A stretch of DNA of 64,000 nucleotides, taken from positions 1,421,589 to 1,485,588 of the forward strand of contig NZ_QPMJ01000001.1 in the NCBI RefSeq assembly GCF_003369835.1, read 5' to 3'. The stretch is from Halorussus rarus (GTDB taxonomy: Archaea; Halobacteriota; Halobacteria; Halobacteriales; Haladaptataceae). Numbering within the stretch: the stretch's first letter is position 1; every line of letters starts with the position of its first letter. Made by a program: the position numbers and the translations under genes. Below are positions 1 through 64,000 of the stretch, in pieces. The notes beneath the pieces were generated by a model. That model saw only the letters and a list, made by a program, of their open reading frames with translations. It did not search any database and was not told the DNA's origin.

Positions 1-54
1 CGGGCGATGGACGACGCGCTCGACGACGAGCGGAAGTTACGGGTCGAAGAGTAG
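1..54 (+). CDS. C-terminal tail of an upstream gene (partial)
   Basis: The first 54 bases read open in frame 1 and end in TAG at 52-54, giving an acidic tail ending KLRVEE. Codon use (GAC, GAG, CTC, GTC) matches the other genes here. The body lies outside the window, so the function cannot be named. It would converge on gltX, whose stop is 35 bases further on. Confidence 0.5.
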   Translation, partial: RAMDDALDDERKLRVEE

Positions 55-88
55 CTGTCACGGGCCCTGCCGGGAATTTCGATGGCGA

Positions 89-1813
89 CTACTCGTGGGC
101 GAAGTACGCCACGGATTCGTCGCTGTCCTCGTGGTCGTCGACGCGGGCGAACCCGACGCGCTCGAACTGGACCATCTCGTCAACCTGGGTGTCGCGGAAG
201 CCCGGTTCGGCGTAGCCCACGACGCCGCCGTCGGGAGTCCGCATCCGGGTCAGGACCGTGGTGTCGGCCGGCACCCAGTGGATGACGTCGACGCCCTCCT
301 CGCGGACCGCGGCGATGTCGTCGCCGGCATATTCGAATTCGTCGCCGTCGCGACGGAAGCAGCCGAACCCCTTGAGCCAGATGCGCTCGCCGTCGGCCGG
401 GACGTCGGGCTCTTCGACGCGGACGCGGGTGCCGACGTCGATGTCGCGTGTGCCCCGCTCGTCGTGGTTGGGGTGGACCGGCGGGTGAGCGGTCTCTGGG
501 TAATCGCCCGTCAGCGTGAAGTCGGCGTGGTCCTCCCGGACGAAGAAGTACCGGTCGGCCCCGTCGTCGATGATATCGCGGTTGTTGGCGTACACCGAGC
601 TCATCGCGAGGTCGACGTTACTCGTGGAGGTGCCGAGCTCGATCATCGCGTCGACGATTGCCTCGCCGCGAATGCCCCGGCGCTCGACGCTCGGCAGGGT
701 CGGCGCGCGCGGGTCGTCCCAGCCGTCGAGTTCGCCGGCCTCGATGAGTTCGCGGATGGTCGAGGTCGACATCTTCACGTCGTAGGCGTCGACCTGGACG
801 TGACCCCAGTGGACCACCTCGGGATACTCCCAGTCGAAGTAGTCGTAGACGAACCGCTGGCGCTTCGCCGAGTCCTGGAGGTCGATGCCCCGGATGATGT
901 GGGTGACGCCCGTGAGGTGGTCGTCGACGCCCGACTGGAAGTCGAGCATCGGCCAGCATCGGTAGTCCTCGGCCTCCTCGCGCGGGTGGGGCGTGTCGAT
1001 GATGCGGAAGCCGACCCAGTCGCGCAGCGCGGGATTTTTGTGCTCGATGTCGGTCCTGACCCGGAGGACCATCTCGCCCGACTCGTACTCGCCGTCGACC
1101 ATGGCCTCGAACTCCTCCATCGTAGTCTCGGGGTCCTTGTCGCGGTGGGGACACGGCTCGCCCGAGTTCTTCAGGTCCGAGAACTCCTCGCCGGAGCACG
1201 AGCAGGTGTAGGCTCCGCCCTTCTCGATGAGGTCGCGGGCGTGGTCGTAGTAGACGTCGAGGCGGTCGCTCGCCCGGAGGACCTCGGCCGGTTCGAATCC
1301 CAGGTAGTCGACCTCCTCCAGGATCTCGTCGTAGGCCCACAGCAGCGGGCGCTTGGTCTCGGGGTCGGTGTCGTCGAACCGGACGACGAACTCGCCGTCG
1401 TACCGCTCGGCGTAGGTGCCGATGACCGCGGGCATCCGGGCGTGGCCGAGGTGCCACGGGCCGTTCGGGTTCGGGGCACAGCGCATCCGGATCTCGTCGT
1501 ACTCCTCGGCGTCCGGGAGGTCCGGCAGCGGGTGGTCCTCGCCCTCGTCCTCGCTCTCGATCTCCTCCAGCCAGTCGGGCGCGAGGTCGGCCAGCCGGTC
1601 GCGGCGCTCGTCGGTCGAGAGGTCGTTGACCCGCGAGACCACCGGGCCGATGACGCCCGGAATCTCGTCGCCGTGCTGGCGGAAGTCGGGGTTCTCGCCC
1701 ATCAGCGGGCCCATCACCGCGCCGACGTCGGCCTCGCTGCCGTGCTTGACCGCGTTGACGAGGGCGTGCTTCTCGGCCTCCGTCTCGATGCGATCGCGGA
1801 GTTCGTCGTTCAT
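89..1813 (-). CDS. gltX: glutamyl-tRNA synthetase (archaeal GluRS)
   Basis: Charges tRNA(Glu) with glutamate in the cytoplasm. The 574-residue length fits archaeal GluRS. There is an N-terminal helical extension of about 100 residues, then the class I Rossmann catalytic domain with the HIGH-type motif in APNPNGPWHLGHARMP (HLGH at residues 121-124) and the KMSKS-type motif as VKMSTSTI near residue 348. A C-terminal beta-barrel anticodon-binding region follows. The start is the ATG at 1811-1813. It stands alone, divergent from the Bat-type regulator. Family assignment is secure. Confidence 0.97.
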   Translation of the reverse strand: MNDELRDRIETEAEKHALVNAVKHGSEADVGAVMGPLMGENPDFRQHGDEIPGVIGPVVSRVNDLSTDERRDRLADLAPDWLEEIESEDEGEDHPLPDLPDAEEYDEIRMRCAPNPNGPWHLGHARMPAVIGTYAERYDGEFVVRFDDTDPETKRPLLWAYDEILEEVDYLGFEPAEVLRASDRLDVYYDHARDLIEKGGAYTCSCSGEEFSDLKNSGEPCPHRDKDPETTMEEFEAMVDGEYESGEMVLRVRTDIEHKNPALRDWVGFRIIDTPHPREEAEDYRCWPMLDFQSGVDDHLTGVTHIIRGIDLQDSAKRQRFVYDYFDWEYPEVVHWGHVQVDAYDVKMSTSTIRELIEAGELDGWDDPRAPTLPSVERRGIRGEAIVDAMIELGTSTSNVDLAMSSVYANNRDIIDDGADRYFFVREDHADFTLTGDYPETAHPPVHPNHDERGTRDIDVGTRVRVEEPDVPADGERIWLKGFGCFRRDGDEFEYAGDDIAAVREEGVDVIHWVPADTTVLTRMRTPDGGVVGYAEPGFRDTQVDEMVQFERVGFARVDDHEDSDESVAYFAHE

Positions 1814-1948
1814 TACCGGGTCGTTGGGGCGTCTGCGGGAAAACTCGTCCGGATTCGATTCCGCCCGCCGGTTCGGAGTCGCTCCCGAGAGGTATCAGAT
1901 CGCTAACCAAGGTCCTTAGGTTCGCGCCCGCGTACCACCCGGCAGAAC

Positions 1949-3976
1949 GTGACCTCCGAACGCCAGCGCGTCGAACGGGAGGCGCCCGACCGGACCGCAG
2001 GCACCCCCGGGACGAAGACGATCCAGATCCTCTACGTCGACGAGGACGACCCGCCGACCGCGCTCTCGGGCGGCGACGACGTATCGGTCGCGACAGTCTC
2101 GACGGCGGCGGCCGCCCGCGACTACCTCGCAGTCGAGGGCGACGTCGACTGCGTCGTCAGCGAGTACGCCCTGGCCGAGAGCGACGGTCTGGCCCTTCTC
2201 GAGGCCGTCCGCCACGACCATCCGAACCTGCCGTTCGTGCTGTACACGGAGTCAGGCAGCGAGGCGGTCGCCAGCGAGGCCGTCGGGATGGGCGCGACCG
2301 ACTACCTCCGGAAGGCCGACGGCGGCGACCAACTCCGCGAGCGCGTGAGTCGGGCCGTGGCCGCGGCCAGCGTCGAGACCGGCTCGGGCGTCTCGGGCGA
2401 CCGGCTCCGCGAACTGACCAACGCATTTCCGGACGTGGCCTTCGTCCTCGACGAGAACGGTCAGTACCTGGAGGTGCTGTCCGGACCGGGCACCGCCGAC
2501 CTCCGAACCGTCGACCAGGAGCGGCTGGTCGGCAAGCGCCTCCACGACGCCTTCCCGGACGAGCAGGCCGACCGGTTCCTCGACCTCGTCCGGACCACCC
2601 TCGAGACCGGCGGGGTCGAGACGATAGAGTACGACGCCGAGACCTCGGCCGGCACGCGATGGTTCGAGGGCCGGACCGCGCCGCTGGGCGACACCATCGA
2701 CGGGCGGGACGCGGTGGTCTGGGTGGCCCGCGACGTGACCGACCGCCGGGAGAGCGAGCGCCGACTCGCCGAGAGCCGGGACGCGCTGACCCGTCTGAGC
2801 CGCATCAACGGGCTGATCCACCACATCGTCCAGTCGCTCGTCGGTTCGGCGACCCGCGGGGAGATCGAGCGAACCGTCTGCGAGGAGCTGGCCAACTCGG
2901 AGTTCTACGAGTTCGCCTGGATCGGCGGCCCGTGGGTCAAGGACCAGAAGATGCATCCCGAGACCATCGTCGGCGTCGACCGGGCGGACGTCGAGCGGCT
3001 CGTCGAGGCGACCCAGTCGCAGGCCGCGGACGAGAACGCGCTCGCCCGGGTCGTCCGCGAGAACGAGTCGGCCGTGGTCTCGGACATCTCCCGGTCCGAC
3101 GCCATCTCCGACCGCGAGCGCGAGATCATGACCGAACTGGGAATGTCCTCGGCGGTCCTCGTGCCGCTGACGTACGGCAACACCAACTACGGCGTGCTGG
3201 GCATCAGCGGGGCGTGCACCGGCGCGTACGCCGACCGGGAGCTGACCGCGCTCGAGACGCTGGGCGAGATCGTCGCCTTCGCCATCAACGCGGTCAAGAA
3301 CCGGAAGCTGCTGCTCTCGAACACCGCGGTCGAACTGGAGTTCGCGGTCGAGAGCCCGAAGTCGGGGTTCTGCCGGCTCTCGGCCGAGCTCGACGCCCGG
3401 TTCTCGCTCGAGGGCGTCGTCCCGATCCGGGAGGACAAGCTGCTGGAGTACGTCGCGGTCGAGGGCGCGCCGGCGTCGACCGTGCTCGACGGGCTGGCGG
3501 ACCTCGACGTCGTCGAGGGGAGTCGGATCGTGACCGACGACGGAGAGGAGTGCCTGCTGGAGCTCGACCTCGCGTGGTCCGGCGTCGACCAACTCGTGAA
3601 GGCCGGCACCGTGGTCAAGTCTGCGGTGGCCGAGGACGGCGCCGTCAGGTACGTCGCGGAGGCGTCCTCGGACGTGAACGTTCGGGACGTCGTCGACAGC
3701 TTCCGGACGACGTACCCCGACGCCGAACTCGTGAGCAAGCAGGAGGTCGACCGACCGGTCGACACCGCCCAGGAGTTCCGCCAGACGCTCCGCGAGGACC
3801 TGACCGAAAAACAGCGCACCGCGCTCCAGGCCGCGTACTTCGGGGGCTACTACGAGTACCCCCGCGAGAGCACGGGCGAGGAGGTGGCCGACTCGCTCGA
3901 CATCTCCTCGCCCACGCTCCACCAGCACCTCCGGGCCGCACAGCGCAAACTCGTGGGGACGTTCCTCGACTGGTGA
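1949..3976 (+). CDS. Bat-type multidomain regulator (receiver-PAS-GAF-HTH_10)
   Basis: 675 residues with a GTG start. Order: a receiver-like domain (about 25-140), PAS (about 155-270), GAF (about 285-440), a bacterioopsin-activator-type domain (about 450-600) and a C-terminal HTH_10 DNA-binding domain (about 615-670, with LTEKQRTALQAAYFGGYYEY). Proteins of this layout in haloarchaea are cytoplasmic transcription regulators sensing redox, light or small ligands. The receiver has Glu where the phosphorylated Asp should be (CVVSEYALAES instead of VVSDY), while the later Lys (DYLRKADGG) is kept, so phosphotransfer is unlikely. The regulated genes cannot be told from the sequence. Confidence 0.9.
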   Translation: MTSERQRVEREAPDRTAGTPGTKTIQILYVDEDDPPTALSGGDDVSVATVSTAAAARDYLAVEGDVDCVVSEYALAESDGLALLEAVRHDHPNLPFVLYTESGSEAVASEAVGMGATDYLRKADGGDQLRERVSRAVAAASVETGSGVSGDRLRELTNAFPDVAFVLDENGQYLEVLSGPGTADLRTVDQERLVGKRLHDAFPDEQADRFLDLVRTTLETGGVETIEYDAETSAGTRWFEGRTAPLGDTIDGRDAVVWVARDVTDRRESERRLAESRDALTRLSRINGLIHHIVQSLVGSATRGEIERTVCEELANSEFYEFAWIGGPWVKDQKMHPETIVGVDRADVERLVEATQSQAADENALARVVRENESAVVSDISRSDAISDREREIMTELGMSSAVLVPLTYGNTNYGVLGISGACTGAYADRELTALETLGEIVAFAINAVKNRKLLLSNTAVELEFAVESPKSGFCRLSAELDARFSLEGVVPIREDKLLEYVAVEGAPASTVLDGLADLDVVEGSRIVTDDGEECLLELDLAWSGVDQLVKAGTVVKSAVAEDGAVRYVAEASSDVNVRDVVDSFRTTYPDAELVSKQEVDRPVDTAQEFRQTLREDLTEKQRTALQAAYFGGYYEYPRESTGEEVADSLDISSPTLHQHLRAAQRKLVGTFLDW

Positions 3977-3977
3977 A

Positions 3978-4022
3978 CGAACGTTCGGTCCAGGGGGTTC
4001 CAGTTGGCTGAGTGAACGTTCA
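3978..4022. repeat. pair of 10-bp GAACGTTC palindromes
   Basis: CGAACGTTCG at 3978-3987 and TGAACGTTCA at 4013-4022 are each perfect 10-bp palindromes sharing the GAACGTTC core, 35 bp apart start to start. Each is followed by a GTCCA-like tail (GGTCCA and GTCCA). They lie just after the stop of the Bat-type regulator and 120-165 bp before the DUF7344 gene. They look like a two-site operator; the binding protein is unknown. Confidence 0.4.
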
Positions 4023-4141
4023 GTCCACCTCTAAGACGGTTGATATTCGGCGTTTGACACTCTCTCGCGGCTGTACCTCACTGTTGAGGCATGGGTTTGT
4101 TATCCCCTTCTGGCGAACGATTCGGGTGGAGGTCAGCCGCC

Positions 4142-4543
4142 ATGAACAACGACTCGATACGGTCGGGAAACGCAAGCGACCACGCCCTCCAGAACGGTCG
4201 CGCAGTCACGACGCCCTCGTTCGACACGCTCTTCGACCTCCTCGCGGAGCGTCGCCGCCGGTACGCGCTCTACACCCTCGTCGGCACCGACGACGGCCTC
4301 GCCGACGTCGAGGACCTCGCCGACGAAGTCGCGGTGTGGGAGGCCCGGAACGGCGAGGAGACGATCACCGATTCACTCCGGCAGGAGATCGCGGTCGAAC
4401 TCCGCCAGACCCACCTCCCGCGTCTGGCCGAGGACGACATCGTAGAGTTCGACCCGCGCAGCGACGTGGTCCGCTACTGGCGACAGCCCACCCTCGAAGA
4501 GTACCTCGAACACACCCACTACAAGGAGTTCCCGAGCGAGTGA
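4142..4543 (+). CDS. small winged-helix protein, DUF7344 type
   Basis: 133 residues from the ATG at 4142. An ATG at 4091 would add 17 residues that do not look like this family. The core reads FDTLFDLLAERRRRYALYTL, followed by a helical segment and THLPRLAEDDIVEFD, the layout of haloarchaeal DUF7344 winged-helix proteins, which are thought to be cytoplasmic DNA-binding regulators. A second member lies at 62918-63250. The two GAACGTTC palindromes lie upstream. No target is known. Confidence 0.8.
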   Translation: MNNDSIRSGNASDHALQNGRAVTTPSFDTLFDLLAERRRRYALYTLVGTDDGLADVEDLADEVAVWEARNGEETITDSLRQEIAVELRQTHLPRLAEDDIVEFDPRSDVVRYWRQPTLEEYLEHTHYKEFPSE

Positions 4544-4589
4544 GGTCGCGAGACCGGTCGCTCGCTCCCCGTTGACGCTTCGGCGCCGT

Positions 4590-4602
4590 CCCCCGTTTTT
4601 TC
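4590..4602 (+). terminator. T-run behind the DUF7344 gene
   Basis: CCCCG followed by six T (4596-4601), about 50 bases past the DUF7344 stop and in a convergent region before idsA. Oligo-T tracts are the usual archaeal termination signal. There is no clear hairpin. Confidence 0.35.
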
Positions 4603-4733
4603 TCGCCTCTCCAGACGCCCGCTACTGTCGCTGACGTGCCATCCCGACGAGGGAGCAGTCGCCACTGCGGAGTGTGACGGACGCCCCCGAGCGCCGGGGC
4701 CCGAGAGCTTCGGCGTCTGAAAATCGGACTGGG

Positions 4734-5795
4734 TCAGTAGCCCCGCTCGATGAGGTAGTCGGCGATGCCCTCGAGCAGTTCCTTCGACTCGTTGTCCGGG
4801 AGGACCGCGAGCCTGTCCTTGCCGCGGGTGACCAGCTCCTGGGCCTTCTCCGTCGCGTAGTCGATGCTGCCTGCGTCCTCGAGCCGTGCGACCGCCTCGT
4901 CGATCTCTGCCTCGGTGACCGAGTCCACGTCGTCGGTCTCGACCAGCGCGTCGACGTCGACGCCCTGCTCGCGGGCGTGGAGCGTGATGATCGTCTGCTT
5001 GTTCTCCACGAGGTCGCTGCCGCGCTGCTTGCCGAGCTTCTCGCTGGGCACCGTCAGGTCGAGCACGTCGTCCTGGATCTGGAACGCCCGACCCACGTCG
5101 ATGCCGTACCGGTACAGCTCCTCGACGGTCTCGTCGTCCGCACCGAGCAGGATGGCCGGGATGGTCGCCGCGGCGCCGTACAGCACCGCGGTCTTGTCCT
5201 TGATCATCTCGAGGTACTCGTCGGGGAGCACGTCCGCGCGCTCCTCGAAGGCGATGTCGCGGGCCTGGCCCTCGCAGATGTTGGTACACGTCGTCGCCAG
5301 CACGTCGGTTGCCTCCACGACCCGCTCGGGGTCGGCGTCGGCCTCCACGAGGATCTCGAACGCCTTCGAGTAGAGGGTGTCGCCCGCCAGGATGGCGGTC
5401 TCGGTGTCGTACTCCCGGTGGACCGCGGGTACGCCCCGGCGCAGGTCGTCGTCGTCCATGATGTCGTCGTGGATGAGCGTGAACGACTGGATGACCTCGA
5501 TGCTTACCGCGGCCGCCATCAGGTCGACGGCGCCGCCGGTCAGGTCCGGGAAGTTCCGGTAGTCGGTCTCCGCCGGATCGGCGTCGACGTCGGCGAGCGC
5601 CTCCGCGACGAGCAGCAGCACGGTCGGCCGCAGGCGTTTGCCGCCCGCGTCGAGCAGGTACCGGACCGCCTCGTAGAGGCGCTCGGGCTCTGCGACCGGC
5701 AGGTCCTCGTCGATGGCCGCGTTGACGATCTCCCGCCGCTGTTCGACCGCCCCAAGCACCTGCTCTTCCAGTGTCCCGGCGCTCGCGTCCGTCAT
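4734..5795 (-). CDS. idsA: geranylgeranyl/geranylfarnesyl diphosphate synthase
   Basis: 353-residue trans-isoprenyl diphosphate synthase that builds C20 (possibly C25) isoprenoid chains for archaeal ether lipids from IPP and allylic diphosphates. Both Asp-rich Mg-binding motifs are visible: LIHDDIMDDDDLRRG near residue 112 and FQIQDDVLDLT near residue 235. ATG start at 5793-5795, one base after the rnj stop, so it is cotranscribed with rnj. Mevalonate kinase and isopentenyl phosphate kinase lie just upstream on the same strand, consistent with an isoprenoid cluster. Exact chain length cannot be told. Confidence 0.96.
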   Translation of the reverse strand: MTDASAGTLEEQVLGAVEQRREIVNAAIDEDLPVAEPERLYEAVRYLLDAGGKRLRPTVLLLVAEALADVDADPAETDYRNFPDLTGGAVDLMAAAVSIEVIQSFTLIHDDIMDDDDLRRGVPAVHREYDTETAILAGDTLYSKAFEILVEADADPERVVEATDVLATTCTNICEGQARDIAFEERADVLPDEYLEMIKDKTAVLYGAAATIPAILLGADDETVEELYRYGIDVGRAFQIQDDVLDLTVPSEKLGKQRGSDLVENKQTIITLHAREQGVDVDALVETDDVDSVTEAEIDEAVARLEDAGSIDYATEKAQELVTRGKDRLAVLPDNESKELLEGIADYLIERGY

Positions 5796-5796
5796 G

Positions 5797-7149
5797 TTAC
5801 TCGACGAGCTGGATGAGGTTGCCGTTGCTCGTCACGTGGAGGTCCCGACCCAGTTCGTAGCCCTGGCTCTCGGCGAGGCTCACGTACGGCGCGAACCCCT
5901 TCATGTCCTGGTGGGCCGGGATGATGTTCTGCGGCTGGAGCGCGTCGATCATCTGGTAGTGACCCTCCTCGCGGAGGTGGCCCGAGACGTGGATGTCGTC
6001 GTAGATGCGAGCGCCCTGCATCTTCAGGAGGCGCTCGGACTGGTAGCGCTGGCCCTCGTTGGTCGGCTCCGGAATCACGCGGGCCGAGAAGATGACCTTG
6101 TCGCCGTTCTCCAGTTCGTAGGGCGTCTCGCCCCGGCCCATCCGGGTGAGCATCGCGCGGGGCTCGCCCTGGTGGCCCGTGACGATGGGGAGGTAGTTCT
6201 CCTTGCCCTCCTTCATGATCCGCTTGAAGGTGCGGTCGACCGACTTGCGGTGCCCGAACATCCCCATGTCCTCGGGGAAGTCGACGAAGTCGAGCCGCTC
6301 CGCGGTACCCGAGTACTTCTCCATCGACCGGCCGAGCAGCACGGGTTCGCGGCCGATGTCGTGAGCGAACTCCACGAGACTCTTGACGCGGGCGATGTGG
6401 CTTGAGAACGTCGTCGCCACGATGCCGCCGTCGTAGTCCTCGATGGAGGTCATGACGTCCTTGAGGTGCCGACGGGCGACCGCCTCGCTCGGCGTCCGAC
6501 CCTTCCGGCCCGCGTTGGTGCAGTCCTCGATGTACGCCAGCACGCCCTCGCCCTCGCGACCGATTTCGCGGAACCGCTTCATGTCGATGGGGTCGCCGAG
6601 CACCGGCGTGTGGTCCATCCGCTTGTCGAGGCCGTAGACGACCGCGCCCTCGGGCGTGTGGAGCACCGGGTTGATGGCGTCGATGATGGAGTGGGTCACG
6701 TTGACGAACTCCAGTTCGACCTGCCCGGAGTCGCCGATGGACATCGTCTCGCCCGCCTCCATCTTCACGAGATCGTTCTCGACGCCGAACTTCTGCTCGC
6801 CCTGGATCTGCTGCTTGACCAGTTCGATGGTGTAGGGCGAGGCCACGACCGGCGCGCTGTACCGGTGGGCCAGCTTGCTGATGGCGCCGATGTGGTCGAG
6901 GTGACCGTGCGTCGGCACGATGGCCTGGACGTCACCTTCGAGGTCCGACATCACGCGGTCGTCCGGTATCGCTCCCATGTCGATGAGGTCGAGACTGTGC
7001 AGTTTCTCCGTCTCGACGTTGTCGTGGAGCAGCACCTTCGAGAGGTTCAGCCCCATGTCGAAGATGACAACGTCGTCGCCCGCGCGGACGGCGGTGCACT
7101 GCCGTCCGACTTCCTCGTAACCGCCGATGGTTGCAATTTCGATTTCCAT
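5797..7149 (-). CDS. rnj: archaeal ribonuclease J (5'-exonuclease)
   Basis: 450-residue metallo-beta-lactamase/beta-CASP nuclease acting on RNA 5' ends. The zinc motif [15 protein letters not shown] lies near residue 80, later ligand residues include [12 protein letters not shown] and the C-terminal IIPAHQD (His), and the beta-CASP segment is in the middle. Length matches archaeal RNase J. It is directly followed by idsA with a 1-base gap. Upstream is an unusually long non-coding leader with strong hairpins (see 7150-7739), which may matter for control of an RNase. Confidence 0.95.
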
Positions 7150-7739
7150 AGTTTCACCTTATGTACGCAAAGCCACGTCGTCGCGGCCGAGCCGCGCCGG
7201 CTCCGCGACGGAACCGGATCGCGCCGCGGCAGCGCCACGGTGTTTCGCGGCGAAGCCGCGCAACGTGGCGTCCGTACGCACGTAAACCTGCTCGGGCGAG
7301 CGGTCCCTGGTCCGCGGCGTCTTGCAGCCGTCGACGGGACAACCCGGTGGCGTCCGGCCACGTTTCCCGAGCTACGGGTCTATGAGGCGTTTAGACTCCC
7401 CGGTAATAAAAACTGCCGGGATTGGCCCGGTTCGAGCGCAAGATGAATGTTTTGGCCGACGGGGTGCGTCGACTGCCGCGACCAGATCTCCGATACAGCA
7501 CACAGAGAACGGGAATCAAACGGCCTGATACCGGTGTTCCGCTCGGCCGAAACGGGACCGTCTCGGCCGCTAGGCCATTCGGGACCGCCGTAGGCCAACG
7601 TTTAAATACGAAACCGGGACGAACTCGCCACGGACGCTCCGCGCGGTCGCCCGGCGCCGGGGCCGGGGACCGCCAGTCCGGCTACCCCGAGAGGGCTGCG
7701 CCAGAACACCGTAAACGGGGAGCAACCGCCGAACCGAAC
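7150..7739 (-). other. 590-bp non-coding stretch; structured leader of rnj
   Basis: No convincing gene on either strand. Reading toward rnj, two strong hairpins sit next to the start codon. One has arms CGTCGCGG (7179-7186) and CCGCGACG (7203-7210), with an inner AGCC/GGCT stem. The other, at 7233-7270, has outer arms CGCCACG/CGTGGCG and inner arms CGCGGC/GCCGCG around GAA. A TATA-like TTTTTATTA (minus strand, about 7402-7412) would give a leader of about 220 bases. A second TATA-like TATTTAAA lies at 7600-7608. I looked for tRNA, SRP RNA and RNase P RNA here and could not support any. Confidence 0.5.
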
Positions 7740-8498
7740 CTATCGCCCGTCGATTCGCGTCCCCGGATTTTCGCCCGCGAGGAACGCTTCGAGGTCGGCG
7801 GGCCCGAAGACGGTCGCGGGCGCGCCGAGCGACAGCAGCGCCCGGACCTTTCCGGCCATCCCGCCGGTCACGTCGGTCGCGTCGCTCCCGCCGAGGTACT
7901 CGGCCACCTCGTCGAACGACCGGATCTCCGGAATCACGTCCTCGTCGTCGTCGAGTACCCCTGGGACCGTCGAGCAGAACCCCACGCGGTCGGCGTCGAT
8001 GCCGTCGGCGACGGCCGTGACAACCTCGTCGCCGCTGAGGATGGTCACGCCCTCGCTTTCGTGGGCCACCACGTCGCCGTGGAGCACCGGGACGAACCCC
8101 TCGCCGAGCATCGTCTCGACCTGTTCGGTCGTGAGCGTCAGGTTCGCGTCGCGGTCCCGGCGGGCCGCCGAGAAGGGGTGGACCGGCACCGCTGGGACGT
8201 CGCGGTCGTGGAGGCGCGCGAGTACGAAGTCGTTGAGCGTCTTCATCGCGCCGTGAATCTCGACCGCCGCCGCGGCGTCGTCCGAGCCGTCGGTCTTCGA
8301 GACGCCGTGCTCGCTGGCGCGGTGGTGGCCGAAGCTCCCGCCGCCGTGGACGACGACGAGCTCCGAGATGTCACCCCCGGCGAGCGCGTCGGCGACGGCG
8401 TCGGCGGCCCGGTCGAGCGCCGGCCCGTCCAGCGCCTCGGCGCGGTCCTTGTCGGTGATGACGCTCCCGCCGAGCTTGAGGACGGTGGTCTCGCTCAT
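7740..8498 (-). CDS. isopentenyl phosphate kinase
   Basis: 252-residue amino-acid-kinase-fold enzyme that phosphorylates isopentenyl phosphate to IPP, the last step of the archaeal modified mevalonate pathway. The N-terminal KLGGSVITDKD nucleotide motif and the GGGSFGHHRA segment, whose His is the substrate-binding residue of the family, are present, as is the C-terminal DVTGGMAGKV motif. The start is ATG at 8496-8498, immediately abutting the stop of mevalonate kinase, so the two genes are one transcription unit. Confidence 0.95.
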   Translation of the reverse strand: MSETTVLKLGGSVITDKDRAEALDGPALDRAADAVADALAGGDISELVVVHGGGSFGHHRASEHGVSKTDGSDDAAAAVEIHGAMKTLNDFVLARLHDRDVPAVPVHPFSAARRDRDANLTLTTEQVETMLGEGFVPVLHGDVVAHESEGVTILSGDEVVTAVADGIDADRVGFCSTVPGVLDDDEDVIPEIRSFDEVAEYLGGSDATDVTGGMAGKVRALLSLGAPATVFGPADLEAFLAGENPGTRIDGR

Positions 8499-9488
8499 CT
8501 ACTCGGCCTCCACGCGCACGCCGTCGGTGTCGAGCCCGGCACGGAACGCGGTCTCGCATCCCTGGGTGTACTCCAGCGCGGTCTCGGTCGCGTCGGTCGG
8601 GTCGAGCGCGACGATGCAGCCGCCGCCGCCCGCGCCGGTGAGCTTGGCGCCGAGCGCACCCGCGTCGCGGGCCGCCCAGACCATCTGGTCCAGCGACCGC
8701 GAGGAGACGCCGAGGGCTTCGAGCAGCCCGTGGTTGAAGTTCATGAGTTCGCCGAGTCCGGCCAGGTCCCCCTCGGCGAGCACCTCCTCGCCGTAGCGGA
8801 CGATGTCGCCGATGCTCTCGACGGTGTCGGCCGCGAAGTCGTACTCCTCGCGGAGCGCCCGGACGCCCGCGACGAGCTGACCCGTGTCGCCCGCGCCGCC
8901 GTCGAAGCCGATGACGAAGGGGAGTTCCGGAGCCTCGATGGCTCGACAGTCGTCGCCCTCGACCCGGACCGCGCCGCCCGTCGCCGAGCAGAAGGTGTCG
9001 GCCCGCGAGGCCTCGCCGTTCTGCACCTCCAGTTCGGCCCGGTAGGCCCGGTCGGCGATCTCCTCGACTGGGAGTTCGACGCCCAGTTCGCGGGTTCCGG
9101 CGTCGATGCCGGCCACCGTCACCGCCGCGGACGAACCCAGTCCCGCGCCCAGCGGAATCGCGCTCTCGACAGTGACGTCGAAGCCAGCGTCGGATGCGTC
9201 GGCGGCGTCGCGGGCCTGCTCGACCGCCGCGTCGATGTAGCCGATGCCCGCCTGGACCAGCGACTCCGCGACGTCCACGTCGGGCGCGTCGTCGGCGCCG
9301 TCGCCGTACTCGACCGTGAACCCGTTGATGCTCAGGTCCTCGGCGTGGACCCGGATGCGGTCGTCGTCGCGCTCCTCGACGGTGACCCGCGCCCGGCGCT
9401 CGATGGCGCAGGGCACCGCCGGTTCGCCGTAGACGACCGCGTGTTCCCCGAACAGGTAGACCTTGCCCGGAGCGCTCGAAACGACCAT
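8499..9488 (-). CDS. mvk: mevalonate kinase
   Basis: 329-residue GHMP kinase that phosphorylates mevalonate. The start chosen is the ATG at 9486-9488, giving VVSSAPGKVYLFGEHAVVYG at the N-terminus, the canonical GHMP motif 1. An upstream in-frame ATG at 9668 would add 60 residues unlike the family and overlap the divergent peptidase. The ATP-binding motif PLGAGLGSSAAVTVAG and the C-terminal KLTGAGGGGC motif are intact. First gene of the mvk-ipk unit. Confidence 0.95.
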   Translation of the reverse strand: MVVSSAPGKVYLFGEHAVVYGEPAVPCAIERRARVTVEERDDDRIRVHAEDLSINGFTVEYGDGADDAPDVDVAESLVQAGIGYIDAAVEQARDAADASDAGFDVTVESAIPLGAGLGSSAAVTVAGIDAGTRELGVELPVEEIADRAYRAELEVQNGEASRADTFCSATGGAVRVEGDDCRAIEAPELPFVIGFDGGAGDTGQLVAGVRALREEYDFAADTVESIGDIVRYGEEVLAEGDLAGLGELMNFNHGLLEALGVSSRSLDQMVWAARDAGALGAKLTGAGGGGCIVALDPTDATETALEYTQGCETAFRAGLDTDGVRVEAE

Positions 9489-9617
9489 GCAGGAGGATTC
9501 CGGACCGGGGGTTAATTCGTTTGCGAAGCCGACTGCGCGGGAGTACCGGTCGCGAGCCCCGACAGCGTGCGGGTCGGTCCCGGAAGGTTGAGTACGTCTG
9601 CCTGACAAGACGGCGGT

Positions 9618-11648
9618 ATGCCGGAGCCGCCCGCCACCGAGCGCCGCGAAGTCGTCGAGGAACTGCACGGCGAGGAGCTACGCGACCCCTACCGCTGGCT
9701 GGAGGACGACACCGATGAGGTCCGGGAGTGGGTCGACCGCCAGAACGAGTACGCAGACCGGTTCCTCCACGACGGCGCCCGCGACGACCTCGAACCCCGA
9801 TTCGAGGCGCGCGCGGAGGTGCCGGACTACGGCGTCGTGACGGCCCGCGGCGACCGGTACTTCCAGCGCGTCCGGGAGGCCGAAGTCGACCGGGCGCGAC
9901 TCGTCGTCCGGACCGACCTCGACGGTGCGCCGACCGTCCTCGCCGACCCCAACGAGTGGGACAGGGGCGAGTCTCTTGACTGGTACCACCCGTCGCCCGA
10001 CGGGTCGCTGGTCGCCTACGGCGTCGCGGAGGGCGGCGAGGAGAACTACGACGTGACCGTCCTCGACGCCGAGACCGGGGAGACCGTCGACGCGGTCCGG
10101 AACTGCGGTCGGGCCGGCCCGCGAGGGATGGCGTGGACCGACGCCGGATTCTACTACGTCACCACCGGATCCGCGGACGAGGGCACCCAGCTCGACAAGG
10201 CGATACGGTACCACGACCTCGGCGCGGGCGAGCGCGAGGCGTCGGCCGACCCCGTGCTGACCGACGACGTGGGCGAGCACGTCTGGCCCCAGCTCGAACT
10301 CGCCGGCGAGACCCTCGTGGTCGCCTACCACCAGGGGTGGACCCACTCCGACGTGTTCCGGTGGGAGTTCGCGGGGGCCGACCCCGCCGACGGCGAACTC
10401 GTCCGCCTCGTGGCCGACGTCGACGCCTCGTTCCGGCCCGAGGTCGACGACGGTACGGTCTACCTGACGACGGACTACGACGCGCCCAACTCCCGCATCG
10501 TCGCCGTCGAGCCGAACGCCACCGAGGTCGACCCCGACGACCTCCGCGAGGTAGTCCCCGAGTCCGAGGCGACCCTCGCGGACTTCGCGGTCGCGGGCGA
10601 CGCGCTGGTCGTCCACCGCCAGCGCGACGCCCACTCGACGCTCTCGATCCGCGACCGCGACGGGAGCCACCGCCACGAGGTCGCCCTCCCGGAGTACGCC
10701 GCCGTCGGAGGCCTGACCGGTCACCCCGACGCAGCGGAGTTCTTCGCCCGCGCCCAGACGTTCGACCGACCGCCGTGGGTCGCGCGCGGCGACGCGACGA
10801 CCGGGGAGACGACCGTCGTGCACGAACGCGAGCCCGACACCGACGTCGACCTCGTCGTCGACCAGCGGTTCTTCGAGTCGGCCGACGGGACCGAGGTGCC
10901 GGCGTTCGTCGTCCACCGCGAGGGGCTCGACCGCGACGGCGAAAATCCGACCGTCCTCTACGGCTACGGCGGCTTCAGGGTCAGTCTCACGCCCGGGTAC
11001 GACCGGTTCCGGACCGCCTTCCTGGAGGACGGCGGCGTCTTCGTCCAGGCCAACCTCCGGGGCGGGTCGGAGTACGGCGAGGAGTGGCACCGGGCGGGGA
11101 TGCGCAAGAACAAGCAGAACGTCTTCGACGACTTCCACGCGGTCGCCGAGGGGCTGGTCGAGGCCGACTACACCCGGCCGGAGCGACTCGCCGCGGCAGG
11201 CGGGTCGAACGGCGGCCTGCTGGTCGGCGCGGCCATCACTCAGCGTCCGGACCTGTTCGGCGCGGCGTTCTGCGCGGTCCCGCTGCTCGACATGCTGCGG
11301 TTCCACGAGTTCCTGCTCGGCGAGTCGTGGACCGGCGAGTACGGGTCTCCGGAGGACCCAGAGGCGTTCGAGTACCTCCGGGCGTACTCGCCGTACCACA
11401 ACGTCGCCGAGCGCGAGTATCCGGCGGTGCTGTTCAAGACCGCCGAAGGCGACACCCGCGTTCACCCGGCCCACGCCCGGAAGATGACCGCCCGGCTGCA
11501 GGCCACGAACGCCGGCGACGAGCCGATCCTTCTCCGGACCGAGACCGAGACGGGCCACGGGACGGGCAAGCCGACCTCGATGGCGGTCCGGGAGCGACTC
11601 GACCGGTGGGCGTTCCTGTACGAGCAACTCGGCGTGCTCGAGGAGTAG
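9618..11648 (+). CDS. prolyl oligopeptidase family serine peptidase (S9A)
   Basis: 676 residues, the usual length of cytosolic prolyl oligopeptidase, which cleaves short peptides after Pro. The N-terminal seven-bladed propeller begins with YRWLEDDTDEVREWVDRQN. The C-terminal alpha/beta-hydrolase has the nucleophile motif GGSNGGLL (near residue 530), the acid in AEGDTRVHP and the His in TETGHG. No signal peptide is present, so it is cytoplasmic. ATG start at 9618, divergent from mvk across 129 bp. Confidence 0.93.
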   Translation: MPEPPATERREVVEELHGEELRDPYRWLEDDTDEVREWVDRQNEYADRFLHDGARDDLEPRFEARAEVPDYGVVTARGDRYFQRVREAEVDRARLVVRTDLDGAPTVLADPNEWDRGESLDWYHPSPDGSLVAYGVAEGGEENYDVTVLDAETGETVDAVRNCGRAGPRGMAWTDAGFYYVTTGSADEGTQLDKAIRYHDLGAGEREASADPVLTDDVGEHVWPQLELAGETLVVAYHQGWTHSDVFRWEFAGADPADGELVRLVADVDASFRPEVDDGTVYLTTDYDAPNSRIVAVEPNATEVDPDDLREVVPESEATLADFAVAGDALVVHRQRDAHSTLSIRDRDGSHRHEVALPEYAAVGGLTGHPDAAEFFARAQTFDRPPWVARGDATTGETTVVHEREPDTDVDLVVDQRFFESADGTEVPAFVVHREGLDRDGENPTVLYGYGGFRVSLTPGYDRFRTAFLEDGGVFVQANLRGGSEYGEEWHRAGMRKNKQNVFDDFHAVAEGLVEADYTRPERLAAAGGSNGGLLVGAAITQRPDLFGAAFCAVPLLDMLRFHEFLLGESWTGEYGSPEDPEAFEYLRAYSPYHNVAEREYPAVLFKTAEGDTRVHPAHARKMTARLQATNAGDEPILLRTETETGHGTGKPTSMAVRERLDRWAFLYEQLGVLEE

Positions 11649-11699
11649 AGCTGCCTCGCCGGCACAACGGCTAACTTACCTGACGGTGAGTATTCAGGT

Positions 11700-12659
11700 A
11701 TGAAGCTACGCAGAGTGTTGGCCGGCGCGGCGGGCGGACTGGGAGCCGCAGTACTCGGGAACCGACTGCTGTCGTGGAAGGCGAACGACCTCCAGTCCGC
11801 GCTGGAGGGCGACCAGCGGACCTACCGCTGGCGAGGGTTCGACGTGGCCTACACCGAGGCGGGCGACCCGGACGACCCGGACGTGCTCCTGCTGCACGGG
11901 GTCCACGCCGCCGCGTCGAGCAAGGAGTTCGACCAGATATTCGACCAGCTCGCGAAGACATACCACGTGATCGCGCCCGACCTGCCCGGGTTCGGGCGGT
12001 CGGACCGGCCGCCGCTGACCTACTCGGCGGCGCTTTACACCGCCTTCGTCACCGACTTCGCCGAGGACCTGACCGAGGACGCCGCCTGCGTGGCGACGTC
12101 GCTGTCGGGCGCGTACGCCGCGCTGGCCCAGCAGCAGTCCCACGCGTTCTCGCGGCTGGTCCTCGTCGCGCCGACCGCCGACACCGGCCCGCGCCGGACC
12201 TGGCTCCGGTCGCTGTTCCGGTCGCCCGTGGTCGGCCAGGCGCTGTTCAACCTCCTGACCAGCAAGCGGTCGCTCCACTTCTTCGACAACCGCGAGGCGT
12301 ACTCGACCGAGGCATCCTACACCGAGCGGGACGTCGACTACCAGTGGCAGACCAGCCACCAGCCCGGCGCGCGGTTCGCGCCCGCCTCGTTCGTCTCGGG
12401 GTACCTCGATCCCGACGTGGACCTCGGGGACGAACTGGCCCGAACCGACGTCCCGGTCACCATCGTCTGGGGACGGGACGCGACGGTCTCGCCGCTGGAG
12501 GATGGCGAGGAACTGGCCGAGAAGGCGGACACCAAGCTGGTGGTGTTCGACGACGCCAAACTGCTCCCACACGCCGAGCACCCGGGGCCGTTCCTCGACG
12601 TGCTGCTCGACGAACTGACCGAGGAGGAGATGGAGACCGAACCCGGCGCGGAGACCTGA
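11700..12659 (+). CDS. alpha/beta-fold hydrolase
   Basis: 319 residues. The N-terminus (LRRVLAGAAGGLGAAVLGN) is a short hydrophobic segment that may be a membrane anchor. Typical hydrolase features follow: the oxyanion motif LLHGVHAAASS, DLPGFGRSDRPPLTYSAALY, a nucleophile elbow in ATSLSGAYAALA (Ser), an acid in VWGRDATVSPLE and a His in LLPHAEHPGPFLDVL. The substrate is not predictable. It has its own start 51 bases after the peptidase stop, on the same strand. Confidence 0.85.
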   Translation: MKLRRVLAGAAGGLGAAVLGNRLLSWKANDLQSALEGDQRTYRWRGFDVAYTEAGDPDDPDVLLLHGVHAAASSKEFDQIFDQLAKTYHVIAPDLPGFGRSDRPPLTYSAALYTAFVTDFAEDLTEDAACVATSLSGAYAALAQQQSHAFSRLVLVAPTADTGPRRTWLRSLFRSPVVGQALFNLLTSKRSLHFFDNREAYSTEASYTERDVDYQWQTSHQPGARFAPASFVSGYLDPDVDLGDELARTDVPVTIVWGRDATVSPLEDGEELAEKADTKLVVFDDAKLLPHAEHPGPFLDVLLDELTEEEMETEPGAET

Positions 12660-12704
12660 GAGGCCGGGCGGTAGCGGACTCCTTACGAGAGTTTCGGCGA
12701 GGGC

Positions 12705-13112
12705 TCAGCAGGTCCGCAGGACCAGCACGCGCTCGCCCGAAGTCTCGGTCTCGGCGACCTCGGCGGTGACCTCGGTGCCGACTGCGACGTCCTCGGGGTC
12801 GACACCGCGGACCTGGCCGGTCAGTCGGACGCCGCCGAAGTCCGCGACCGCCGTGACGTAGGGCGCGTCCTCGGCGAACGAGGGCGCGGCGACGTGGACC
12901 GTGGTGTGGGTCTCGATCTCGCCGGTCTCGGGTAGCGGGACCTCTTCGAGGTCGGTCGCGCCGCAGTGCGGGCAGACCCGCCGGGGCGGGAGCGACCCGT
13001 GACCCTCGGGGCACTCCAGGTAGAACCCCTCGCCCGACTCGACGGCGTCGAGGAAGTCGTCGTACCCCTCGTCGCGGACGCGTTCGGCCCCGCCGCCGGT
13101 TTCGTCGTTCAT
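12705..13112 (-). CDS. DUF35 zinc-ribbon/OB-fold thiolase partner
   Basis: 135 residues with the rubredoxin-like zinc ribbon (CPEGHGSLPPRRVCPHCG: Cys pairs near residues 34, 48 and 51) followed by an OB fold. In archaea DUF35 proteins bind CoA and bridge thiolase to a partner acyltransferase. It overlaps the stop of the thiolase gene by 4 bases (13109-13112), which fits translation as a stoichiometric pair. Confidence 0.9.
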   Translation of the reverse strand: MNDETGGGAERVRDEGYDDFLDAVESGEGFYLECPEGHGSLPPRRVCPHCGATDLEEVPLPETGEIETHTTVHVAAPSFAEDAPYVTAVADFGGVRLTGQVRGVDPEDVAVGTEVTAEVAETETSGERVLVLRTC

Positions 13113-14272
13113 TCTTCCACCTCCAGCACGTGAACCGTGGTGCTCGCGACAGTGCCGCCCGCGTTGTGCGTGACGCCGACGTCGCCCGGCACGGCGTCGC
13201 TGTTGGGGTGGTCGCCCCGGAGCAGGCGGGTCATCTCGACGACCTGGCTGGTCCCGGTCGCGCCGACCGGGTGACCCTTGGCCTTCAGGCCGCCCGAGAG
13301 GTTGACCGGCCGGTCGCCGTCACGGGTCGTCTCGCCGCGGGCCGCCGCGCCGATTCCCTCGCCGGGCGCGTAGAAGTCCAGCGCCTCCAGCGCGAGCACC
13401 TCCGCGATGGTGAAGCAGTCGTGGACCTCGGCGACCGCGACGTCCGCCGGGCCGACGCCGGCGTCGGCGTAGGCCTCCTCGGCGGCGCGCTCGGCCGCTG
13501 GCGTCCGCGCGAGGTACTGGCGGTCCTGGAGCGCCATCTTGTCGCCGCCCTGGCCCATGCCGGTGATAGAGACCGGCGCATCGAGGCCGTGCTCCTCTGC
13601 GTACTCGTCGCTGACGAGGACTGCGGCGCTCGCCCCGTCGGTGATGGGGCAGGCGTCGTAGAGCCCGAGGGGTTCGGCGATCATCTGGGCGTCGAGCGCG
13701 TCCTCGACAGTGATGGCCTTCTGGAACTGGGCGAACTCGTTGTCGAGCGCGTTGTCGTGGTTCTTGACCGCGATGGCGGCCAGGTCCTCCTTGCCGCCGC
13801 CGTACCGGTCGAAGTACGCCCGGGCCATCAGGGCGTAGGCCGCGGGGAAGGTCATGCCAGCCCGGACCTCGTAGAGGTCGTCGGCCGCGATGGCGAGCGC
13901 CTCGGTCGTGCCCGCGGTGCCGAGGTTGGTCATGCGCTCGGCGCCGCCGACGAGCACCGCGTCGGCCTCGCCGTTCCGGACGTCCTTGACCGCCTCGCGG
14001 AGCGCGACGCCCGAGGACGCGCACGCGCTCTCGTAGCGCGTTGCGGGGGCGTTCAGGCCGGCCGCCTCGGCCATCAGCGGGCCCTGGTGGCCCTGGTGCT
14101 CGCCGATCTCGCCCATGAAGTTGCCGTAGTTCAGCTGCGCCACGTCCTCGCGGGGCACGCCCGCGTCGGCGAACGCCCGCGCGCTCGCGTCCGCGAACAG
14201 GTCCCGCCCCGTCCGCTCGGGATGCTGGCCGAAGTGCGTGAGGCCGACCCCTGCGACTCGTACGCCTGTCAT
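13109..14272 (-). CDS. thiolase-family acetyl-CoA acyltransferase
   Basis: 387 residues of the archaeal SCP2-like thiolase group that joins or cleaves acyl-CoAs. The nucleophilic Cys sits in YESACASSGVALREAV, the EVHDCFTIAE motif is intact and the C-terminal KGHPVGATGTSQ His loop is present. The start is the ATG at 14270-14272 (TGVRVAGVGLTHFGQ); an upstream ATG at 14308 would add 12 unrelated residues. Coupled to the DUF35 gene downstream. A second thiolase (57055) resembles it but has a fused partner. Confidence 0.92.
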   Translation of the reverse strand: MTGVRVAGVGLTHFGQHPERTGRDLFADASARAFADAGVPREDVAQLNYGNFMGEIGEHQGHQGPLMAEAAGLNAPATRYESACASSGVALREAVKDVRNGEADAVLVGGAERMTNLGTAGTTEALAIAADDLYEVRAGMTFPAAYALMARAYFDRYGGGKEDLAAIAVKNHDNALDNEFAQFQKAITVEDALDAQMIAEPLGLYDACPITDGASAAVLVSDEYAEEHGLDAPVSITGMGQGGDKMALQDRQYLARTPAAERAAEEAYADAGVGPADVAVAEVHDCFTIAEVLALEALDFYAPGEGIGAAARGETTRDGDRPVNLSGGLKAKGHPVGATGTSQVVEMTRLLRGDHPNSDAVPGDVGVTHNAGGTVASTTVHVLEVEE

Positions 14273-14374
14273 GCCTACTAGTAGGTGATGGACAGTTAAG
14301 AAAGGCATCGGTCCCTCGGACGCGTGTCAGGTCACCACGCCGAGCGACCGGAACAGTTCGGCCGAGCGACCCGG

Positions 14375-15100
14375 TCAGTCGCTCCGGGCGCCGGGAGCAG
14401 CCCGGCCCCAGATGTCGGCGAACGGGCTGTCGAGCGCCCGCGAATCGGTCGCCACCGCGCCCGCGTCGTACCGGACCGACCGGAGGTCGAACGCCCCGTC
14501 GTCCAGCACCGCGTAGCGCGCGCGGTCCGCCGGCCAGCCCTCGCGCTGGAGCCCCACGCTTCCAGGGTTCACGAACGTCGTCCCCGACACCGAATCCACG
14601 AACGGGAAGTGCGAATGGCCGTGGACCACGACGTCTTCGTCGTACCGGGCCGCGACGCGCTCGAACAGCGCCGGGTCGTCCTCCGGCGTCGCGCGGGTTC
14701 GCCACGACCCGTCGTAGGCCTCCGGCCGCGGGAAGTCGCCGTGGTGGAGGCGGAGCCGGCGACCGGCGAGCGAGACCGTCGCCGTGCGGGGTAGCGCCTC
14801 CAGGAACGAACGGTCGTCCGGCGGGAGCCGGCGGCGGCTCCAGGCCTGCCACGCCGCGAAGGGGTCGTCGCTGGTCGCGGCGGGCGGTTCGGCCGCGAGC
14901 ACGGTCCGGTCGTGGTTGCCGTGCACGCTCGCGGCGGGGTCGAGGTCCCGGAGGGTGGAGCAGACCGCGTTCGGGTGCGGACCGTTGTCGACGGCGTCGC
15001 CCAGGAAGACGACGGCGTCGCGGTCGGGTTCGGCGGCGAGGACGGCTTCGAGAGCGGTCGCGTTCGCGTGGACGTCCGAGATAATGAGCGTCCGGGACAC
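14375..15100 (-). CDS. metallophosphoesterase family protein
   Basis: 241 residues, GTG start. All calcineurin-like metal motifs are visible: LIISDVHANATALEAVL, FLGDAVDNGPHP, HGNHDRTV and VVHGHSHFPF. It resembles the YfcE/MJ0936 group of small cytosolic phosphodiesterases. The substrate cannot be read from the sequence. It stands alone between the thiolase and the phosphotransferase gene. Confidence 0.88.
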   Translation of the reverse strand: MSRTLIISDVHANATALEAVLAAEPDRDAVVFLGDAVDNGPHPNAVCSTLRDLDPAASVHGNHDRTVLAAEPPAATSDDPFAAWQAWSRRRLPPDDRSFLEALPRTATVSLAGRRLRLHHGDFPRPEAYDGSWRTRATPEDDPALFERVAARYDEDVVVHGHSHFPFVDSVSGTTFVNPGSVGLQREGWPADRARYAVLDDGAFDLRSVRYDAGAVATDSRALDSPFADIWGRAAPGARSD

Positions 15101-15194
15101 GGGCGGGGGAAGGTGAAGGTCCGTTATAGGCCTGTCCCTTCGACCCAGTCCGGAGGGCGTCGATCGGTCGTCGCATCTCCGGTCGACCGGCCCG

Positions 15195-16253
15195 TCAGTC
15201 GATGTAGTCGCGGACGAACATCCTGTGTTCGGCCGCCCGCTCGTCCCGGAGCGCCCCGTCGGAGTACCAGTCGGGCAGGCAGGCCATCGCGTTCAGCCGA
15301 TTGCAAAGGTGGTAGACGCGCTTGCGCTTCCGGAAGTCCGCGAGCCGGTCGCCCGAGCGACTCGCGTCGTACGCCGCGCGGAACCGCTCGCGGAGCCGCC
15401 GCCGGAGCACGACGTCGCGGGTCTGCCAGTTGATATTGTGGTCCTCGACCGTGGCGAGGTTGTACACAGGGTCGCCGGCGACGAGGCCCGCCCAGTCGAG
15501 CACGCCCGTCTCCTCACCCGTCTCGGGGTCGAGCAGTAGATTTCCGAGGCGGTAGTCCCAGTGGACGAACACGCCCTCGTCGGGCGCGTCGAGCGCCGGA
15601 ACCGCCTCCCGGACGTACTCCCAGAGCGGGCCCACGAGGTCGTCGAACCGACCGCCGGCGATGCCGTCGAGCGTGTCCTCGACGTCCGCGAGCAGCCAGT
15701 CGGTCCAGTCGTCCTTCGGTGCGAACTGGTCGCCGACCACGGCCAGGTCGCCGTCCTCGACGCCGATGCGGCCGAACCGGTCGAACGTCCGGACCTCGTG
15801 GAGCTGCGCGAGGTGCTCGCCGGCCTCGCCGAGGACGCGGGCCAGCGCGTCGGTCGAGAAGTCCTGGAATCGACCGGACCCGTTCTCGCCCGGGAGGCGC
15901 TCGGCGACGAAGAATGGCGCAGGGAGGTCGGGATGGTCGTCGACGGAGCCGATCACCTCCGGGACGGGAATCTCGGTCTCGGCCGCCAGCAGTTCCAGCA
16001 CGCGGGGTTCGGAGCGGGCCACGGACGGGGAGACGGCCTCGCCCGCGAACGCCTTCAGAACGACCTCCCGTCGCCCCCGGGGCGTCGCGACGGTCAGGAG
16101 GAAGACCGAGTCGGACCCCTCCTCAGTCGGCCGAATTCGCTGGACCGACCAGTCGGGCGCGATCTCGGCGACCATGTGGGGGACGTCCAGTGCGAGGTCC
16201 ATCGGGTCCGCGCCGCCCTCGTCTGGCGTCTCCCGTTCGGCGAACTCGGTCAT
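15195..16253 (-). CDS. aminoglycoside-phosphotransferase-like kinase
   Basis: 352 residues from the ATG at 16251-16253; an ATG at 16439 would add 62 low-complexity residues. This is a protein-kinase-like fold: an N-lobe with VVLKAFAGEA (Lys), a hinge near PAPFFVAERLPG, and the catalytic loop FVHWDYRLGNLLLD followed by GVLDWAGLVAGDP (metal Asp). These families phosphorylate sugars, choline, amino alcohols or acyl-CoA-linked substrates, and are rarely true resistance genes in haloarchaea. Substrate unknown. Confidence 0.85.
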   Translation of the reverse strand: MTEFAERETPDEGGADPMDLALDVPHMVAEIAPDWSVQRIRPTEEGSDSVFLLTVATPRGRREVVLKAFAGEAVSPSVARSEPRVLELLAAETEIPVPEVIGSVDDHPDLPAPFFVAERLPGENGSGRFQDFSTDALARVLGEAGEHLAQLHEVRTFDRFGRIGVEDGDLAVVGDQFAPKDDWTDWLLADVEDTLDGIAGGRFDDLVGPLWEYVREAVPALDAPDEGVFVHWDYRLGNLLLDPETGEETGVLDWAGLVAGDPVYNLATVEDHNINWQTRDVVLRRRLRERFRAAYDASRSGDRLADFRKRKRVYHLCNRLNAMACLPDWYSDGALRDERAAEHRMFVRDYID

Positions 16254-16423
16254 CGCTATCGGTGGAATGCCGTCGGGGGTAGTCTGCGTTCTGGCCGTCG
16301 TCCGAACGGCGTCAAGCCTGTATCTATCTCTCCCGTCCTCGCACGGAATCCGATGGACCGTCGGCCGACTCCTTGGAATTCCGAGTAGTGAGTTTTTCAT
16401 TGCGGGAGGCAGAACCCTCCACC

Positions 16424-16753
16424 ATGGGCATGAGGCCACCGCCGTCGGACTCGGACGACGGTCCCGACGTCATCGAGTTCGGCATCGCCGAAGTGGCGGC
16501 CGTCCTCGACGACGGGGACGTCTCCTTTCCGTCGACCGGCACGGAGGTCGTCGAGTCGCTCTCGAACCCCCGCATCAAGTACGACGCGGACGGGCACACC
16601 GTGGCTCTCTCGGAGGCAGTCTCCGCGGTCGAGCGCGACCACTTCGAGAACAAGCGCGAGTTCCTGAACGCGCTCCACCCCGTGTTCGAGCGGTACCGCA
16701 ACTCCCGGACGCCGGGCGTCATCGAACGAGTCCGGGCGGCACTGCCGCTCTGA
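16424..16753 (+). CDS. DUF5789-type small protein
   Basis: 109 residues from the ATG at 16424. It carries a basic and aromatic core (NPRIKYDADGHTVALSEAV, then FENKREFLNALHPVFERYRN) typical of haloarchaeal DUF5789 proteins of unknown function. It has no membrane segment or signal peptide, so is probably cytosolic. A second ATG two codons later is an equally possible start. Divergent from the phosphotransferase gene. Confidence 0.75.
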   Translation: MGMRPPPSDSDDGPDVIEFGIAEVAAVLDDGDVSFPSTGTEVVESLSNPRIKYDADGHTVALSEAVSAVERDHFENKREFLNALHPVFERYRNSRTPGVIERVRAALPL

Positions 16754-16956
16754 CGCTCGTCGAGCCGGAAAACCGCGTTCTCCGTCAGTTCACGGTGACT
16801 CCCCGGTCCGGGCGAGAATTCAAGTGCGAGGACGGGCCGAACCCCCTCCGTGAGCTGAACCGGGCCGGGACGCATCCGCGATAGCGCGGCGCGCGGCGTT
16901 CCGGGCGACGGCCGACGCGCGCCGCCAGTCAGCTACAACGTCGGGAAGCCTATCGG

Positions 16957-18069
16957 TCAGTCGTCGGCGGTCACGGCCGACCGCTCGACGTCGATCTCTC
17001 CGTCGTCGAGTTCCTGCTCGACCTCGCGGGCGGCGGTGACGAGGTTCGCCATCTTCTCGTAGGCCACCTCGCGCGGGAGCAGTTTCAGGCCGCAGTCCGG
17101 GCTGACGGTCAACTGCTCGGGCGGGACGACCTCCAGGCCCTTCCGGATGTTCTCCTTGATCTCGGGGACCGACTCGACCTCCGCGACGTGGGCGTCCACG
17201 ACGCCGAGCGCGAGGTCCTTGGTGAACGCGGGGTCCTTGAACACGTCGAGCTGCTCGTAGTCGCCGTTGGCGAGTTCGAGGTCGAACTCGTCGACCGGGA
17301 ACTCCAGGATCTCCGGATAGATGCGGGAGTAGTCGCCGTAGCAGACGTGGAGGCCGACCCGCACGTCGTCCGGGATCCCGTCGACGATGCGCTCGAGGCA
17401 GTCGCCGACGATGGCGTGGTCGTCGGGCGTGGTCGCGAGCGCGGGCTCGTCGATCTGGACGTAGCGGGCGCCCGCCTCGACCAGCTTCTCGACCTCCTCG
17501 TTGACGAGGTCCGCCAGATCGTTGGCCAGCGACTCGGTGTCGTCGTAGGCCTCGTTGAAGCTCCAGTTGGCCAGCGTGTACGGGCCCGTGATGGGCACCT
17601 TGACCGGGCGCTCGGAGACGCTCGCGGTGAACTCGTACTCGTCGACGAGCCACGTCTCGTCGTACTCGACGTCCGAGACGACCGAGGGCTTGTCGAAGGT
17701 GTTGTGGCCCCACACCTTCACGGGCCCGTTGAACTCGTAGCCGTCGATGCGGTGGGCGAAGTACTCGACCATCTCGTTGCGCCGCATCTCGCCATCGACG
17801 ACGACGTCGAGGCCGGCCCGCTCGTGCTCGCCGGTGATGAGTCGCGCGGCGTCGTCCGTGGCCTCCTGCCAGGCGGCGTCGTCGAAGTCGGCAGTCGCTC
17901 GCGGTTCGTCACCGCTCGCGTTCGAGGCGCTTCGCGCCTCGCTCTCTTCGTGGAGGTCGCGCGCCCGGTCGAGCCACTTGGGCTTTGGGTAGCTGCCGAC
18001 GACGGTCGTCAGCAGGAAGTGGTCTGCCGGGTGGTTCGTCGGTCGGAACTGATCTCTGGTGTCGGTCAT
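16957..18069 (-). CDS. metE: MetE-type methionine synthase, zinc-bearing barrel
   Basis: 370 residues matching the C-terminal catalytic barrel of cobalamin-independent methionine synthase, which methylates homocysteine. Zinc ligands are visible: GLHVCYGDY (His-x-Cys), a Glu in FDLELAN, and Cys in VSPDCGLKLLP. Homocysteine-contact residues in TTVVGSYPKPKW and VQIDEPALA are present. ATG start at 18067-18069 overlaps the stop of the paralogue upstream (ATGA). At about 17890-17945 the frame carries a Ser/Ala/Glu-rich segment encoded around an 8-bp perfect palindrome (17923-17941), which looks like an insertion. Archaeal methyl donor uncertain. Confidence 0.92.
   Translation of the reverse strand: MTDTRDQFRPTNHPADHFLLTTVVGSYPKPKWLDRARDLHEESEARSASNASGDEPRATADFDDAAWQEATDDAARLITGEHERAGLDVVVDGEMRRNEMVEYFAHRIDGYEFNGPVKVWGHNTFDKPSVVSDVEYDETWLVDEYEFTASVSERPVKVPITGPYTLANWSFNEAYDDTESLANDLADLVNEEVEKLVEAGARYVQIDEPALATTPDDHAIVGDCLERIVDGIPDDVRVGLHVCYGDYSRIYPEILEFPVDEFDLELANGDYEQLDVFKDPAFTKDLALGVVDAHVAEVESVPEIKENIRKGLEVVPPEQLTVSPDCGLKLLPREVAYEKMANLVTAAREVEQELDDGEIDVERSAVTADD
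17923..17941. repeat. perfect hairpin inside metE
   Basis: Arms CGAGGCGC (17923-17930) and GCGCCTCG (17934-17941) with loop TTC. It lies in-frame within the catalytic MetE gene, in a low-complexity segment (EESEARSASNASGDE) not expected in the barrel core. Confidence 0.5.
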
Positions 18070-19073
18070 GCTTTCACCTCCGCGACCTCGGTGGCCTCCC
18101 CGAGGGCGGCGAGCTTCTCCCGGAACGTCGAGTACGGCAGGTAGAACAGCTCGGTGTTCGGCGTCAGGTAGACGGTCTCGAAGTCGGCCGCCGGCGTGTT
18201 CTCCTCGAGCCAGTCGGCCCGCTCGGCGATCTGCTCGGGGTCCTCGACCAGCGTGTTCTGGCCGTCGACGACGCCGGCCGCGATGGAGTCCTTGGTGCCG
18301 TACTCGTTGATGTTGTAGAGGTTGTCCTCGTGGTTCGCCACGAAGTCGTAGCCGAGCGCGTCGAAGTCGGCGTCGAGCAGGTGGGCGTGGACCTTCTCGT
18401 CGAGCGCGCCCCAGTAGGTCTGGACCACGACGTCGGTGTCGGCCGGAGCAGCGGTGGTGACGGCGTCGACCGCCTCGCTGGCGCGCTCGCCCTCGTCGCC
18501 CTCCGGCGGGTTCTCGACCAGCGACGGTTCGAGGACGAACAGCGTCTCGACCTCGGGGAACGCCTCGACCTCGCCGGCGAGGAACTCCGCGACGGCGGCG
18601 AGGAACTCGGCGTCGTCGCCGTAGTACTCGTCGGTGGCGAGGTCGGCCAGCGAGTAGGGGCCGGGGACCACCGCCTGGAACTCGTCGGCGTCCACGGACT
18701 CGTTTACGGCCTCCAGTTCGTTCGCGATGTCGCCGTCGAACCCGAGTTCGTCGGTCACGACAGGGTCGCGGTAGAAGTTGTTGTTGTCGTAGTACCGGAC
18801 GATGCCGCGGGTCTCGACCGAATCGTGGACCGCGAGCGGATGGGCGAGCATGTCGTCCCACCGGAGTTGGCCTTCGACGACGCGGTCGAGCCCCGCGCCT
18901 TGCTGCCGGTCGACGACCTCCTCGCGGGCCTCGTCGTAGACCGCGGTGATCTCCTCGCCCTCGGTGCCGTCGATGAGGTCGTGCTTCTGGTGACCTTTCA
19001 GGTCCGCCAGGTCCGCCTTCGCCCAGTCCGGAAGCGGGAACACTCCCGGTGTGGTCGCGACGCGCTCTGTCAT
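18066..19073 (-). CDS. MetE-like paralogue without zinc ligands
   Basis: 335 residues, homologous to the barrel encoded next to it and probably comparable with the N-terminal half of full-length MetE. The His-x-Cys motif is replaced by VVQTYWGALD and the final Cys motif by YLTPNTELFYL, so it cannot hold the catalytic zinc. The N-terminus (TTPGVFPLPDWAKADL) is the usual MetE-like opening. The gene overlaps the catalytic paralogue by 4 bases, suggesting a two-subunit enzyme in which this chain has a structural or methyl-donor-binding role (inference). Confidence 0.85.
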   Translation of the reverse strand: MTERVATTPGVFPLPDWAKADLADLKGHQKHDLIDGTEGEEITAVYDEAREEVVDRQQGAGLDRVVEGQLRWDDMLAHPLAVHDSVETRGIVRYYDNNNFYRDPVVTDELGFDGDIANELEAVNESVDADEFQAVVPGPYSLADLATDEYYGDDAEFLAAVAEFLAGEVEAFPEVETLFVLEPSLVENPPEGDEGERASEAVDAVTTAAPADTDVVVQTYWGALDEKVHAHLLDADFDALGYDFVANHEDNLYNINEYGTKDSIAAGVVDGQNTLVEDPEQIAERADWLEENTPAADFETVYLTPNTELFYLPYSTFREKLAALGEATEVAEVKA

Positions 19074-19140
19074 GTGCTCCGGTCTACGGAATGCCGACGC
19101 TTAATATTTTCCTCTTGGGAGATAACTGTCGGTCATAGGC

Positions 19141-19154
19141 GTGTGGTGCCACAC
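19141..19154. promoter_or_regulatory. GTGTGG-TG-CCACAC palindrome between divergent genes
   Basis: Six-base perfect arms around TG. It lies 68 bases before the MetE-like gene and 58 bases before the gene at 19212. A TATA-like AAAATATTAAG for metE lies at about 19100-19110 (minus strand) and a TATA-like GGTATTTTTC for the plus-strand gene at about 19179-19188. Its position suits an operator for one or both; the binding protein is unknown. Confidence 0.4.
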
Positions 19155-19211
19155 AACATGGCCCCATCGATTGTAGAAAGGTATTTTTCGGTTCTGTTCG
19201 ACAGTTGATGC

Positions 19212-19757
19212 ATGAGCCGCCCAGTCCCCGCTGTGCTCGCCCTCGTGGTCGCGTTTGTCCTCGGCGCTATTGTCGGGCCGGTCGGCGGCGTCGGTTTCGG
19301 TCTCGACGAAAGCGACGACGCTCGCGAGTTCGACTCGCCCGGGCTCTCACTGTCGAAGTCGGTGGGTGCTTGCGACGATGTCGACTCGGAGCCGGGATGG
19401 GTCCACGACGTGGCGGTCGGCGAATCGTTCGCGGTGACGCTGGAAACTACTGTCGTCCACGACTGGAACCGGACCGTAACGGCGAACGTCAGCCGCGTCT
19501 CGCCGGGCCGTTTCCTGATCGACCTCCGGACGGTCCCGGCAGACAGTGCCGGGGCCGCCCGGAGGAAAGCGAACGCCTCGGCCGAATCGACAACGGACTG
19601 CGCCGCAACCGACCTCAGTCTCGGCACGAGTCTGCCGACCGACTACGAGGAGTTCGCGGTCGCGGTGAACGGACGCCCGCTCGTGACCGTCGAGTACGAC
19701 GGCACGGTCGCGGACCTCCACCGGCTCCCGAACCCGACAAACGCCACCAGCAGTTAG
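19212..19757 (+). CDS. secreted or membrane-anchored hypothetical protein
   Basis: 181 residues. The N-terminus is a hydrophobic segment (VPAVLALVVAFVLGAIVG) acting as a signal or anchor, then a beta-rich outer part with two Cys (VGACDDVDS and TTDCAATD) that could form a disulfide, and several Asn-x-Thr/Ser sites. I do not recognise a named domain. Its stop overlaps the stop of the convergent HemK2-like gene. ATG start is about 30 bases after a TATA-like element, so the transcript is probably nearly leaderless. Confidence 0.7.
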   Translation: MSRPVPAVLALVVAFVLGAIVGPVGGVGFGLDESDDAREFDSPGLSLSKSVGACDDVDSEPGWVHDVAVGESFAVTLETTVVHDWNRTVTANVSRVSPGRFLIDLRTVPADSAGAARRKANASAESTTDCAATDLSLGTSLPTDYEEFAVAVNGRPLVTVEYDGTVADLHRLPNPTNATSS

Positions 19758-20335
19758 CGCACGAGCTTCAGCACGGTCAGCGTCTCGAAGGGGAACGACT
19801 CGTCGCGGAGCGCCACCGCCGAGAAGCCCTCGGTCTCGGCCATCGCGACCACCTCGGCGACGCCGGTCAGGCTGCTGACCAAAAGGTAGACCGCGCCGTC
19901 CGGCGCGAGCACGCGACCCACCGTTTCGAGGAACGGCTCGACGACCGCACGGCCGTCCTCGCCGCCGGAGAGCGCGACCTCCATCCAGTCGTCGCGCTCC
20001 GCGTCCGGGTCGGTCGGCAGGTACGGCGCGTTGAACAGGACCGCGTCGAAGGCCCCCGACCGGAACGGCGCGACCAGGTCGGCCCGGACCGCCTCGACGT
20101 CGCGCTCACGGGCCTGCGCGCAGGCGTGTGGATTCACGTCGGACCCCACGACCCGCGCGCCGGTCTCGTCGGCGACGCGCTCGGCGACGTACCCCGACCC
20201 GGTGCCGACCTCCAGCGCGAGTCCGGGCGTGTCGTCACGGAGGTCCTCGACCGCGGTCTCCGCCAGCAGGCGCGAGTCCTCCGCGGGCTGGTACACCTCC
20301 GTCTCGACGTCCCGGCGGTCGGCCAGGTCGGTCAC
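19754..20335 (-). CDS. HemK2/MTQ2-family protein methyltransferase
   Basis: 193 residues, GTG start at 20333-20335, overlapping the stop of the MscS gene. SAM-dependent Rossmann fold with LALEVGTGSGYVAERVAD (motif I). The family modifies the Gln of GGQ in release factor aRF1 with Trm112. The expected NPPY catalytic motif reads FNAPYLP here, i.e. the first Pro is replaced by Ala. Preceding residues EVYQPAEDSRLLAE fit the family. Last gene of the L21e-to-HemK2 run. Confidence 0.85.
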   Translation of the reverse strand: MTDLADRRDVETEVYQPAEDSRLLAETAVEDLRDDTPGLALEVGTGSGYVAERVADETGARVVGSDVNPHACAQARERDVEAVRADLVAPFRSGAFDAVLFNAPYLPTDPDAERDDWMEVALSGGEDGRAVVEPFLETVGRVLAPDGAVYLLVSSLTGVAEVVAMAETEGFSAVALRDESFPFETLTVLKLVR

Positions 20336-21519
20336 TCGCCGTCCACCTCGCCGGCTCTGCGGTCCGCCGTCTCCGTCTCGTCGGTCACGCCGCCGTCGGC
20401 AGTCGGCTCCGGGGCGGGCGACTCGCCGGACAGCCGGAACCCGCCCGACTCCTCGCGGCCGGTGAGTTCGCGCTGGGGGAACGGGATCTTGACGCCCTCG
20501 CGGTCGAACGTCCGCTTGACAGACTCGATGACCGCGGTGCGGGCCCGCCACTGCCGGCGGGCGCTCGGCTTGTCGATCCAGAAGCGCAGGACCAGCGTGA
20601 TCGCGGAGTCGCCGAACTCCTTGAGCACGACCTGGGGCGTCGGCACCGTCAGCACCTCGTCTAAGTCCTTCATCGCCTCCTCGGCGAGGCCGGCGGCCCG
20701 CTCGACGTCGGCCTCGTAGTCGACGCCAACCTCGACCTCGTTGCGGAGCCGGCCCTTCCGGCTCTTGTTGACGATCTTCTCGCCGCTCACGATGTCGTTG
20801 GGGATCATCACGTACTCGCCTGCGAACGTCTGGATGCGGGTGTTGACGATCGAGATGTCGGTCACGATGCCCTCCTCGTCGTCGATCTCGACCCAGTCGC
20901 CGATCTCGAACGGTCGGGAGAACATCAGCACGAACCCCGCGAGCAGGGCGCCCAGCGTCTGGCGGGCGGCCATACCGACGACGATGCCGAGGAAGCCGGC
21001 GCCGACGATGAGGCCGCTGAGGTCGACCTCCCACATCCCGAGGATGACCGAGATAGCGGCGACCCACACCGTGAGCTGGGAGACCCGGTAGACGATCTCG
21101 CTCTGGTGCTCGGTGATGGTCTCGTGACCCTCGGTGAACCGGTCGATGGCGCGCTGGGCGAAGCCGTTGACGACGTACGCGCTCGCCAGCACGACCAGCG
21201 CGAGGAGGAAACGGAACCCCGCGCCGAGGGTGCCGCCGATCTGCTCCCACGCGGTAGCGACGTCGGTCGCAACCCCCCAGAGGACGAGGAGCGCGACCGC
21301 CGCGCCGACGAGCACGGCGCCGACCGACCCGGCGAGCATCACGTCGGCGACGTGGCTGTGGAACCGCTCGTGGGCCTTCCCCCGAAGGTAGGTCGCCGCG
21401 ACCCCGCCCGCGATCACGACCACCAGGATGAGCGCCGAGACGGCGAGTCGCCACTCGGTGGTCGAGAACCGCGCCAGCCGGTCGATGAACGAGACGAGCC
21501 CGGCGATTCCGCCGCTCAC
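20332..21519 (-). CDS. MscS-family mechanosensitive channel
   Basis: 395 residues, GTG start. Three to five membrane segments in the first 200 residues, including AVSALILVVVIAGGVAATYL and FLLALVVLASAYVVNGFA, then the pore helix and MscS beta domain (SRPFEIGDWVEIDDEEGIV, followed by VMIPNDIVSGEKIVNKS), and a charged cytoplasmic C-terminus. It opens under membrane tension to release solutes after osmotic downshift, a relevant job in a halophile. Translationally coupled on both sides (overlaps with ksgA and the methyltransferase). Confidence 0.93.
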   Translation of the reverse strand: MSGGIAGLVSFIDRLARFSTTEWRLAVSALILVVVIAGGVAATYLRGKAHERFHSHVADVMLAGSVGAVLVGAAVALLVLWGVATDVATAWEQIGGTLGAGFRFLLALVVLASAYVVNGFAQRAIDRFTEGHETITEHQSEIVYRVSQLTVWVAAISVILGMWEVDLSGLIVGAGFLGIVVGMAARQTLGALLAGFVLMFSRPFEIGDWVEIDDEEGIVTDISIVNTRIQTFAGEYVMIPNDIVSGEKIVNKSRKGRLRNEVEVGVDYEADVERAAGLAEEAMKDLDEVLTVPTPQVVLKEFGDSAITLVLRFWIDKPSARRQWRARTAVIESVKRTFDREGVKIPFPQRELTGREESGGFRLSGESPAPEPTADGGVTDETETADRRAGEVDGE

Positions 21520-22409
21520 CCTGCATCACCTCCCCGGCCGTGCTCGTCGGCCACCGCCGCCAGCGCCGCGAACGTGGCGGGCGGGACCTTCCCGGCGCGC
21601 TTGCTCAGCACGTCCGGGTCCAGTCCGGTCTCACCGTCGGCGATGGCCGCCACCACGGCGTCGGCGTCGTCGAGCCCCGAGATGTGGGCCGTGTTCCGGA
21701 TGGCGTTCCGGAGGGTCTTGCGGCGCTGGGTGAACACGGCCTTGACGAACCCCAGGAAGAACGCCTCGTCGTCGACCTCGTAGTCGGGCTCCCGGGGCGT
21801 CGTCCGGACGACCGCGCTCTCGACGTCCGGCGGCGGCGAGAACGCCTCCTTCGGCACCGGCTCGACCACCTCGACGTCGGCGTAGTGCTGGGCGCTCACC
21901 GACAGCCGGCCGTAGTCGTCGGTGCCCGCCGCGGCCGCCATGCGCTCGGCGAACTCCTTCTGGAACATCAGCACGGTCGGCCGGCCGCGAGGGAGGAGGC
22001 GGAAGGCGATCTCGCTGGAGACGCCGTACGGGAGATTCGAGATAGATGCGGTGAACTCGGGCAGGTCGACTTCGAGCGCGTCGCCCGCGACCACGGTCAG
22101 ACGGCCGGCGGCAATCTCGTCGGCGAACTCCTCGCGGAGGAAGGCCGCGAGGTCGGGGTCGCGCTCGACCGCGGTCACCTCGTCTGCGACCGCGAGCAGT
22201 CGGTCGGTCAGCGCGCCGGTCCCCGGCCCGATCTCGAGGACGTGCGACAGGTCGAAGCCGGCCTCAGTCGCGTACTCGGGGAGTCGGTCGAGGACGCGGT
22301 CGTCGACCAGGAAGTGCTGGTCGCGGTCGGGGTTGCCGCGGACGCCCGCCCGCCGGAGCAGGGCGTCGGGGTCCCGCGAGGAAGCCGCGGGGTCGCGTGC
22401 GTCGGTCAT
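21516..22409 (-). CDS. rsmA: 16S rRNA adenine dimethyltransferase KsgA
   Basis: 297 residues. Dimethylates the two adjacent adenosines in the 3' hairpin of 16S rRNA during small-subunit assembly. The N-terminus has QHFLVDDRVLDRLPEYA and motif I VLEIGPGTGALTDRLL; the catalytic motif is SISNLPYGVSSEIAF (NLPY). ATG start at 22407-22409. Member of the ribosomal/RNAP operon, overlapped by the MscS gene. Confidence 0.95.
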   Translation of the reverse strand: MTDARDPAASSRDPDALLRRAGVRGNPDRDQHFLVDDRVLDRLPEYATEAGFDLSHVLEIGPGTGALTDRLLAVADEVTAVERDPDLAAFLREEFADEIAAGRLTVVAGDALEVDLPEFTASISNLPYGVSSEIAFRLLPRGRPTVLMFQKEFAERMAAAAGTDDYGRLSVSAQHYADVEVVEPVPKEAFSPPPDVESAVVRTTPREPDYEVDDEAFFLGFVKAVFTQRRKTLRNAIRNTAHISGLDDADAVVAAIADGETGLDPDVLSKRAGKVPPATFAALAAVADEHGRGGDAG

Positions 22410-22517
22410 GTTATCCTCGGATAGCGACCGAAGGCGGGTAAAGCCACCGAGTCAGCGAGAACGTGTCGAAACAGAGAGGGTTGGCGGAGAGGAGGCGGTT
22501 CGGTTACCCGAGTTGCG

Positions 22518-23099
22518 CTACTGCTGCTGTTCGTCGACGCGCACGAACGTCCGGTACTTCAGGTCGTCCTCCCGGAGCTCCTCGAGGATGCGCTCGACCA
22601 GCACCTCCTTGGGGTTGTGGAGTCCCGACACCCGCTCCTCGAGGTCCTCGAAGCTCTCGAACGGCTTGCGCTTGCGCTGCTCCAGGATGTTGTTCCGGAG
22701 CTTCTTGCCGATGCCGGGCAGCAGGTTCAGCTGGTGGAGTCGCAGGGTGATGGGCTGGGCGTCGGTGTAGAAGTCGACGAACCGCTCCTGGTCAGACTCC
22801 ACCACGTCCCGGATGGCGTGTTCGAGCTCCGACTGGCCCGCCCCGGAGAGGTCGCCGTACTCGATCTCGCGCACGCTGGCGACGAGGTCGTTGGACCGGT
22901 CGGCGTCCACCCGGTCGGTGATGGTCAGGCTCACGTCCTCCTCGAGCGTGACCTCGAACAGCCGGAAGTCCTCGATGCCCAGCGCGTAGGCCAGCGCCGG
23001 TTTCTGGTGCTGTGGCCGTTCGTCGTCGGCCCGGCCGTGCGGGAGGTAGTCCAGCACGACCGCCGGCACCTGCTGTTCGCCGCTTTGCTGTTCGCTCAT
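22518..23099 (-). CDS. DUF655 protein (HhH, OB-like)
   Basis: 193 residues from the ATG at 23097-23099; a GTG two codons upstream is an alternative. The C-terminus holds a helix-hairpin-helix, LLPGIGKKLRNNILEQRKR, a nucleic-acid-binding motif; the N-terminal part (VVLDYLPHGRADDER) is the typical DUF655 opening. Conserved in archaea next to Rpb4 and KsgA, so a role in rRNA or tRNA handling is inferred, not shown. Confidence 0.9.
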   Translation of the reverse strand: MSEQQSGEQQVPAVVLDYLPHGRADDERPQHQKPALAYALGIEDFRLFEVTLEEDVSLTITDRVDADRSNDLVASVREIEYGDLSGAGQSELEHAIRDVVESDQERFVDFYTDAQPITLRLHQLNLLPGIGKKLRNNILEQRKRKPFESFEDLEERVSGLHNPKEVLVERILEELREDDLKYRTFVRVDEQQQ

Positions 23100-23143
23100 T
23101 GTCACGGATTACGCCGACGAGATACTTAAAGAGTTGGTGGCGC

Positions 23144-23500
23144 TCAGTCGTACTTGGCGACGACGTTGAGGATGTCGTCGAGCTCGTCGCCCGAGAGGGT
23201 GTACCGTTCCTGGGCGTACACCGCACGGAGTTCGTCGCGGTCCTTCGGCAGGATGTCCGCGATCTTGTACGCCGTCGGCTCGTCGACCTTGTCGAGGGCG
23301 AGCAGTTCCTCGACGAGTTCGCGGGACTCCTCGGCGTCGAGCGAGGCGAACCGGTTGACGTGCTCGATGGCGCGGGCCAGCTCGTAGCGCATCTCGCGGT
23401 CCTCGTCGAGGGCGCGCTCCTCCTCGACGTCAGCGAGCAGTTCCTTGGCCTCCGCCGTGGTCAGGTACTCCTCCTCGACCTTCTCCTTGAATATGGTCAT
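23144..23500 (-). CDS. rpoF: RNA polymerase subunit Rpb4 (RpoF)
   Basis: 118 residues. Forms the stalk of archaeal RNA polymerase with Rpb7. The sequence is all-helical and acidic, with YLTTAEAKELLADVEEERAL at the N-terminus and the C-terminal HRDC-like bundle containing LSGDELDDILNVVAKYD. It lies 1 base after the L21e stop, the standard archaeal order L21e-Rpb4-DUF655-KsgA. Confidence 0.94.
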   Translation of the reverse strand: MTIFKEKVEEEYLTTAEAKELLADVEEERALDEDREMRYELARAIEHVNRFASLDAEESRELVEELLALDKVDEPTAYKIADILPKDRDELRAVYAQERYTLSGDELDDILNVVAKYD

Positions 23501-23501
23501 G

Positions 23502-23792
23502 CTATTCCTGCGCCTTCAGGTGGGCGGGGGTGACGATGAGGGTCTTCTGCTTGCCGCGGTCGTTGATGCTGACCTTGTAGGCGGCGCCCTGCTCGCCGAC
23601 GACCTCGCCGGTCTGGCCGCCGAAGCGGGGGTGGAACCGGCCCTTCTCGACGCTCGGGTCGATCTTGAGGTGGACCTTCTGGCCCTCCTCGTACTCCTGG
23701 ACGGCGCGCTGGGGCGGAGAGGTGCCGCGCTCTCGGGGGTTGTTCGAGAGTTTGTCGCGAGTGCTGTGGTAGGGTCCGTTCGAACTCGGCAT
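23502..23792 (-). CDS. rpl21e: 50S ribosomal protein L21e
   Basis: 96 residues from the ATG at 23790-23792; longer readings upstream are not L21e-like. Features: [20 protein letters not shown] at the N-terminus and [19 protein letters not shown] then TGEVVGEQG, the SH3-like rRNA-binding core. Leading gene of the operon running to the HemK2-like gene. Confidence 0.96.
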
Positions 23793-23818
23793 AGTCGTAC
23801 GTCCCTCTTGTCCGCTCT

Positions 23819-23832
23819 CCGTTATAAAAGGC
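23819..23832 (-). promoter_or_regulatory. TATA box for the L21e operon
   Basis: On the minus strand CTTTTATAAC at 23821-23830 lies about 30-38 bases before the L21e start codon, the right spacing for an archaeal promoter with a short leader. Confidence 0.55.
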
Positions 23833-24003
23833 ACGTTCCGAGATTCCGGGCGCTCGACCCCTGCGGCCCGACTTCGGCGCAGGCGGGGACCGACCCCGAA
23901 GGGGCTCCCGTCCCGACCGGGCGACTCCGGCGGCGTTAAGCCGATGCTAGAACCGCCCGCTGCCATCAGGTCTATGCACGCGCCGGCACTGAATCGTACA
24001 CAC

Positions 24004-24567
24004 ATGGTCGACGTACTCGGACACCTCGGAATGGCGCTGATATGGCTCGCACCGGCGTGGTACTTCATCGACCGCCGGAAGACGGCCGCCGCGTTCGTGG
24101 GGGCCGGCTTCTGGTTCGGGATGTTACCGGACGTGGACCTCTACCTCTCGAAGTGGTTCGCGGGCATTCACCACCACGGGGTGTTCCACACCGTACTGCT
24201 GGTCACCATCATGGCGGCCATCATCGGCCCGATACTCGGCTGGGTGCTGAAGGAGGCAGGGAGCGGTGACGACTGGTTCTCGCCGGAGGCCGAGCGCCAC
24301 GCCTACGCGATGGGCTTCATCGCGGTCTGGGTGTCGGGCCTCGCCCACATCTTCGCCGACATGCTGTCGGCCCCCGACGCGTCGACCCGGATCGAACCGC
24401 TCTGGCCCCTGGTCAAGGGCCCCATCGTCTACATGGACGTGCTCTGGTACCAGTCGTGGTGGGCGACCTGGGGGCTGCTCATCCTCGGCGTCGCGATCAA
24501 CGTCGCGGCGTGGTACTGGAAGGGCGAGAGCCAGGAGTCGCGCGGGACCGTCGCCGCCTCCGAGTGA
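24004..24567 (+). CDS. YdjM-type membrane-bound metal-dependent hydrolase
   Basis: 187 residues from the ATG at 24004 ([20 protein letters not shown]). Four or so membrane helices with the family His/Asp pattern: [32 protein letters not shown] and [10 protein letters not shown]. This matches the LexA-binding, inner-membrane-associated hydrolase family, which resembles zinc phospholipase C folds; the substrate is not known. Divergent from the L21e operon. In-frame ATGs upstream at 23944 and 23974 would add non-conserved residues. Confidence 0.85.
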
Positions 24568-24663
24568 CGCGGTGAGGGAGGCGAGGAGACTCGTTTTCAG
24601 GAGGCCTCGGCGGGTCGCGCCCGAAGGGCAAGAGTAACCTGCCGCCCGTCCGTCGCTTCTCAC

Positions 24664-25830
24664 ATGACCGACGACGAGCAGTTCCGCTTCGAGACGCGCT
24701 CGATACACGCCGGCCAGGAGCCCGACGAGGAGACCGGGGCGCTCATGACCCCGATCCACGCCAACTCGACGTACGAGCAGGACGCGCCGGGCGACCACCG
24801 GGGGTACGAGTACTCCCGGACGGGCAACCCCACGCGGACCGACCTGGAGGCCAACGTCGCCAGCCTCGAGGGCGGGGAGTACGGCCGGGCGTTCTCCAGC
24901 GGGATGGGCGCGATAAACACGGTGCTGAACCTGCTGGAGTCGGGCGACCACGTCGTCGCCAGCGAGGACGTCTACGGCGGGACCCACCGCATCTTCACCC
25001 AGGTCTACGAGCAGTACGACCTCGAGTTCGACTTCGTCGACATGACCGACCTCGACGAGACCCGGGCCGCCGTAGACGCGGACACCGAACTCGTCTGGGT
25101 CGAGACGCCGACCAACCCGCTCCTGAACGTCGTCGACATCGAGGCCACCGCCGACATCGCTCACGAGGTCGACGCGCTCTGCGCGGTGGACAACACCTTC
25201 GCGACGCCGTACCTTCAGCGTCCCCTCTCGCTCGGCGCGGACCTCGTGGCCCACTCGCTCACGAAGTACATGGGCGGCCACTCCGACGTGGTCGGCGGCG
25301 CGCTCGTGACGAGCGACGAGGAGCTCGACGACCGGTTCGGCTTCTACCAGAACAGCGTCGGCGCGACGCCCGGCCCACACGAGTGCTTCCTCGTCCTCCG
25401 GGGGACAAAGACCCTGCCGGTCCGGATGGACCGCCACTGCGAGAACGCCCGCGCACTGGCGACGTGGCTGCAGGACCACGAGGACGTCGACCGCGTCTAC
25501 TACCCCGGGCTCGAATCGCACCCTGACCACGACCTCGCGGCCGAGCAGATGGACGACTTCGGCGGGATGGTCAGCTTCGAACTCGACGCGAGCCTCGAAG
25601 AAGCCGCCGACGCGGTGAGCGAGACGGAGGTGTTCACCCTGGCCGAGAGCCTGGGCGGGGTCGAGAGCCTCATCGAGCAGCCCGCGACGATGACCCACGC
25701 CGCCATCCCGCGCGAGGAGCGTGAAGCCGCGGGGCTCACCGACGGGCTGATCCGGGCGAGCGTCGGCATCGAGAACGTCGCGGACCTGAAGCGCGACCTG
25801 GAAACGGCGTTCGAGGCGGCGCTCGAATAG
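24664..25830 (+). CDS. PLP-dependent transsulfuration enzyme (cystathionine gamma-synthase/lyase type)
   Basis: 388 residues of the Cys/Met-metabolism PLP family. The cofactor Lys is in LVAHSLTKYMGGHSDVVGG (near residue 200), with the phosphate-binding YSRTGNPTRTDLE and the C-terminal ESLGGVESLIEQPATMTHA motif. It could make cystathionine or homocysteine, or split cystathionine; homologues are interconvertible and the sequence does not decide. It fits with the methionine synthase pair 6 kb away. ATG start follows a short AT-poor spacer with no clear operon partner. Confidence 0.93.
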   Translation: MTDDEQFRFETRSIHAGQEPDEETGALMTPIHANSTYEQDAPGDHRGYEYSRTGNPTRTDLEANVASLEGGEYGRAFSSGMGAINTVLNLLESGDHVVASEDVYGGTHRIFTQVYEQYDLEFDFVDMTDLDETRAAVDADTELVWVETPTNPLLNVVDIEATADIAHEVDALCAVDNTFATPYLQRPLSLGADLVAHSLTKYMGGHSDVVGGALVTSDEELDDRFGFYQNSVGATPGPHECFLVLRGTKTLPVRMDRHCENARALATWLQDHEDVDRVYYPGLESHPDHDLAAEQMDDFGGMVSFELDASLEEAADAVSETEVFTLAESLGGVESLIEQPATMTHAAIPREEREAAGLTDGLIRASVGIENVADLKRDLETAFEAALE

Positions 25831-25934
25831 CGGTCCGGAGTAGTCCCGGAACTCCGTTCTCTTCGCACGCCAGCGTAACCCGGTGGCACGAGTGTAACCT
25901 GAGACCTATGGTCGCCGACCGACTACCCTCGGTC

Positions 25935-26561
25935 ATGGCGAACCGACGACCCGCGGACGACTTCGAGGTCACGTCCGACCTGCCCGACAGCCCGATGCAC
26001 ACCACCGGAACCGACCACGTCACGCTCATCGGGAGCAACGCCGAGGAGACCATCGAGTTCTACCGCGACATCCTGGGGATGCCGCTCGTGCTCCGCCAGC
26101 CGAACCTCGACGACCCGTCCCAGACCCACCTGTTCTTCGACTCGGGCGACGGCCGCATCGTCACGTTCTTCGTGAACGACGACCGCGACTCGGACCCCCG
26201 GCCCCAGCGCACGGGCGTCGGCGGGGTCCACCACCTCTGCTTCAGCATCGACCCCGATGAGTTCGTCGAGATCCGCGAGACCTTAGAGGAGGAGTGGCGC
26301 GGCTACAACGAGTTCGACCGGGGAATCTTCCACTCGCTGTACACCCAGGACCACAACGGCCTGGTCATCGAGCTCTCGACCGACAAGTGGGCCATCCCCG
26401 ACGACCGCCGGGGCGAGGTGCTGGCGGTCGCCCAGCGCATCCGGGAGGAGGACGGCGCCGACTTCGCCGAGGAGCGCCACATCGAGACCGCGCTCGACGA
26501 ACTCGGCATGGACGTCGAGAAGTACGACCTGCCGGACGCGCCGGCCGGGTCGGGCGTCTGA
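25935..26561 (+). CDS. VOC (glyoxalase/dioxygenase-fold) protein
   Basis: About 208 residues. Vicinal-oxygen-chelate fold: TGTDHVTLIGSNAEETIEFY carries the first metal His, GVGGVHHLCFSI the second, and HSLYTQDHNGLVIELS ends with the metal Glu. Related to glyoxalase I and ring-cleaving dioxygenases; the specific reaction is not predictable. The start is uncertain: ATG at 25935 is used, 25908 and 25995 are alternatives. Confidence 0.8.
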   Translation: MANRRPADDFEVTSDLPDSPMHTTGTDHVTLIGSNAEETIEFYRDILGMPLVLRQPNLDDPSQTHLFFDSGDGRIVTFFVNDDRDSDPRPQRTGVGGVHHLCFSIDPDEFVEIRETLEEEWRGYNEFDRGIFHSLYTQDHNGLVIELSTDKWAIPDDRRGEVLAVAQRIREEDGADFAEERHIETALDELGMDVEKYDLPDAPAGSGV

Positions 26562-26601
26562 GGGGAACAGCGCGGTCCGGCCGAGATTTCTCGCCGGCCT
26601 C

Positions 26602-27234
26602 TCAGTTCCGGAGCGCGCGATAGCCCGCGTAGACCGCGGGCGCGCCGAGCGGCAGCGACAGGACGCCGAACGCGAGCGTCGCGAGTGCCGAGCCGCGACC
26701 GCTGCTGCGCCGGAGGCCGAGCCACGAGAGGACGCCCAGGAACCCGACCGCGATGGTCGCGGCACCGAACAGGCCGACCCCGGTGGTGCAGAAGGCGTAG
26801 CAGACCGCGGTGACTGCCGGCTCTACCGGCGTCGGCTGGACCCGTGGCAGGTAGACGAACCGGCAGTACGCGGCGAACCCGAGCATGTACGCCGCCGGGA
26901 GCCCGACGAGCAGTCGCCGCCGCAGGACCGGACCGCCGGCCGTGCGGTCGTAGAGCCCGAGCACCGCGAGCGGGAACGTCACCTCCCAGAGCCACAGCCC
27001 GACGGTCGTGCTCGCGGGGTAGTGGCCGAGTCTGGGCTGGTCGACCGGCAGCGTCGCCGGGAGCCGTATCCACTCCAGGTAACCCACGGGCCGGGCGGCG
27101 GTCAGCAGCCCGGCCGTCACGAGGACCAGAGCCACCCCGAATCCGAGGGTTCCGGCGCGGGCGACGGCCGAGAGCCGCGGACCGAGGGCCCGGCCGCCCG
27201 ACGCCGAGTCCGACACGCCGACTGTCGCGCTCAT
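26602..27234 (-). CDS. polytopic membrane protein, unknown
   Basis: 210 residues from the ATG at 27232-27234. About five hydrophobic helices (TLGFGVALVLVTAGLLTA, TTVGLWLWEVTFPLAVLGLY, LLVGLPAAYMLGFAAYC, CTTGVGLFGAATIAVGFLG, ALATLAFGVLSLPLGA). I recognise no family. A 20-bp perfect inverted repeat lies over its likely TATA region. Confidence 0.7.
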   Translation of the reverse strand: MSATVGVSDSASGGRALGPRLSAVARAGTLGFGVALVLVTAGLLTAARPVGYLEWIRLPATLPVDQPRLGHYPASTTVGLWLWEVTFPLAVLGLYDRTAGGPVLRRRLLVGLPAAYMLGFAAYCRFVYLPRVQPTPVEPAVTAVCYAFCTTGVGLFGAATIAVGFLGVLSWLGLRRSSGRGSALATLAFGVLSLPLGAPAVYAGYRALRN

Positions 27235-27266
27235 ACGCGGCGGTACGGACGCGGCCCTTTCCTCAC

Positions 27267-27286
27267 TTTCGGATAAGAATCCGAAA
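27267..27286. promoter_or_regulatory. TTTCGGAT-AAGA-ATCCGAAA inverted repeat over a TATA region
   Basis: Perfect 8-bp arms with a 4-base spacer. On the minus strand it contains ATTCTTATCC, a possible TATA element about 35-45 bases before the membrane protein start at 27234. A repressor bound here would cover the promoter (inference). Confidence 0.4.
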
Positions 27287-27508
27287 CGGCCGCTATCGGG
27301 CTCGCTCACGACTGTCTGTGGGATTCGTGGCGGCGGCAATTGCTTCCGTGACAGTCGGACATTCGTCAGTTAGGACTCGGTCCGGCCGAACCGAATGAAA
27401 ACGAGATCGAGCGGGAAACCGCGTTCATCGGCGAACACGGACCACCGTCTCCGCGATAAGGTTCCGAGACGAAAACGGCGAGAATCGGCGCGAACCGAAT
27501 CGGCGGCG

Positions 27509-27775
27509 TCAGATGCGGCCGACGTTCTCGACTTCGACGCTCTCGACGCCCTCGACGTTCGAGAAGTTCTCCTCGACCGCCTCGGTCCCGCCGGTGTCGT
27601 CCGGGACGATGACGGTGGGGAGCAGCGCGACCAGCCCGAACGCGACGTCGTCGCGCTCGAAGCCGTTTATCTTCGCGCCCTCGGGGAGGGAGTCCTCGAG
27701 CTTGTCCTGAAGCTCGTCGAGGTCGATTTCGGGGCTCTGCGGCATCACCTTGATCTTGGCTGCTACCTTCCCCAT
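27509..27775 (-). CDS. ef1b: elongation factor 1-beta
   Basis: 88 residues, the normal size for archaeal EF-1 beta, the nucleotide exchange factor for EF-1 alpha. It opens [20 protein letters not shown], and carries [20 protein letters not shown] and the C-terminal [18 protein letters not shown] at 27773-27775, 2 bases after the zinc-ribbon gene stop, so the two form an operon as in other haloarchaea. Confidence 0.96.
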
Positions 27776-27777
27776 GG

Positions 27778-27957
27778 TTACGGTCCCATGAACCCGCAGT
27801 CGGGGCACTCGTAGAGGTTGCTCTGCTTGCGGCACTTCGCGCAGCGGTAGATCTGCTGGCCGCACTCGGGGCACTTGAACGACGCCGCGTTGGTCCCGGA
27901 GATGTTGATCCCGCAGGAGACGCATCGTCGCGCCTGCGTCTGTTCGGCTTGACTCAT
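27778..27957 (-). CDS. small zinc-ribbon protein, HVO_2753 type
   Basis: 59 residues, start ATG at 27955-27957, stop at 27778-27780. Four Cys pairs (CVSC, CPEC, CAKC, CPDC) give two zinc-binding sites in a protein of basic character, ending CGFMGP. This matches the short haloarchaeal zinc-finger protein known in Haloferax as HVO_2753, which has been linked to swarming and biofilm formation. It heads the EF-1 beta operon. Confidence 0.9.
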
Positions 27958-28157
27958 ACCCTGTCTTTCCCGTGCGCGACTTTAAACCATTTCGAAAGGA
28001 GCCGTCCGCCGAATCGAACCGGGACGCCCGCCGAACCGCCCGCGCGTGCGTCTTGACGCACTACGGGCCGTCAGCCGACGCCGGCGCCGGATTCGGGCCA
28101 ACACCGTCAGAAACACGAAACGTGATTCTTAAGGGGCGAACGAGCGACGTTTCGGGT

Positions 28158-29111
28158 ATGAGTGAAGAACAAGAGGCCGAAGCGGCCGACGACGAAGAGC
28201 AAGCAGAAGTCGAAGACGAGGCCAACGAGGGACTCCAGGAGGGGGACTTCGTCCGCCTCGACTACACGGCCCGCACCGTCGAGGACGGCAACATCGTCGA
28301 CACGACCGACCCCGAGGTCGCCGAGGAGGAGGGTCTCGACGAGGAGGAACGAGAGTTCGAGCCGCGCGTCATCGTGCTCGGCGAGGGCCACATCTTCGAG
28401 AGCGTCGAGGACGACATCGTCGGCCAGGAGGTCGGCCACTCCGGCGAGACGACCATCCCCGCCGAGGAGGCGTTCGGCGAGTACGACGCCGACGAGGTCC
28501 GGACCGTCAGCGCCGACAAGATTCCGGAAGACGAGCGCTACCCCGGCGCGCACGTCGACGTCGACGGCCAGCACGGCCACGTCGAGACTATCATCGGCGG
28601 CCGCGCGCGCGTCGACTTCAACCACCCGCTCGCCGGCGAGGACATCGAGTACGACTACGAGATCGTCGGCGAGGTCGACGACCAGGTCGAGAAGGCCCAG
28701 GGGCTCATCTCGATGTACATCGACGCCGACCTCGAGATGTGGATCCAGACCGACGAGGTCGAGGAGGAGACGGTCGTCGAACCCGACGAGGACGACGAGG
28801 ACGCCGAACCCGAGACGGAGACCGAGACCGTCGAGAAGGAGACGCTCTACATCGAGAGCACGCCCCAGCTGGCGATGAACCAGCAGTGGATGTTCCAGAA
28901 GCAGCAGATCGCCCAGAACGTGATGGACCAGCTCGGGCTGGACCGCGTCATCGTCCAGGAGACCATCGAGGGCGGCGGCATGGGCCCGATGGGCGGCATG
29001 ATGGGCGGCGGCATGGGCGGCGCGGACCTCGAGGAGGCGCTCGAAGACGCCGACGTCGACGAGGACGAGATCGTCGAAGAGCTCGAAGAAGCCGAAGCGA
29101 CCGAGGAGTAA
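28158..29111 (+). CDS. long FKBP-type peptidyl-prolyl isomerase
   Basis: 317 residues from the ATG at 28158. An acidic N-terminal stretch is followed by the FKBP core (GDFVRLDYTARTVEDGN, VLGEGHIFESVEDDIVGQEV) with the SlyD-like insert-in-flap region, FNHPLAGEDIEYDYEIVGEV, and a C-terminal domain specific to archaeal long FKBPs (STPQLAMNQQWMFQKQQIAQ). A Met/Gly-rich loop at about residues 275-293 (GGGMGPMGGMMGGGMGG) precedes an acidic tail. Cytoplasmic folding catalyst. A second, short FKBP lies at 32992-33471. Confidence 0.92.
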   Translation: MSEEQEAEAADDEEQAEVEDEANEGLQEGDFVRLDYTARTVEDGNIVDTTDPEVAEEEGLDEEEREFEPRVIVLGEGHIFESVEDDIVGQEVGHSGETTIPAEEAFGEYDADEVRTVSADKIPEDERYPGAHVDVDGQHGHVETIIGGRARVDFNHPLAGEDIEYDYEIVGEVDDQVEKAQGLISMYIDADLEMWIQTDEVEEETVVEPDEDDEDAEPETETETVEKETLYIESTPQLAMNQQWMFQKQQIAQNVMDQLGLDRVIVQETIEGGGMGPMGGMMGGGMGGADLEEALEDADVDEDEIVEELEEAEATEE

Positions 29112-29643
29112 CCTCGACTCGTTCCTGCGTTCTTTCTCCCGGCCAGCGCCGCGGCCGGACGTCGTGCGACGGTCTGGAGGCTGTCTCGGTGGCGCGGCGG
29201 CCGTGGCTGCTCGCGCTGAACGAGCGACGGTTCGCGCGCGAGCGACACCCGAAACCGAGATTCGACGAGTGGGAAACCCGGTGGTGGCGGCTCGAAAGGG
29301 CGAGTAGTTCGGCGAGGGAGGGCCGAACGGGAGCGGACGGCGTCAGCGGGGACTGCCGACGGACGCGGCGCGGGACGCCGCGCGAGGGAGGGCGAACGCG
29401 GGCCGCGGGAGGCCCGGCGGGGACCGTAGGACGGACCTGACTGGGTGGGAGGGCGGAAGGCGCGGGGGACCGGGCGGCGGTGTGGAGGTCTCGCGACCTC
29501 CAGTTTCATCTGGTCCGTCGGCCGTATTCAACTCTATTAGCTTACTGTCTATACTATATCTACCAAAGATAGTATCAGAACTATCTATACTATCGGAACC
29601 GCCTGTACCGGCGGCGAGTTCGGTCGGTTCCGGAGAGAACACC
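29112..29643. other. 532-bp non-coding convergent region with AT-rich island
   Basis: No gene is supported. It holds a GC-rich purine-biased stretch, a perfect hairpin TGGAGGTC/GACCTCCA at 29483-29502, and then an AT-rich island at about 29525-29596, strikingly unlike its surroundings, with two copies of a CTRTCTATACTAT motif and an imperfect palindrome (see finding). The island lies between the stops of the FKBP and the CARF-like gene, so it is not a promoter for either. Confidence 0.5.
29544..29594. repeat. AT-rich direct repeats with an imperfect palindrome
   Basis: ACTGTCTATACTATA (29544-29558) and ACTATCTATACTATC (29580-29594) are near-identical direct repeats 36 bp apart. Between and over them ATACTATATCT (29551-29561) and AGATAGTAT (29567-29575) form an imperfect inverted repeat. 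Confidence 0.5.
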
Positions 29644-30384
29644 TCAGCGGTCGCGCAGCTTGTGGCGGAACGCCCGGAGCGCGTCCGCGCCGGTGTCGGT
29701 GAGCGTCACCTGCTTGCGGCGGCCGACGTCCTCGACCGCGATGTAGCCGTCCTCGAGCAGCGGGTCGACGACGTTGGCGTTGAGGAGCGCGAACTTCGCC
29801 TTGTCGTTGGCCGGTTCGTTGTCGGTGACGAACGCCAGGTCCTCCTCCTCGGCGTACTCGATGATGTCCTTCTTCTTGACGGTCCGGACCGCCGAGTTCG
29901 CGTCGGCGAGGAAGTCCATCACCGCGACCTGGTCGGTCGTCGGCGACTCGATGGGGTACGACGGCAGCACCTCGTCGCCCTCGTAGCCGGTGCTGTGGCG
30001 CCGGTCGTCGTCGGGATACTCCTCGGGGTGGACGTAGTAGGCGGTCGCGTCGGTGGCCATGCACGCGATGGCCGCACCGACCGCCGCGAGCTTCGACCCG
30101 GTCGAGACGTTCACCCGGACGATGTCGTCGGCGTGGTCGGCGGTCAGCGTGGTCACGACCCCCAGCACGTCGTAGATGTCGAAGACGTCCACGCTCCGGG
30201 TCCGGACCGCGACAGGGAGATCGGCCAGGTCCGACCGGAGGTCGTCGTGGAAGTCGGGACCGGCGCCGGGGTCGTCGTGTTCGAGGAGGTAGAGCACGTC
30301 GACGTTGTGCCTCCGGGCCGGACCGACGATGCGGTCGTGCTCGAAGCCGAGCGGGGCGATGTGGACCTCGTCTATCGTCTGCAT
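29644..30384 (-). CDS. CARF-like sensor with winged helix, HFX_2341 (DUF6293) family
   Basis: 246 residues. The N-terminal Rossmann-like domain has HIAPLGFEHDRIVGPA and VNVSTGSKLAAVGAAIACMA, the latter resembling the nucleotide-pocket loop of CARF domains. The C-terminal part is a winged helix (KKKDIIEYAEEEDLAF, then EDVGRRKQVTLTDTGADAL). Haloarchaeal HFX_2341-type regulators have this layout. In CRISPR settings the same fold senses cyclic oligoadenylates; no cas gene or CRISPR array is seen here. Probably a cytosolic one-component transcription regulator of unknown ligand. Confidence 0.8.
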   Translation of the reverse strand: MQTIDEVHIAPLGFEHDRIVGPARRHNVDVLYLLEHDDPGAGPDFHDDLRSDLADLPVAVRTRSVDVFDIYDVLGVVTTLTADHADDIVRVNVSTGSKLAAVGAAIACMATDATAYYVHPEEYPDDDRRHSTGYEGDEVLPSYPIESPTTDQVAVMDFLADANSAVRTVKKKDIIEYAEEEDLAFVTDNEPANDKAKFALLNANVVDPLLEDGYIAVEDVGRRKQVTLTDTGADALRAFRHKLRDR

Positions 30385-30733
30385 GGCGGGCTGTCTTCGA
30401 TGGGTCGTCGAGAGGACTTAAATTCTCAGTCTCTGCTCGGCGCGATGTGGATGCGACTAACCGACTGCGAGGTAGCACCAGAGGCTGTCCGAGTAGAAGG
30501 AACTACTGAGAAAGCCCCGACCGCTCGCGGTCGCTGACCGACATACCCTCCGCCCCCTGCGTTCGCTCCGGATAGGGGTCGGTCAGACGACCACGGGCCT
30601 CCGGCCCGCGAGCGGTCGGCCCCTTTCATCCACCCGAACCTGGACTGTAGTGCCGAGCATCGCCGTTGGACTGTCGGACTACGTCGACGATTGCGGACGG
30701 TCTTCGAGTACGGAAAGCGACCGTCGCACGCAC
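30385..30733. other. 349-bp non-coding region holding a palindromic element
   Basis: No gene is supported. From 30385 it holds the promoter region of the CARF-like gene (AT-rich ACTTAAATTCTC at about 30416-30427). The middle is the nested palindrome at 30510-30627 described separately. The rest, 30628-30733, shows nothing recognisable before the RAD55-like stop. Confidence 0.5.
30510..30627. repeat. nested palindromic element (about 118 bp)
   Basis: Outer arms share CCGACCGCTCGCGG (30517-30530) and its complement CCGCGAGCGGTCGG (30606-30619), extended on both outer sides by GAAAG (30510) and CTTTC (to 30627). Inside are a second perfect inverted repeat CTGACCGAC (30534-30542)/GTCGGTCAG (30578-30586) and a small hairpin CGGGCC-TCC-GGCCCG (30594-30608). 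The whole could fold as a branched cruciform. No transposase is encoded. It looks like a MITE- or REP-like element, or the structured end of an IS200/IS605-type insertion; other copies must be sought outside the window. Confidence 0.55.
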
Positions 30734-31360
30734 TCACGCGATGTCGCGGCTCGTGTCGATGCGGACCGATTCGGCGAGTTCGAGCTTGATGGTCTCGGGG
30801 AGCGCCCGCCCGCCGCGGAACTTCGGCACCGCCAGCCGAGTCTCGACCGTGTCGCCGGAGTACTCGGTGTGGAGCTGGAACACCACGTCGGCGACGTGCT
30901 CGGTCACGTCCCGGGCGTCGGGCACCGACCGGCCGTCGAGGCAGTGGAGGATCGCGACCCCCTCGGTGTTGTGGAGGTGGTTCTGGAGGTCGTTGAGGAA
31001 GTTGCGGTACCGGCCGTCGCCCTGGCGCTCCAGCAGGTCGACCGAGTCGACCACCAGATTCGAGTCCTCGGGCAGCCGTCGGAAGAGCCGCTGGGAGTGG
31101 TCCAGCGGCGCGTCGCCCTCCACGCGGCGGACGTCCGGGGAACCGGTGCGTCCCGGCGCGCGCTCCAGGGCCTCGGACACCGCGGACTCGTCGCGGTCGG
31201 TCGAGAGGTAGAGCGTCTGGCGGGCCGACGTGAACTCGTAGAGCAGCAGCTCGGCCTGGCTCGCCGGCGGCGCCGAGAGCGCGACGATGCTCCCGGTCGG
31301 GAGGCCGCCGTCCAGTTTGCGGTCTAACACGTCGATCCCCGTCGAGAGGCGCCGTGACAC
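30734..31360 (-). CDS. RAD55/KaiC-like ATPase-fold protein lacking Walker A
   Basis: 208 residues. It opens LSTGIDVLDRKLDGGLPTGS, the signature of RAD55/KaiC-family proteins, and continues IVALSAPPASQAELLLYEF, where GxxGxGKT should be. The P-loop Gly and Lys-Thr are absent. The Walker B-like strand SNLVVDSVDLL is kept, as is a later strand GVAILHCLDG. The protein may bind but not hydrolyse nucleotide, or act only as a partner. It lies 27 bases after a MinD-like ATPase on the same strand and is likely cotranscribed. Confidence 0.8.
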   Translation of the reverse strand: MSRRLSTGIDVLDRKLDGGLPTGSIVALSAPPASQAELLLYEFTSARQTLYLSTDRDESAVSEALERAPGRTGSPDVRRVEGDAPLDHSQRLFRRLPEDSNLVVDSVDLLERQGDGRYRNFLNDLQNHLHNTEGVAILHCLDGRSVPDARDVTEHVADVVFQLHTEYSGDTVETRLAVPKFRGGRALPETIKLELAESVRIDTSRDIA

Positions 31361-31387
31361 GTATTTGCACGGTTTTCCGCCCTGAAT

Positions 31388-32074
31388 TCATAAGTATTTG
31401 GGCTGGAGCGCTGACACGAGCCGGTCGTACGCCGCCCGCACTCCGCCGTCGGCAAGCGGTTCCGCGCCGGATGACCGGCCTCCGTTGTCCGACGAATCTC
31501 CAGCCCCGGGCACGACGCCGAGCACCGGGCAGTCGAGCAGGCGCTCGATTCCTTCCGGCGGGACTTCTCCCCGCGAGACGACCGCGCCGGCGACCGGCGT
31601 GTCGAGTTCCCGGGCCATCGCGGCGGTCTTGGCGGCGTCGCGCAGGCAGGCGGGTTCGGGCGTGGTCACGACCACCGCGGCGTCGGCGGCTCGGAGCGGT
31701 GCGACCGCGTCCGGCCCCGCCCCGGCCGGACAGTCGAGCAGGACCGCGTCGGCGGTCCCGCGGAGTCGGGCGAGCACCCCTCCGGCGTCGGCCCGATTCC
31801 GGCGCGCGCTGGGCGGTCCACTCGCCGCCGGAAGCACCTCGACGCCGGACGGCGGCGGGTCCGCGGTGCCGGCGACCAGCCGGGCGGGCCACCCCGCGGC
31901 CACCGCGTCGAGACCCGGGTCGCGGGCGACGCCCGCCATCGCGTGGAGGTCCGGCATCTCGCGGTCGGCGTCCGCGGCGAGGGCGGTCCGTCGCTGGCGG
32001 ACGAGCGCCCCCGCGAGCCCGAGCGTCGTGGTCGTCTTTCCGGCTCCGCCCTTCCCGCCGGCGACGGCTAACAT
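31388..32074 (-). CDS. MinD/ParA-like ATPase
   Basis: 228 residues. The deviant Walker A is intact (AVAGGKGGAGKTTTTLGL), with AADADREMPDLHAM and the Walker B-like AVLLDCPAGAGPDAV and TTPEPACLRDAAKTAAM. MinD-like ATPases position proteins or load substrates; some archaeal members act in chemotaxis or archaellum placement, others as metallo-cluster carriers. It is shorter than typical MinD and ends with LVSALQPKYL, without an obvious amphipathic membrane-targeting helix. Cotranscribed with the RAD55-like gene. Confidence 0.85.
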   Translation of the reverse strand: MLAVAGGKGGAGKTTTTLGLAGALVRQRRTALAADADREMPDLHAMAGVARDPGLDAVAAGWPARLVAGTADPPPSGVEVLPAASGPPSARRNRADAGGVLARLRGTADAVLLDCPAGAGPDAVAPLRAADAAVVVTTPEPACLRDAAKTAAMARELDTPVAGAVVSRGEVPPEGIERLLDCPVLGVVPGAGDSSDNGGRSSGAEPLADGGVRAAYDRLVSALQPKYL

Positions 32075-32159
32075 GGGGCGGGATTGTCCCCTCCTCGGGT
32101 TTGAAGGTTCGGGGGCGAGCTGGTCGAGGTGACCGACTCGCTGGAGGTCGAGGCCCGGG

Positions 32160-32561
32160 TCAGCCGTCGTTGCGTTCGACCGAGATGATGCCGCCCTGGT
32201 CCTTCCGCGCTGCGACCAGTATCGTGACCCCGCTCCCGTCGGCGTTCTCCGCCGACTCGTTGCCCTCCAGCACGAACACCACGTACGAGAGCGTCTCGAT
32301 CGTTCCGTTCCGGCCCTGTGTTCTGCGCCGGACGCCGACCACGGTCCCGTTCGTCTGGTTCTGGACGACCTCCATCGCGTCGAGCGTCGAGCGCGTCGCG
32401 TTTCCGCCCTGCGTCTGCGTGGTGGACTGGTTTGCGGGTCGGTTCGCGTGGTCTGTGGCGGTCGCCGGCGACAATGCTCCGACCGCGGCTATCGGTGCGC
32501 TGGCGCCGCCCAGAACGAGGAGAACGGCGAGTCCGAGCGCGAGGACGCGTCGTCTGTGCAT
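32160..32561 (-). CDS. secreted PepSY-like small protein
   Basis: 133 residues from the ATG at 32559-32561. It has a Sec-type signal peptide (RRRVLALGLAVLLVLGGASA) and a Thr/Asn/Gln-rich stretch, then a beta-alpha-beta core (TLDAMEVVQNQTNGTVVGVR, LSYVVFVLEGNESAENADGS) like half a PepSY domain. Probably outside the membrane. PepSY proteins often inhibit proteases or sense the envelope; function here is inference. It lies 85 bases before the MinD-like gene on the same strand. Confidence 0.65.
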   Translation of the reverse strand: MHRRRVLALGLAVLLVLGGASAPIAAVGALSPATATDHANRPANQSTTQTQGGNATRSTLDAMEVVQNQTNGTVVGVRRRTQGRNGTIETLSYVVFVLEGNESAENADGSGVTILVAARKDQGGIISVERNDG

Positions 32562-32628
32562 ACGAGTGAACCAGCCGACTCGGAGCAAGAGCGGTTGTGG
32601 CCCTCCGTCGGGGACGGCGGCGGGCCGC

Positions 32629-32799
32629 CTAGTCCCGGATCGGCCGGTACGCGCCGTTGATGTCCCACTCGTGGATGCAGAACGGCTCGCCCGATTCGTC
32701 CTCGCTCCGTATCTGCCAGTTGCGGTCGTCGTCGCTCCAGACGTCGCGTCGGCCGCACAGCAGGCACTGTCGCTCGCTCGGGGGGTCCAGCTCGGCCAT
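32629..32799 (-). CDS. HEWD-family small zinc-binding protein
   Basis: 56 residues from the ATG at 32797-32799 (AELDPPSERQCLLCGRRDVW). It has a Cys pair QCLLCGRRD, a downstream Cys in GEPFCIHEWDINGAY and ends with YRPIRD. The HEWD motif names a haloarchaeal family of unknown function. Zinc binding through Cys-x-x-Cys and Cys/His is likely. A longer reading from 32880 adds residues not typical of the family. Confidence 0.75.
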   Translation of the reverse strand: MAELDPPSERQCLLCGRRDVWSDDDRNWQIRSEDESGEPFCIHEWDINGAYRPIRD

Positions 32800-32991
32800 T
32801 GGTGGGAGATGGACGCACGGATAGATAAACTCCGCCCCTGCATCAGAGATTGCCGGTGTCCCGGGCCGGGCCGCCGACACACCGAACCGGCAACCGATGC
32901 CCGGTCCGCCAGGGAGTCGGACGAGGGGACGAGAGAGACGGTCCGCGCGCCGACGCGGTGGGCGCTCGCTGCGAGGACTCCGCCAAGCTCG

Positions 32992-33471
32992 TCAGTCGCC
33001 GCCGCGGACGTCGACCAGGGTCACGTCGAACTCGACGGCGAGTCCGGCGAGTTCGTGGTTGAAGTCGACCGCGACCGCCTCGCCGTCGACCCGCGTGACC
33101 CACCCCGTCGCGCCGTCCTCGGTCTCGACGAGTCGGCCCGGCGCCGGCGTCGCGCCGTCTCTCGCTTCGAGATCGCGGCGGGGCAGTTCGACCACCTGGC
33201 CCTCGTCGCGCTCGCCGAACGCGCGCGCCGGTTCGAGTTCGACCGTGCGCTCCTCTCCGACCGCCATCTCCCGGACCGCCTCGTCGAGTCCCGGAACCGT
33301 CCGTCGCTCGCCGACCCGAAACGCGACCGGTTCGTAGTCGCGGTGGTCGTGGTAGACGCCCGCCTCCCGGGCCACGTCCTCCTGGGTGGTGTCGAACACC
33401 GCTCCGGCGTCCTCGCCCTCCGCGACCCGCCCCGTGAAGTGGACGACCGCTATCTCCCCCTCGGAAACCAT
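32992..33471 (-). CDS. short FKBP-type peptidyl-prolyl isomerase (SlyD-like)
   Basis: 159 residues from the ATG at 33469-33471 (VSEGEIAVVHFTGRVAEGED). FKBP core with PVAFRVGERRTVPGLDEAV, the insert domain around ELEPARAFGERDEGQVVELP, and FNHELAGLAVEFDVTLVDV at the end, all as in SlyD-type archaeal FKBPs. Cytosolic prolyl isomerase and chaperone. Divergent from the WtpA-like gene across 120 bp. Confidence 0.9.
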   Translation of the reverse strand: MVSEGEIAVVHFTGRVAEGEDAGAVFDTTQEDVAREAGVYHDHRDYEPVAFRVGERRTVPGLDEAVREMAVGEERTVELEPARAFGERDEGQVVELPRRDLEARDGATPAPGRLVETEDGATGWVTRVDGEAVAVDFNHELAGLAVEFDVTLVDVRGGD

Positions 33472-33591
33472 ACCTGCCACTCGACGCTGGCCACCTTGAA
33501 TCCGGGGGAGCGTTCGACGACGGAAGCGACCGACCGAGTAACCGAAACTCGTTACGGTATTATTTTCACGAAGGGTATTGTAGTTACACTC

Positions 33592-34479
33592 GTGTCGAGT
33601 CGACGCGATTTCCTCCGGCGCGGCGCGGGCCTGCTCGCGCTCGGGAGCGCGGCGGGCGCCGGCGCGCTCGTCGCCCGGTCGGGGACGGGCGCGAACGACC
33701 CCGGCGCCGCAGCGAACGTCCTCGTGGCGGGCAGTCTCCAGGGCGTCGCCGGTGAAATCGGCGACGTCAGCGTCGAGGCCCACGGCAGCGTCGCCTGCCG
33801 GCGCCTGCTCGCCGACGGCCTGCGCGACCCGGACGCCGTCGCGCTGGCCGACCCCGGCCTGTTCGCCGGCCTGTCCGAGCGCGCGACCTGCTTCGCCACC
33901 AACGCCCTGGTCATCGCGGTCGCGCCCGACTCCCCGGCGGCCGACTACGCCCCCGACGAGGCCGACGACTGGCGCGGACTCCTCGCCGACGAGAGCCTCG
34001 CGCTCGGCCGGACCGACCCCGAGCGCGACCCGCTAGGCTATCGGACGGTGATGGCGCTTCGCCTCGCTGACGACGTCGACGCCGAGGCGGTGCTCGCCCG
34101 GATCAGCGTCTTCCCGGAGACGGGACTGCTCCGGACGCTGGAGGCCGGCGGCGTCGACGCCGCGTTCGCCTACAGGAACATGGCGGTCGAGCACGACCTG
34201 CCGTACGTCGACCTCCCCGACGCCGTCGACTTCTCGGACCCCGACCGCGTCGACGAGTACGCCCGGGCGAGCGTGGCTCTCGACGACCGGACCGTCACCG
34301 GAGCGCCCGTCCGGTACGCCGCGCGCGGCCGGACCGAGCGCGGCCGCGAGTGGGTTCGGGCGGTAGCTTCGGCCCGCGAGACGCTGACCGGCGCCGGATT
34401 CGGCGTCCCCGAGCGCTATCCCGTCGAGCGCGAGATTCCCCGGAATGACGGTCCGCAGCACAGCAGTAGCCGGCAATAG
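33592..34479 (+). CDS. Tat-exported WtpA/ModA-like substrate-binding protein
   Basis: 295 residues from a GTG at 33592. The N-terminus is a clear twin-arginine signal (SSRRDFLRRGAGLLALGSAA). The mature part opens ANVLVAGSLQGVAGEIG and has VEAHGSVACRRLLADGL, the WtpA-type GSVAC motif of archaeal molybdate/tungstate-binding proteins. Later parts (FPETGLLRTLEAGGVDAAF, RNMAVEHDLPYVDLPDAV) fit. No permease or ATPase gene is adjacent, and the following genes point the other way, so the transporter partner lies elsewhere. A TATA-like TATTATTTTC lies at about 33558-33567. Confidence 0.8.
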   Translation: MSSRRDFLRRGAGLLALGSAAGAGALVARSGTGANDPGAAANVLVAGSLQGVAGEIGDVSVEAHGSVACRRLLADGLRDPDAVALADPGLFAGLSERATCFATNALVIAVAPDSPAADYAPDEADDWRGLLADESLALGRTDPERDPLGYRTVMALRLADDVDAEAVLARISVFPETGLLRTLEAGGVDAAFAYRNMAVEHDLPYVDLPDAVDFSDPDRVDEYARASVALDDRTVTGAPVRYAARGRTERGREWVRAVASARETLTGAGFGVPERYPVEREIPRNDGPQHSSSRQ

Positions 34480-34506
34480 GAACTGCGGGCCGTGAGTTCA
34501 GCGCGA

Positions 34507-34710
34507 CTACAGCGAGAGTACGGGTCGGGCGAACTCCAGGACTCCGACGCCGACCACCAGGAGTCCGAGGATGCGGAACGCGAGTCCGCCGGTCTCGCTC
34601 GACCGCGCACCGTCCGTTACTGGACCGAAGCGACGGGCGGTGACGACGTCCTCCGCGAAGAGGTAGACGACGGCGCCGATGGCGAGGGGAAAGACGTAGC
34701 CGGGCGGCAT
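34507..34710 (-). CDS. small two-helix membrane protein, unknown
   Basis: 67 residues with two membrane segments (PPGYVFPLAIGAVVYLFAED and LAFRILGLLVVGVGVLEFA), linked by a short basic/polar loop (ARRFGPVTDGARSSETGG). No recognised domain; similar two-helix proteins are common in haloarchaea. Confidence 0.6.
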   Translation of the reverse strand: MPPGYVFPLAIGAVVYLFAEDVVTARRFGPVTDGARSSETGGLAFRILGLLVVGVGVLEFARPVLSL

Positions 34711-34883
34711 CTCCGTTCGTGCCGACGCAGCGATGCCGGGTATATGGGTCTTCTCTCTTCTACCCCCATTCGCCCGACAGCCAGAACAGATTGGGTCAGT
34801 TACAGACAGGATACGAGGACTCTACGTCCGGGGATCGGTAGCTTCTGGGTGTTCCGGAACCGGAATTTACTTGTCGGACGGTG

Positions 34884-34901
34884 TTTTAGGCCAACCTAAA
34901 A
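34884..34901. promoter_or_regulatory. DtxR-type palindrome overlapping a start codon
   Basis: TTTTAGGCCAACCTAAAA: perfect 7-bp arms (TTTTAGG and CCTAAAA) around CCAA. The last A is the A of the ATG at 34901. The TTAGG-n4-CCTAA core resembles the consensus of DtxR/MntR/SirR-family metal-dependent repressors. A TATA-like TTTACTT at 34866-34872 places transcription start inside the palindrome, so a bound repressor would block initiation (inference). Confidence 0.6.
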
Positions 34902-35851
34902 TGGTCGGTGGAACCCTGCGGGACCTGCGCGAGCGCATCGCGGACCGCCACGACGACGACGGACGCTACTACGTGAACTGCGCACGGACCGGCGAGCGGC
35001 CGGTCCCGGTGTCGGGCAAGCGATTCCCGTCCCGGGAGGCGGCGGTCGAGGCCGCCGAGCTGGCCGCGGAGTACCGGGCGGAGCTCCGGCGCTACGACCC
35101 CCGGCTCCCGCACTACGACCTGGTGGTCTCGGAGTCGCCGGGCGCGGCCGGGCCGCTCGACCCGGTACCGGTGGTCGACCATCCTCCCGAGTCGCCCACC
35201 GCCTCGGACTTCTGCCACGACGTGGCCGCCGCGGTGTTCGAGTCGCTCTCGGCGCTCGGCGAGACCGACGTCGAGCGCGGGGCGATGGAGGCGTACCTCC
35301 ACTCCGCCGAGTCGGTGACCGACGCCGACGAGCTCTGCCTGGTGTTGCTCTCGACGATGGCGACCGAGATCGACGCCCGGCTCGACCCCGACCGCCAGGC
35401 GGAGGTGCTCCGGGCGGCCGCCGAGCGACTCGGCGCGACGTCGGCCCCCGGCGGTCCCACTTTTCGCGGAGCGAAAATGGGAGCACGAGGTATCGCCGAT
35501 CGATACCTCGGCGACCCGATGGAGGCGACGCTGGCCCGGCTCGACGGCCTCTCGCTGGTGGGCGACTACGCGGTCGCGCCGAACGACGGGCGTGCGGAGG
35601 ACTCCTCCCGCACCGGCGAGGCCACCGCCGGCCGCTCGTGGGCCGTCACGGTCGAGGGGTACGCCTTCGAGAGCCCCGACGGTCGGGTGCCGACCCTCCC
35701 GCTCGCGGTCGAACTCTACCGGCGGCTCCCCGACGCCGCGGTCGCGGTGTCGGACCTCCGGGCGACGGGCGACGCCGAGTGGGAGTGCGTCGTCTCGACC
35801 GACGCCGAGCGCTCCCGGGCGGTCAGCCTCGCGGTCCCCGAAGACGACTGA
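34901..35851 (+). CDS. haloarchaeal conserved hypothetical, probably metal-regulated
   Basis: 316 residues from the ATG at 34901; a longer reading from 34733 adds non-conserved sequence and would span the operator. The N-terminal part begins VGGTLRDLRERIADRHDDDG and has a GKRFPSREAAVEAAELAAEY helix; the middle is helical (SDFCHDVAAAVFESLSALGE); the C-terminal about 90 residues are beta-rich with SWAVTVEGYAFESPDGRVPT. I know no named function. An in-frame stretch at about 35457-35510 is encoded by two back-to-back palindromes and may be an insertion. Promoter carries a DtxR-type palindrome. Confidence 0.75.
   Translation: MVGGTLRDLRERIADRHDDDGRYYVNCARTGERPVPVSGKRFPSREAAVEAAELAAEYRAELRRYDPRLPHYDLVVSESPGAAGPLDPVPVVDHPPESPTASDFCHDVAAAVFESLSALGETDVERGAMEAYLHSAESVTDADELCLVLLSTMATEIDARLDPDRQAEVLRAAAERLGATSAPGGPTFRGAKMGARGIADRYLGDPMEATLARLDGLSLVGDYAVAPNDGRAEDSSRTGEATAGRSWAVTVEGYAFESPDGRVPTLPLAVELYRRLPDAAVAVSDLRATGDAEWECVVSTDAERSRAVSLAVPEDD
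35457..35510. repeat. two adjacent perfect palindromes inside a coding sequence
   Basis: TTTTCGC (35461-35467) and GCGAAAA (35471-35477) around GGA, then CGAGGTATCG (35486-35495) and CGATACCTCG (35501-35510) around CCGAT. Both are perfect, and AT-richer than the surrounding gene. They encode TFRGAKMGARGIADRYLGD in frame. Confidence 0.6.
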
Positions 35852-35896
35852 GCGGTCGGACCGGCCGATGGACTCCCTCGCGCTCGGTCCGCCGAC

Positions 35897-36361
35897 TCAG
35901 GTCTCGAAGTCCGGCAGGTCGTCGGGCGCCTCGTAGTCGGCCTCCCAGTCGATGTAGTCGGTCTCCAGCACGTCGCAGACGACCTGGCCGAGTTCGGTCA
36001 TCGCGGCGTTGATGCCCGAGACCGCGTTCCACGAGTCGAGGTCCGGGTGGTAGTCCCGCTCCTTCCAGTCCTCGGGGATGCCCGGCGCGTGGTAGCCGAC
36101 GCGGTCGGCGAAGTCGTCCCAGAAGAAGTCGAACTCGCGGAACAGGTCGAGCTCGCGGGCCACCTCGAACTCCGGCTCGTCGAGGTCGGTGTGCTCGGCC
36201 CACTCGCCGAAGGCCTCGTCCCACGCGCCCTCCCGCAGGAACTCCTCGAGTTCCCCGCGGCGGTAGTCGGTGTCGCCCTGCACTTCGACGTCGTCGTACT
36301 CCTGCATGTCAGTCCCCTCGGCCAGTTCGGGCGGGTCCGGAACCGCCACGTCGAGTCCCAT
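35897..36361 (-). CDS. acidic haloarchaeal hypothetical protein
   Basis: 154 residues from the ATG at 36359-36361. Very acidic and rich in aromatic residues (LFREFDFFWDDFADRVGYHA, DYIDWEADYEAPDDLPDF). No membrane segment or signal, so cytosolic. It has the look of conserved haloarchaeal proteins but I cannot name the family. Confidence 0.7.
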   Translation of the reverse strand: MGLDVAVPDPPELAEGTDMQEYDDVEVQGDTDYRRGELEEFLREGAWDEAFGEWAEHTDLDEPEFEVARELDLFREFDFFWDDFADRVGYHAPGIPEDWKERDYHPDLDSWNAVSGINAAMTELGQVVCDVLETDYIDWEADYEAPDDLPDFET

Positions 36362-36664
36362 GTCGAGGCGGTACGCCCGGCACGCCGAAAAGCGTTCCTT
36401 CCGATGTCGGACCCGGTTTCGCGTCGCCGGCCGGTCCGCGTTCGAGGGAGGGTCAGCGCGGCGAGGCACCCGCCGTGTTGTAAATCCGCCAACCGTTACT
36501 GCGCCGTTAGCACCGGCATTCTCCGTGCGGGAATCGGTATCTTGCTCGGCCGGCGGGGGTCGAGGCCGAACCTCGTAATCGGCCTTTTCGAGAACTCTAC
36601 GTCGGATTTCGCTGTGAAGCGTCGGGGCATTTATGGACCCTTCGTCCTGAGGCCCGGCCGCAGC
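36362..36664. other. 303-bp divergent promoter region
   Basis: Between two divergent starts. A TATA-like CATTTATGG at 36628-36636, about 30 bases before the DUF4397 ATG at 36665, fits a short-leader promoter. No gene or clear repeat is visible. Confidence 0.45.
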
Positions 36665-37423
36665 ATGCGGGAAAGAATAACAAGACGGACGCGGCGAACG
36701 GCGACGCTCGCAGTCGCCGTGCTGGTGATGACGGGGTTCGTGGGGACAGGAGTCGCAACCACCGGTGCCGCCGACTCGGGTGCCGGACAGGTCAGGGTCG
36801 CGCACCTGTCGCCGGACGCGCCCGCGGTGGACGTGCTCGTGGACGGCGACGCCGTCCTCGAAGGAGTCGAGTTCGGCACCGTGAGCAAGTACCTGCAGGT
36901 GCCGTCCGGCGACCGCGAGGTGACGATACAGACCGCGGAGGACGACGCGGTCGTCTTCGAGGGCAGCGTCTCGGTGGAGGCCGGGACGATGTACACCGTC
37001 GCGGCCATCGGCGAGGTCTCGGAGGACACGTTCCGTCCGGCCGTCTTCGTCGACGACTTCGAGAAGCCGAGCGAGGAGAACGCGTCGGTCCGCCTCGTCC
37101 ACGCGTCGCCCGACGCGCCGGCGGTCGACGTGACGGTCGCGGGGACCGACACCGTGCTGTACGACAACGTCTCGTTCGCCAACGCGACCGACTACGTCAC
37201 CGTCCCGGCGGGCGACTACGAGCTCGAGATCCGGCCGGCGACCGAGGACGACGACGGCGAGGTCGTGACCACCGTCGACGTCTCGCTGAAGGGCGGCGCG
37301 GTCTACTCGGCCGTCGCGGCCGGGTACCTCTCGCCCGACGACGAGCCGGCCGACACGCCGTTCGAGGTCATCCTCGCCACCGACGCCGGGGGCGAGGAGA
37401 TGGACGAGAAGAACGAGGGGTGA
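36665..37423 (+). CDS. secreted DUF4397 protein 1
   Basis: 252 residues from the ATG at 36665. The signal peptide is basic then hydrophobic (TLAVAVLVMTGFVGTGVA). Two DUF4397 repeats follow, each opening with VRVAHLSPDAPAVDVLVDGD or VRLVHASPDAPAVDVTVAGT. The C-terminus (EEMDEKNEG) has no sorting signal or anchor. DUF4397 domains are beta-rich extracellular modules of unknown function. It is followed, after 445 bp, by a paralogue. Confidence 0.88.
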   Translation: MRERITRRTRRTATLAVAVLVMTGFVGTGVATTGAADSGAGQVRVAHLSPDAPAVDVLVDGDAVLEGVEFGTVSKYLQVPSGDREVTIQTAEDDAVVFEGSVSVEAGTMYTVAAIGEVSEDTFRPAVFVDDFEKPSEENASVRLVHASPDAPAVDVTVAGTDTVLYDNVSFANATDYVTVPAGDYELEIRPATEDDDGEVVTTVDVSLKGGAVYSAVAAGYLSPDDEPADTPFEVILATDAGGEEMDEKNEG

Positions 37424-37868
37424 CGAGCCGAATACCGACGCGGTGAGCGGCGCAACCACCGGCCGCGGGCTGCGGAGCGAGTCGACCGCCGTCGAGCCGT
37501 AAGCGCGGAACCAGTTCGGTCCAGAGACGTTCGAGCGCGACACGCACCGGTAGCGACCGCTGTAGCGCGTCGCAGTGGAACGCGAGAAGATGGCGTCGGG
37601 GCCGAACCGGTTCGGAAACGGGTCGCGACCGAAACGACCGATTGACGCATCGCGACCGGAGGGCACGTCGGGACCGAATCAACCGAACGCGGCAGGTCGA
37701 CCGCTTCGCCCGCGTGAGCGAACCTTACATTCGACGTAAGCCGCGTTTCGTTCGATCTTTTTCGACTTTCCTCGGAGAAACCGCCGCCTTGTGGGCTTCT
37801 ATTGGGAATTACCGGGTTCCACGTTCACCGCGATTTATCCCCGACGGCGTCGCAGACGGCCGTGAGAC
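37424..37868. other. 445-bp intergenic region between DUF4397 paralogues
   Basis: No gene is supported. It holds CTTACATTCGACGTAAG (37724-37740; arms CTTAC/GTAAG), a T-rich stretch at about 37755-37770, and CGATTTATCC at 37831-37840 as the likely TATA of the second gene (ATG 37869). The first 280 bases show nothing beyond GC-rich sequence. Confidence 0.45.
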
Positions 37869-38696
37869 ATGATCGGAGACAACTCGACACTGACCCGCAC
37901 CGTCGCGGTGGGCTTCGCCGTCCTCGTCGTCGCCGGACTGGGCACCGGTTCGGTGGCCTCGCTGACGGAACGAGACGCACCGGGGCTGCAGGACCCCGAG
38001 AACGCCCAGGTCCGGGCGGCCCACATGTCGCCCGACGCGCCGGCCGTGAACGTGGTCGTCGACAACGAGACGGTGGTCGAGAACCTCGAGTACGGCGACG
38101 TGACGAGCTACCTCGACCTGCAGGAGGGCGACCACCAGATCGCCATCGTCACCGCCGAGAACGAGACCACGGTGCTCGAACAGCAGGTGACGGTCGAGGC
38201 AAACGAGCGCTACACGCTCGTAGCCGCCGGCGAGGTCGGGGAGAACGCCGCCGAGGCGTTTCAGCTCGTCGCGTTGCAGGACGTGCGGAGAGCGCCGAAC
38301 GGCACCAACGCCTCGGTCCGGCTGGTCCACGTCGCGCCCGGCGCGGGGCCGGTGGACGTCACGGTCAACCGCACCGGGGCGGTGCTCTACGACAACGTGA
38401 CCTTCGGCGACGCCAGCGAGTACGCGTCGGTCCCCTCGGGCGTGTACACGCTGAACGTCCGCGAGGCGACCGAGGGCAACGACGGCCAGATCCTCGCCTC
38501 GTTCACCGAGAGCTTCGAGGGCCGGACCGCCTACACGGGATTCGCCGGTGCGGTGACCGAACAGGGCGACGAGCCGCTCGCGCTGTTCGTCGCCATCGAC
38601 CAGACGGACAACCCCGAGATACCCGGCGCGACGACCCAAGCGGATAACGCGACCACGACCGCAGAGAGCGGTCAGGAGACCACGACCGAGGCGTAG
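37869..38696 (+). CDS. secreted DUF4397 protein 2
   Basis: 275 residues. It has a signal peptide (TVAVGFAVLVVAGLGTGSVA) and two DUF4397 repeats (VRAAHMSPDAPAVNVVVDNE; VRLVHVAPGAGPVDVTVNRT) with many Asn-x-Ser/Thr sites, suggesting surface glycosylation. The C-terminus is Thr-rich (ATTQADNATTTAESGQETTT), typical of haloarchaeal surface proteins, but lacks a PGF-type anchor. Tandem paralogue of the preceding gene, with its own TATA-like element. Confidence 0.88.
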   Translation: MIGDNSTLTRTVAVGFAVLVVAGLGTGSVASLTERDAPGLQDPENAQVRAAHMSPDAPAVNVVVDNETVVENLEYGDVTSYLDLQEGDHQIAIVTAENETTVLEQQVTVEANERYTLVAAGEVGENAAEAFQLVALQDVRRAPNGTNASVRLVHVAPGAGPVDVTVNRTGAVLYDNVTFGDASEYASVPSGVYTLNVREATEGNDGQILASFTESFEGRTAYTGFAGAVTEQGDEPLALFVAIDQTDNPEIPGATTQADNATTTAESGQETTTEA

Positions 38697-38738
38697 GGAC
38701 CGTCCCGAGGTGATCTCCGGCCGAGAGGCCGTGTACCC

Positions 38739-39233
38739 TTACTCGTTCCCGTTCTGCTCGATCCGCTCGGCGACCGCTGCCAGCTGCTCGCGGCGCTGCT
38801 CGCGGGCGCGGTCCCGGAGCGCCCGCTGGTTGTCGGTAGGGCACTCGAGGTCGGGGACCGCGGTCGGTTCGCCGTCGTCGTCGAGCGCCACGAAGGTGAA
38901 GAAGGAGGTGGTGGTCTCCCGTTCCTCGCCCTCCCTGGGGTCCTCCGCGCGCACGTCGACCTTCACGTCGACGCTGGTCCGGCCCGTATCGAAGACGAAC
39001 GCCTCCACGACCGCGACCTCGCCGAGGTCGATGGGCGAGATGAAGTCGACGTGGTCCATCGAGGCGGTCACGCACTGGTGGTTCGAGAACCGCATCGCCG
39101 CGATCGCGCCGCAGATGTCCATCCAGTGGAGCACCGTTCCGCCGAGTGCCCGGCCGAGGTTGTTGGTGTCGTTGGGTAGCAGAATCTCGGTCATCTCCGT
39201 GTACGAGTCCAGCAGCGTCGCTGCGTCGGTCAT
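38739..39233 (-). CDS. acyl-CoA thioesterase, hotdog fold
   Basis: 164 residues from the ATG at 39231-39233. Acyl-CoA hydrolase type: LLPNDTNNLGRALGGTVLHW has the Asn/Asp of the active site, followed by FSNHQCVTASMDHVDFISP. It hydrolyses acyl-CoA esters in the cytoplasm; chain-length preference cannot be told. An upstream ATG at 39260 would add 9 residues. Confidence 0.9.
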   Translation of the reverse strand: MTDAATLLDSYTEMTEILLPNDTNNLGRALGGTVLHWMDICGAIAAMRFSNHQCVTASMDHVDFISPIDLGEVAVVEAFVFDTGRTSVDVKVDVRAEDPREGEERETTTSFFTFVALDDDGEPTAVPDLECPTDNQRALRDRAREQRREQLAAVAERIEQNGNE

Positions 39234-39389
39234 CGGTCGGGACGACTCGCTCGGTCCCAATCCCGTTTTCGTCTTCGGGCCGTCGCGTTCGCCCGGCGAG
39301 CGTCGACCGCGATCCGCCCGACGTGTCTGCCGTCTGTCGGTTCTCCGGCCATCGACAACGGTAAAAAGGGATAGCGTGTAAGGCGAACG

Positions 39390-40691
39390 ATGAGCGACTC
39401 AGCCGAGGTGGGGCCCGGAGACGGCGAGGGCAGCGTCCGCGTCGTCGGCACCGCCCACGTCTCCGCGGACAGCGTCGAGGAGGTCCGCGAGACCATCGAC
39501 GCCGAGCGACCCGACGTGGTCGCAGTCGAACTCGACGAGGGCCGCTACCGCCAGATGCAGGGCGAGGTGGCCCAGGACCTCGAGCCCTCGGACCTGCTCG
39601 AGGGCAACACCGTCTTCCAGTTCATCGCGTACTGGATGCTGTCGTACGTCCAGGCCCGGATGGGCGACCGGTTCGACATCGAGCCCGGCGCCGACATGCA
39701 GGCCGCCATCGAGGCCGCCGAGTCGGTCGGCAGCGAGGTGGCGCTGGTCGACCGCGACATCCAGATGACCATCCAGCGGTTCTGGGCCCGGATGAGCCTG
39801 GTCGAGAAGCTCCGGATGGTCTGGGAGCTGTGCCTGGCCATGGTGGGCGTCGGCGGCGACCCGGACGAGGAGGAGTTCGACATCGAGGAACTGACCGACG
39901 GCGACGTGGTGACCGCGATGATGGAGGAGTTCCGCCAGTTCTCGCCCGGCGGGGCGGAAGCCCTCATCGACGAGCGCGACGCCTTCATCGCGCACAACCT
40001 CGTCCAGTTGCGGGACGCGGGCCACGACGTCGTTGCGGTCGTCGGCGCCGGCCACCGGGCGGGCATCGAGAAGTACCTCCGACACCCGGAGACGCTCCCG
40101 CCGATGGAGAGCCTCGTCGGCACCGAGACCGGCAGCCGGTTCTCGCTGTTCAAGCTGTTCGGCTACCTGGTCGCGGTCGGCTTCCTCTCGTTTTTCTTCC
40201 TGCTGTTCATGGCCGGCGTCCGCAACACCCTCCTGCTGAAGGTGTTCGCGGCGTGGTTCCTGTTCAACGGCGTCTTCGCGTTCGGCCTCGCGAAGCTCGC
40301 GGGCGCGCGCTGGACCTCGGCGGGCGTCGGCGGCGCGGTCGCGTGGCTCACCAGCGTCAACCCGCTGCTCGCGCCCGGGTGGTTCGCGGGCTACGTCGAA
40401 CTCAAGTACACCTCGGTCAACGTCGGCGACATCGCGAAGCTCAACGAGATTCTGAGCGACGAGGAGAGCCCGCTGAGCGACCTGCTCGACCGGATGCTCG
40501 ACGTGCCGCTGTTCCGGCTCATCGCCATCGTGGCGATGACCAACGTCGGCAGCATGATCGCCAGCTTCGCGTTCCCGTTCGTGGTGCTCCCGCTGCTGGG
40601 CTCGCAGATCGGCGGCGTCGACCAGATCACCGACCTGATGATCCAGGGCGCGCGGAACAGCGCGGACCTCATCGTCCGGACGCTCACATGA
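39390..40691 (+). CDS. TraB/PrgY-family membrane protein (Tiki-like fold)
   Basis: 433 residues. The N-terminal about 245 residues are the TraB domain with the two conserved Gly-x-x-His motifs, VVGTAHVSADSVEEVRE and VVAVVGAGHRAGIEKYL, plus the Glu-bearing VAVELDEGRYRQM. This fold is shared with the Tiki metalloproteases. The C-terminal half has several membrane helices (GYLVAVGFLSFFFLLFMAGV, LLKVFAAWFLFNGVFAFGLA, ASFAFPFVVLPLLG). Function in archaea is unknown. The stop overlaps the start of the M50 protease gene by 4 bases (ATGA). Confidence 0.9.
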   Translation: MSDSAEVGPGDGEGSVRVVGTAHVSADSVEEVRETIDAERPDVVAVELDEGRYRQMQGEVAQDLEPSDLLEGNTVFQFIAYWMLSYVQARMGDRFDIEPGADMQAAIEAAESVGSEVALVDRDIQMTIQRFWARMSLVEKLRMVWELCLAMVGVGGDPDEEEFDIEELTDGDVVTAMMEEFRQFSPGGAEALIDERDAFIAHNLVQLRDAGHDVVAVVGAGHRAGIEKYLRHPETLPPMESLVGTETGSRFSLFKLFGYLVAVGFLSFFFLLFMAGVRNTLLLKVFAAWFLFNGVFAFGLAKLAGARWTSAGVGGAVAWLTSVNPLLAPGWFAGYVELKYTSVNVGDIAKLNEILSDEESPLSDLLDRMLDVPLFRLIAIVAMTNVGSMIASFAFPFVVLPLLGSQIGGVDQITDLMIQGARNSADLIVRTLT

Positions 40692-41305
40692 AGGTCGCCA
40701 GCATCCGGTTCGGCCAGCGCGAACTGGTCGACATCGCGATCGCGTGGGGCGCCCTGACCGTGGCGTTCGCGGTGTTCTTCGCCGGCGGCGGCCGCATCCT
40801 CATGTACCGGCCCGCCGCGCTGGTCGGCCTGCTTCCGGCGAGCCTCGTGACCGCCGGCCTGGGATTCCTGCTCCACGAGATGGCCCACAAGGTCACCGCC
40901 ATCCGGTTCGGGCAGGTCGCGGAGTTTCGGGCCGACTACGGCATGCTGTTCCTCGCGGTGGCGGGCGCGCTCGCCGGCTTCCTGTTCGCCGCGCCGGGCG
41001 CGGTGTACCACCGCGGCCGGGCCACGCTCCGGGAGAACGGGCTCATCGCGCTGGCCGGCCCGCTGACCAACGTCGCGCTCGGCGCCCTCTTCCTCCCGCT
41101 GGAGCTGTTCCTGGGCGGCCCGCTCGGGAGCGTCGGGGCGCTCGGCGTCCGCATCAACTTCCTGCTCGCGGGCTTCAACATGATCCCGTTCGGCCCGCTC
41201 GACGGCAACACCGTCAAGGACTGGAGTTTCGGCGCGTTCCTCGCGGCGGGCGTCCCCTGCTTCGCGCTGGCGGCGTGGGCGCTGTTCGGGTTCTCGTTCT
41301 TCTGA
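40688..41305 (+). CDS. site-2-protease-like M50 membrane metalloprotease
   Basis: 205 residues from the ATG at 40688. Zinc motif GFLLHEMAHKVTAIRFG in a membrane helix and the second motif FNMIPFGPLDGNTVKDW (Asp), with helices around. It cleaves membrane proteins within the bilayer; the size fits compact archaeal members without a PDZ domain. Translationally coupled to the TraB-family gene, so a joint membrane-proteolysis role is inferred. Confidence 0.92.
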   Translation: MKVASIRFGQRELVDIAIAWGALTVAFAVFFAGGGRILMYRPAALVGLLPASLVTAGLGFLLHEMAHKVTAIRFGQVAEFRADYGMLFLAVAGALAGFLFAAPGAVYHRGRATLRENGLIALAGPLTNVALGALFLPLELFLGGPLGSVGALGVRINFLLAGFNMIPFGPLDGNTVKDWSFGAFLAAGVPCFALAAWALFGFSFF

Positions 41306-41306
41306 G

Positions 41307-41561
41307 TCAGTGCTCGTCGCCCTCTCGCAGGACGACCTCGTCGTCAGTCACTTCCTCGATGGCGGTCTCCTGGAACGTGTAGTCGTCGGCCTTCGAGTCC
41401 TCCCAGTTGAGGTACCGCTTGACGCTCTCGTAGTCCCCCGCGTCGGGTTCGACGTGCGCCATGCCCTGATCGACCTTGTCTATCGTCCCGAGGACCTCGC
41501 CCTCCGGTCCGACGACTCGCTTGCCCTCGTCGGCCTGTGTCAGCGTCTCGTCCATGGTCAT
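41307..41561 (-). CDS. PRC-barrel-like small protein
   Basis: 84 residues from the ATG at 41559-41561 (an ATG two codons later is possible). The N-terminal half carries the PRC-barrel signature GKRVVGPEGEVLGTIDKVDQ. PRC-barrel domains in haloarchaea occur in stand-alone proteins tied to RNA processing or, by analogy, cell division (CdpB), but function here is unknown. Cytosolic, acidic. Convergent with the M50 gene. Confidence 0.8.
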   Translation of the reverse strand: MTMDETLTQADEGKRVVGPEGEVLGTIDKVDQGMAHVEPDAGDYESVKRYLNWEDSKADDYTFQETAIEEVTDDEVVLREGDEH

Positions 41562-41699
41562 ACCCGCGACACTGCGAGCCAAGAGTCCTGTGGGCGCGGA
41601 CTGATAGGAGGTCCGGGACGAAAATCGGCTACGCTGCGGGGACGAGTCGCAACCGGGACGAGGGGCCGCCTCGGTGTCCGTCAGGTCGCGAAGGCGGCG

Positions 41700-43646
41700 C
41701 TACTCGTCGCGCTCGACGTTCCGGAACTCGAAGCGCGCGCCGCCCGCCTCGCTCTCGGTCACCGCGACGTCCCAGCCGTACACGTCGGCGAGTTCCCCGA
41801 CGAACGCCAGGCCGAGTCCCGTCCCGCCGTTGGCGGAGGCGGTGGTGAACCCCACCTCGAACACGACGTCGCGGTCCCCGGCCGAGATGCCGAGACCGTC
41901 GTCGGCGACGTAGAAGCCGGTCGGCAGGGTCCCGACCGTCACGGAGACGTCGCTCCCGCCGTGCTCGACGGCGCCCTCGCGAGCCCCCGAGCGAGGGCTC
42001 GTCAAACCGTGCTCCACGGCGTTCTCGAACAGGTTCCGGAACAGGTGGCGGACGTACGTCTCGTCGGCGCGGATCGTGCGGTCCACGGAGACCGCCAGCG
42101 AGGCGTCGGGTGCGTCGATTCCGTCCCACGCCTCGCGGGCTGCCTCGGCGAGGTCCACCGGTTCGCACTCGTCGACCGCCTCGCGGCCCTTCGTCAGCAC
42201 CAGCATGACGTCGATCATGTCCTCGATGCGGTCGAAGGCGTCGGTGACGTAGTCGACCGCCTCGTCGTCGGCGTTATCGGGAAGCTGTCGGCTGTAGATC
42301 TCCCCGATAGTGACGGGGTTACGCAGCTCGTGGGCCAGCATGTTGGCGAAGCTTTCGAGCCGGTCGTTCTTGCTCTCGAGTCGGGCCTTGTGTCGGTCGG
42401 TCTCGAACTCGTACTTGACCCACTGACCCATCAACTGGTGGAACGTCCGCTCGGCATCCGAGAACTCCTCGTCCCGGGGCTCCGAGGAGACGAAGAAGAG
42501 CGTCCGGTCGAGGCCGCCGCTCAGCTCGATGCGGGTGCCGAGGTAGGTCCGGACGCCGAACTCCTCGTACGCTTCGAGGGAGGTGAACCCGTCGTCCGCC
42601 GGGTCGGTGATACCGGTCACGTCCGCGTCGTCGGCCAGTACCCGGCAGTACGTCTCCGAGAGGGCCAGTCGCGCGCCCGGCACCAGGTGGTCGTGGTCGC
42701 CGCTGACGGCCTCCACCTCGAACAGGTCGGTCTCCGGGTCGATGCGGGCCAGCCCGCCGAGTTCGAGGTCGAAGCGCTCGCAGCCCAGTTCGAACAGCGC
42801 CTGGAGCTTCTCCGAGAACGTCCGGTCGGTGTCGCCCGCGATCTCGTACTGTCGGCGCAGGTACCGGTGGCGCTCCTGCTCGGACGCCTTCATCTCGGTC
42901 CGGTTGCGCATCGCGCCCATCATCCGTTCGACGTCGCGGGCCGGGTCGTCGGGGCCGAAGTACTCCTCGGGCGGCGTGTAGAAGCTGTTGTGGTGGACCG
43001 CGCAGTCGGAGACGACGTGGGGGTGGGTCCGGATGACGTCGCGGACGACCTCGGCCGGGAACCGCTCGTCGTTGTACTGACAGAGGACGACGTACTCCTC
43101 GCCCGAGAACACCGTGTTGAGCACGGCCTCGTACTCGACCAGCAGGTCGGGGTCGGTCCCGTCGTCCAGCGCCCACGTCATCTCGGCGGCCGCCCGGACG
43201 CCGGCGTACTCTCCGTCCTCGGTCGCCCGCGCGAGGGTGTCCTCCCAGAACTCGACCATCGCGTCCCGTTCGAACTCGCCGGTCCGGCGGTACGTCTCGG
43301 CCGGCGTGTGGACCGAGAGCGCCCCCGAGTCGAGCGCGGCGTCGACGTCGACGCCGCGAGCCCGGAACGCGACCAGGACCTCCTCGCGGGAGTTCTCGTC
43401 GGCGATGTACAGGCAGCGCTCGCCGCGTTCGAGTCCCTGACGCACGAAGGGGACGACGGCGGCGAACTGCTCGTCCCGGTCGGCGTATATCGACGCGAGG
43501 TGGTCGTTGTCCGCTCCGCCGCCGTGGACGGGGTCGTCCGGCGGGTCGACCGGGCCGCGTATCTCCGGACTCCGTCGAAGCGCCTCGACGCCGCTCTCGG
43601 CGTCCGACGCTGTTTGGGAGTCGCCACTCCCGACACCGTGGCTCAT
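41700..43646 (-). CDS. MEDS-GAF sensor histidine kinase
   Basis: 648 residues. MEDS domain at about 48-205 (HLASIYADRDEQFAAVVPFV, RCLYIADENSREEVL), a GAF-like domain at about 285-420, then HisKA with the phospho-His in FANMLAHELRNPVTIGEIY and the ATP-binding HATPase (NLFENAVEHGLT, FYVADDGLGIS, GGTGLGLAFVGELADVYGW). MEDS domains bind methanogenesis- or corrinoid-like ligands in other proteins. No response regulator is adjacent. A Ser/Gly/Glu-rich segment near residue 550 is encoded around a palindrome (41974-42001). The kinase part is almost the same as that of the gene at 49558. Confidence 0.92.
   Translation of the reverse strand: MSHGVGSGDSQTASDAESGVEALRRSPEIRGPVDPPDDPVHGGGADNDHLASIYADRDEQFAAVVPFVRQGLERGERCLYIADENSREEVLVAFRARGVDVDAALDSGALSVHTPAETYRRTGEFERDAMVEFWEDTLARATEDGEYAGVRAAAEMTWALDDGTDPDLLVEYEAVLNTVFSGEEYVVLCQYNDERFPAEVVRDVIRTHPHVVSDCAVHHNSFYTPPEEYFGPDDPARDVERMMGAMRNRTEMKASEQERHRYLRRQYEIAGDTDRTFSEKLQALFELGCERFDLELGGLARIDPETDLFEVEAVSGDHDHLVPGARLALSETYCRVLADDADVTGITDPADDGFTSLEAYEEFGVRTYLGTRIELSGGLDRTLFFVSSEPRDEEFSDAERTFHQLMGQWVKYEFETDRHKARLESKNDRLESFANMLAHELRNPVTIGEIYSRQLPDNADDEAVDYVTDAFDRIEDMIDVMLVLTKGREAVDECEPVDLAEAAREAWDGIDAPDASLAVSVDRTIRADETYVRHLFRNLFENAVEHGLTSPRSGAREGAVEHGGSDVSVTVGTLPTGFYVADDGLGISAGDRDVVFEVGFTTASANGGTGLGLAFVGELADVYGWDVAVTESEAGGARFEFRNVERDE
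41974..42001. repeat. palindrome inside a histidine kinase gene
   Basis: CCCTCGC (41974-41980) with GCGAGGG (41991-41997), or alternatively CGAGCCC (41980-41986) with GGGCTCG (41995-42001). It encodes an in-frame insert (LTSPRSGAREGAVEHGG) between the N and G boxes of the kinase, a segment the paralogue at 49558 lacks. Confidence 0.5.
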
Positions 43647-43799
43647 TGCGAACCTGTAGTTGGCGGAGATGCATATATCTAGTCGTCACCGTGACGCGGG
43701 ACGACAGTGCCCCGACCCGGCGACTCCGTCGAGACGCCCGGAAGCGCCGTCTCGCTCGCAAGCGGTGGAACTTTACTCGCGCGCCGCCCCGGTTCGACC

Positions 43800-44777
43800 A
43801 TGACCGACGACGAGGAACTCACCTACGCGGAGGCCGGGGTGGACATCGAGGCCAGCGAGGCCGCTACCGCGGCGCTGGTCGGCGCGGTCGGCGACATCGA
43901 CGAGAGCGAGTACGCGGGGCTGCTCGACATCGGCGACCGCTACCTGGCGCTGGCGACCGACGGTGTGGGCACCAAACTGCTCGTGGCCGAGGCGCTCGGC
44001 GACTACTCGACCGTGGGAATCGACTGCATCGCGATGAACGCCAACGACCTCGTGGCCTCGGGGGTCGAACCGGTCGCGTTCGTCGACTACCTCGCGGTCG
44101 ACGAACCCAGCGAGGCGTTCTCAGAGCAGGTCGGCGAGGGGCTCGCCACCGGCGCGGAGGAGGCGGGCGTCGCGCTCGTGGGGGGCGAGACGGCTGTGAT
44201 GCCGGAGGTCATCAAGGGACTCGACCTCGCGGGCGCGTGCGTCGGGCTCGCGCCGAAGGATGCGGTCTTCCCCGGCGAGGCCGAGGTGGGCGACGCGCTG
44301 GTCGGGTTCCCGTCGAGCGGCATCCACTCGAACGGGCTGACGCTCGCCCGCGAGGCCGCGACGCGCGACCACGATTACGACGACCCCTTCCCGCTCGACG
44401 GCTCGGACCGAACCATCGGCGAGGTCCTGCTGGAGCCCACCCGCATCTACACCTACCTGCTGGACCACCTCCGGAGCCGGGAGGTCCACGCCGCGGCCCA
44501 CGTCACCGGCGGCGGGTGGACCAACCTCTCGCGGATGGGCGCGCTCCGGTACGAGATCAGCGACCCGTTCGACGCCCAGCCGGTGTTCGAGTTCGTCCAG
44601 TCGGAGGGCAACGTCGGCGCCGAGGAGATGCACCGGACGTTCAACATGGGCACCGGCTTCGTGGTCGCGCTGCCCCGCGACGAGGCCGAGTCGCTGGCCG
44701 ACGAGACCGACGGTCGCGTCATCGGGGAGGTCACCGAGGGCGACGCGGTCTCGATCCGGGGTCTGGAACTGGATTGA
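43800..44777 (+). CDS. purM: phosphoribosylformylglycinamidine cyclo-ligase
   Basis: 325 residues from the ATG at 43800. Catalyses ring closure to AIR in purine synthesis. PurM motifs: LTYAEAGVDIEASEAA, ALATDGVGTKLLVAEAL, AMNANDLVASGVEPVAFVDY, GGETAVMPEVIKG, SSGIHSNGLTLA and NMGTGFVVALP. An in-frame ATG at 43707 would add 31 residues unlike the family. Divergent from the MEDS kinase. Confidence 0.95.
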   Translation: MTDDEELTYAEAGVDIEASEAATAALVGAVGDIDESEYAGLLDIGDRYLALATDGVGTKLLVAEALGDYSTVGIDCIAMNANDLVASGVEPVAFVDYLAVDEPSEAFSEQVGEGLATGAEEAGVALVGGETAVMPEVIKGLDLAGACVGLAPKDAVFPGEAEVGDALVGFPSSGIHSNGLTLAREAATRDHDYDDPFPLDGSDRTIGEVLLEPTRIYTYLLDHLRSREVHAAAHVTGGGWTNLSRMGALRYEISDPFDAQPVFEFVQSEGNVGAEEMHRTFNMGTGFVVALPRDEAESLADETDGRVIGEVTEGDAVSIRGLELD

Positions 44778-44840
44778 GGCCTCTCGCTCGGCACGTTTCA
44801 GTTTCGTCCCGTTTTCCGGTATAAACGCTCGGCTCGAGGG

Positions 44841-45596
44841 CTAGAATGCCGCCAGACTCGACTGTAGCTCCCGGTCGCTCTCCTCCTCCCGGATCTCGTA
44901 GCCCACCAGGTCCCGCAGGTCCACCGCGTAGGTCGTCCCGGCGCGCGCGAGCACCAGCACCCGGCCCTGCACGCCGACGACCTCGCCGGTCGCCAGCGTC
45001 TCGGCCACGGGAGCCGCGTCCAGTTCGAAGCCGTAGTCGAAGTCGAACGTCTCGACCGGGTCGAACTCGTCGAGGGCGGCGCGCCACGCCGCGTCGTCGA
45101 CGTCCCGGTGGAGGCCCGCGATCTTCGCGGGGACCCGCACGCGGTCGGTGTACTCCTCGGCCAACTGCGATTCGATCTCCCGGGCGATGCGGCCGTTCTC
45201 CACGGTGCGGAGGTGGGCGGCGCGGTCGGCGCCCTGCTCGCGCAGGCGGGTGTCGAGCCGCCACTCGCGGGTCACCCCGACCTTGAACGTCGCGGGCGCG
45301 AACGCCGCGAGGTAGATGGCGTGGTCGTCGTAGCAGTCCATCTCGTCCTTGAGGCAGGTGCCGGTGCAGCGGGCGCACACCCAGGTGGTGGTGTGCTGGT
45401 CGCAGTAGGGGACGCCCTCGTTGGGGCAGTCGACGTGACCCGTCCCGTCGAGCGCACCGGCGCACCGGCGGTCGCCGAGCGAGTACCCCAGTCGCCCTCC
45501 CGACTCCAGCGGCTCCCGGCGAACCTCGTCCTCGGCGGCCACGAGCAGCGCCGGCCGCCCGTCGCCGCCCGTCGTCTCGTACCCGACGATCTGCAC
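44841..45596 (-). CDS. DUF2797 protein
   Basis: 251 residues. Conserved Cys/His-rich patch RCAGALDGTGHVDCPNEG, PYCDQH, CARCTGTCLKDEMDC, suggesting zinc binding, with HAIYLAAFAPATFKVGVTRE and RLREQGADRAAHL. Conserved in haloarchaea and actinobacteria with no assigned biochemical role. Cytosolic. Confidence 0.85.
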   Translation of the reverse strand: MQIVGYETTGGDGRPALLVAAEDEVRREPLESGGRLGYSLGDRRCAGALDGTGHVDCPNEGVPYCDQHTTTWVCARCTGTCLKDEMDCYDDHAIYLAAFAPATFKVGVTREWRLDTRLREQGADRAAHLRTVENGRIAREIESQLAEEYTDRVRVPAKIAGLHRDVDDAAWRAALDEFDPVETFDFDYGFELDAAPVAETLATGEVVGVQGRVLVLARAGTTYAVDLRDLVGYEIREEESDRELQSSLAAF

Positions 45597-45720
45597 GGCT
45601 CCGACTTGGCTCTCGGATACTAAAGGCGTGCCGTTTGGCAGGACGGGACGGAAGCCGAACGCGGGAGCGCCTGATAAAATCGTCCACTGACCGACTTTAT
45701 TTTGTAAATTAGGGCTAGAA

Positions 45721-45734
45721 AAGTTTTATTCTAC
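45721..45734 (+). promoter_or_regulatory. TATA region of the halolysin gene
   Basis: AAGTTTTATTCTAC about 24-37 bases before the ATG at 45758, within an AT-rich stretch (45675-45757) unusual for this genome. The spacing fits an archaeal promoter with a very short leader. Confidence 0.5.
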
Positions 45735-45757
45735 ATCGGCTCAATTAATTTCACGCA

Positions 45758-46951
45758 ATGTCCGATAACGACAACGGTGTGTCGAGGCGTAACGTCCTGA
45801 AAGGTGTCGGTGCCTCCGTCGCGACGGCCGCGGCGGGCAGCGGTCTCGCGGCGGCCGAACCGGACGACAGCGTGGAGGTCAACGTGGGCTTCTCGTCGGC
45901 GCGGGGCCGACAGGTGGCGGTCCAGCAGGCCGACGAGACGGTCCGGGTGTTCAACTCCATCGACGCGGTCACGGTCCGGCTCCCCAAGCGCGCCGCGACC
46001 GCGCTGGAGCGGAACCCGAACATCCGCTACGTCGAGGAGAACGGTACGATGGAGGCGTTCGCCCAGACGCTGCCCTGGGGCGTCGACCGGGTGGACGCCG
46101 AGGTGGCGCACGCCGAGGGCGAGACCGGCGAGGGCGCGGACATCGCCATCGTCGACACCGGCATCGACGACGACCACCCCGACCTGCAGGCCAACGTCGG
46201 CGCCGGCGAGTCGTTCGTCTCCTGCGGGTCCGGCGGCCTGACCGGGAACTGCACGTTCTACGGCAACAGTAACGACTGCAACGAGTCGTGGTCCGACGAC
46301 AACGACCACGGCACCCACTGCGCCGGCATCGCCGACGCGGTGAACGACGCGGAGGGCGTTCGGGGCGTCTCGACCCGTGCGACGCTCCACGCGGTGAAGG
46401 TGCTGGACTGCGCGGGCAGCGGGACCTTCTCGGACATCGCGGCGGGCGTCGAGTACGTCGCCGACCAGGGCTGGGACGTCGCCTCGCTCTCGCTGGGCGG
46501 GGACTCGGGCTCCCAGACGCTCAAGGACGCGGTGGAGTACGCCACGAACAACGGCGTGTTCGTGGCCGTCGCGGCCGGCAATCCCGGACCGTGCACCGAC
46601 TGCGTCAAGTACCCCGCGAAGTACGAGGAGGTCGTCGCGGTCAGTGCGACCAACCAGAGCGACGAGCTCGCGGAGTTCTCGGCCCAGGGCCCCGAGGTCG
46701 ACATCGCCGCGCCCGGCGCGGAGATCTACTCGACGGTCCCCGGCGGGTACGACACCTACGACGGCACCTCGATGGCCTGCCCGCACGTCGCGGGCGCCGC
46801 CGGCCAGCTGATGGCGAACGGCCTGTCGAACGCCGAGGCCCGCGACGAACTCGAGAGCACGGCCGAGGACATCGGCCTGTCGAGCAACGAGCAGGGCCAC
46901 GGCCTGCTCGACGCGGCGGCCGCGCTCGGCTTCGATTCCAGCGATAACTGA
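45758..46951 (+). CDS. short halolysin (S8 subtilase, Tat-exported)
   Basis: 397 residues. Tat signal VSRRNVLKGVGASVATAAAG, an inhibitor-type propeptide (about 40-105), then the subtilisin domain with Asp in AIVDTGIDDDHPDL, His in DNDHGTHCAGIAD and Ser in DGTSMACPHVAGAA, and an oxyanion Asn in AAGNPGPC. Cys residues are numerous, giving possible disulfides. The C-terminal domain of classic halolysins is absent: the protein stops right after the catalytic domain (LLDAAAALGFDSSDN). A BsuPI-type inhibitor follows on the same strand. Confidence 0.94.
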   Translation: MSDNDNGVSRRNVLKGVGASVATAAAGSGLAAAEPDDSVEVNVGFSSARGRQVAVQQADETVRVFNSIDAVTVRLPKRAATALERNPNIRYVEENGTMEAFAQTLPWGVDRVDAEVAHAEGETGEGADIAIVDTGIDDDHPDLQANVGAGESFVSCGSGGLTGNCTFYGNSNDCNESWSDDNDHGTHCAGIADAVNDAEGVRGVSTRATLHAVKVLDCAGSGTFSDIAAGVEYVADQGWDVASLSLGGDSGSQTLKDAVEYATNNGVFVAVAAGNPGPCTDCVKYPAKYEEVVAVSATNQSDELAEFSAQGPEVDIAAPGAEIYSTVPGGYDTYDGTSMACPHVAGAAGQLMANGLSNAEARDELESTAEDIGLSSNEQGHGLLDAAAALGFDSSDN

Positions 46952-47137
46952 CACGTCGGGGCGACGACCGCGCGAGAGCCACGACTGCACCCACCGGCGA
47001 GGCTGCTTGCCCCACCCGCCTCGACGGCCCGCCTGCTCCCGCACCCCGCCAGCCGGCGACCGTCTTCGACGGCCCGGTTCGACCCGGGAACGGTCTCCGG
47101 CGAAAAGTTTTCAGACGCTCGGGGGGCAGGATAAACC

Positions 47138-47470
47138 ATGACGCTCCAGAGTGCGGTCAGCGCGACGGTCGAGTCCGACCGGGTGTCGTTCGAGTACGTC
47201 GTCGAGAACGTCGGCGACGAACCGGCGGAGCTGACGTTCCGCAGCAGCCTGCGCGCGGACTTCGCCGTGCTCGACGGCGACGAGGAGGTCTGGCGCGCCA
47301 GCGAGGGCCGGGCGTTCGCCCAGATGCTCCAGACCGAGACCGTCGACTCGGGCGACGCCGCGGTCTTCCCCGGCGCGTGGGACGACCCCTCGCCCGGCGA
47401 GTACACCGTCGTCGCCTCGATGAACGCCACGGGCGACGACGCGGAGGCCCGGGCGGACTTCTCGGTGTGA
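47138..47470 (+). CDS. BsuPI-type protease inhibitor domain protein
   Basis: 110 residues of the BsuPI/intracellular proteinase inhibitor family: beta-sandwich with VSFEYVVENVGDEPAELTF, SLRADFAVLDGDEEVWRAS, and PSPGEYTVVASMNATGDDA. No signal peptide, so cytosolic. In Bacillus the family inhibits intracellular subtilisin. It follows the halolysin by 186 bp with its own start region, so it may protect the cytoplasm from leaked or unexported protease (inference). Confidence 0.8.
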   Translation: MTLQSAVSATVESDRVSFEYVVENVGDEPAELTFRSSLRADFAVLDGDEEVWRASEGRAFAQMLQTETVDSGDAAVFPGAWDDPSPGEYTVVASMNATGDDAEARADFSV

Positions 47471-47569
47471 CGGTCGGACCGAACGAGGAATGATAAGATA
47501 CCCTACAAAACGTCGTTTCAGCGGAAATTCAAGGCCCCCGTCGCCGTAGCTCCGGTCGAGAGCCGACCC

Positions 47570-48376
47570 ATGGCGTCACCCAACCCCGCCGATTACCTCG
47601 CGCGCATCGGGCTCGACCGCTCTGCCGTCGAACCCGCGAATCTGGACGCCCTCCGGACCCTCCAGCGGGCTCACGTGATTTCGGTCCCGTTCGAGACGCT
47701 GTCGGTCACCGGCGACCCGCACGGCCCCGGCGACGCCGAGGGGGTGACCCTGACCCTTCCCCACCTCTACGAGAAGGTCGTCGAGCGCGAGCGCGGCGGC
47801 TTCTGCTTCGAGCTCAACGGCCTGTTCGGCTGGCTGCTCGCCGAACTCGGGTTCGACGCCGACCGCATCGCGGCCCGGATGCTGGGAGACGACGGCGACC
47901 CGCGGCCGCCCGCGAACCACCACGCCCACCTGGTGACCCTCGACCGCCCCTACGTCGTGGACGTGGGCTGCGGCGTCCCGACGATGCGCCGACCCACGCC
48001 GCTCGACGGGACCGGCCGGACCGACGCCGCGGGCGTCGCGTGGCGCGCGGTCGAGAGCGACCGCCCCGACGCGGCGTACCTGACCCAGTACCGGCAACCC
48101 GACGACGACGCGTGGAACGACCGGTACGTCTTCGACGAGACGCCCCGGAAGCTGAGCTACTTCGAGGCGACCTGCGACCACCTCGCCACCGCGCCCGAGT
48201 CGGGTTTCACGGGCGACCCGACCGTCTCCATCGCCACCGAGCGCGGCCACCTGAAGCTCTCGCCCGACGAACTGACCCGGTCAGAGCGTGGTCGCCTGGT
48301 CGAGCGCGAGGTCGACCCGGAGGAGTACCACGACCTGCTCGAACGGGAGTTCGACCTGCGCTACGACCCCGACTAA
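47570..48376 (+). CDS. arylamine N-acetyltransferase
   Basis: 268 residues. The Cys-His-Asp triad is visible: RGGFCFELNGLFGWLL (Cys), NHHAHLVTL (His) and YVVDVGCG (Asp). Uses acetyl-CoA to acetylate arylamines or hydrazines, or other small amines. Cytosolic. It has a TATA-like ACAAAACG stretch about 60 bases before the ATG and is not tightly linked to neighbours. Confidence 0.9.
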   Translation: MASPNPADYLARIGLDRSAVEPANLDALRTLQRAHVISVPFETLSVTGDPHGPGDAEGVTLTLPHLYEKVVERERGGFCFELNGLFGWLLAELGFDADRIAARMLGDDGDPRPPANHHAHLVTLDRPYVVDVGCGVPTMRRPTPLDGTGRTDAAGVAWRAVESDRPDAAYLTQYRQPDDDAWNDRYVFDETPRKLSYFEATCDHLATAPESGFTGDPTVSIATERGHLKLSPDELTRSERGRLVEREVDPEEYHDLLEREFDLRYDPD

Positions 48377-48449
48377 GCGGAGACAACCGACGCAGGGACG
48401 ACCGGCGCGTTCCGAAACCCCCTAACCCGCCCGACGCCGACTGACGGGC

Positions 48450-49034
48450 ATGCAAGGCGAACCCGAGGTGGCGGTCCTCCGACTCGGCCACCGGCCGGGC
48501 CGCGACGAGCGCATGACGACCCACGTCGGCCTGACCGCGCGGGCGCTGGGGGCCGACCGCGCCGTCCTGGCGGGCGACGCCGGCAAGTCCCGCGAGACGG
48601 TCGAAGACATCACCGACCGGTTCGGCGGTCCCTTCGCGGTGGAACTCACCGACAGCCCGAAGGCAGTCCTCCGGGACTGGGAGGGGAAGGTCGTCCACCT
48701 CACGATGTACGGCGAGCGCGTCCAGGACGTCGAGGACGCCGTCCGGGCGGCCCACCGGGGCGAGAGCCCGGCGGGTGAGGACGTCGACGAGGGGAGCGAG
48801 GGTCAGCCGATTCTCGTCGTCGTCGGCTCCCAGAAGGTTTCGTTCGACGTCTACGAGGCCGCCGACTGGAACGTGGGCGTGACCAACCAGCCCCACTCGG
48901 AGGTCGCGGGGCTGGCGGTGTTCCTCGACCGGCTGTTCGAGGGCCGGGAGCTCGACCGGGAGTGGACCGACGCCGACCGCCGCGTCGTCCCCGAAGCGAC
49001 CGGCAAGACCGTGATCCCGACCGACGAGGAGTGA
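48450..49034 (+). CDS. trm56: tRNA (cytidine-56-2'-O)-methyltransferase
   Basis: 194 residues of the archaeal SPOUT enzyme that 2'-O-methylates C56 in the tRNA T-loop. It opens EVAVLRLGHRPGRDERMTTH and carries LVVVGSQKVSFDVYEAADW, then VTNQPHSEVAGLAVFLDRLF (the SPOUT knot region). Standard length. Confidence 0.95.
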   Translation: MQGEPEVAVLRLGHRPGRDERMTTHVGLTARALGADRAVLAGDAGKSRETVEDITDRFGGPFAVELTDSPKAVLRDWEGKVVHLTMYGERVQDVEDAVRAAHRGESPAGEDVDEGSEGQPILVVVGSQKVSFDVYEAADWNVGVTNQPHSEVAGLAVFLDRLFEGRELDREWTDADRRVVPEATGKTVIPTDEE

Positions 49035-49107
49035 GCACGAACTCGGACCGAGACCACCGAACCGCGCGGCGCTTTGGTTATTAGTGACCGTAGGGCGAAC
49101 AGCCTGC

Positions 49108-49503
49108 ATGAGCGACGTTCCCGACGAGCGCCGCGAGCGAATCGCCTCCGACCCCTTCTGCGAGAAGCTGGGCATCGAGCTCGCCGCGCTCGGCCCCGGC
49201 ACCGCGACGACCGAGGTGACCGTCACCGACGACCTGCTCAACTTCCACGGGACGCCCCACGGTGGGGCAATCTACTCGCTCGCGGACGCCGCGTTCGCGG
49301 CCGCGTCGAACGCAGAGGGCGAGACCGCGCTGGCGATGGAGACCAACGTCTCGTACTTCGAGGCGGTCGACGTCGGCGAGACCCTGACCGGCGAGGCCGA
49401 GCGGGTCCACCGTCGGGGTCGGACCGCTTCCTACAGCGTCGCCGTCACCGACGAGGACGGCGGCGAGGTCGCCGCCTTCCGCGGTCGCGTCTATCTCCCA
49501 TGA
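49108..49503 (+). CDS. PaaI-family hotdog thioesterase
   Basis: 131 residues from the ATG at 49108. PaaI-type motifs: LNFHGTPHGGAIYSLADAAF (Asn, His-Gly-Gly and Asp), TNVSYFEAVDVGETL. Hydrolyses acyl-CoA esters, perhaps of phenylacetate or branched acids. A possible link with the phenylacetate-CoA ligase at 53666 is only proximity. Confidence 0.88.
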   Translation: MSDVPDERRERIASDPFCEKLGIELAALGPGTATTEVTVTDDLLNFHGTPHGGAIYSLADAAFAAASNAEGETALAMETNVSYFEAVDVGETLTGEAERVHRRGRTASYSVAVTDEDGGEVAAFRGRVYLP

Positions 49504-49557
49504 CAGGTAATGCTCCCGGCGGTAATTCTATGAGGGTCGGGTGCGAACCTGCCGCAA

Positions 49558-50790
49558 ATGGGTCCGTCCGGCATCACGCTCGCCGACGTGCGCGCCGTTC
49601 TCGACGCTGAGGACTCGTCAAGCGAACCCGTCACGGCGAGCGAGGTCGCGGCGGAACTCGGTTGCGACCGGCGGACCGCCCGGGAGGCCCTCGACGAACT
49701 GGTCGCGCGCGACGGCGTCGAGACCAAGGAGGTCGGCGACGGCGTCCGGGTCTGGTGGGCGACCGACCGGGACCGCAGGCGGTACGAGGCCGTCGTCGAG
49801 ACGGTCAACGACGGCATCTACGTCAAGGACGAGGACAACAGGTTCACGCTGGTCAACGACACCTACGCCGAGATGGTCGGCCACTCGCCGGAGGAACTCG
49901 TCGGGCGGGACTCCTCGTTCCTCGTCAGCGAGGAGGTGATGGAGGCCGCCGAGGAGATATACCGCGACCTCCGGGCCGGCGACGACGTGACCGAAACCGT
50001 CGAGGCGACGATGGAGACCCCCGACGGCGAGACGATAGAGACGGAAGCCAGCTTCGCGGTGATTCCCCGAGACGACGAGCACGAGCGCGTCGGGGTGGTC
50101 CGGGACGTCACCGACCGCAAGGAGCGCGAACGCCGGCTCGAACGCCAGAACGAGCGACTGGAGTCGTTCGCCAGCATGCTGGCTCACGAGCTCCGCAACC
50201 CCGTCACCATCGGCCAGATCTACAGCCAGCAGCTCCCCGCCGACGCCGACGACGAGGCGGTCGACTACGTCACCGACGCCTTCGACCGCATCGACGACGT
50301 CATCGACGTGCTGCTGGTGCTGGCGCGGGGCCAGGACGCGGTCGGCGACGCCGGCCCGGTCCGACTCGACGCCGCGGCGCGGGAAGCGTGGGGAGCGGTC
50401 GACTCGACCGCCGGGACGCTCGCGGTGTCGACCGACAGGGTCGTGCGCGCGAACGAGACATACCTCCGGCACTTCCTGGAGAACCTGTTCGAAAACGCGA
50501 TAGAGCACGGGACGGACGACCGGTCCGACGCCGACGTCACGGTGACCGTGGGCGACGCGCCGGACGGGTTCTACGTCGCCGACGACGGCGTCGGCGTCCC
50601 GGCCGAGGACCGCGACGCCGTGTTCGAGGCCGGGTACACCACCGCGGCGTCGTCGGGCGGGACGGGCGTCGGCCTGACCTTCGTGCGCGAACTCGCCGAC
50701 GTGTACGACTGGGAGTGCTCGCTGACCGAGAGCGAGGCGGGCGGCGCGCGCTTCGAGTTCTCAAGCGTCACGTTCTGCACCGACGAGTGA
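49558..50790 (+). CDS. winged-helix/PAS histidine kinase
   Basis: 410 residues. An N-terminal winged helix (SEVAAELGCDRRTAREALDE, about 20-68), then PAS (YEAVVETVNDGIYVKDEDN, about 75-195), HisKA with phospho-His in FASMLAHELRNPVTIGQIY and HATPase (NLFENAIEHGTD, FYVADDGVGVP, GGTGVGLTFVRELADVYDW). A DNA-binding-type domain fused directly to a kinase is unusual; it may serve as a protein-interaction wHTH instead. The kinase half is strikingly close to that of 41700-43646 but lacks its insert. Stop is 131 bp before the lipoprotein gene. Confidence 0.9.
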   Translation: MGPSGITLADVRAVLDAEDSSSEPVTASEVAAELGCDRRTAREALDELVARDGVETKEVGDGVRVWWATDRDRRRYEAVVETVNDGIYVKDEDNRFTLVNDTYAEMVGHSPEELVGRDSSFLVSEEVMEAAEEIYRDLRAGDDVTETVEATMETPDGETIETEASFAVIPRDDEHERVGVVRDVTDRKERERRLERQNERLESFASMLAHELRNPVTIGQIYSQQLPADADDEAVDYVTDAFDRIDDVIDVLLVLARGQDAVGDAGPVRLDAAAREAWGAVDSTAGTLAVSTDRVVRANETYLRHFLENLFENAIEHGTDDRSDADVTVTVGDAPDGFYVADDGVGVPAEDRDAVFEAGYTTAASSGGTGVGLTFVRELADVYDWECSLTESEAGGARFEFSSVTFCTDE

Positions 50791-50921
50791 CGGCGGCGCG
50801 AGCCGCCTCGGACCGACTGTCCGGAGAGTCTGATAGCGAACGCGTCCGAGTGACGTGCACGGCCGAGCCCATACCACTTCAATTCCCGCATCTTTTTGAA
50901 CCCCGAGTGTCATCGACCGGT

Positions 50922-52283
50922 ATGAAACGCCGCTCGTTCCTCCGCCTCGCCGCCGGTGCAACGGCGGTGACCGCCGGTTGCGTCGGCGGGTCGGTCACCG
51001 ACGCCCGACTGGCCGACGGCGACGGGCCGGGCGGCACCGCGGCCCGGATGGCGGCGGCCGGCGCGGGTGGCCCAGGTGCCGGGAGTCGCGACCTCTCGGT
51101 CTCGGCGGTCGAGACCTTCGACCACGCCGTCCGGCTCAACGACCTCGGCACGGACCCCGGCGGCCGGGTCACCCCGTTCGCCGACCTGTCGGACCGCGAG
51201 CGCGAGGTCGTGCTGGCGGCGCTCTCCGGCGGCTACCGGACCGACGACCCGTCTGCGTGGCTCCGCCGGTTCGCCAGCGCGACCCCGTTCGTCGAGCGCG
51301 ACGGGACCTACTACCGGCTCGAGGACACCTTCCCCACCCACCGGGTCACCGCGGAAACAGTCGCCGAGAGCGACGTGACGGGCGAGACCGCCGACTACGA
51401 GACCTACCGGCGGGCGGTTACCCGCGAGGGCTACGTGGCCAGCGGGCTGCTGCGGCTCGCCCGCGACGGCGGCGTCGAGTTGAGCTACGTCTGGCCCGCG
51501 CTCGCCTCGTTCTTCGAGACCTACGACGCCGCCCGGTACCACGGCGACGTGGTCTCGTTCTCGATCGAAGTCACCGACGCCGGCCCGCCGTACGCGATCA
51601 CGGGCGCCGAGGTCCCGGTTTCGACGGCGGTGGACGGGTCGGTCTGGAACGCGGACGCGGCCGCCGCACGGACCCGGGGACTCCTCCGACGGGCGGGCCG
51701 CGCGACCGGCGCGTACGGGTTCGACCGCGCACCCCCGGGCCTGCTGGCGAACCTCCGGGAGCATCGGTACGTCCGGCTCGACGGGACGTTCTACACCACC
51801 TACGTCGAGGCGCACGACCCGGTTCCGGTCTCTGTGGCCGCGACGGTCCGGGACGGGCGGCTCCGGCTCTCGCTCCGGAACGACGGGGACGCGGGGCTCC
51901 GGCTCGCGTCGGGCGCGCCCCGGCCGTTCGGCGTCGTCAGGTGCGAGCCGGCAAGAGGCGCGGACTCCCGAGACGCCGCCCGACTCCTCTGGACCGACGC
52001 CTACGCCGCCAGCGACCGGGTCCGGACCGACGGCCGGCGCGTCGAGGCGACGGACGACCTCGCGCTGGTCACGACGGTCGGCCCCGGCGAGGCGATCGAC
52101 GAGACCTACGCGGTCCCGGCAGACCTCTCGCCGGGCGAGTACGCCGTGGAGGGGTCGCTCGACGTGGCGGGCCCCGAGCGCGACGAGACGGCCGGCGGGA
52201 CGACCGGGAAGGACCGCGGGACCACTGTAGCGAGTGCCGACGAGTCGACGGTTCGGTACCGCGTCACCTTCGAAGTCGAGTAG
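50922..52283 (+). CDS. Tat-exported lipoprotein, unknown function
   Basis: 453 residues from the ATG at 50922. The N-terminus has twin Arg and a lipobox-type Cys (KRRSFLRLAAGATAVTAGCV), so it is probably exported by Tat and lipid-anchored outside. The middle contains DLSDREREVVLAALSGGYRT, and the C-terminal half has beta-sandwich-like VSVAATVRDGRLRLSLRNDG and SPGEYAVEGSLDVAGPE, as in haloarchaeal secreted BsuPI/CARDB-like domains. No named family. TATA-like CATCTTTTTG at about 50889-50898. Confidence 0.75.
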   Translation: MKRRSFLRLAAGATAVTAGCVGGSVTDARLADGDGPGGTAARMAAAGAGGPGAGSRDLSVSAVETFDHAVRLNDLGTDPGGRVTPFADLSDREREVVLAALSGGYRTDDPSAWLRRFASATPFVERDGTYYRLEDTFPTHRVTAETVAESDVTGETADYETYRRAVTREGYVASGLLRLARDGGVELSYVWPALASFFETYDAARYHGDVVSFSIEVTDAGPPYAITGAEVPVSTAVDGSVWNADAAAARTRGLLRRAGRATGAYGFDRAPPGLLANLREHRYVRLDGTFYTTYVEAHDPVPVSVAATVRDGRLRLSLRNDGDAGLRLASGAPRPFGVVRCEPARGADSRDAARLLWTDAYAASDRVRTDGRRVEATDDLALVTTVGPGEAIDETYAVPADLSPGEYAVEGSLDVAGPERDETAGGTTGKDRGTTVASADESTVRYRVTFEVE

Positions 52284-52300
52284 CCGCGGACCGTCGGGCA

Positions 52301-52314
52301 GATATATAATTTAT
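52301..52314 (+). promoter_or_regulatory. TATA box of the MFS transporter gene
   Basis: GATATATAATTTAT is a strong, AT-rich TATA element about 60-70 bases before the ATG at 52372, followed by TTCTACAAAAG. The preceding lipoprotein gene ends at 52283. Confidence 0.5.
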
Positions 52315-52371
52315 TCTACAAAAGTTGGCTTCCGGAAGACGTCATTACGGTCCGTCGATTAGGACCTGGTG

Positions 52372-53643
52372 ATGGCCGAGTCGCGAGACCTGCTCCGCCG
52401 GTACTACCTGTTCCGGGCGACGAACTCGTCGGGCTTCTACCTCCCCGTCGCCGTCGTCATCCTCCGTGACAAGGGGTTCGGGCTCGACTTCGTCGGGCTG
52501 GCCTACGCGGTCTTCGCCTTCGGCATGCTGGTCTCCGAGGTTCCCTCCGGCTACGTCGGCGACTGGCTCGGCCGCCGGAGGAGCCTCGTCGCCGGCGCCG
52601 TCCTCCGGACGGTCGTCGTCCTCGCGTACCCGTTCGTCCAGTCGGGGTCGGTGTACTTGGTGCTCCACGTCGTCTGGGCGGCCGGCTGGGCGTTCCGGTC
52701 GGGGACCCAGGACGCGTGGCTGTACGAGATACTCCAGGCCAGGTACGACGAGTCGGCGTACGCGACCATCGAGAGCCGCGGGAACGTGGCAGAACTGGTG
52801 ATCTCCGCCGTGACCGCGATTCTCGGGGGACTGCTCTACAGCGTGAACCCCGCGTACCCGTTCCTGGCGAACGCCGGCCTCGCGACGCTCGGAATCCCGC
52901 TGCTGTACACCTTCCCGACCATCGAGCGCCTGAAGAACGGGGAATCGACCGGTTCCGGGGCGGAATCGGACGACGACCCCGCCGAGTCCGACGACGTCCT
53001 CACGGTCCGCGAGGCGGTCGGCATCCTCCGGCTCCAGGTCCGCCGGCCCGAGGTGCGATGGGTCGTCGCCTACGCCGCGCTGTTCAACTCGCTGTTCGTC
53101 GTGACCCGCATCTACGAGCAGCCCGCGCTGACGGCGGTCGGCGTGCCGGTCGCGGGATTCGGTGTGTTGTACGCCGGGTTCAAGTTGGTCTCGGCCGGCG
53201 CGGCCTCGACGGTCGGCTGGCTCCACGACCGGATCGGGACGCGGGGCGTGTTCCTCTCGCTGGTGCCGCTCTACGGGCTGGCGTACGCGAGCGTCGCGCT
53301 CGCTCCGATGCTCGTGATTCCGGTGCTGTTCCTCAACCGCGGGCTCCACACGATAGTCCGTCCGGTCCGCAACCAGTACCTCAACGACCGTCTGGCCGAC
53401 GTCGGCCGCGCGACGGTCCTGTCGGGCGCGTCGATGGCGCTGTCGCTCGTGGGCGGGGTCGCCCGCATCGTCGCCGGGCGGGCCGCGGAACTGCTCGGTC
53501 CGGTCGGCTTCCTCCCTTGGGCCGGGGTCGCGCTGTCGCTCGCGGCCGGCGGGCTCTGGGTGCTCGTCTCGCCGGTCCGACAGACGGGGACCCCGGAGGG
53601 CGCCGGCGCCGCCGATACGACGGGAGCGGCCCAGGTGGACTGA
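52372..53643 (+). CDS. MFS transporter
   Basis: 423 residues. Twelve or so membrane helices with the MFS signature in GDWLGRRRSLVAGAVLRTVV, between helices 2 and 3, and a long central acidic/Ser-rich loop (about 190-215, ESTGSGAESDDDPAESDDVL). Drug- or solute-efflux type; substrate unknown. A GTG one codon before the ATG is an alternative start. Convergent with the CoA ligase gene, whose stop is 22 bases away. Confidence 0.88.
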   Translation: MAESRDLLRRYYLFRATNSSGFYLPVAVVILRDKGFGLDFVGLAYAVFAFGMLVSEVPSGYVGDWLGRRRSLVAGAVLRTVVVLAYPFVQSGSVYLVLHVVWAAGWAFRSGTQDAWLYEILQARYDESAYATIESRGNVAELVISAVTAILGGLLYSVNPAYPFLANAGLATLGIPLLYTFPTIERLKNGESTGSGAESDDDPAESDDVLTVREAVGILRLQVRRPEVRWVVAYAALFNSLFVVTRIYEQPALTAVGVPVAGFGVLYAGFKLVSAGAASTVGWLHDRIGTRGVFLSLVPLYGLAYASVALAPMLVIPVLFLNRGLHTIVRPVRNQYLNDRLADVGRATVLSGASMALSLVGGVARIVAGRAAELLGPVGFLPWAGVALSLAAGGLWVLVSPVRQTGTPEGAGAADTTGAAQVD

Positions 53644-53665
53644 TTGGGGCCGCCCGTTCGTTCGC

Positions 53666-54961
53666 CTACTCCTCGTCGCGGTGGTCGTAGACGCGCTTGA
53701 CCTTGCCGACCTCGGTGCGGTCGATGACGCCCGGCCCGACCACCTCGATCTCGTCGGGCTTGACCTCCAGGGTCTCCTCGAGTTCCTCGCGGATGCGCCG
53801 CTTCAGTTCGTCGTGGCCGCCCTCGTAGTCCTCGTGGTACTCGACGGTGAGCTCCATCGTATCGAGGTTCCCCCGCCGGTAGAGGTCGATGCGGTAGTGG
53901 GGCGCGACGTCCGCGATGTCGACCATCACCTCCTCGATCTGGCTCGGATAGACGTTGATCCCGCGGACGATGATGAGGTCGTCGGTCCGTCCGGTCACGT
54001 TGCCCATCCGGGCGACGGTCCGGCCGCACTCGCACTCCTCGTAGGTCAGCGCGGTCATGTCGCCGGTCCGGTACCGGAGGACGGGCAGCGCCTCCTTCGT
54101 GAGCGTGGTGAGGACGAGTTCGCCCTCCTCGCCCTCCGGCAGGGGCTCGCCGGTCCGCGGGTCGACGACCTCCGGGAGGAAGTGGTCCTCCCAGACGTGG
54201 AGGCCGTTCTGGGCCTCCTCGCACTCGATGGAGACGCCCGGCCCGATGATCTCCGAGAGGCCGTACACGTCGACCGCGGTCACGTCGAGGGCCGCCTCGA
54301 TCTCCTCGCGCATCGGGTCGGTGAACGGTTCGGCGCCGATTACGACGGTGTCGAGCGGGAGCTCCCGGGGGTCGACGCCGCGCTCCTCGGCGGCCTCCGC
54401 GAGGTAGAGGCAGTAGGACGGCGTGCAGGCCAGCACGTCGCTCTCCATGTCCCGGAGCATGTCGAGCTGTCGGGCGGTGTTGCCCCCGCCGGTGGGGATG
54501 ACGCAGGCGCCGAGTTCCTCGACGCCGTCGTGGAATCCCAGACCGCCCGTGAACAGCCCGTAGCCGTAGGCGTTCTGGACGACCTGCTCGGGCCGGACGC
54601 CCGCGGCGTACAGCGACCTGGCCATCACCTCGCGCCAGACGCCCAGGTCCTCGTCGGTGTAGCTCACGATCTTGGGCTTGCCGGTCGTGCCCGACGAGGC
54701 GTGGATTCGTCGGACGTCGCCGCGGTCGACCGCGAACAGGCCGTCGGGGTACTCGTCGCGGAAGTCCTCCTTCCTGGTGAACGGGAGCTTCGAGATATCG
54801 TCGACGGACTCGACGTCGTGGGGGGCGACGCCGGCCTCGTCGAGGGCCTCGCGGTAGAAGTCGACGTTCTCGTAGGCGTAGGCGACGGTCTCGGCGAGCC
54901 GGTCGTCCTGGAGGTCGCGGAGCTCGTCCCGCGGGGCGGTCTCGATGTCGCTGTAGACCAT
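53666..54961 (-). CDS. paaK: phenylacetate-CoA ligase (PaaK-like)
   Basis: 431 residues from the ATG at 54959-54961; an ATG three codons earlier is possible. AMP-forming ANL-family enzyme: the P-loop-like IHASSGTTGKPKIVSYT, VYGLSEIIGPGVSIE, and LRYRTGDMTALT then GRTDDLIIVRGINVYPSQ. The C-terminal domain ends TEVGKVKRVYDH with the catalytic Lys. Activates phenylacetate or a related aryl acid to its CoA thioester. No other paa gene adjoins. Confidence 0.9.
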   Translation of the reverse strand: MVYSDIETAPRDELRDLQDDRLAETVAYAYENVDFYREALDEAGVAPHDVESVDDISKLPFTRKEDFRDEYPDGLFAVDRGDVRRIHASSGTTGKPKIVSYTDEDLGVWREVMARSLYAAGVRPEQVVQNAYGYGLFTGGLGFHDGVEELGACVIPTGGGNTARQLDMLRDMESDVLACTPSYCLYLAEAAEERGVDPRELPLDTVVIGAEPFTDPMREEIEAALDVTAVDVYGLSEIIGPGVSIECEEAQNGLHVWEDHFLPEVVDPRTGEPLPEGEEGELVLTTLTKEALPVLRYRTGDMTALTYEECECGRTVARMGNVTGRTDDLIIVRGINVYPSQIEEVMVDIADVAPHYRIDLYRRGNLDTMELTVEYHEDYEGGHDELKRRIREELEETLEVKPDEIEVVGPGVIDRTEVGKVKRVYDHRDEE

Positions 54962-54988
54962 GACGAACAATAATGCGCGATACGGCGT

Positions 54989-55588
54989 CTAAATACTTTG
55001 GTCGGTCGTCGCGTTCGCCCACGTCAGGTCCCGGTCGTCCGCTTGCTGATAGAGGTGAGGACAGCGTCCCCGGAGCGGACTGGTGTAGCTGCCCGAGCAG
55101 CCCGCGTACTCGCCGTTCTCCAGCCAGAGGATCTCGACGCCGTGGGCGTCCGGCAGGATACCCTCGGGACTGCCGCCGGTCGCCGTCGTCTCGATGCGGT
55201 ACTGAACGCCCAGTTCGCACGAGGCGTTCGACGCGACCTCGCCGTCGCCGCGGGACTCGACGTGGACCCGGAAGGTGCTGAGGTCGGCGCCGGGCGGCGA
55301 GGTGCGCTCGACCCATGCCGAGAGGTCGGCGTCGGGATCGCCGGTCGCGACGAACGAGACCCGGGTGTGGTTCCCGCCGCCGCCGGAGCCGCTCGCGTAG
55401 TTCGACACGGCGTCCCGGCAGCCCGCGTCGATACGTTCGAGCGACGAGACTCGCAGTTCGCTGGGGCCGGTGTGGTCGGAGAAGCCGGGGAGCGCGTTCA
55501 CCGCCTTCGGTTCGCCGCCGGTCAGGAGGAGACCGACGACGAACGCCAGGAGGAGGGCGTCCTTCAGTCGTCGAGCGTCGGGGACCAT
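54989..55588 (-). CDS. secreted or anchored Cys-containing hypothetical protein
   Basis: 199 residues. One hydrophobic N-terminal segment (LKDALLLAFVVGLLLTGG) as signal or anchor, and Cys residues at four places outside (DAGCRDAV, NASCELG, AGCSGSY, GRCPHLY) likely paired in disulfides, with a Gly-rich loop GSGGGGNHT. I recognise no domain. It may be a haloarchaeal envelope protein. Confidence 0.65.
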   Translation of the reverse strand: MVPDARRLKDALLLAFVVGLLLTGGEPKAVNALPGFSDHTGPSELRVSSLERIDAGCRDAVSNYASGSGGGGNHTRVSFVATGDPDADLSAWVERTSPPGADLSTFRVHVESRGDGEVASNASCELGVQYRIETTATGGSPEGILPDAHGVEILWLENGEYAGCSGSYTSPLRGRCPHLYQQADDRDLTWANATTDQSI

Positions 55589-55651
55589 GGCCGGCGGTTC
55601 CGAGTGTCGGCGAATAAACGCGTCGCTTCCGCCGTCCGAGGGCAGCCCCCC

Positions 55652-56800
55652 TCAGAAGACGGAGTGGACGACCGCCAGCGAGACGGCGCTCACCACCGCG
55701 AGCGTGAGCGCGACGACTGCGAGCGGTCGGATCCCGGTTTCGCGCAGTTCGTCCGCCGCGATACTGGTTCCGAGGCCCGCGAACGCCACGAGGAACGCCC
55801 AGCGGTACGCCCGTTCGATGCGAGTCAGTTGGGCGTCGGTGAACACGCCCGCACTGGCCAGAACCACCATCGCGAGGAAGCCGAGCACGAACTTCGGGAA
55901 GCCGTGCCAGAGGCTCCGGAGGAACGACGCCCTCGACCGGGACCTCGATTCCGTCCCGGCTTTCGGCGCGGACCCGACCGCCGACTCGGTCGGCGCCCCT
56001 GACGGGGACTCCGACTCGGCGTCGGATTCGGATTCGGAGCCCGTGTCGTATCCGGTGTTCGCATCGGATTCGGGACTTGCGTCGGGGTCGGGACTCCGAT
56101 CGGCGTACAGAATCGAATACCCGACGACCAGTCCGCCTATCAGGACGTTCCGGGCGAGTTTCGCCACCGTCGCCCACTGCCCGGCGACGTCCGAGTAGGC
56201 GAACCCGGCGGCCGTCACGGGGCCCGTGCTGAACATCGTGAGGCCCGCCCAGATACCGAACACCCTGTCGGGGAGTCCGAGAACCCCACCCAGCACGGGG
56301 TACGCGAAGAGCGTGACCGCGTCGAAGACCAGGATCGCGCTGGTCGCGTACGCGACCTGCTCCTCGTCGGCCCGGACCGCGCCGGCGACCGCGACGACCG
56401 CCGAGACGCCGCAGACGCTCGCGCCCGCCGCGACCAGCGACCCGAGTCGGCGCTGGAGGTCCAAGCCCCGCGCGAGCGACTCCGCGACGACCAGCGTGAA
56501 CCCGACGACGCCGACCACGGTGACGAGCAGGGTCGGGCCGGCGGCGACCAGAGCGTCGAGCGAGACGCGGACGCCCATGAGGACGATGCCCACCTCCAGC
56601 CAGAGCGCGTAGGTTCCGGCGCCTGGCTCGAAGTCGCTGGGGACGCCGACGGTGTTGGCGAGGACGCCGCCGACGAGAACCGCCGCGAGGAGTTCGGGTA
56701 CCGGCGCGACCGCCGCGACACCCCACGCCAGAAGTGCGATGGCGACGAGGAGTCCGAGCCCCGGGAGCAGGTCGGACGGCGAGGGACGAGCCGACGCCAT
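55652..56800 (-). CDS. YeiH-type (UPF0324) membrane exporter
   Basis: 382 residues from the ATG at 56798-56800. About ten membrane helices typical of YeiH putative sulfate exporters, with LEVGIVLMGVRVSLDALVAA, VAAGASVCGVSAVVAVAGAV and the ending GLGTSIAADELRETGIRPLA. An unusual hydrophilic, Asp/Ser/Glu-rich insert of about 55 residues (around 232-290) lies between membrane segments. An upstream in-frame ATG at 56884 adds a Pro/Gly/Arg-rich stretch and is rejected. Substrate unproven. Confidence 0.85.
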   Translation of the reverse strand: MASARPSPSDLLPGLGLLVAIALLAWGVAAVAPVPELLAAVLVGGVLANTVGVPSDFEPGAGTYALWLEVGIVLMGVRVSLDALVAAGPTLLVTVVGVVGFTLVVAESLARGLDLQRRLGSLVAAGASVCGVSAVVAVAGAVRADEEQVAYATSAILVFDAVTLFAYPVLGGVLGLPDRVFGIWAGLTMFSTGPVTAAGFAYSDVAGQWATVAKLARNVLIGGLVVGYSILYADRSPDPDASPESDANTGYDTGSESESDAESESPSGAPTESAVGSAPKAGTESRSRSRASFLRSLWHGFPKFVLGFLAMVVLASAGVFTDAQLTRIERAYRWAFLVAFAGLGTSIAADELRETGIRPLAVVALTLAVVSAVSLAVVHSVF

Positions 56801-57054
56801 CGCTAGACGGCGACCCACACCGCCGCGACTTCGGGGCGGCCGACCGCCACCGCACGCCGGCCCCGGTCGAGGCCGGCCCGCCATCGACTCGTCCGGTCAG
56901 GGGGCTCTCGCAGCGAATCTGGGCCTGCCATTCGGTCGGAACTGCCGCCTCCGGGCGGTTAGGCTTTCGGGTTCGGCGGGACGCCGGGCGAGTTCGCGGC
57001 CGGACAACGTCCGCCGGCGGCAGCTATTTCCTCCGAGACCCACACAGTCCACCC

Positions 57055-58233
57055 ATGCGCGACGCCTACCTCGTCGGCGCGGCCCAGACCGACTTCGGGT
57101 CGTTCCCCGACGAAAGCTACCGGTCGCTGTTCCGCACCGCGTTCGAGCGGGCCCGCGCGTCGGTGCCCTCGGGCCTCGACCCCGACGACGTGGACGAGGC
57201 GGTCGTCGGCACCCTCGGCGTCGGCGGGCGCCAGCTCGGCCTCTCCGGGCCGGCCGCCACCGAGCACGTCGGCCTCCACGGGATTCCGACGACCCGGGTC
57301 GAGAACGCCTGCGCGGCCTCGGGGTACGCCGTCCGGCAGGCGGTCCAGGCGGTCCGCTCGGGGATGGCCGACGTGGTGCTGGCCGGCGGGGTCGAGATCA
57401 TGACCGACATGTCCGGCGACGCCACCAAGTACTGGCTCAGCGTCTCGGGCGAGACCGAGTGGGAGCGGCTCTCGGGCACCACCTTCGCGGGCGTCTACGC
57501 CCAGATGGCCGACGCCCACATGGCGGAGTACGGCACGGACAGCGAGGCGCTCTCGCACGTCGCGGTGAAGAACCACCGGAACGGCGCGAGGAACCCCCAC
57601 GCCCAGCTCGGCTTCGAGTGCTCGCTCGAAGACGCCGAGAACGCCCCGACCGTGGCCGACCCCCTGACGCTCTACCACTGCTGTCCGACCACCGACGGGG
57701 CCGCAGCCACCATCGTCGCGAGCGAGGACGTCGTCGGCGAGTACACCGACGACCCCATCCGCATCGCGGGCGTCGGCGCGGCCAGCGACGCAGTGGGGCT
57801 GTTCCAGCGCGACAGCTACACCGGTATCGAGGCATCCCAGCGCGCGGCCGAGACCGCCTACGAGCGGGCCGGCGTCGGTCCCGACGACCTCGACTTCGCG
57901 GAGGTCCACGACTGCTTCGCCATCGCCGAGATACTGGCCTACGAGGACCTGGGCTTCTGCGAGCCCGGCGAGGGCGGGGACCTCGCGGCGTCGGGCCGCA
58001 CCGCACTCGACGGCGACCTGCCGGTCAACACCTCCGGCGGCCTCAAGTCGAAGGGCCACCCCATCGGCGCGACCGGGGCCGGCCAGGTCGCGGAGGCGTT
58101 CAAGCAACTCTCGGCCGAGGCCGGCGACCGCCAGGTCGAGGGCGCGACCCGCGGCCTGACCCACAACGTCGGCGGGAGCGGCGGCGCGGCCGTGGTCCAC
58201 GTGTTCGAGAAGGAACGGGAGGTGGCGCGATGA
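57055..58233 (+). CDS. thiolase-family acyltransferase
   Basis: 392 residues from the ATG at 57055. Archaeal SCP2-like thiolase with the nucleophile in VENACAASGYAVRQAV, EVHDCFAIAEILAYEDLG, KGHPIGATGAGQVAEAF and the C-terminal NVGGSGGAAVVHVF. Its stop overlaps the start of the HMGCS-like/DUF35 fusion (ATGA at 58230-58233), so the two are made together. With the dehydrogenase and hydratase downstream this suggests an acyl-CoA degradation or synthesis module. Confidence 0.92.
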   Translation: MRDAYLVGAAQTDFGSFPDESYRSLFRTAFERARASVPSGLDPDDVDEAVVGTLGVGGRQLGLSGPAATEHVGLHGIPTTRVENACAASGYAVRQAVQAVRSGMADVVLAGGVEIMTDMSGDATKYWLSVSGETEWERLSGTTFAGVYAQMADAHMAEYGTDSEALSHVAVKNHRNGARNPHAQLGFECSLEDAENAPTVADPLTLYHCCPTTDGAAATIVASEDVVGEYTDDPIRIAGVGAASDAVGLFQRDSYTGIEASQRAAETAYERAGVGPDDLDFAEVHDCFAIAEILAYEDLGFCEPGEGGDLAASGRTALDGDLPVNTSGGLKSKGHPIGATGAGQVAEAFKQLSAEAGDRQVEGATRGLTHNVGGSGGAAVVHVFEKEREVAR

Positions 58234-59777
58234 CCGACGCCGAGATCGGGAGCGATTCCGCGCCCCGAATCGAGGCCGTCGGCGCGTACGCACCGCGATT
58301 CCGCGTCTCCGCCGAGGCGTTCGAGGAAGCCTGGGGGCAGTTCCACGCCGCCGGCGTGAACGAGAAGGCGGTGCCCGACGCCGACGAGGACGCGGTGACG
58401 ATGGCCTTCGAGGCCGCCGCCCAGGCGCTCGACGCGGCGGACCGCGAGGGCGGGGAAGTGGCGTTCCTCGCGTTCGCCACGACCACGCCGCCGCTGGCCG
58501 AGGAGGACCTGACCGCCCGGCTAGGCGGGATGCTGTCGGTCCCGGAGGACGCCACCCGGCACACCTTCACCGGGAGCACCCGGGCCGGGACCCGGGCGCT
58601 CGACGCCGCACTGTCGGCCGGTCCGTGGGAGAACGGGGGGTCGGCAGACGGCGAGGGCGTCGGCCTCGTCGTCGCGGCGGACTGCCCCCGGGGCGAACCG
58701 GACAGCGACGAGGACCACGCCGCCGGGGCGGGCGCAGCCGCCTTCGTCCTCTCGGAGTCCGGCGGTCCCGGCGGCGGTGCCGTTGTCCGCGAGTGCGCCG
58801 AGTACGCCGCGGAGTACCCCGGAACCCGGTTCCGGCGGACCGGCGAGGAGACCGTCGGGGGACTCGGCGCGACGGGCTACGAGCGCCAGGCGTTCACCGA
58901 GACGCTGGCCGGCGCGGTCGACCAGTTGGACCTCGATGGCTCGGAGATCGACGCCGCGGCGGTCCAGTCGCCCGACGGCAAACTCCCCTACCGTGCGGCG
59001 GGGGCGCTCGGCGTCGACGCCGAGACTATCAAGCGCGGCGCGACGGTCCACGACCTCGGCGACACCGGCGCGGCGAGCGTCCCGCTCGGCCTCGCTACCG
59101 CGCTCGCGGAGGGTCATCAACGCGTCGTCGCCGCCGCGTTCGGCAGCGGCGCGGGCGCCGACGCCCTGCTGGTCGAGACCGCCGGTAGCGACGGAGTCGC
59201 GGCGTCGCTCGCGCTCGACGACGGCGAGTCGGTGAGCTACGCCGAGTACCTCCGCAAGCGCGGGGAGCTCACCTCGGGCCCGCCCGAGGGCGGCGGGGCG
59301 TACGTCAGCGTCCCGTCGTGGCGCCGGACGCTCGACCAGCGCCACCGCCTGGTCGCGGGCCGGTGTCCGGACTGCGGCGGCCTGAACTTCCCGCCGGAGG
59401 GCGCGTGCAACGACTGCAAGTCGCTGGTCGAGGAGTACGACGACGTGACGCTGACTGGCGAGGGGATAGTAGAGGCCGCGACGGTCATCTCGCAGGGCGG
59501 CGCACCCCCGGAGTTCGCCGAGCAACAGGCCCAGTCGGGCGACTTCGCGGTCGCGGTGGTCGCGCTGGACGGTCCGGAAGGCGGTGAGGTGAGCGAAGCG
59601 ACCCGAACCTCGTCGGAGCCTCGCTCCGACGGCGGGTCGGCGAGCGTCCCGGCGCAGGTCGTGGCCGCGGACCCCGAGGACGTGACCATCGGCGACAGCG
59701 TCGAGACGACGATGCGCCGCATCTACACGCAGGAGGGCGTGACGCGGTACGGATTCAAGGTGCGGCCGGTCGAGTAG
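58230..59777 (+). CDS. HMG-CoA-synthase-like domain fused to DUF35, catalytic triad lost
   Basis: 515 residues. The first about 350 are HMG-CoA-synthase/thiolase-like (SAPRIEAVGAYAPRFRVSAE, DDGESVSYAEYLRKRG); the last about 150 are a DUF35 zinc ribbon (RCPDCGGLNFPPEGACNDCK) with OB fold. All three HMGCS catalytic positions differ: the Glu motif reads AFATTTPPLAE, the Cys motif TFTGSTRAGTRAL (Thr for Cys) and the His motif AVQSPDGKLPYR (Gln for His). It is therefore probably a non-catalytic partner holding the thiolase (inference). An in-frame insert near residue 455-470 is encoded around a palindrome (59611-59631). Confidence 0.88.
   Translation: MTDAEIGSDSAPRIEAVGAYAPRFRVSAEAFEEAWGQFHAAGVNEKAVPDADEDAVTMAFEAAAQALDAADREGGEVAFLAFATTTPPLAEEDLTARLGGMLSVPEDATRHTFTGSTRAGTRALDAALSAGPWENGGSADGEGVGLVVAADCPRGEPDSDEDHAAGAGAAAFVLSESGGPGGGAVVRECAEYAAEYPGTRFRRTGEETVGGLGATGYERQAFTETLAGAVDQLDLDGSEIDAAAVQSPDGKLPYRAAGALGVDAETIKRGATVHDLGDTGAASVPLGLATALAEGHQRVVAAAFGSGAGADALLVETAGSDGVAASLALDDGESVSYAEYLRKRGELTSGPPEGGGAYVSVPSWRRTLDQRHRLVAGRCPDCGGLNFPPEGACNDCKSLVEEYDDVTLTGEGIVEAATVISQGGAPPEFAEQQAQSGDFAVAVVALDGPEGGEVSEATRTSSEPRSDGGSASVPAQVVAADPEDVTIGDSVETTMRRIYTQEGVTRYGFKVRPVE
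59611..59631. repeat. perfect hairpin inside the HMGCS-DUF35 gene
   Basis: CGTCGGAGC (59611-59619) and GCTCCGACG (59623-59631) around CTC. It encodes part of EVSEATRTSSEPRSDGGSAS, a low-complexity in-frame stretch in the OB-fold region. Confidence 0.55.
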
Positions 59778-60114
59778 CTTCTTTTCCGCTGGCGCGACCT
59801 CGTGTCGCGCCTTCTCCGTGCGAGGTCTGCGCGAGCGAAGCGGAGTGACGGTGGACGACCGAGCGCCTCGGAGAGGCGCGGAGGAGTCGGCCGGGGAGGA
59901 TTGTGGTCTGCGGTACCGGTGCGGTCGGGTGGGACTTTCGAGGTGATCACGTTCGCCGTAATTCCGGAAGCCAGTCGACTCACTCACTCTCTCGGCGACC
60001 GCGGAACACAACGTCAGTCCACCCACCGCGCGTCCACCACAAACCGGACAAACACCGGTCAATCACGCGAGAGATAAACGCTTAACCGCACTCCCGACGC
60101 CTTGTTACCCGATT
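59778..60114 (+). other. 337-bp intergenic region with hairpins and promoter
   Basis: No gene is supported. Besides the hairpin at 59791-59811 (listed separately), there is GCGCCTC-GGA-GAGGCGC at about 59862-59878, a GC-rich middle with nothing recognisable, and a TATA-like GATAAACGCTTAA at about 60073-60085, about 30-40 bases before the dehydrogenase ATG at 60115. Confidence 0.45.
59791..59811 (+). terminator. hairpin after the HMGCS-DUF35 stop
   Basis: GGCGCGAC-CTCGT-GTCGCGCC, perfect 8-bp stem, 13 bases after the stop at 59777 and followed by the pyrimidine-rich CTTCTCC. It could end transcription or protect the 3' end; archaeal terminators need not be hairpins. Confidence 0.4.
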
Positions 60115-61002
60115 ATGAACGTAGCCGTACTCGGAGCCGGAACGATGGGTCACGGCATCGCGCAGGTGTCGGCGATGGCCGGCCACGACGTCACGATTCG
60201 CGACATCGAGCGGGACCTCGTGGATGGGGGCATCGACGCCATCGAGGACAACCTCCAGGGCGGCGTCGACCGCGACAAGGTCACCGCCGAGGAGATGGCC
60301 GCCGCGCTCGACCGCATCTCGGGGACGACCGACCTCGGCGAGGCCGTCTCGGACGCCGACCTGGTGGTCGAGGCCGTCCCCGAGGACGTGGAGCTCAAGA
60401 AGCAGACCTTCGAGGACGTGGAGGCCGCGGCGCCCGCCGACGCGGTCATCGCGTCGAACACCTCCTCGCTGCCCGTGACCGAGATTGTCTCGGCGCTCAA
60501 CGACCCCGGCCGCGGCATCGGTCTGCACTTCTTCAACCCGGTCCACATCATGGAACTGGTCGAGGTGGTCGTGGGCGAGCAGACCGACGACGAGACCGTG
60601 GACTTCGCGACCGACTTCGTGAAGGACGCGGGCAAGACCGCCATCGAGGTGCGGGACACCGCGGGGTTCGCCTCCTCGCGGCTCGGCGTGGCGCTCGGCA
60701 TCGAGGCCATGCGGATGGTCGAGGAGGGCGTCGCCAGTCCCCGAGACATCGACCAGTCGATGGAGCTGGGGTACAACCACCCGATGGGCCCCATCGAACT
60801 CGGCGACGTGGTGGGGCTCGACGTCCGGCTCGACATCCTCGAACACCTCCGCGAGGAGCTGGGCGAGCGGTTCCGCCCGCCCCAGATTCTCCGCCGGAAG
60901 GTCCGAGCCGGTAAGCTCGGCAAGAAGACCGGCGAGGGGTTCTACGTCTGGGAGGACGGCGAAATCGCGGGCGTCTCCGGCGACTGGGGTGGCGAGCAAT
61001 GA
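60115..61002 (+). CDS. 3-hydroxyacyl-CoA dehydrogenase
   Basis: 295 residues, the size of the short NAD-dependent enzyme (Hbd/FadN type) that oxidises 3-hydroxyacyl-CoA. Rossmann motif NVAVLGAGTMGHGIAQVSAM, catalytic His in GIGLHFFNPVHIMELVEVV, and the C-terminal domain with YNHPMGPIELGDVVGLDVRL. The stop overlaps the enoyl-CoA hydratase start by 4 bases, making one coupled unit. Confidence 0.94.
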   Translation: MNVAVLGAGTMGHGIAQVSAMAGHDVTIRDIERDLVDGGIDAIEDNLQGGVDRDKVTAEEMAAALDRISGTTDLGEAVSDADLVVEAVPEDVELKKQTFEDVEAAAPADAVIASNTSSLPVTEIVSALNDPGRGIGLHFFNPVHIMELVEVVVGEQTDDETVDFATDFVKDAGKTAIEVRDTAGFASSRLGVALGIEAMRMVEEGVASPRDIDQSMELGYNHPMGPIELGDVVGLDVRLDILEHLREELGERFRPPQILRRKVRAGKLGKKTGEGFYVWEDGEIAGVSGDWGGEQ

Positions 61003-61868
61003 GCCGCGACGAACCGAACGCCGACGGCGACGCCCCGGACGACGAGGGACCAGCGCCCGGTAGCCCCCAGGCCGTTGGGGCCGAGTGCGAGACGGTGGAC
61101 GTCGCGGTCGGCGACCGCGTCGAGCACGTCGCCACGGTCACGCTCTCCCGTCCCGACGCCCGGAACGCGCTGAACGCCCAGTTGCGAGCGGAGCTCATGG
61201 ACGTACTGGATGCCATCGAGGCGAGCGACGTCCGGGTGGTCGTGCTCACGGGCTCCGAGGAGTCGGGCGCGTTCGTCGCGGGCGCGGACGTGACCGAACT
61301 CCGCGAGCGCGGCCCGCTCGAACAGCGCGAGGTCAGCAAGCGCCCGCGGGTCTACGAGTACGTCGACGACCTCCGACAGCCGGTCGTCGCCGCGGTCAAC
61401 GGCCACGCGCTGGGCGGCGGGTGCGAGCTCGCCCAGGCCTGCGACACCCGGATCGCCCGCGAGGGCGCCAAGCTCGGCCAGCCCGAGATCAACCTGGGCA
61501 TCATGCCCGGGGGCGGCGGCACCCAGCGGCTCCCCCGGCTCGTCGGCGAGGGCCAGGCGATGAAGCTGATTCTCTCCGGGGAGCTCATCGACGCCGAGGA
61601 GGCCCGCGACATCGGTCTCGTCGACGAGGTCCACCCGGAGGGCGAGTTCGAGGACCGTGTCTACGACCTCGCGGGGTCGATGGCCGAGAAGAGCCCGCTG
61701 GCCCTCGAGTTCGCCAAGAAGGCGGTCAAGACCGCCGGCCGGACCGACCTCGAGCAGGGCATCGAGTACGAGGCCGAGCTGTTCGCCCACCTGTTCGCGT
61801 CCGAAGACAAGGACGAGGGCATCGACGCCTTCCTCGAGGACCGCGACCCCGAGTGGCGCGGCGAGTAG
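60999..61868 (+). CDS. enoyl-CoA hydratase/isomerase family protein
   Basis: 289 residues. Crotonase fold with RNALNAQLRAELMDVLDAIE, GAFVAGADVTELRERG, the oxyanion loop NGHALGGGCELAQACD and the second catalytic-loop Glu in PEINLGIMPGGGGTQRLPRL. The N-terminus has an acidic low-complexity lead (NADGDAPDDEGPAPGS) of about 30 residues. Coupled to the dehydrogenase; together with the thiolase upstream these are three of the four beta-oxidation activities. Confidence 0.93.
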   Translation: MSRDEPNADGDAPDDEGPAPGSPQAVGAECETVDVAVGDRVEHVATVTLSRPDARNALNAQLRAELMDVLDAIEASDVRVVVLTGSEESGAFVAGADVTELRERGPLEQREVSKRPRVYEYVDDLRQPVVAAVNGHALGGGCELAQACDTRIAREGAKLGQPEINLGIMPGGGGTQRLPRLVGEGQAMKLILSGELIDAEEARDIGLVDEVHPEGEFEDRVYDLAGSMAEKSPLALEFAKKAVKTAGRTDLEQGIEYEAELFAHLFASEDKDEGIDAFLEDRDPEWRGE

Positions 61869-61891
61869 CGACCGAGTATCGAACCTGCGGC

Positions 61892-62674
61892 TCAACCCAG
61901 CGACGACTCCTCGGCCCGGTCGCGGAACGCCCGGTGCGTCGCCCGGCCCCAGTCGATCGCGGCCTCCGAGTCGTTCAGCAGCACGCCCCGGAGCTCGCCG
62001 TTCTCGTCGTAGACGATGAGCACGAGGCCCTCGGACTCGGAACCGACGAACCCGAAGGGGAGCGGCTCGTCGGTCCGCCGGATCGAGAGCCGCCCGGTCT
62101 CCAGCGCCTCCGCGAGCCGGTCGGTGTGGTCCTGCTGGAGGTACTCCAAGACCGGCGTCTCGAGCACCAGGTCGGCCGTCAGGTCGCCGTCGACGATCTC
62201 CTCGTGGAAGATGTCGACGAACTGGGCGAGCACGACCGGAGTGGCCCCGAACACGCGGTCGGCGCGCCGGACCAGGTCGTCGATGTACTCGACGGGCCGG
62301 GTCGGCGCGTGCCGCTCGGCGAGCACGGTGTCGGCCCCCAGCACCGGGTCGACCGTCACCGGCGCGTCGGCCGGCAGCACCGACAGCAGCCCGGCGCAGT
62401 CGTGGATGCCGGCCGCGTGGGTCTCGAACGCCCGGTACTCGTCGGCGAGCAGCCGGCCCACGAGCGTGAGACGGACTCCCTCGTCGGTCTCGGTCACGAG
62501 CCCCTGCTCCTCGAGCTCGCGCACCGCCTTGTACACCGTCGAGCGCGAGACGGCCAGTTCGTCGCGCAGGTCGCGCTTGGCGGTCGGGCCCTCGGCCAGC
62601 CTGTCGAGGAACGGTCTGCGCTTGACGACGGTCGATATCACGTCGCGAAAGTCCGCGTCGTTGGCCCCGGTCAT
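61892..62674 (-). CDS. winged-helix regulator with FilR1-type ligand domain
   Basis: 260 residues. An N-terminal winged helix (FLDRLAEGPTAKRDLRDELA, SRSTVYKAVRELEEQGLV) and a C-terminal about 170-residue domain like FilR1/DUF1724 archaeal regulators. Convergent with the acyl-CoA genes, so it may control them or the neighbouring DUF7344 gene. A TATA-like element on the minus strand (TAAAAGAG at about 62697-62704) is about 25-30 bases before the ATG. Confidence 0.85.
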   Translation of the reverse strand: MTGANDADFRDVISTVVKRRPFLDRLAEGPTAKRDLRDELAVSRSTVYKAVRELEEQGLVTETDEGVRLTLVGRLLADEYRAFETHAAGIHDCAGLLSVLPADAPVTVDPVLGADTVLAERHAPTRPVEYIDDLVRRADRVFGATPVVLAQFVDIFHEEIVDGDLTADLVLETPVLEYLQQDHTDRLAEALETGRLSIRRTDEPLPFGFVGSESEGLVLIVYDENGELRGVLLNDSEAAIDWGRATHRAFRDRAEESSLG

Positions 62675-62792
62675 ATCAGTTCTCGGTGGGATGCTCCCTC
62701 TTTTACGACGCGCGTGACCTATTCGTTTCGGTGCCTTTCACGGCCCTCGGGGATGATTCGACGTCGGAGCGTCGCTCCTCGAACCCGGATCT

Positions 62793-62809
62793 GTTTCGTC
62801 CTTCGAAAC
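62793..62809. promoter_or_regulatory. GTTTCG-TCCTT-CGAAAC inverted repeat
   Basis: Perfect 6-bp arms with a 5-base spacer, between the FilR1-type regulator and the DUF7344 gene. A second small hairpin GGAGC-GTC-GCTCC lies at 62766-62778. Possible operator; binding protein unknown. Confidence 0.3.
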
Positions 62810-62917
62810 GTGTCCGACGAGCGTACACGCGGTTCCGACGCCGAACCCAGTCCGGTCGATTACAGTCAAATGGTACCAAGGCTAGCGTTCCGGTGCGCGC
62901 GGCCGGAGGTGACACCC

Positions 62918-63250
62918 ATGATAGGAAACAGAGACGATTCGGAGCCCGGACGACCGGCGCACGCGCCCGACGAGCGGGAACTGACCCCCCAGACCGTGTG
63001 GGACCTGCTCGCGGACTCGCTCAGGCGCCGAACGCTCCGGGCGCTCGACGCCGACGAGGGCCGGGTGGCGCTCGCCGACCTCGCCGAGCGAGTGGCCGAC
63101 GAGCGACCGGTCGACGCCGTGGCGGTCCAGCTCCACCACAACCACCTGCCGAAGCTGGCGGCGTACGGCCTCGCGACCTACGACGCCGACGCGAACGAGG
63201 TCGTCGCCGAGAGCGTGCCGGAGTGGGTCGAACCGTTCCTCGACGCCTGA
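62918..63250 (+). CDS. small winged-helix protein, DUF7344 type
   Basis: 110 residues from the ATG at 62918; longer in-frame readings upstream are not conserved. It carries TVWDLLADSLRRRTLRALDA, LADLAERVADERPVD and LHHNHLPKLAAYGLATYD, as in DUF7344 winged-helix proteins; compare the THLPRLAEDDIVEFD of the gene at 4142. Probably a DNA-binding regulator. Confidence 0.8.
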   Translation: MIGNRDDSEPGRPAHAPDERELTPQTVWDLLADSLRRRTLRALDADEGRVALADLAERVADERPVDAVAVQLHHNHLPKLAAYGLATYDADANEVVAESVPEWVEPFLDA

Positions 63251-63286
63251 CCCGCGGCGCGACGCCGGGAATCAGTCGGCCTCGAA

Positions 63287-64000
63287 TCACCGCATCAGTT
63301 CGCCGCCGTTGACCTCCAGGGTCTCGCCGGTCACGAACCCGGCGTCCCTGAGGTACGCGACAGCCTCGGCGATGTCCTCCGGCTGTCCGAACCGACCCAG
63401 CGGGATCTCGGCCAGTTCCTCGCGCTTCTCCGCCTCGGTCCGGTCGGCGGTCATGTCGGTCTCGACGTGGCCCGGGGCGACCGCGTTCACCCTGACGTCC
63501 GGCGCGAAGTCCGCGGCGTGGCTCTTCGTCAGTCCGAGGATGCCGGACTTCGAGGCCGCGTAGTGGCACTCCACGGGAGCACCGGTGTGGGCCAGGATCG
63601 AGGAGACGTTGGTGACCGACGGCGTGGGCGCTGGGCCGTCGTCGCTCTCGGCCGCATCGCGGAGGTGCGGCAGGGCCGCCTTCGTCACGTTGAACGCGCC
63701 GTTGACGTTGGTGTCCATCACCCGGTCGAAGTCCGCCGGCGAGAGGTCCTCGGTGAAGACGTGCTGGTCGACCCCGGCGTTGTTGACGACGTGGGCGACG
63801 CCGCCGAAGGCCTCGACCGTCGCGTCCACGAGGTCCGCCGCGGCCTCGGCGTCCCCGACGTCCGCGCGGACCGCGACCGCCTCGCTGTCGGTCTCCTCCT
63901 CGATTCGCTCGGCGACCGTCCGGGCCTTCTGGGCGCTCGACGCGTAGTTGACCGCCACGTCGTAGCCGTCGCGCGCGAACCGCCGTGCGACGGCTCGACC
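63287..64000 (-). CDS. SDR-family oxidoreductase (3-oxoacyl-ACP/acyl-CoA reductase like), partial
   Basis: The N-terminus runs off the window at 64000; about 238 residues are present. Classical short-chain dehydrogenase: NNAGVDQHVFTEDL, the catalytic Ser in SVTNVSSILAHTG and Tyr-x-x-x-Lys in ECHYAASKSGILGL, and the C-terminal VTGETLEVNGGELMR. NAD(P)-dependent; FabG/PhaB-like. The cofactor motif would lie beyond the edge. Confidence 0.9.
   Translation of the reverse strand, partial: GRAVARRFARDGYDVAVNYASSAQKARTVAERIEEETDSEAVAVRADVGDAEAAADLVDATVEAFGGVAHVVNNAGVDQHVFTEDLSPADFDRVMDTNVNGAFNVTKAALPHLRDAAESDDGPAPTPSVTNVSSILAHTGAPVECHYAASKSGILGLTKSHAADFAPDVRVNAVAPGHVETDMTADRTEAEKREELAEIPLGRFGQPEDIAEAVAYLRDAGFVTGETLEVNGGELMR

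Follow-up and report, generated by a model that had tools for sequence, protein, structure and literature searches.

The bcr1 repeat of Bacillus cereus has a conserved fold and has been described as an RNA-forming repeat. It is listed among the bacterial MITEs, and the CGTC REPs have no dedicated transposase (PMC3733652). The MITEs, PATEs and SMRs of Haloquadratum walsbyi are transposase-free mobile repeats; PATEs carry near-terminal IS605-type palindromes and no terminal repeats, and SMRs have terminal inverted repeats, make no target duplication and depend on a mobiliser that was called enigmatic (PMC3119063). Structured sites are also known where DNA is handled as a single strand. The sso1 of ICEBs1 was recognised by being 76% identical to a rolling-circle plasmid's sso (PMC4595007). 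Frpo promoters are found in leading regions, where they lie upstream of ssb genes (PMC11541004). In the betapleolipovirus SNJ2, the structure of the Rep-Arvir origin hairpin is essential and a mutation that preserves the hairpin is without effect (PMC13107129). An earlier description of the repeat analysed here was not found in the open literature, outside which most subscription journals lie, and the literature searched held no single-strand origin or promoter of haloarchaeal conjugative plasmids.

The element lies in a 64,000-nucleotide stretch of Halorussus rarus DNA, the window. An earlier note had described, between a CARF-like and a RAD55-like gene, a perfect 14-bp inverted repeat extended by GAAAG/CTTTC and enclosing a 9-bp inverted repeat and a third hairpin; all of these parts and the placement were confirmed (Table 1). 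The extension is set off from the basal stem by an internal loop, in which the window copy has one C fewer on the 5' side, giving CC/CCC instead of CCC/CCC. The branched fold that the note had expected proved to be a three-way junction. Folded as RNA, the element reached −73.1 kcal/mol on the + strand (z −7.1) and −76.8 kcal/mol on the − strand (z −4.8); as DNA, the + strand gave −43 (z −6.9). Of 200 dinucleotide shuffles, not one folded as well, either as RNA on the two strands or as DNA on the + strand, and the stability on which the note had made its claim depend thus exceeds that of shuffled controls. Open reading frames cross the element, yet gene calling by codon composition and acidity places no gene there, as the note had held, and the two neighbouring genes are on the same strand. 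Rfam searches with the element gave noise only, both at the gathering threshold and at E 10. The window contains no match in a tRNA/tmRNA search, a phage search returned nothing for the element, and pattern scans of IMG/VR yielded two matches that are not the element.

Table 1. The element in the window, its parts and its neighbours, with the second plasmid module discussed in the text (window positions unless a locus is named).
Feature	Position	Strand	Basis
Core element, three-way-junction palindrome GAAAG ... CTTTCA	30510..30628	+	fold, genomic copies, covariance model
Left flank, weakly conserved, family consensus G.GAAGACGTTCTC	30496..30509	+	aligned copies
Outer stem, 5' side GAAAG; partner CTTTC 30623-30627 (helix 1)	30510..30514	+	pairs in 97% of the cells of 81 distinct copies
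Unpaired Cs, 5' half of CCC/CCC internal loop	30515..30516	+	fold and consensus
Basal stem, 5' arm; partner 30606-30619	30517..30530	+	perfect 14-bp inverted repeat
Foot of inner arm GGTCG; partner CGACC 30588-30592 at junction	30529..30533	+	fold, alignment helix 3
Inner stem, 5' arm; partner 30578-30586	30534..30542	+	9-bp inverted repeat
Apical hairpin, consensus CATATCC...GGATAG	30543..30577	+	alignment helices 4-6
Third junction hairpin GGGCC-TCC-GGCCC	30595..30607	+	fold
Unpaired CCC, 3' half of conserved internal loop	30620..30622	+	fold and consensus
Conserved right flank A(G)TCCACCC	30628..30635	+	information content of 36 aligned copies; seen in other genera too
About 1.5 right-hand units, 26-bp spacing (TGGACTGT ... 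CCGAGC)	30641..30690	+	weak here
CARF-like regulator gene (Pfam HFX_2341_N and DUF6293_C)	29644..30384	-	context only
RAD55/KaiC-like gene (DUF7125)	30734..31360	-	context only
Second structured module, candidate single-strand origin	L254:1695-1847; L277, just downstream of the element at 12605-12720; L278:205-343; L279:2727-2902

The search for further copies that the note had proposed showed the element to be a multi-copy repeat. BLAST gave 48 matches in its own genome, corresponding to about 40 distinct places. A covariance model built from 27 copies (R1) matched the window copy at 30509-30635 with 110.7 bits and also returned 48 matches in this genome at E 0.01, of which 27 are full-length with scores above 88 bits. 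Across 18 Halorussus genomes the number of copies at E 1e-6, counted among the best 150 or fewer candidates scored per genome, ranges from 0 and 1 to 41 (this genome), 102 and at least 140. When the best 18 or fewer candidates were scored per genome, 76 of 195 Halobacteriales genomes contained a match to the covariance model, and all 11 matching genomes in a phylum sample of 295 belong to the same order. In these order and phylum samples, relatives of the element were thus found only within Halobacteriales. Mean identity among copies is 0.79; the copies are old relative to each other.

The gene arrangements around the copies, taken from a simple gene caller that was checked by eye on this window, are mixed (16 −/−, 11 +/+, 6 convergent and 2 divergent). 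The copies checked are intergenic, three of them also lying inside a competing long ORF, and like REPs they are numerous and clustered as mosaics. They stand singly between unrelated genes and are not clustered behind cassettes next to an integrase, a scatter unlike that of integron attC sites. Runs tests on the best-scoring copies detected no significant replication-type strand runs along contigs (pooled P 0.30); the skewed contigs are contig 1 of G008, with 10 of 11 copies on one strand, and contig 1 of G006, with 18 of 24. Two loci on contigs 5 and 10 of G011 (L212 and L213) share a stretch of 1,525 bp, element included, at 100% identity; either a larger segment was duplicated recently or the assembly produced the identity. 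At L051 an inverted pair of copies lies between the same genes (1409-1531 on the + strand and 1701-1823 on the − strand), about 170 bp apart.

Comparison of the copies revealed a mosaic of left half-units, a core, inserted hairpins and right-hand units. On the left, the flanks share a weak 14-nt motif, and several copies have tandem left half-units (GAAAGCCCCCGCCCGGTCGCTACG, about 25 nt, then GAAGAACGCCTC). In many copies the right flank A(G)TCCACCC is followed by clear tandem 27-bp units with CGGTG...CACCGAGCGC. The smallest cores are single hairpins of 36-46 bp that retain GAAAG-CCC...CCC-CTTTCA, the standard junction comes next in size, and the largest copies reach 263 bp through extra hairpins inserted in a loop or a flank. 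The third junction hairpin varies in length and in many copies is missing or reduced to a short loop. Two separate hairpin modules occur inside copies (CACCGGAAGACG...GAGACGG and GTCTCCGAAAATCGGAGA...); module-bearing copies are L038, L039, L050, L059, L060 and L067, and L056, L062 and L063. One module is inserted twice in L060, producing hairpins nested in hairpins. Directly after the copies at L003, L047, L051, L053, L056 and L061, the right flank holds a further repeat, CCTCACACCTCCCCAGCCTCCTGCGCT...CGTCCCTCGC.

The note had named empty sites as a check on mobility, and a single conserved copy at the orthologous place in relatives as the finding that would point instead to an RNA or a terminator. 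In the spacer between the RAD55-like and CARF-like genes, this genome and G008 carry the element, G010 has a remnant with an internal deletion, in the same orientation and with flanks matching G008, and G004 has at most a relic of one end. In the other relatives that have both genes in place, the spacer is without it. Since the element is multi-copy and dispersed and the orthologous spacer is mostly empty, it is not a single conserved RNA or terminator. The flanks of seven further copies were searched in five relatives. Contiguous spacers free of the element were found at four sites (L002, L004, L041 and L045), for each of them in one or two relatives; the L041 site is occupied in G008 and G010, and the L007 site in G008. 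Element-free orthologous spacers were therefore seen, but no exact empty site was resolved among the species compared, because the intergenic spacers have diverged too far between species for the insertion points to be read. The element is dispersed and dispensable, and its presence and absence at orthologous sites suggest that it has moved. The same G008 spacer also holds about 0.7 kb resembling a transposase insertion beside the hairpin element (L154:720-1480). The CARF-like gene of Halorussus aquaticus and that of G004 each match in two overlapping pieces in different frames (L069:5844-6577; L164, L165), which suggests a frameshift or a sequencing error.

The fold is conserved to a much greater extent than the sequence. 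Alignments of 81 distinct Halorussus copies and of 30 copies from other genera were fitted to the covariance model. In the former, 97.1% of stem cells hold standard pairs and double changes occur at 25 of 40 pairs, in 287 cells versus 75.6 after shuffling; pairing falls to 32-44% when the structure is slid along the alignment. The copies from other genera gave 95.9% pairing and 22 pairs with double changes (143 cells versus 42). Free folding of a MAFFT alignment with RNAalifold recovered the same helices. The inner stem is the helix with the most variation and the most covariation, the basal stem (helix 2) covaries at 7 of 12 pairs in the 81 copies, and one-sided pair steps are rare. The CCC/CCC internal loop is unpaired and is kept by nearly all copies, including the minimal ones.

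A selected RNA should tolerate G-U pairs, which a DNA hairpin need not do. Among 3228 cells, G-U was found 47 times and A-C 33 times; a single junction pair has G-U in a quarter of the copies, and with this pair left out the counts are 27 and 32. Ten tRNAs from the same loci, used as a control, gave 10 G-U and no A-C (Fisher p 0.001). The double changes are of the Watson-Crick type and, unlike in tRNAs, G-U is no commoner than A-C, which indicates that it is DNA in folded form, and not an RNA, that has been conserved. Copies at the same site in two species share their orientation at all five sites tested and are no more alike than random copies; they differ by 3-7 compensated pairs versus 0-3 single changes. 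The simplest interpretation is that the fold is under selection where it stands. Double changes could also arise without selection, through template-switch correction of palindromes, but this should erase the CCC/CCC mismatch as well, which nearly all copies retain.

Outside Halorussus, the element recurs at a defined place on plasmids. On three Haloarcula plasmids (pNG500, that of JP-L23 and H. pelagica unnamed2) and two Haladaptatus plasmids (DYSN1 unnamed2 and H. salinisoli unnamed6) it lies 0.4-1 kb upstream, on the same strand, of OB-fold genes whose products are homologous between the genera (blastp 1e-11 or better). In Haloarcula its place is constant: on plasmids of 100-130 kb such as pNG500 it occupies a non-coding gap of 1.2 kb, some 0.5 kb upstream of and on the same strand as a gene annotated 'SOSS complex subunit B'. 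Genes for a T4SS coupling protein and for conjugal transfer follow a few kb away. Haloarcula sp. JP-L23 and H. pelagica have the gene order of pNG500. All three have a T4SS coupling protein and a PF03432 or annotated relaxase nearby. On the Haladaptatus plasmids the distances are 0.4 and 1 kb, and sub-threshold Pfam matches suggest an OB domain in the protein. DNA immediately past the Haloarcula element is 71-76% identical to a non-coding part of two small plasmids, pNB101 and pHLAJ5II, which we take to replicate by the rolling-circle mode. A second structured non-coding module (CTCGCCGGAACGAGG...TTCCGGG...CTTTCACCCATCCGGCAC...GATGGGACCGCC; Table 1) is common to the Haloarcula conjugative plasmids, pNB101 and pHLAJ5II, and is itself a candidate for a single-strand origin. 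The linkage to SSB-like genes is recurrent and not universal, because four other plasmid-borne copies outside Halorussus lie away from such genes, one of them near primase genes. Most copies have no SSB, relaxase or T4SS genes in their vicinity; this holds for the window copy and for the majority of the other plasmid-borne copies. A search of Halorussus SSB-like loci for a source copy returned weak matches, none of them convincing. Structure and orientation kept together on replicons that transfer single-stranded DNA, as expected of a single-strand origin or promoter, were found for the Haloarcula and Haladaptatus plasmid copies only and not for chromosomal ones.

The best explanation, in which our confidence stops a little short of even, is a haloarchaea-wide, non-autonomous interspersed repeat that is recognised as folded single-stranded DNA and spread by a strand-processing enzyme. 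What is conserved would be one DNA strand in its folded form, with a three-way junction carried by a basal stem that the CCC/CCC loop interrupts, and with A(G)TCCCACCC after it. Such a fold could form whenever one strand is exposed, during replication or during rolling-circle or conjugative transfer, and would be recognised by an enzyme such as an HUH relaxase/Rep or a primase. The same relaxase/Rep-like enzyme or primase may also spread the element. If so, the element would act in cis on conjugative plasmids as a site where single strands are processed, whether as the start of the second strand, in transfer or as a single-strand promoter. Copies in chromosomes would have been inserted through a single-stranded intermediate. 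A bolder version, which we consider doubtful, holds that the element represents a new class of archaeal cis-acting ssDNA structure, namely a plasmid single-strand origin, promoter or transfer site that escaped into chromosomes, is moved by a relaxase-like enzyme and is still selected in every copy to fold as DNA.

The note's small mobile repeat stood as far as a dispersed, non-coding, multi-copy palindromic element is concerned; the classes it had offered, an IS200/IS605 end, a REP or a classical MITE, were not supported. A classical MITE would be an internal-deletion derivative of a DDE transposon moved in trans through its terminal inverted repeats. The element is short and non-coding, its ends are inverted as in MITEs, and its many copies are dispersed and absent at orthologous sites. 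At the ends of 81 copies, however, direct repeats are no longer than those of shuffled flanks. Some MITE families make no target-site duplication; the arms of the element also vary freely if pairing is kept, unlike transposase-bound terminal repeats, and the transposase sharing the ends that the note had asked for did not emerge, as none recurs within 1.5 kb of 100 loci. No recurrent neighbour protein qualifies as an autonomous partner at these loci, the shared neighbours being orthologous host genes. We therefore regard a MITE origin as highly improbable. Movement by a Y1 HUH transposase, with the element an IS200/IS605 or REP/RAYT derivative similar to PATEs, is very unlikely as well. It would accommodate a hairpin with mismatched bases near a conserved flank and the lack of target duplication, PATEs are known in haloarchaea (PMC3119063), and Y1_Tnp is present in 10 of the 18 Halorussus genomes. 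Against it, Y1 transposase (PF01797) was found neither in this genome nor in G001, G002, G003, G010 and G011, six genomes with 28-102 copies each, by a search that was positive in Haloferax volcanii and others, so an IS200 end or REP-type repeat is not supported; a Y1 transposase may have been present in these genomes in the past. In place of the 20-40-bp palindrome with GTAG/CGTC tag typical of REPs, the element has the consensus GAAAG/CTTTCA(G)TCC over about 120 nt, even the minimal 36-46-bp copies are without the tag, and the architecture is a three-way junction, not a set of single hairpins near the ends.

A multi-copy structured non-coding RNA family or untranslated-region element would also suit the strongly conserved, covarying secondary structure and the one junction pair rich in G-U. 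That G-U is elsewhere not favoured over A-C, that Rfam holds no match, that orientation relative to genes is not fixed and that some species are without the element all make an RNA very improbable. Greater weight, although still on the unlikely side, is given to an archaeal chromosomal repeat of the REP/BIME or bcr1 kind, whose mobilising transposase has been lost or escaped recognition. Its copies would be kept as DNA structures, either cruciforms or hairpins of the lagging strand, that have a part in the nucleoid or at gene boundaries, and the plasmid copies would be ordinary members. The intergenic position of the checked copies in every gene arrangement, the mosaic build, the evolution of copies in place with the fold kept and the very different copy numbers between species are all consistent with such a repeat. 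It leaves unexplained, when taken alone, why plasmids from two genera repeatedly carry the element upstream of SSB-like genes that are homologous, and no binding protein is known here.

The element resembles REP/BIME in being intergenic and palindromic, in its tens to hundreds of copies and in its mosaics (PMC3733652), and like the CGTC REPs it is without a dedicated transposase found (PMC3733652). It differs in its length of about 120 nt, three-way junction, CCC/CCC loop, lack of GTAG/CGTC tag and RAYT, and in belonging to an archaeal order. With bcr1 it has in common a non-coding mobile repeat of 100-200 bp with conserved secondary structure, confined to one group; bcr1 is described as RNA-forming, whereas the element keeps to Watson-Crick pairs only, as DNA would, and is spread over a whole order. 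Terminal inverted repeats and the lack of target duplication are SMR-like, but SMR copies are nearly identical and those of the element about 79% identical, the two being compared by description (PMC3119063).

With sso1 (PMC4595007) and ssi/Frpo (PMC11541004) the element shares a structured non-coding site on conjugative elements, conservation of fold over sequence and proximity to SSB and relaxase genes, and in Haloarcula the neighbouring DNA held in common with small plasmids parallels the identity of sso1 to a rolling-circle plasmid (PMC4595007). It is unlike sso, ssi and Frpo in its tens of dispersed chromosomal copies; bacterial −10/−35 signals are not expected, and a corresponding function in archaea is what we infer. 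The SNJ2 origin is a single hairpin of about 22 nt downstream of a rep gene, whereas the element is a 120-nt junction with no adjacent rep gene. The ratio of G-U to A-C provides a clean case for telling DNA-level from RNA-level structural selection. The element behaves like REP/BIME and the Haloquadratum SMRs, yet it has no REP tag, is not associated with Y1 and shows none of the duplications looked for in a MITE. An order-wide repeat conserved in fold and not in sequence, standing beside plasmid SSB-like genes of two genera, is a concrete candidate both for a plasmid single-strand site and for the enigmatic mobilisation of SMRs.

Follow-up and report, generated by a model that had tools for sequence, protein, structure and literature searches.

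A DtxR-type palindrome over the start codon of a DUF7552-DUF7551 gene in Halorussus rarus is very likely an operator of an iron regulon

The palindrome that overlaps the start codon of a DUF7552-DUF7551 gene in a 64,000-nucleotide stretch of the Halorussus rarus genome (the window) is very likely a single-dimer operator for an iron-activated repressor of the DtxR family, which would place the gene in the iron regulon. Judging from the sequence, the gene would be repressed by iron, and its product very probably helps the cells obtain or use iron, because the same switch precedes relatives of the gene in many other haloarchaea. The features of the window and the genes standing behind the other copies of the site are collected in Table 1.

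Table 1. Features of the window and genes preceded by exact copies of the site in the Halorussus rarus genome (plain positions are those of the window; L and G numbers are our handles for loci and genomes).
Feature	Location	Strand	Evidence
Putative operator palindrome TTTTAGG-CCAA-CCTAAAA, TTTTAGGCCAACCTAAAA	34884-34901	.	Read directly from the sequence
Predicted core promoter, BRE/TATA-like CCGGAATTTACTT	34860-34872	+	Conservation among orthologues
Gene for a 316-aa protein, DUF7552 (residues 5-79) and DUF7551 (residues 102-308)	34901-35851	+	Pfam match
DUF7552-family genes (two promoters)	Window gene; operon DUF7552-DUF7260-DUF7552, L049:5327-7151 (G000:C1, about 1379326-1381150)		Exact site at the window gene; two exact palindromes 20 bp apart before the operon
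Siderophore-binding lipoproteins, Peripla_BP_2	L047, L052, L053, L054, L056		Exact site upstream
FecCD permease	L055		Exact site upstream
Substrate-binding protein, probably Fbp-type, plus permease and ATPase	L048		Exact site upstream
56-codon reading frame adjoining Dps	L057		Exact site upstream
ABC ATPase, substrate unassigned	L051		Exact site upstream
Lipoate ligase, no obvious iron link	L046, palindrome at 6941-6954		Exact palindrome upstream
Gluconate_2-dh3/GMC oxidoreductase pair, no obvious iron link	L050, palindrome at 7191-7204		Exact palindrome upstream
Glycosyltransferase-like gene, no obvious iron link	L048		Exact site upstream

The palindrome has perfect 7-bp arms and overlaps the start codon by one base, the A at 34901. 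Direct reading placed an exact TTAGGN4CCTAA core at 34886-34899, and no second copy was present in the window even when two mismatches were permitted. The BRE/TATA-like stretch, centred about 32 bases upstream of the ATG and including the TATA-like TTTACTT at 34866-34872, probably acts as the core promoter, and the stretch aaccggaatttactt was kept in seven Halorussus loci (the window, L096-L100 and L102) with varying flanks. Lying 12 bases past the TATA-like element and reaching the ATG, the palindrome is predicted to cover the transcription start, the position of which is itself a prediction. The initial annotation had reported both the perfect-armed palindrome ending on the first base of the ATG and the TATA-like element, and the sequence and coordinates it gave were correct. 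An in-frame ATG that would lengthen the gene exists at 34733; the start at 34901 was preferred because it agrees with the first residue of the orthologues. The search for a degenerate second copy at -50 of the gene met only the unrelated stretch GTTCCGGAACCGGA, and the one site of this promoter is that downstream of the TATA-like element.

The abundance of the motif was compared with that of the same pattern read backwards, which served as the control for all motif scans. The exact TTAGGN4CCTAA was present 16 times in the 4.37 Mb genome of Halorussus rarus, compared with one occurrence of the backwards pattern (Poisson P of about 2e-14 for 16 sites with a mean of 1). When one mismatch was permitted genome-wide, the excess was gone (28 sites against 34 for the control), and the enrichment is therefore confined to the perfect form; one-mismatch sites were not counted as evidence, except for paired or palindromic ones. 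The scan of 146 genomes of the order detected 1505 exact sites and 188 backwards ones, with the forward pattern exceeding the control in 135 genomes and at least one exact site in 142. All 15 of the exact sites fetched from outside the window were wholly intergenic, in sequence of which 81% of the bases were called coding. Among the 189 distinct sites in all loci collected, the two positions flanking the search pattern were T and A in 89%, and the first spacer base was C or T in 92%. These preferences were not set by the search pattern, so the true motif is approximately TTTAGG-Y-N2-R-CCTAAA.

The 16 exact sites in Halorussus rarus belong to the promoters of 14 genes or operons (Table 1). At least seven of the 14 promoters serve siderophore-type or Fbp-type iron-uptake genes, and a further one is located near Dps. 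This was the outcome of the genome-wide scan for the motif before metal-related genes that the initial annotation had proposed, and the link to iron or manganese homeostasis which it had drawn from the palindrome holds for iron, as the genes beside the sites are iron genes and the site is conserved across genera. In 12 of the 14 promoters, the distance from the end of the core to the ATG is 1 to 18 bases; in the remaining two (L046 and L051) it is larger. The short spacing is what would be expected of an operator lying over the start of a leaderless or nearly leaderless transcript. Four of the siderophore-binding genes had been called too late and have in-frame ATGs 3-5 bases past the site. 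The lipoate ligase gene and the Gluconate_2-dh3/GMC pair are surprising additions to the predicted iron regulon. The site GTAGGTTCACCTAA at SufC (L058) is suggestive only.

The site was then followed at the relatives of the window gene. In Halorussus, the two-domain gene was present in 11 of the 18 genomes searched, and the exact site started at exactly -15 from the ATG in 10 of these 11 orthologues, with differing spacer letters. In the eleventh orthologue (L102, genome G026) the palindrome, TTTTAGCTAGCCTAAA, is one base short and stands just before the ATG at 6819; it represents a natural operator variant. The other seven Halorussus genomes had no DUF7551 gene, and the gene is therefore dispensable. 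A wider set of 61 loci consisted of the window and 60 loci from 59 other genomes, after 66 domain matches had been reduced to one gene per locus; the 60 were picked by best scores with new genera first, and were not a random sample. The exact site was found within 400 bp of the gene in 36 of the 61 loci, at the gene or the likely operon head in 49, and at exactly -15 in 18, while the backwards control gave no hit in any of the 61. One locus, L154, had been counted from a too-early start; with the corrected ATG its sites lie at -162 and -126, and the first two counts become 37 and 50. For the best 80 of 150 named loci, the corresponding numbers were 51 within 400 bp and 62 at the gene or operon head, again with none for the control. 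In Halorussus, Haladaptatus, Halorientalis, Halosimplex and Natrialbaceae, 19 sites lay at -15 and one at -16. Some species occur in both sets, which are therefore not independent. No site was detected by this rule in 12 of the 61 loci and 18 of the 80 named loci. Nine of these 18 are the second DUF7552-DUF7551 paralogue of Haloferax/Halogeometricum (L186, L193 and seven similar ones), which had no site within 4 kb; a gene of the FAD oxidoreductase family was nearby in all nine.

Other promoters carry two sites in recurring arrangements. Exact second sites among the 189 lay at distances of 36 bp (27 cases), 35 bp (5), 34 bp (4), 20 bp (1) and 55 bp (1). Once up to two mismatches were permitted, 105 of the 189 sites had a partner 34-37 bp away, whereas the partners in the backwards control were scattered. 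Reading by eye, we recognized a BRE/TATA-like stretch, for example CCGAAA...TTTAA, between the members of the 34-36 bp pairs. Pairs at 20 or 21 bp preceded single-domain DUF7552 genes, in all seven loci matched by that gene (L035-L041), and the DUF7552-DUF7260-DUF7552 operon of Halorussus rarus also stands behind such a pair.

The search of the Halorussus rarus genome with Fe_dep_repr_C identified two DtxR-family genes. One of them (L064, near G000:C1:609437) encodes a protein with a DNA-binding Fe_dep_repress domain, a metal-binding Fe_dep_repr_C domain and a FeoA domain, and the product of the other (L065) has the DNA-binding and metal-binding domains only. From its domains, the canonical DtxR-FeoA protein L064 appears the likeliest repressor at the palindrome; L065 could bind there instead. 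The L064 promoter contains TTAGACGCCACTAA, a symmetrical two-mismatch version of the palindrome, which hints at self-regulation and is suggestive only. In one genome, a DtxR-FeoA regulator gene (L138:7112-7756) adjoins a DUF7551 siderophore-uptake cluster. DtxR-family regulators were reported to control iron homeostasis in haloarchaea (PMC11349517, PMC5605881). For IdeR, PMC10317159 describes a single dimer binding two CCTAA repeats with a 4-bp spacer, and repressing boxes that overlap the start site. The window palindrome fits this definition of the IdeR 'half site', with its two inverted CCTAA repeats and 4-bp spacer being exact.

We propose, as a model, that when Fe(II) is sufficient, one repressor dimer would bind TTTAGG-N4-CCTAAA just downstream of the TATA-like element, over the A of the ATG and the predicted start of transcription, and would thereby block initiation. 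At low iron, the metal-free repressor would depart, allowing transcription of the gene into an mRNA with little or no leader. The product probably belongs with siderophore-iron uptake and may work alongside an FAD oxidoreductase and a DUF7260 protein, whose genes are neighbours in other genera.

The gene had been initially annotated as having no known function. This description can be refined, as the protein has two domains that are named in Pfam but carry no function, DUF7552 (PF24422; E of 4e-33, 113.9 bits against a gathering cut-off of 27) and DUF7551 (PF24420; E of 5e-58, 196.7 bits against 52.6). Of 392 genomes of the order, 205 encoded relatives in a profile search with DUF7551. In alignments of 71 sequences, comprising the window protein and those of 70 of the 80 named loci, Cys27, Cys105 and Cys146 were invariant, and His106 was present in 70. 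With these three invariant cysteines and the nearly invariant histidine, the protein may act in the cytosol on imported iron or ferric siderophore, a role that we regard as tentative.

In other genera, the gene is frequently found among genes for siderophore uptake. Within four genes of the DUF7551 gene, Peripla_BP_2 was encoded in 20 of the 61 loci, an FAD oxidoreductase in 16 and DUF7260 in 13. The DUF7551 gene lies beside an annotated iron ABC transporter cluster in Halobacterium hubeiense and inside one in Halobellus limi, in both cases with an NAD(P)/FAD-dependent oxidoreductase. Among the best 80 of 150 named loci, a relative of Peripla_BP_2, the FAD oxidoreductase or FecCD was within 4 kb in 30, and any of these or DUF7260 in 54. 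The 64-kb window itself contained no match to relatives of these four families. The upstream neighbour of the window gene (33592-34479, + strand) encodes an extracellular solute-binding protein (SBP_bac_11), possibly of the molybdate or tungstate type. Two adjoining DUF4397 genes (36719-38696, + strand) are kept near the DUF7552-DUF7551 gene in several Halorussus relatives.

The structure of the protein was predicted with AlphaFold2, and the model was confident, with a mean pLDDT of 86.5 and a pTM of 0.70 for the whole protein, and 85.6 and 0.83 for DUF7551 alone. Comparison of a Pfam-like sequence profile with PDB chains yielded no hit at E values up to 10. Foldseek with the whole model returned mainly designed proteins in the top rows; with DUF7551 alone, H-NOX came first and accounted for seven of the first nine rows (best E of 0.015). 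In VIA-align, DUF7551 matched chains of soluble guanylate cyclase, H-NOX, TRAPP and MopR with Z of 5.0-6.2, mostly over 100-160 residues; the best Z, 6.2 over 155 residues, is under the caution level of 8, and unrelated ribosomal and pilus rows reached equal Z. H-NOX, V4R and Bet3 belong to one fold class, and the model of DUF7551 weakly resembles it, which we take as a lead. The predicted fold is like those of H-NOX/soluble guanylate cyclase, V4R and TRAPP Bet3 over most of the domain, with the VIA-align Z of 5.0-6.2 spanning roughly 140-160 residues, but the scores are below the level needed to show kinship, and the conserved cysteines and histidine of DUF7551 lie in its first helices. The haem ligand of H-NOX is a proximal histidine in the middle or second half of the domain. 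No histidine was conserved in the second half of DUF7551 among the 71 aligned sequences; histidine reached 60% or more only at columns 106 (70 of 71) and 121 (44 of 71), which both fall within the first quarter of DUF7551. DUF7551 was accordingly rejected as a member of H-NOX. A more detailed function can be imagined, in which DUF7552-DUF7551 proteins would be an archaeal means of removing iron from imported siderophores or passing it on. In this cytosolic protein, an H-NOX/V4R/Bet3-like ligand pocket with Cys105-His106, Cys146 and, from the first domain, Cys27 would hold iron, haem or a ferric siderophore, and the neighbouring FAD oxidoreductase and DUF7260 would complete a reductase system unrelated to the bacterial FhuF or SIP reductases. 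We consider this proposal speculative and rather unlikely to be right as a whole.

Other explanations of the palindrome were weighed against an iron-dependent operator. A manganese-sensing regulator of the MntR/SirR type, with the gene being a manganese gene, would be conceivable in that DtxR and MntR form one family and the genome encodes two DtxR-family proteins. This reading is very unlikely, since the genes beside the 16 sites are those for siderophore uptake, Fbp-type uptake and Dps, and no manganese transporter family was among the Pfam matches of the proteins scanned beside the sites; moreover, TTAGG/CCTAA is the repeat of the iron sensors DtxR and IdeR (PMC10317159). Slighter still is the chance of an activator or dual site at which the iron-loaded regulator would switch the gene on. 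IdeR is able to activate some genes, and one site lies near the gene for Dps, an iron-storage protein, but sites over the start or downstream of TATA would be expected to block initiation, and the bracketing of the BRE/TATA-like stretch by the double sites likewise argues against activation.

The least probable of the alternatives, which we consider extremely unlikely, is an inverted repeat that arose by chance or for an unrelated reason and does not regulate the gene. The control does predict about one exact site per genome, and no iron gene lies beside the DUF7552-DUF7551 gene in Halorussus. Such a repeat is contradicted by conservation, because the site keeps its exact position before the Halorussus orthologues despite the varying spacer and also occurs in other families. 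Against the operator for an iron-activated repressor we counted the three of 14 promoters without a clear iron link, the siteless loci, the lost base in L102 and the dispensability of the gene.

The placing of the DUF7552-DUF7551 family in the iron regulon is new as far as the literature searched shows. The names DUF7551 and DUF7552 were absent from that literature, and the primary haloarchaeal DtxR target lists, which lay outside the search, may list the gene by locus tag. If this placing is true, iron acquisition can be named as the process served by a family that roughly half of the sampled haloarchaeal genomes encode (see the profile search above) and that has until now been listed as a domain without known function, and its regulation becomes testable. 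The geometries, namely one site over the start codon, pairs at 34-36 bp around BRE/TATA and pairs at 20-21 bp, would then also provide a way to find iron-regulated genes in haloarchaea.

The operator type is already known as the IdeR 'half site'. The haloarchaeal site shares with the DtxR/IdeR box of Actinobacteria (the 19-bp box TTAGGTTAGSCTAACCTAA and the IdeR half site; PMC10317159) the inverted CCTAA repeats with a 4-bp spacer, the position over the transcription start of repressed genes, here a predicted one, and the marking of iron-uptake genes. Unlike that box as described there, the haloarchaeal site consists of two repeats only, for one dimer; second sites are 34-36 or 20-21 bp away and do not overlap, and the promoter is of the archaeal BRE/TATA type. 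Iron control by DtxR-family proteins is likewise reported (PMC11349517, PMC5605881) for Idr1, Idr2 and SirR of Halobacterium salinarum and for Idr, SirR and TroR of Haloferax volcanii; unlike these networks, only two DtxR-family proteins were found in the Halorussus rarus genome.
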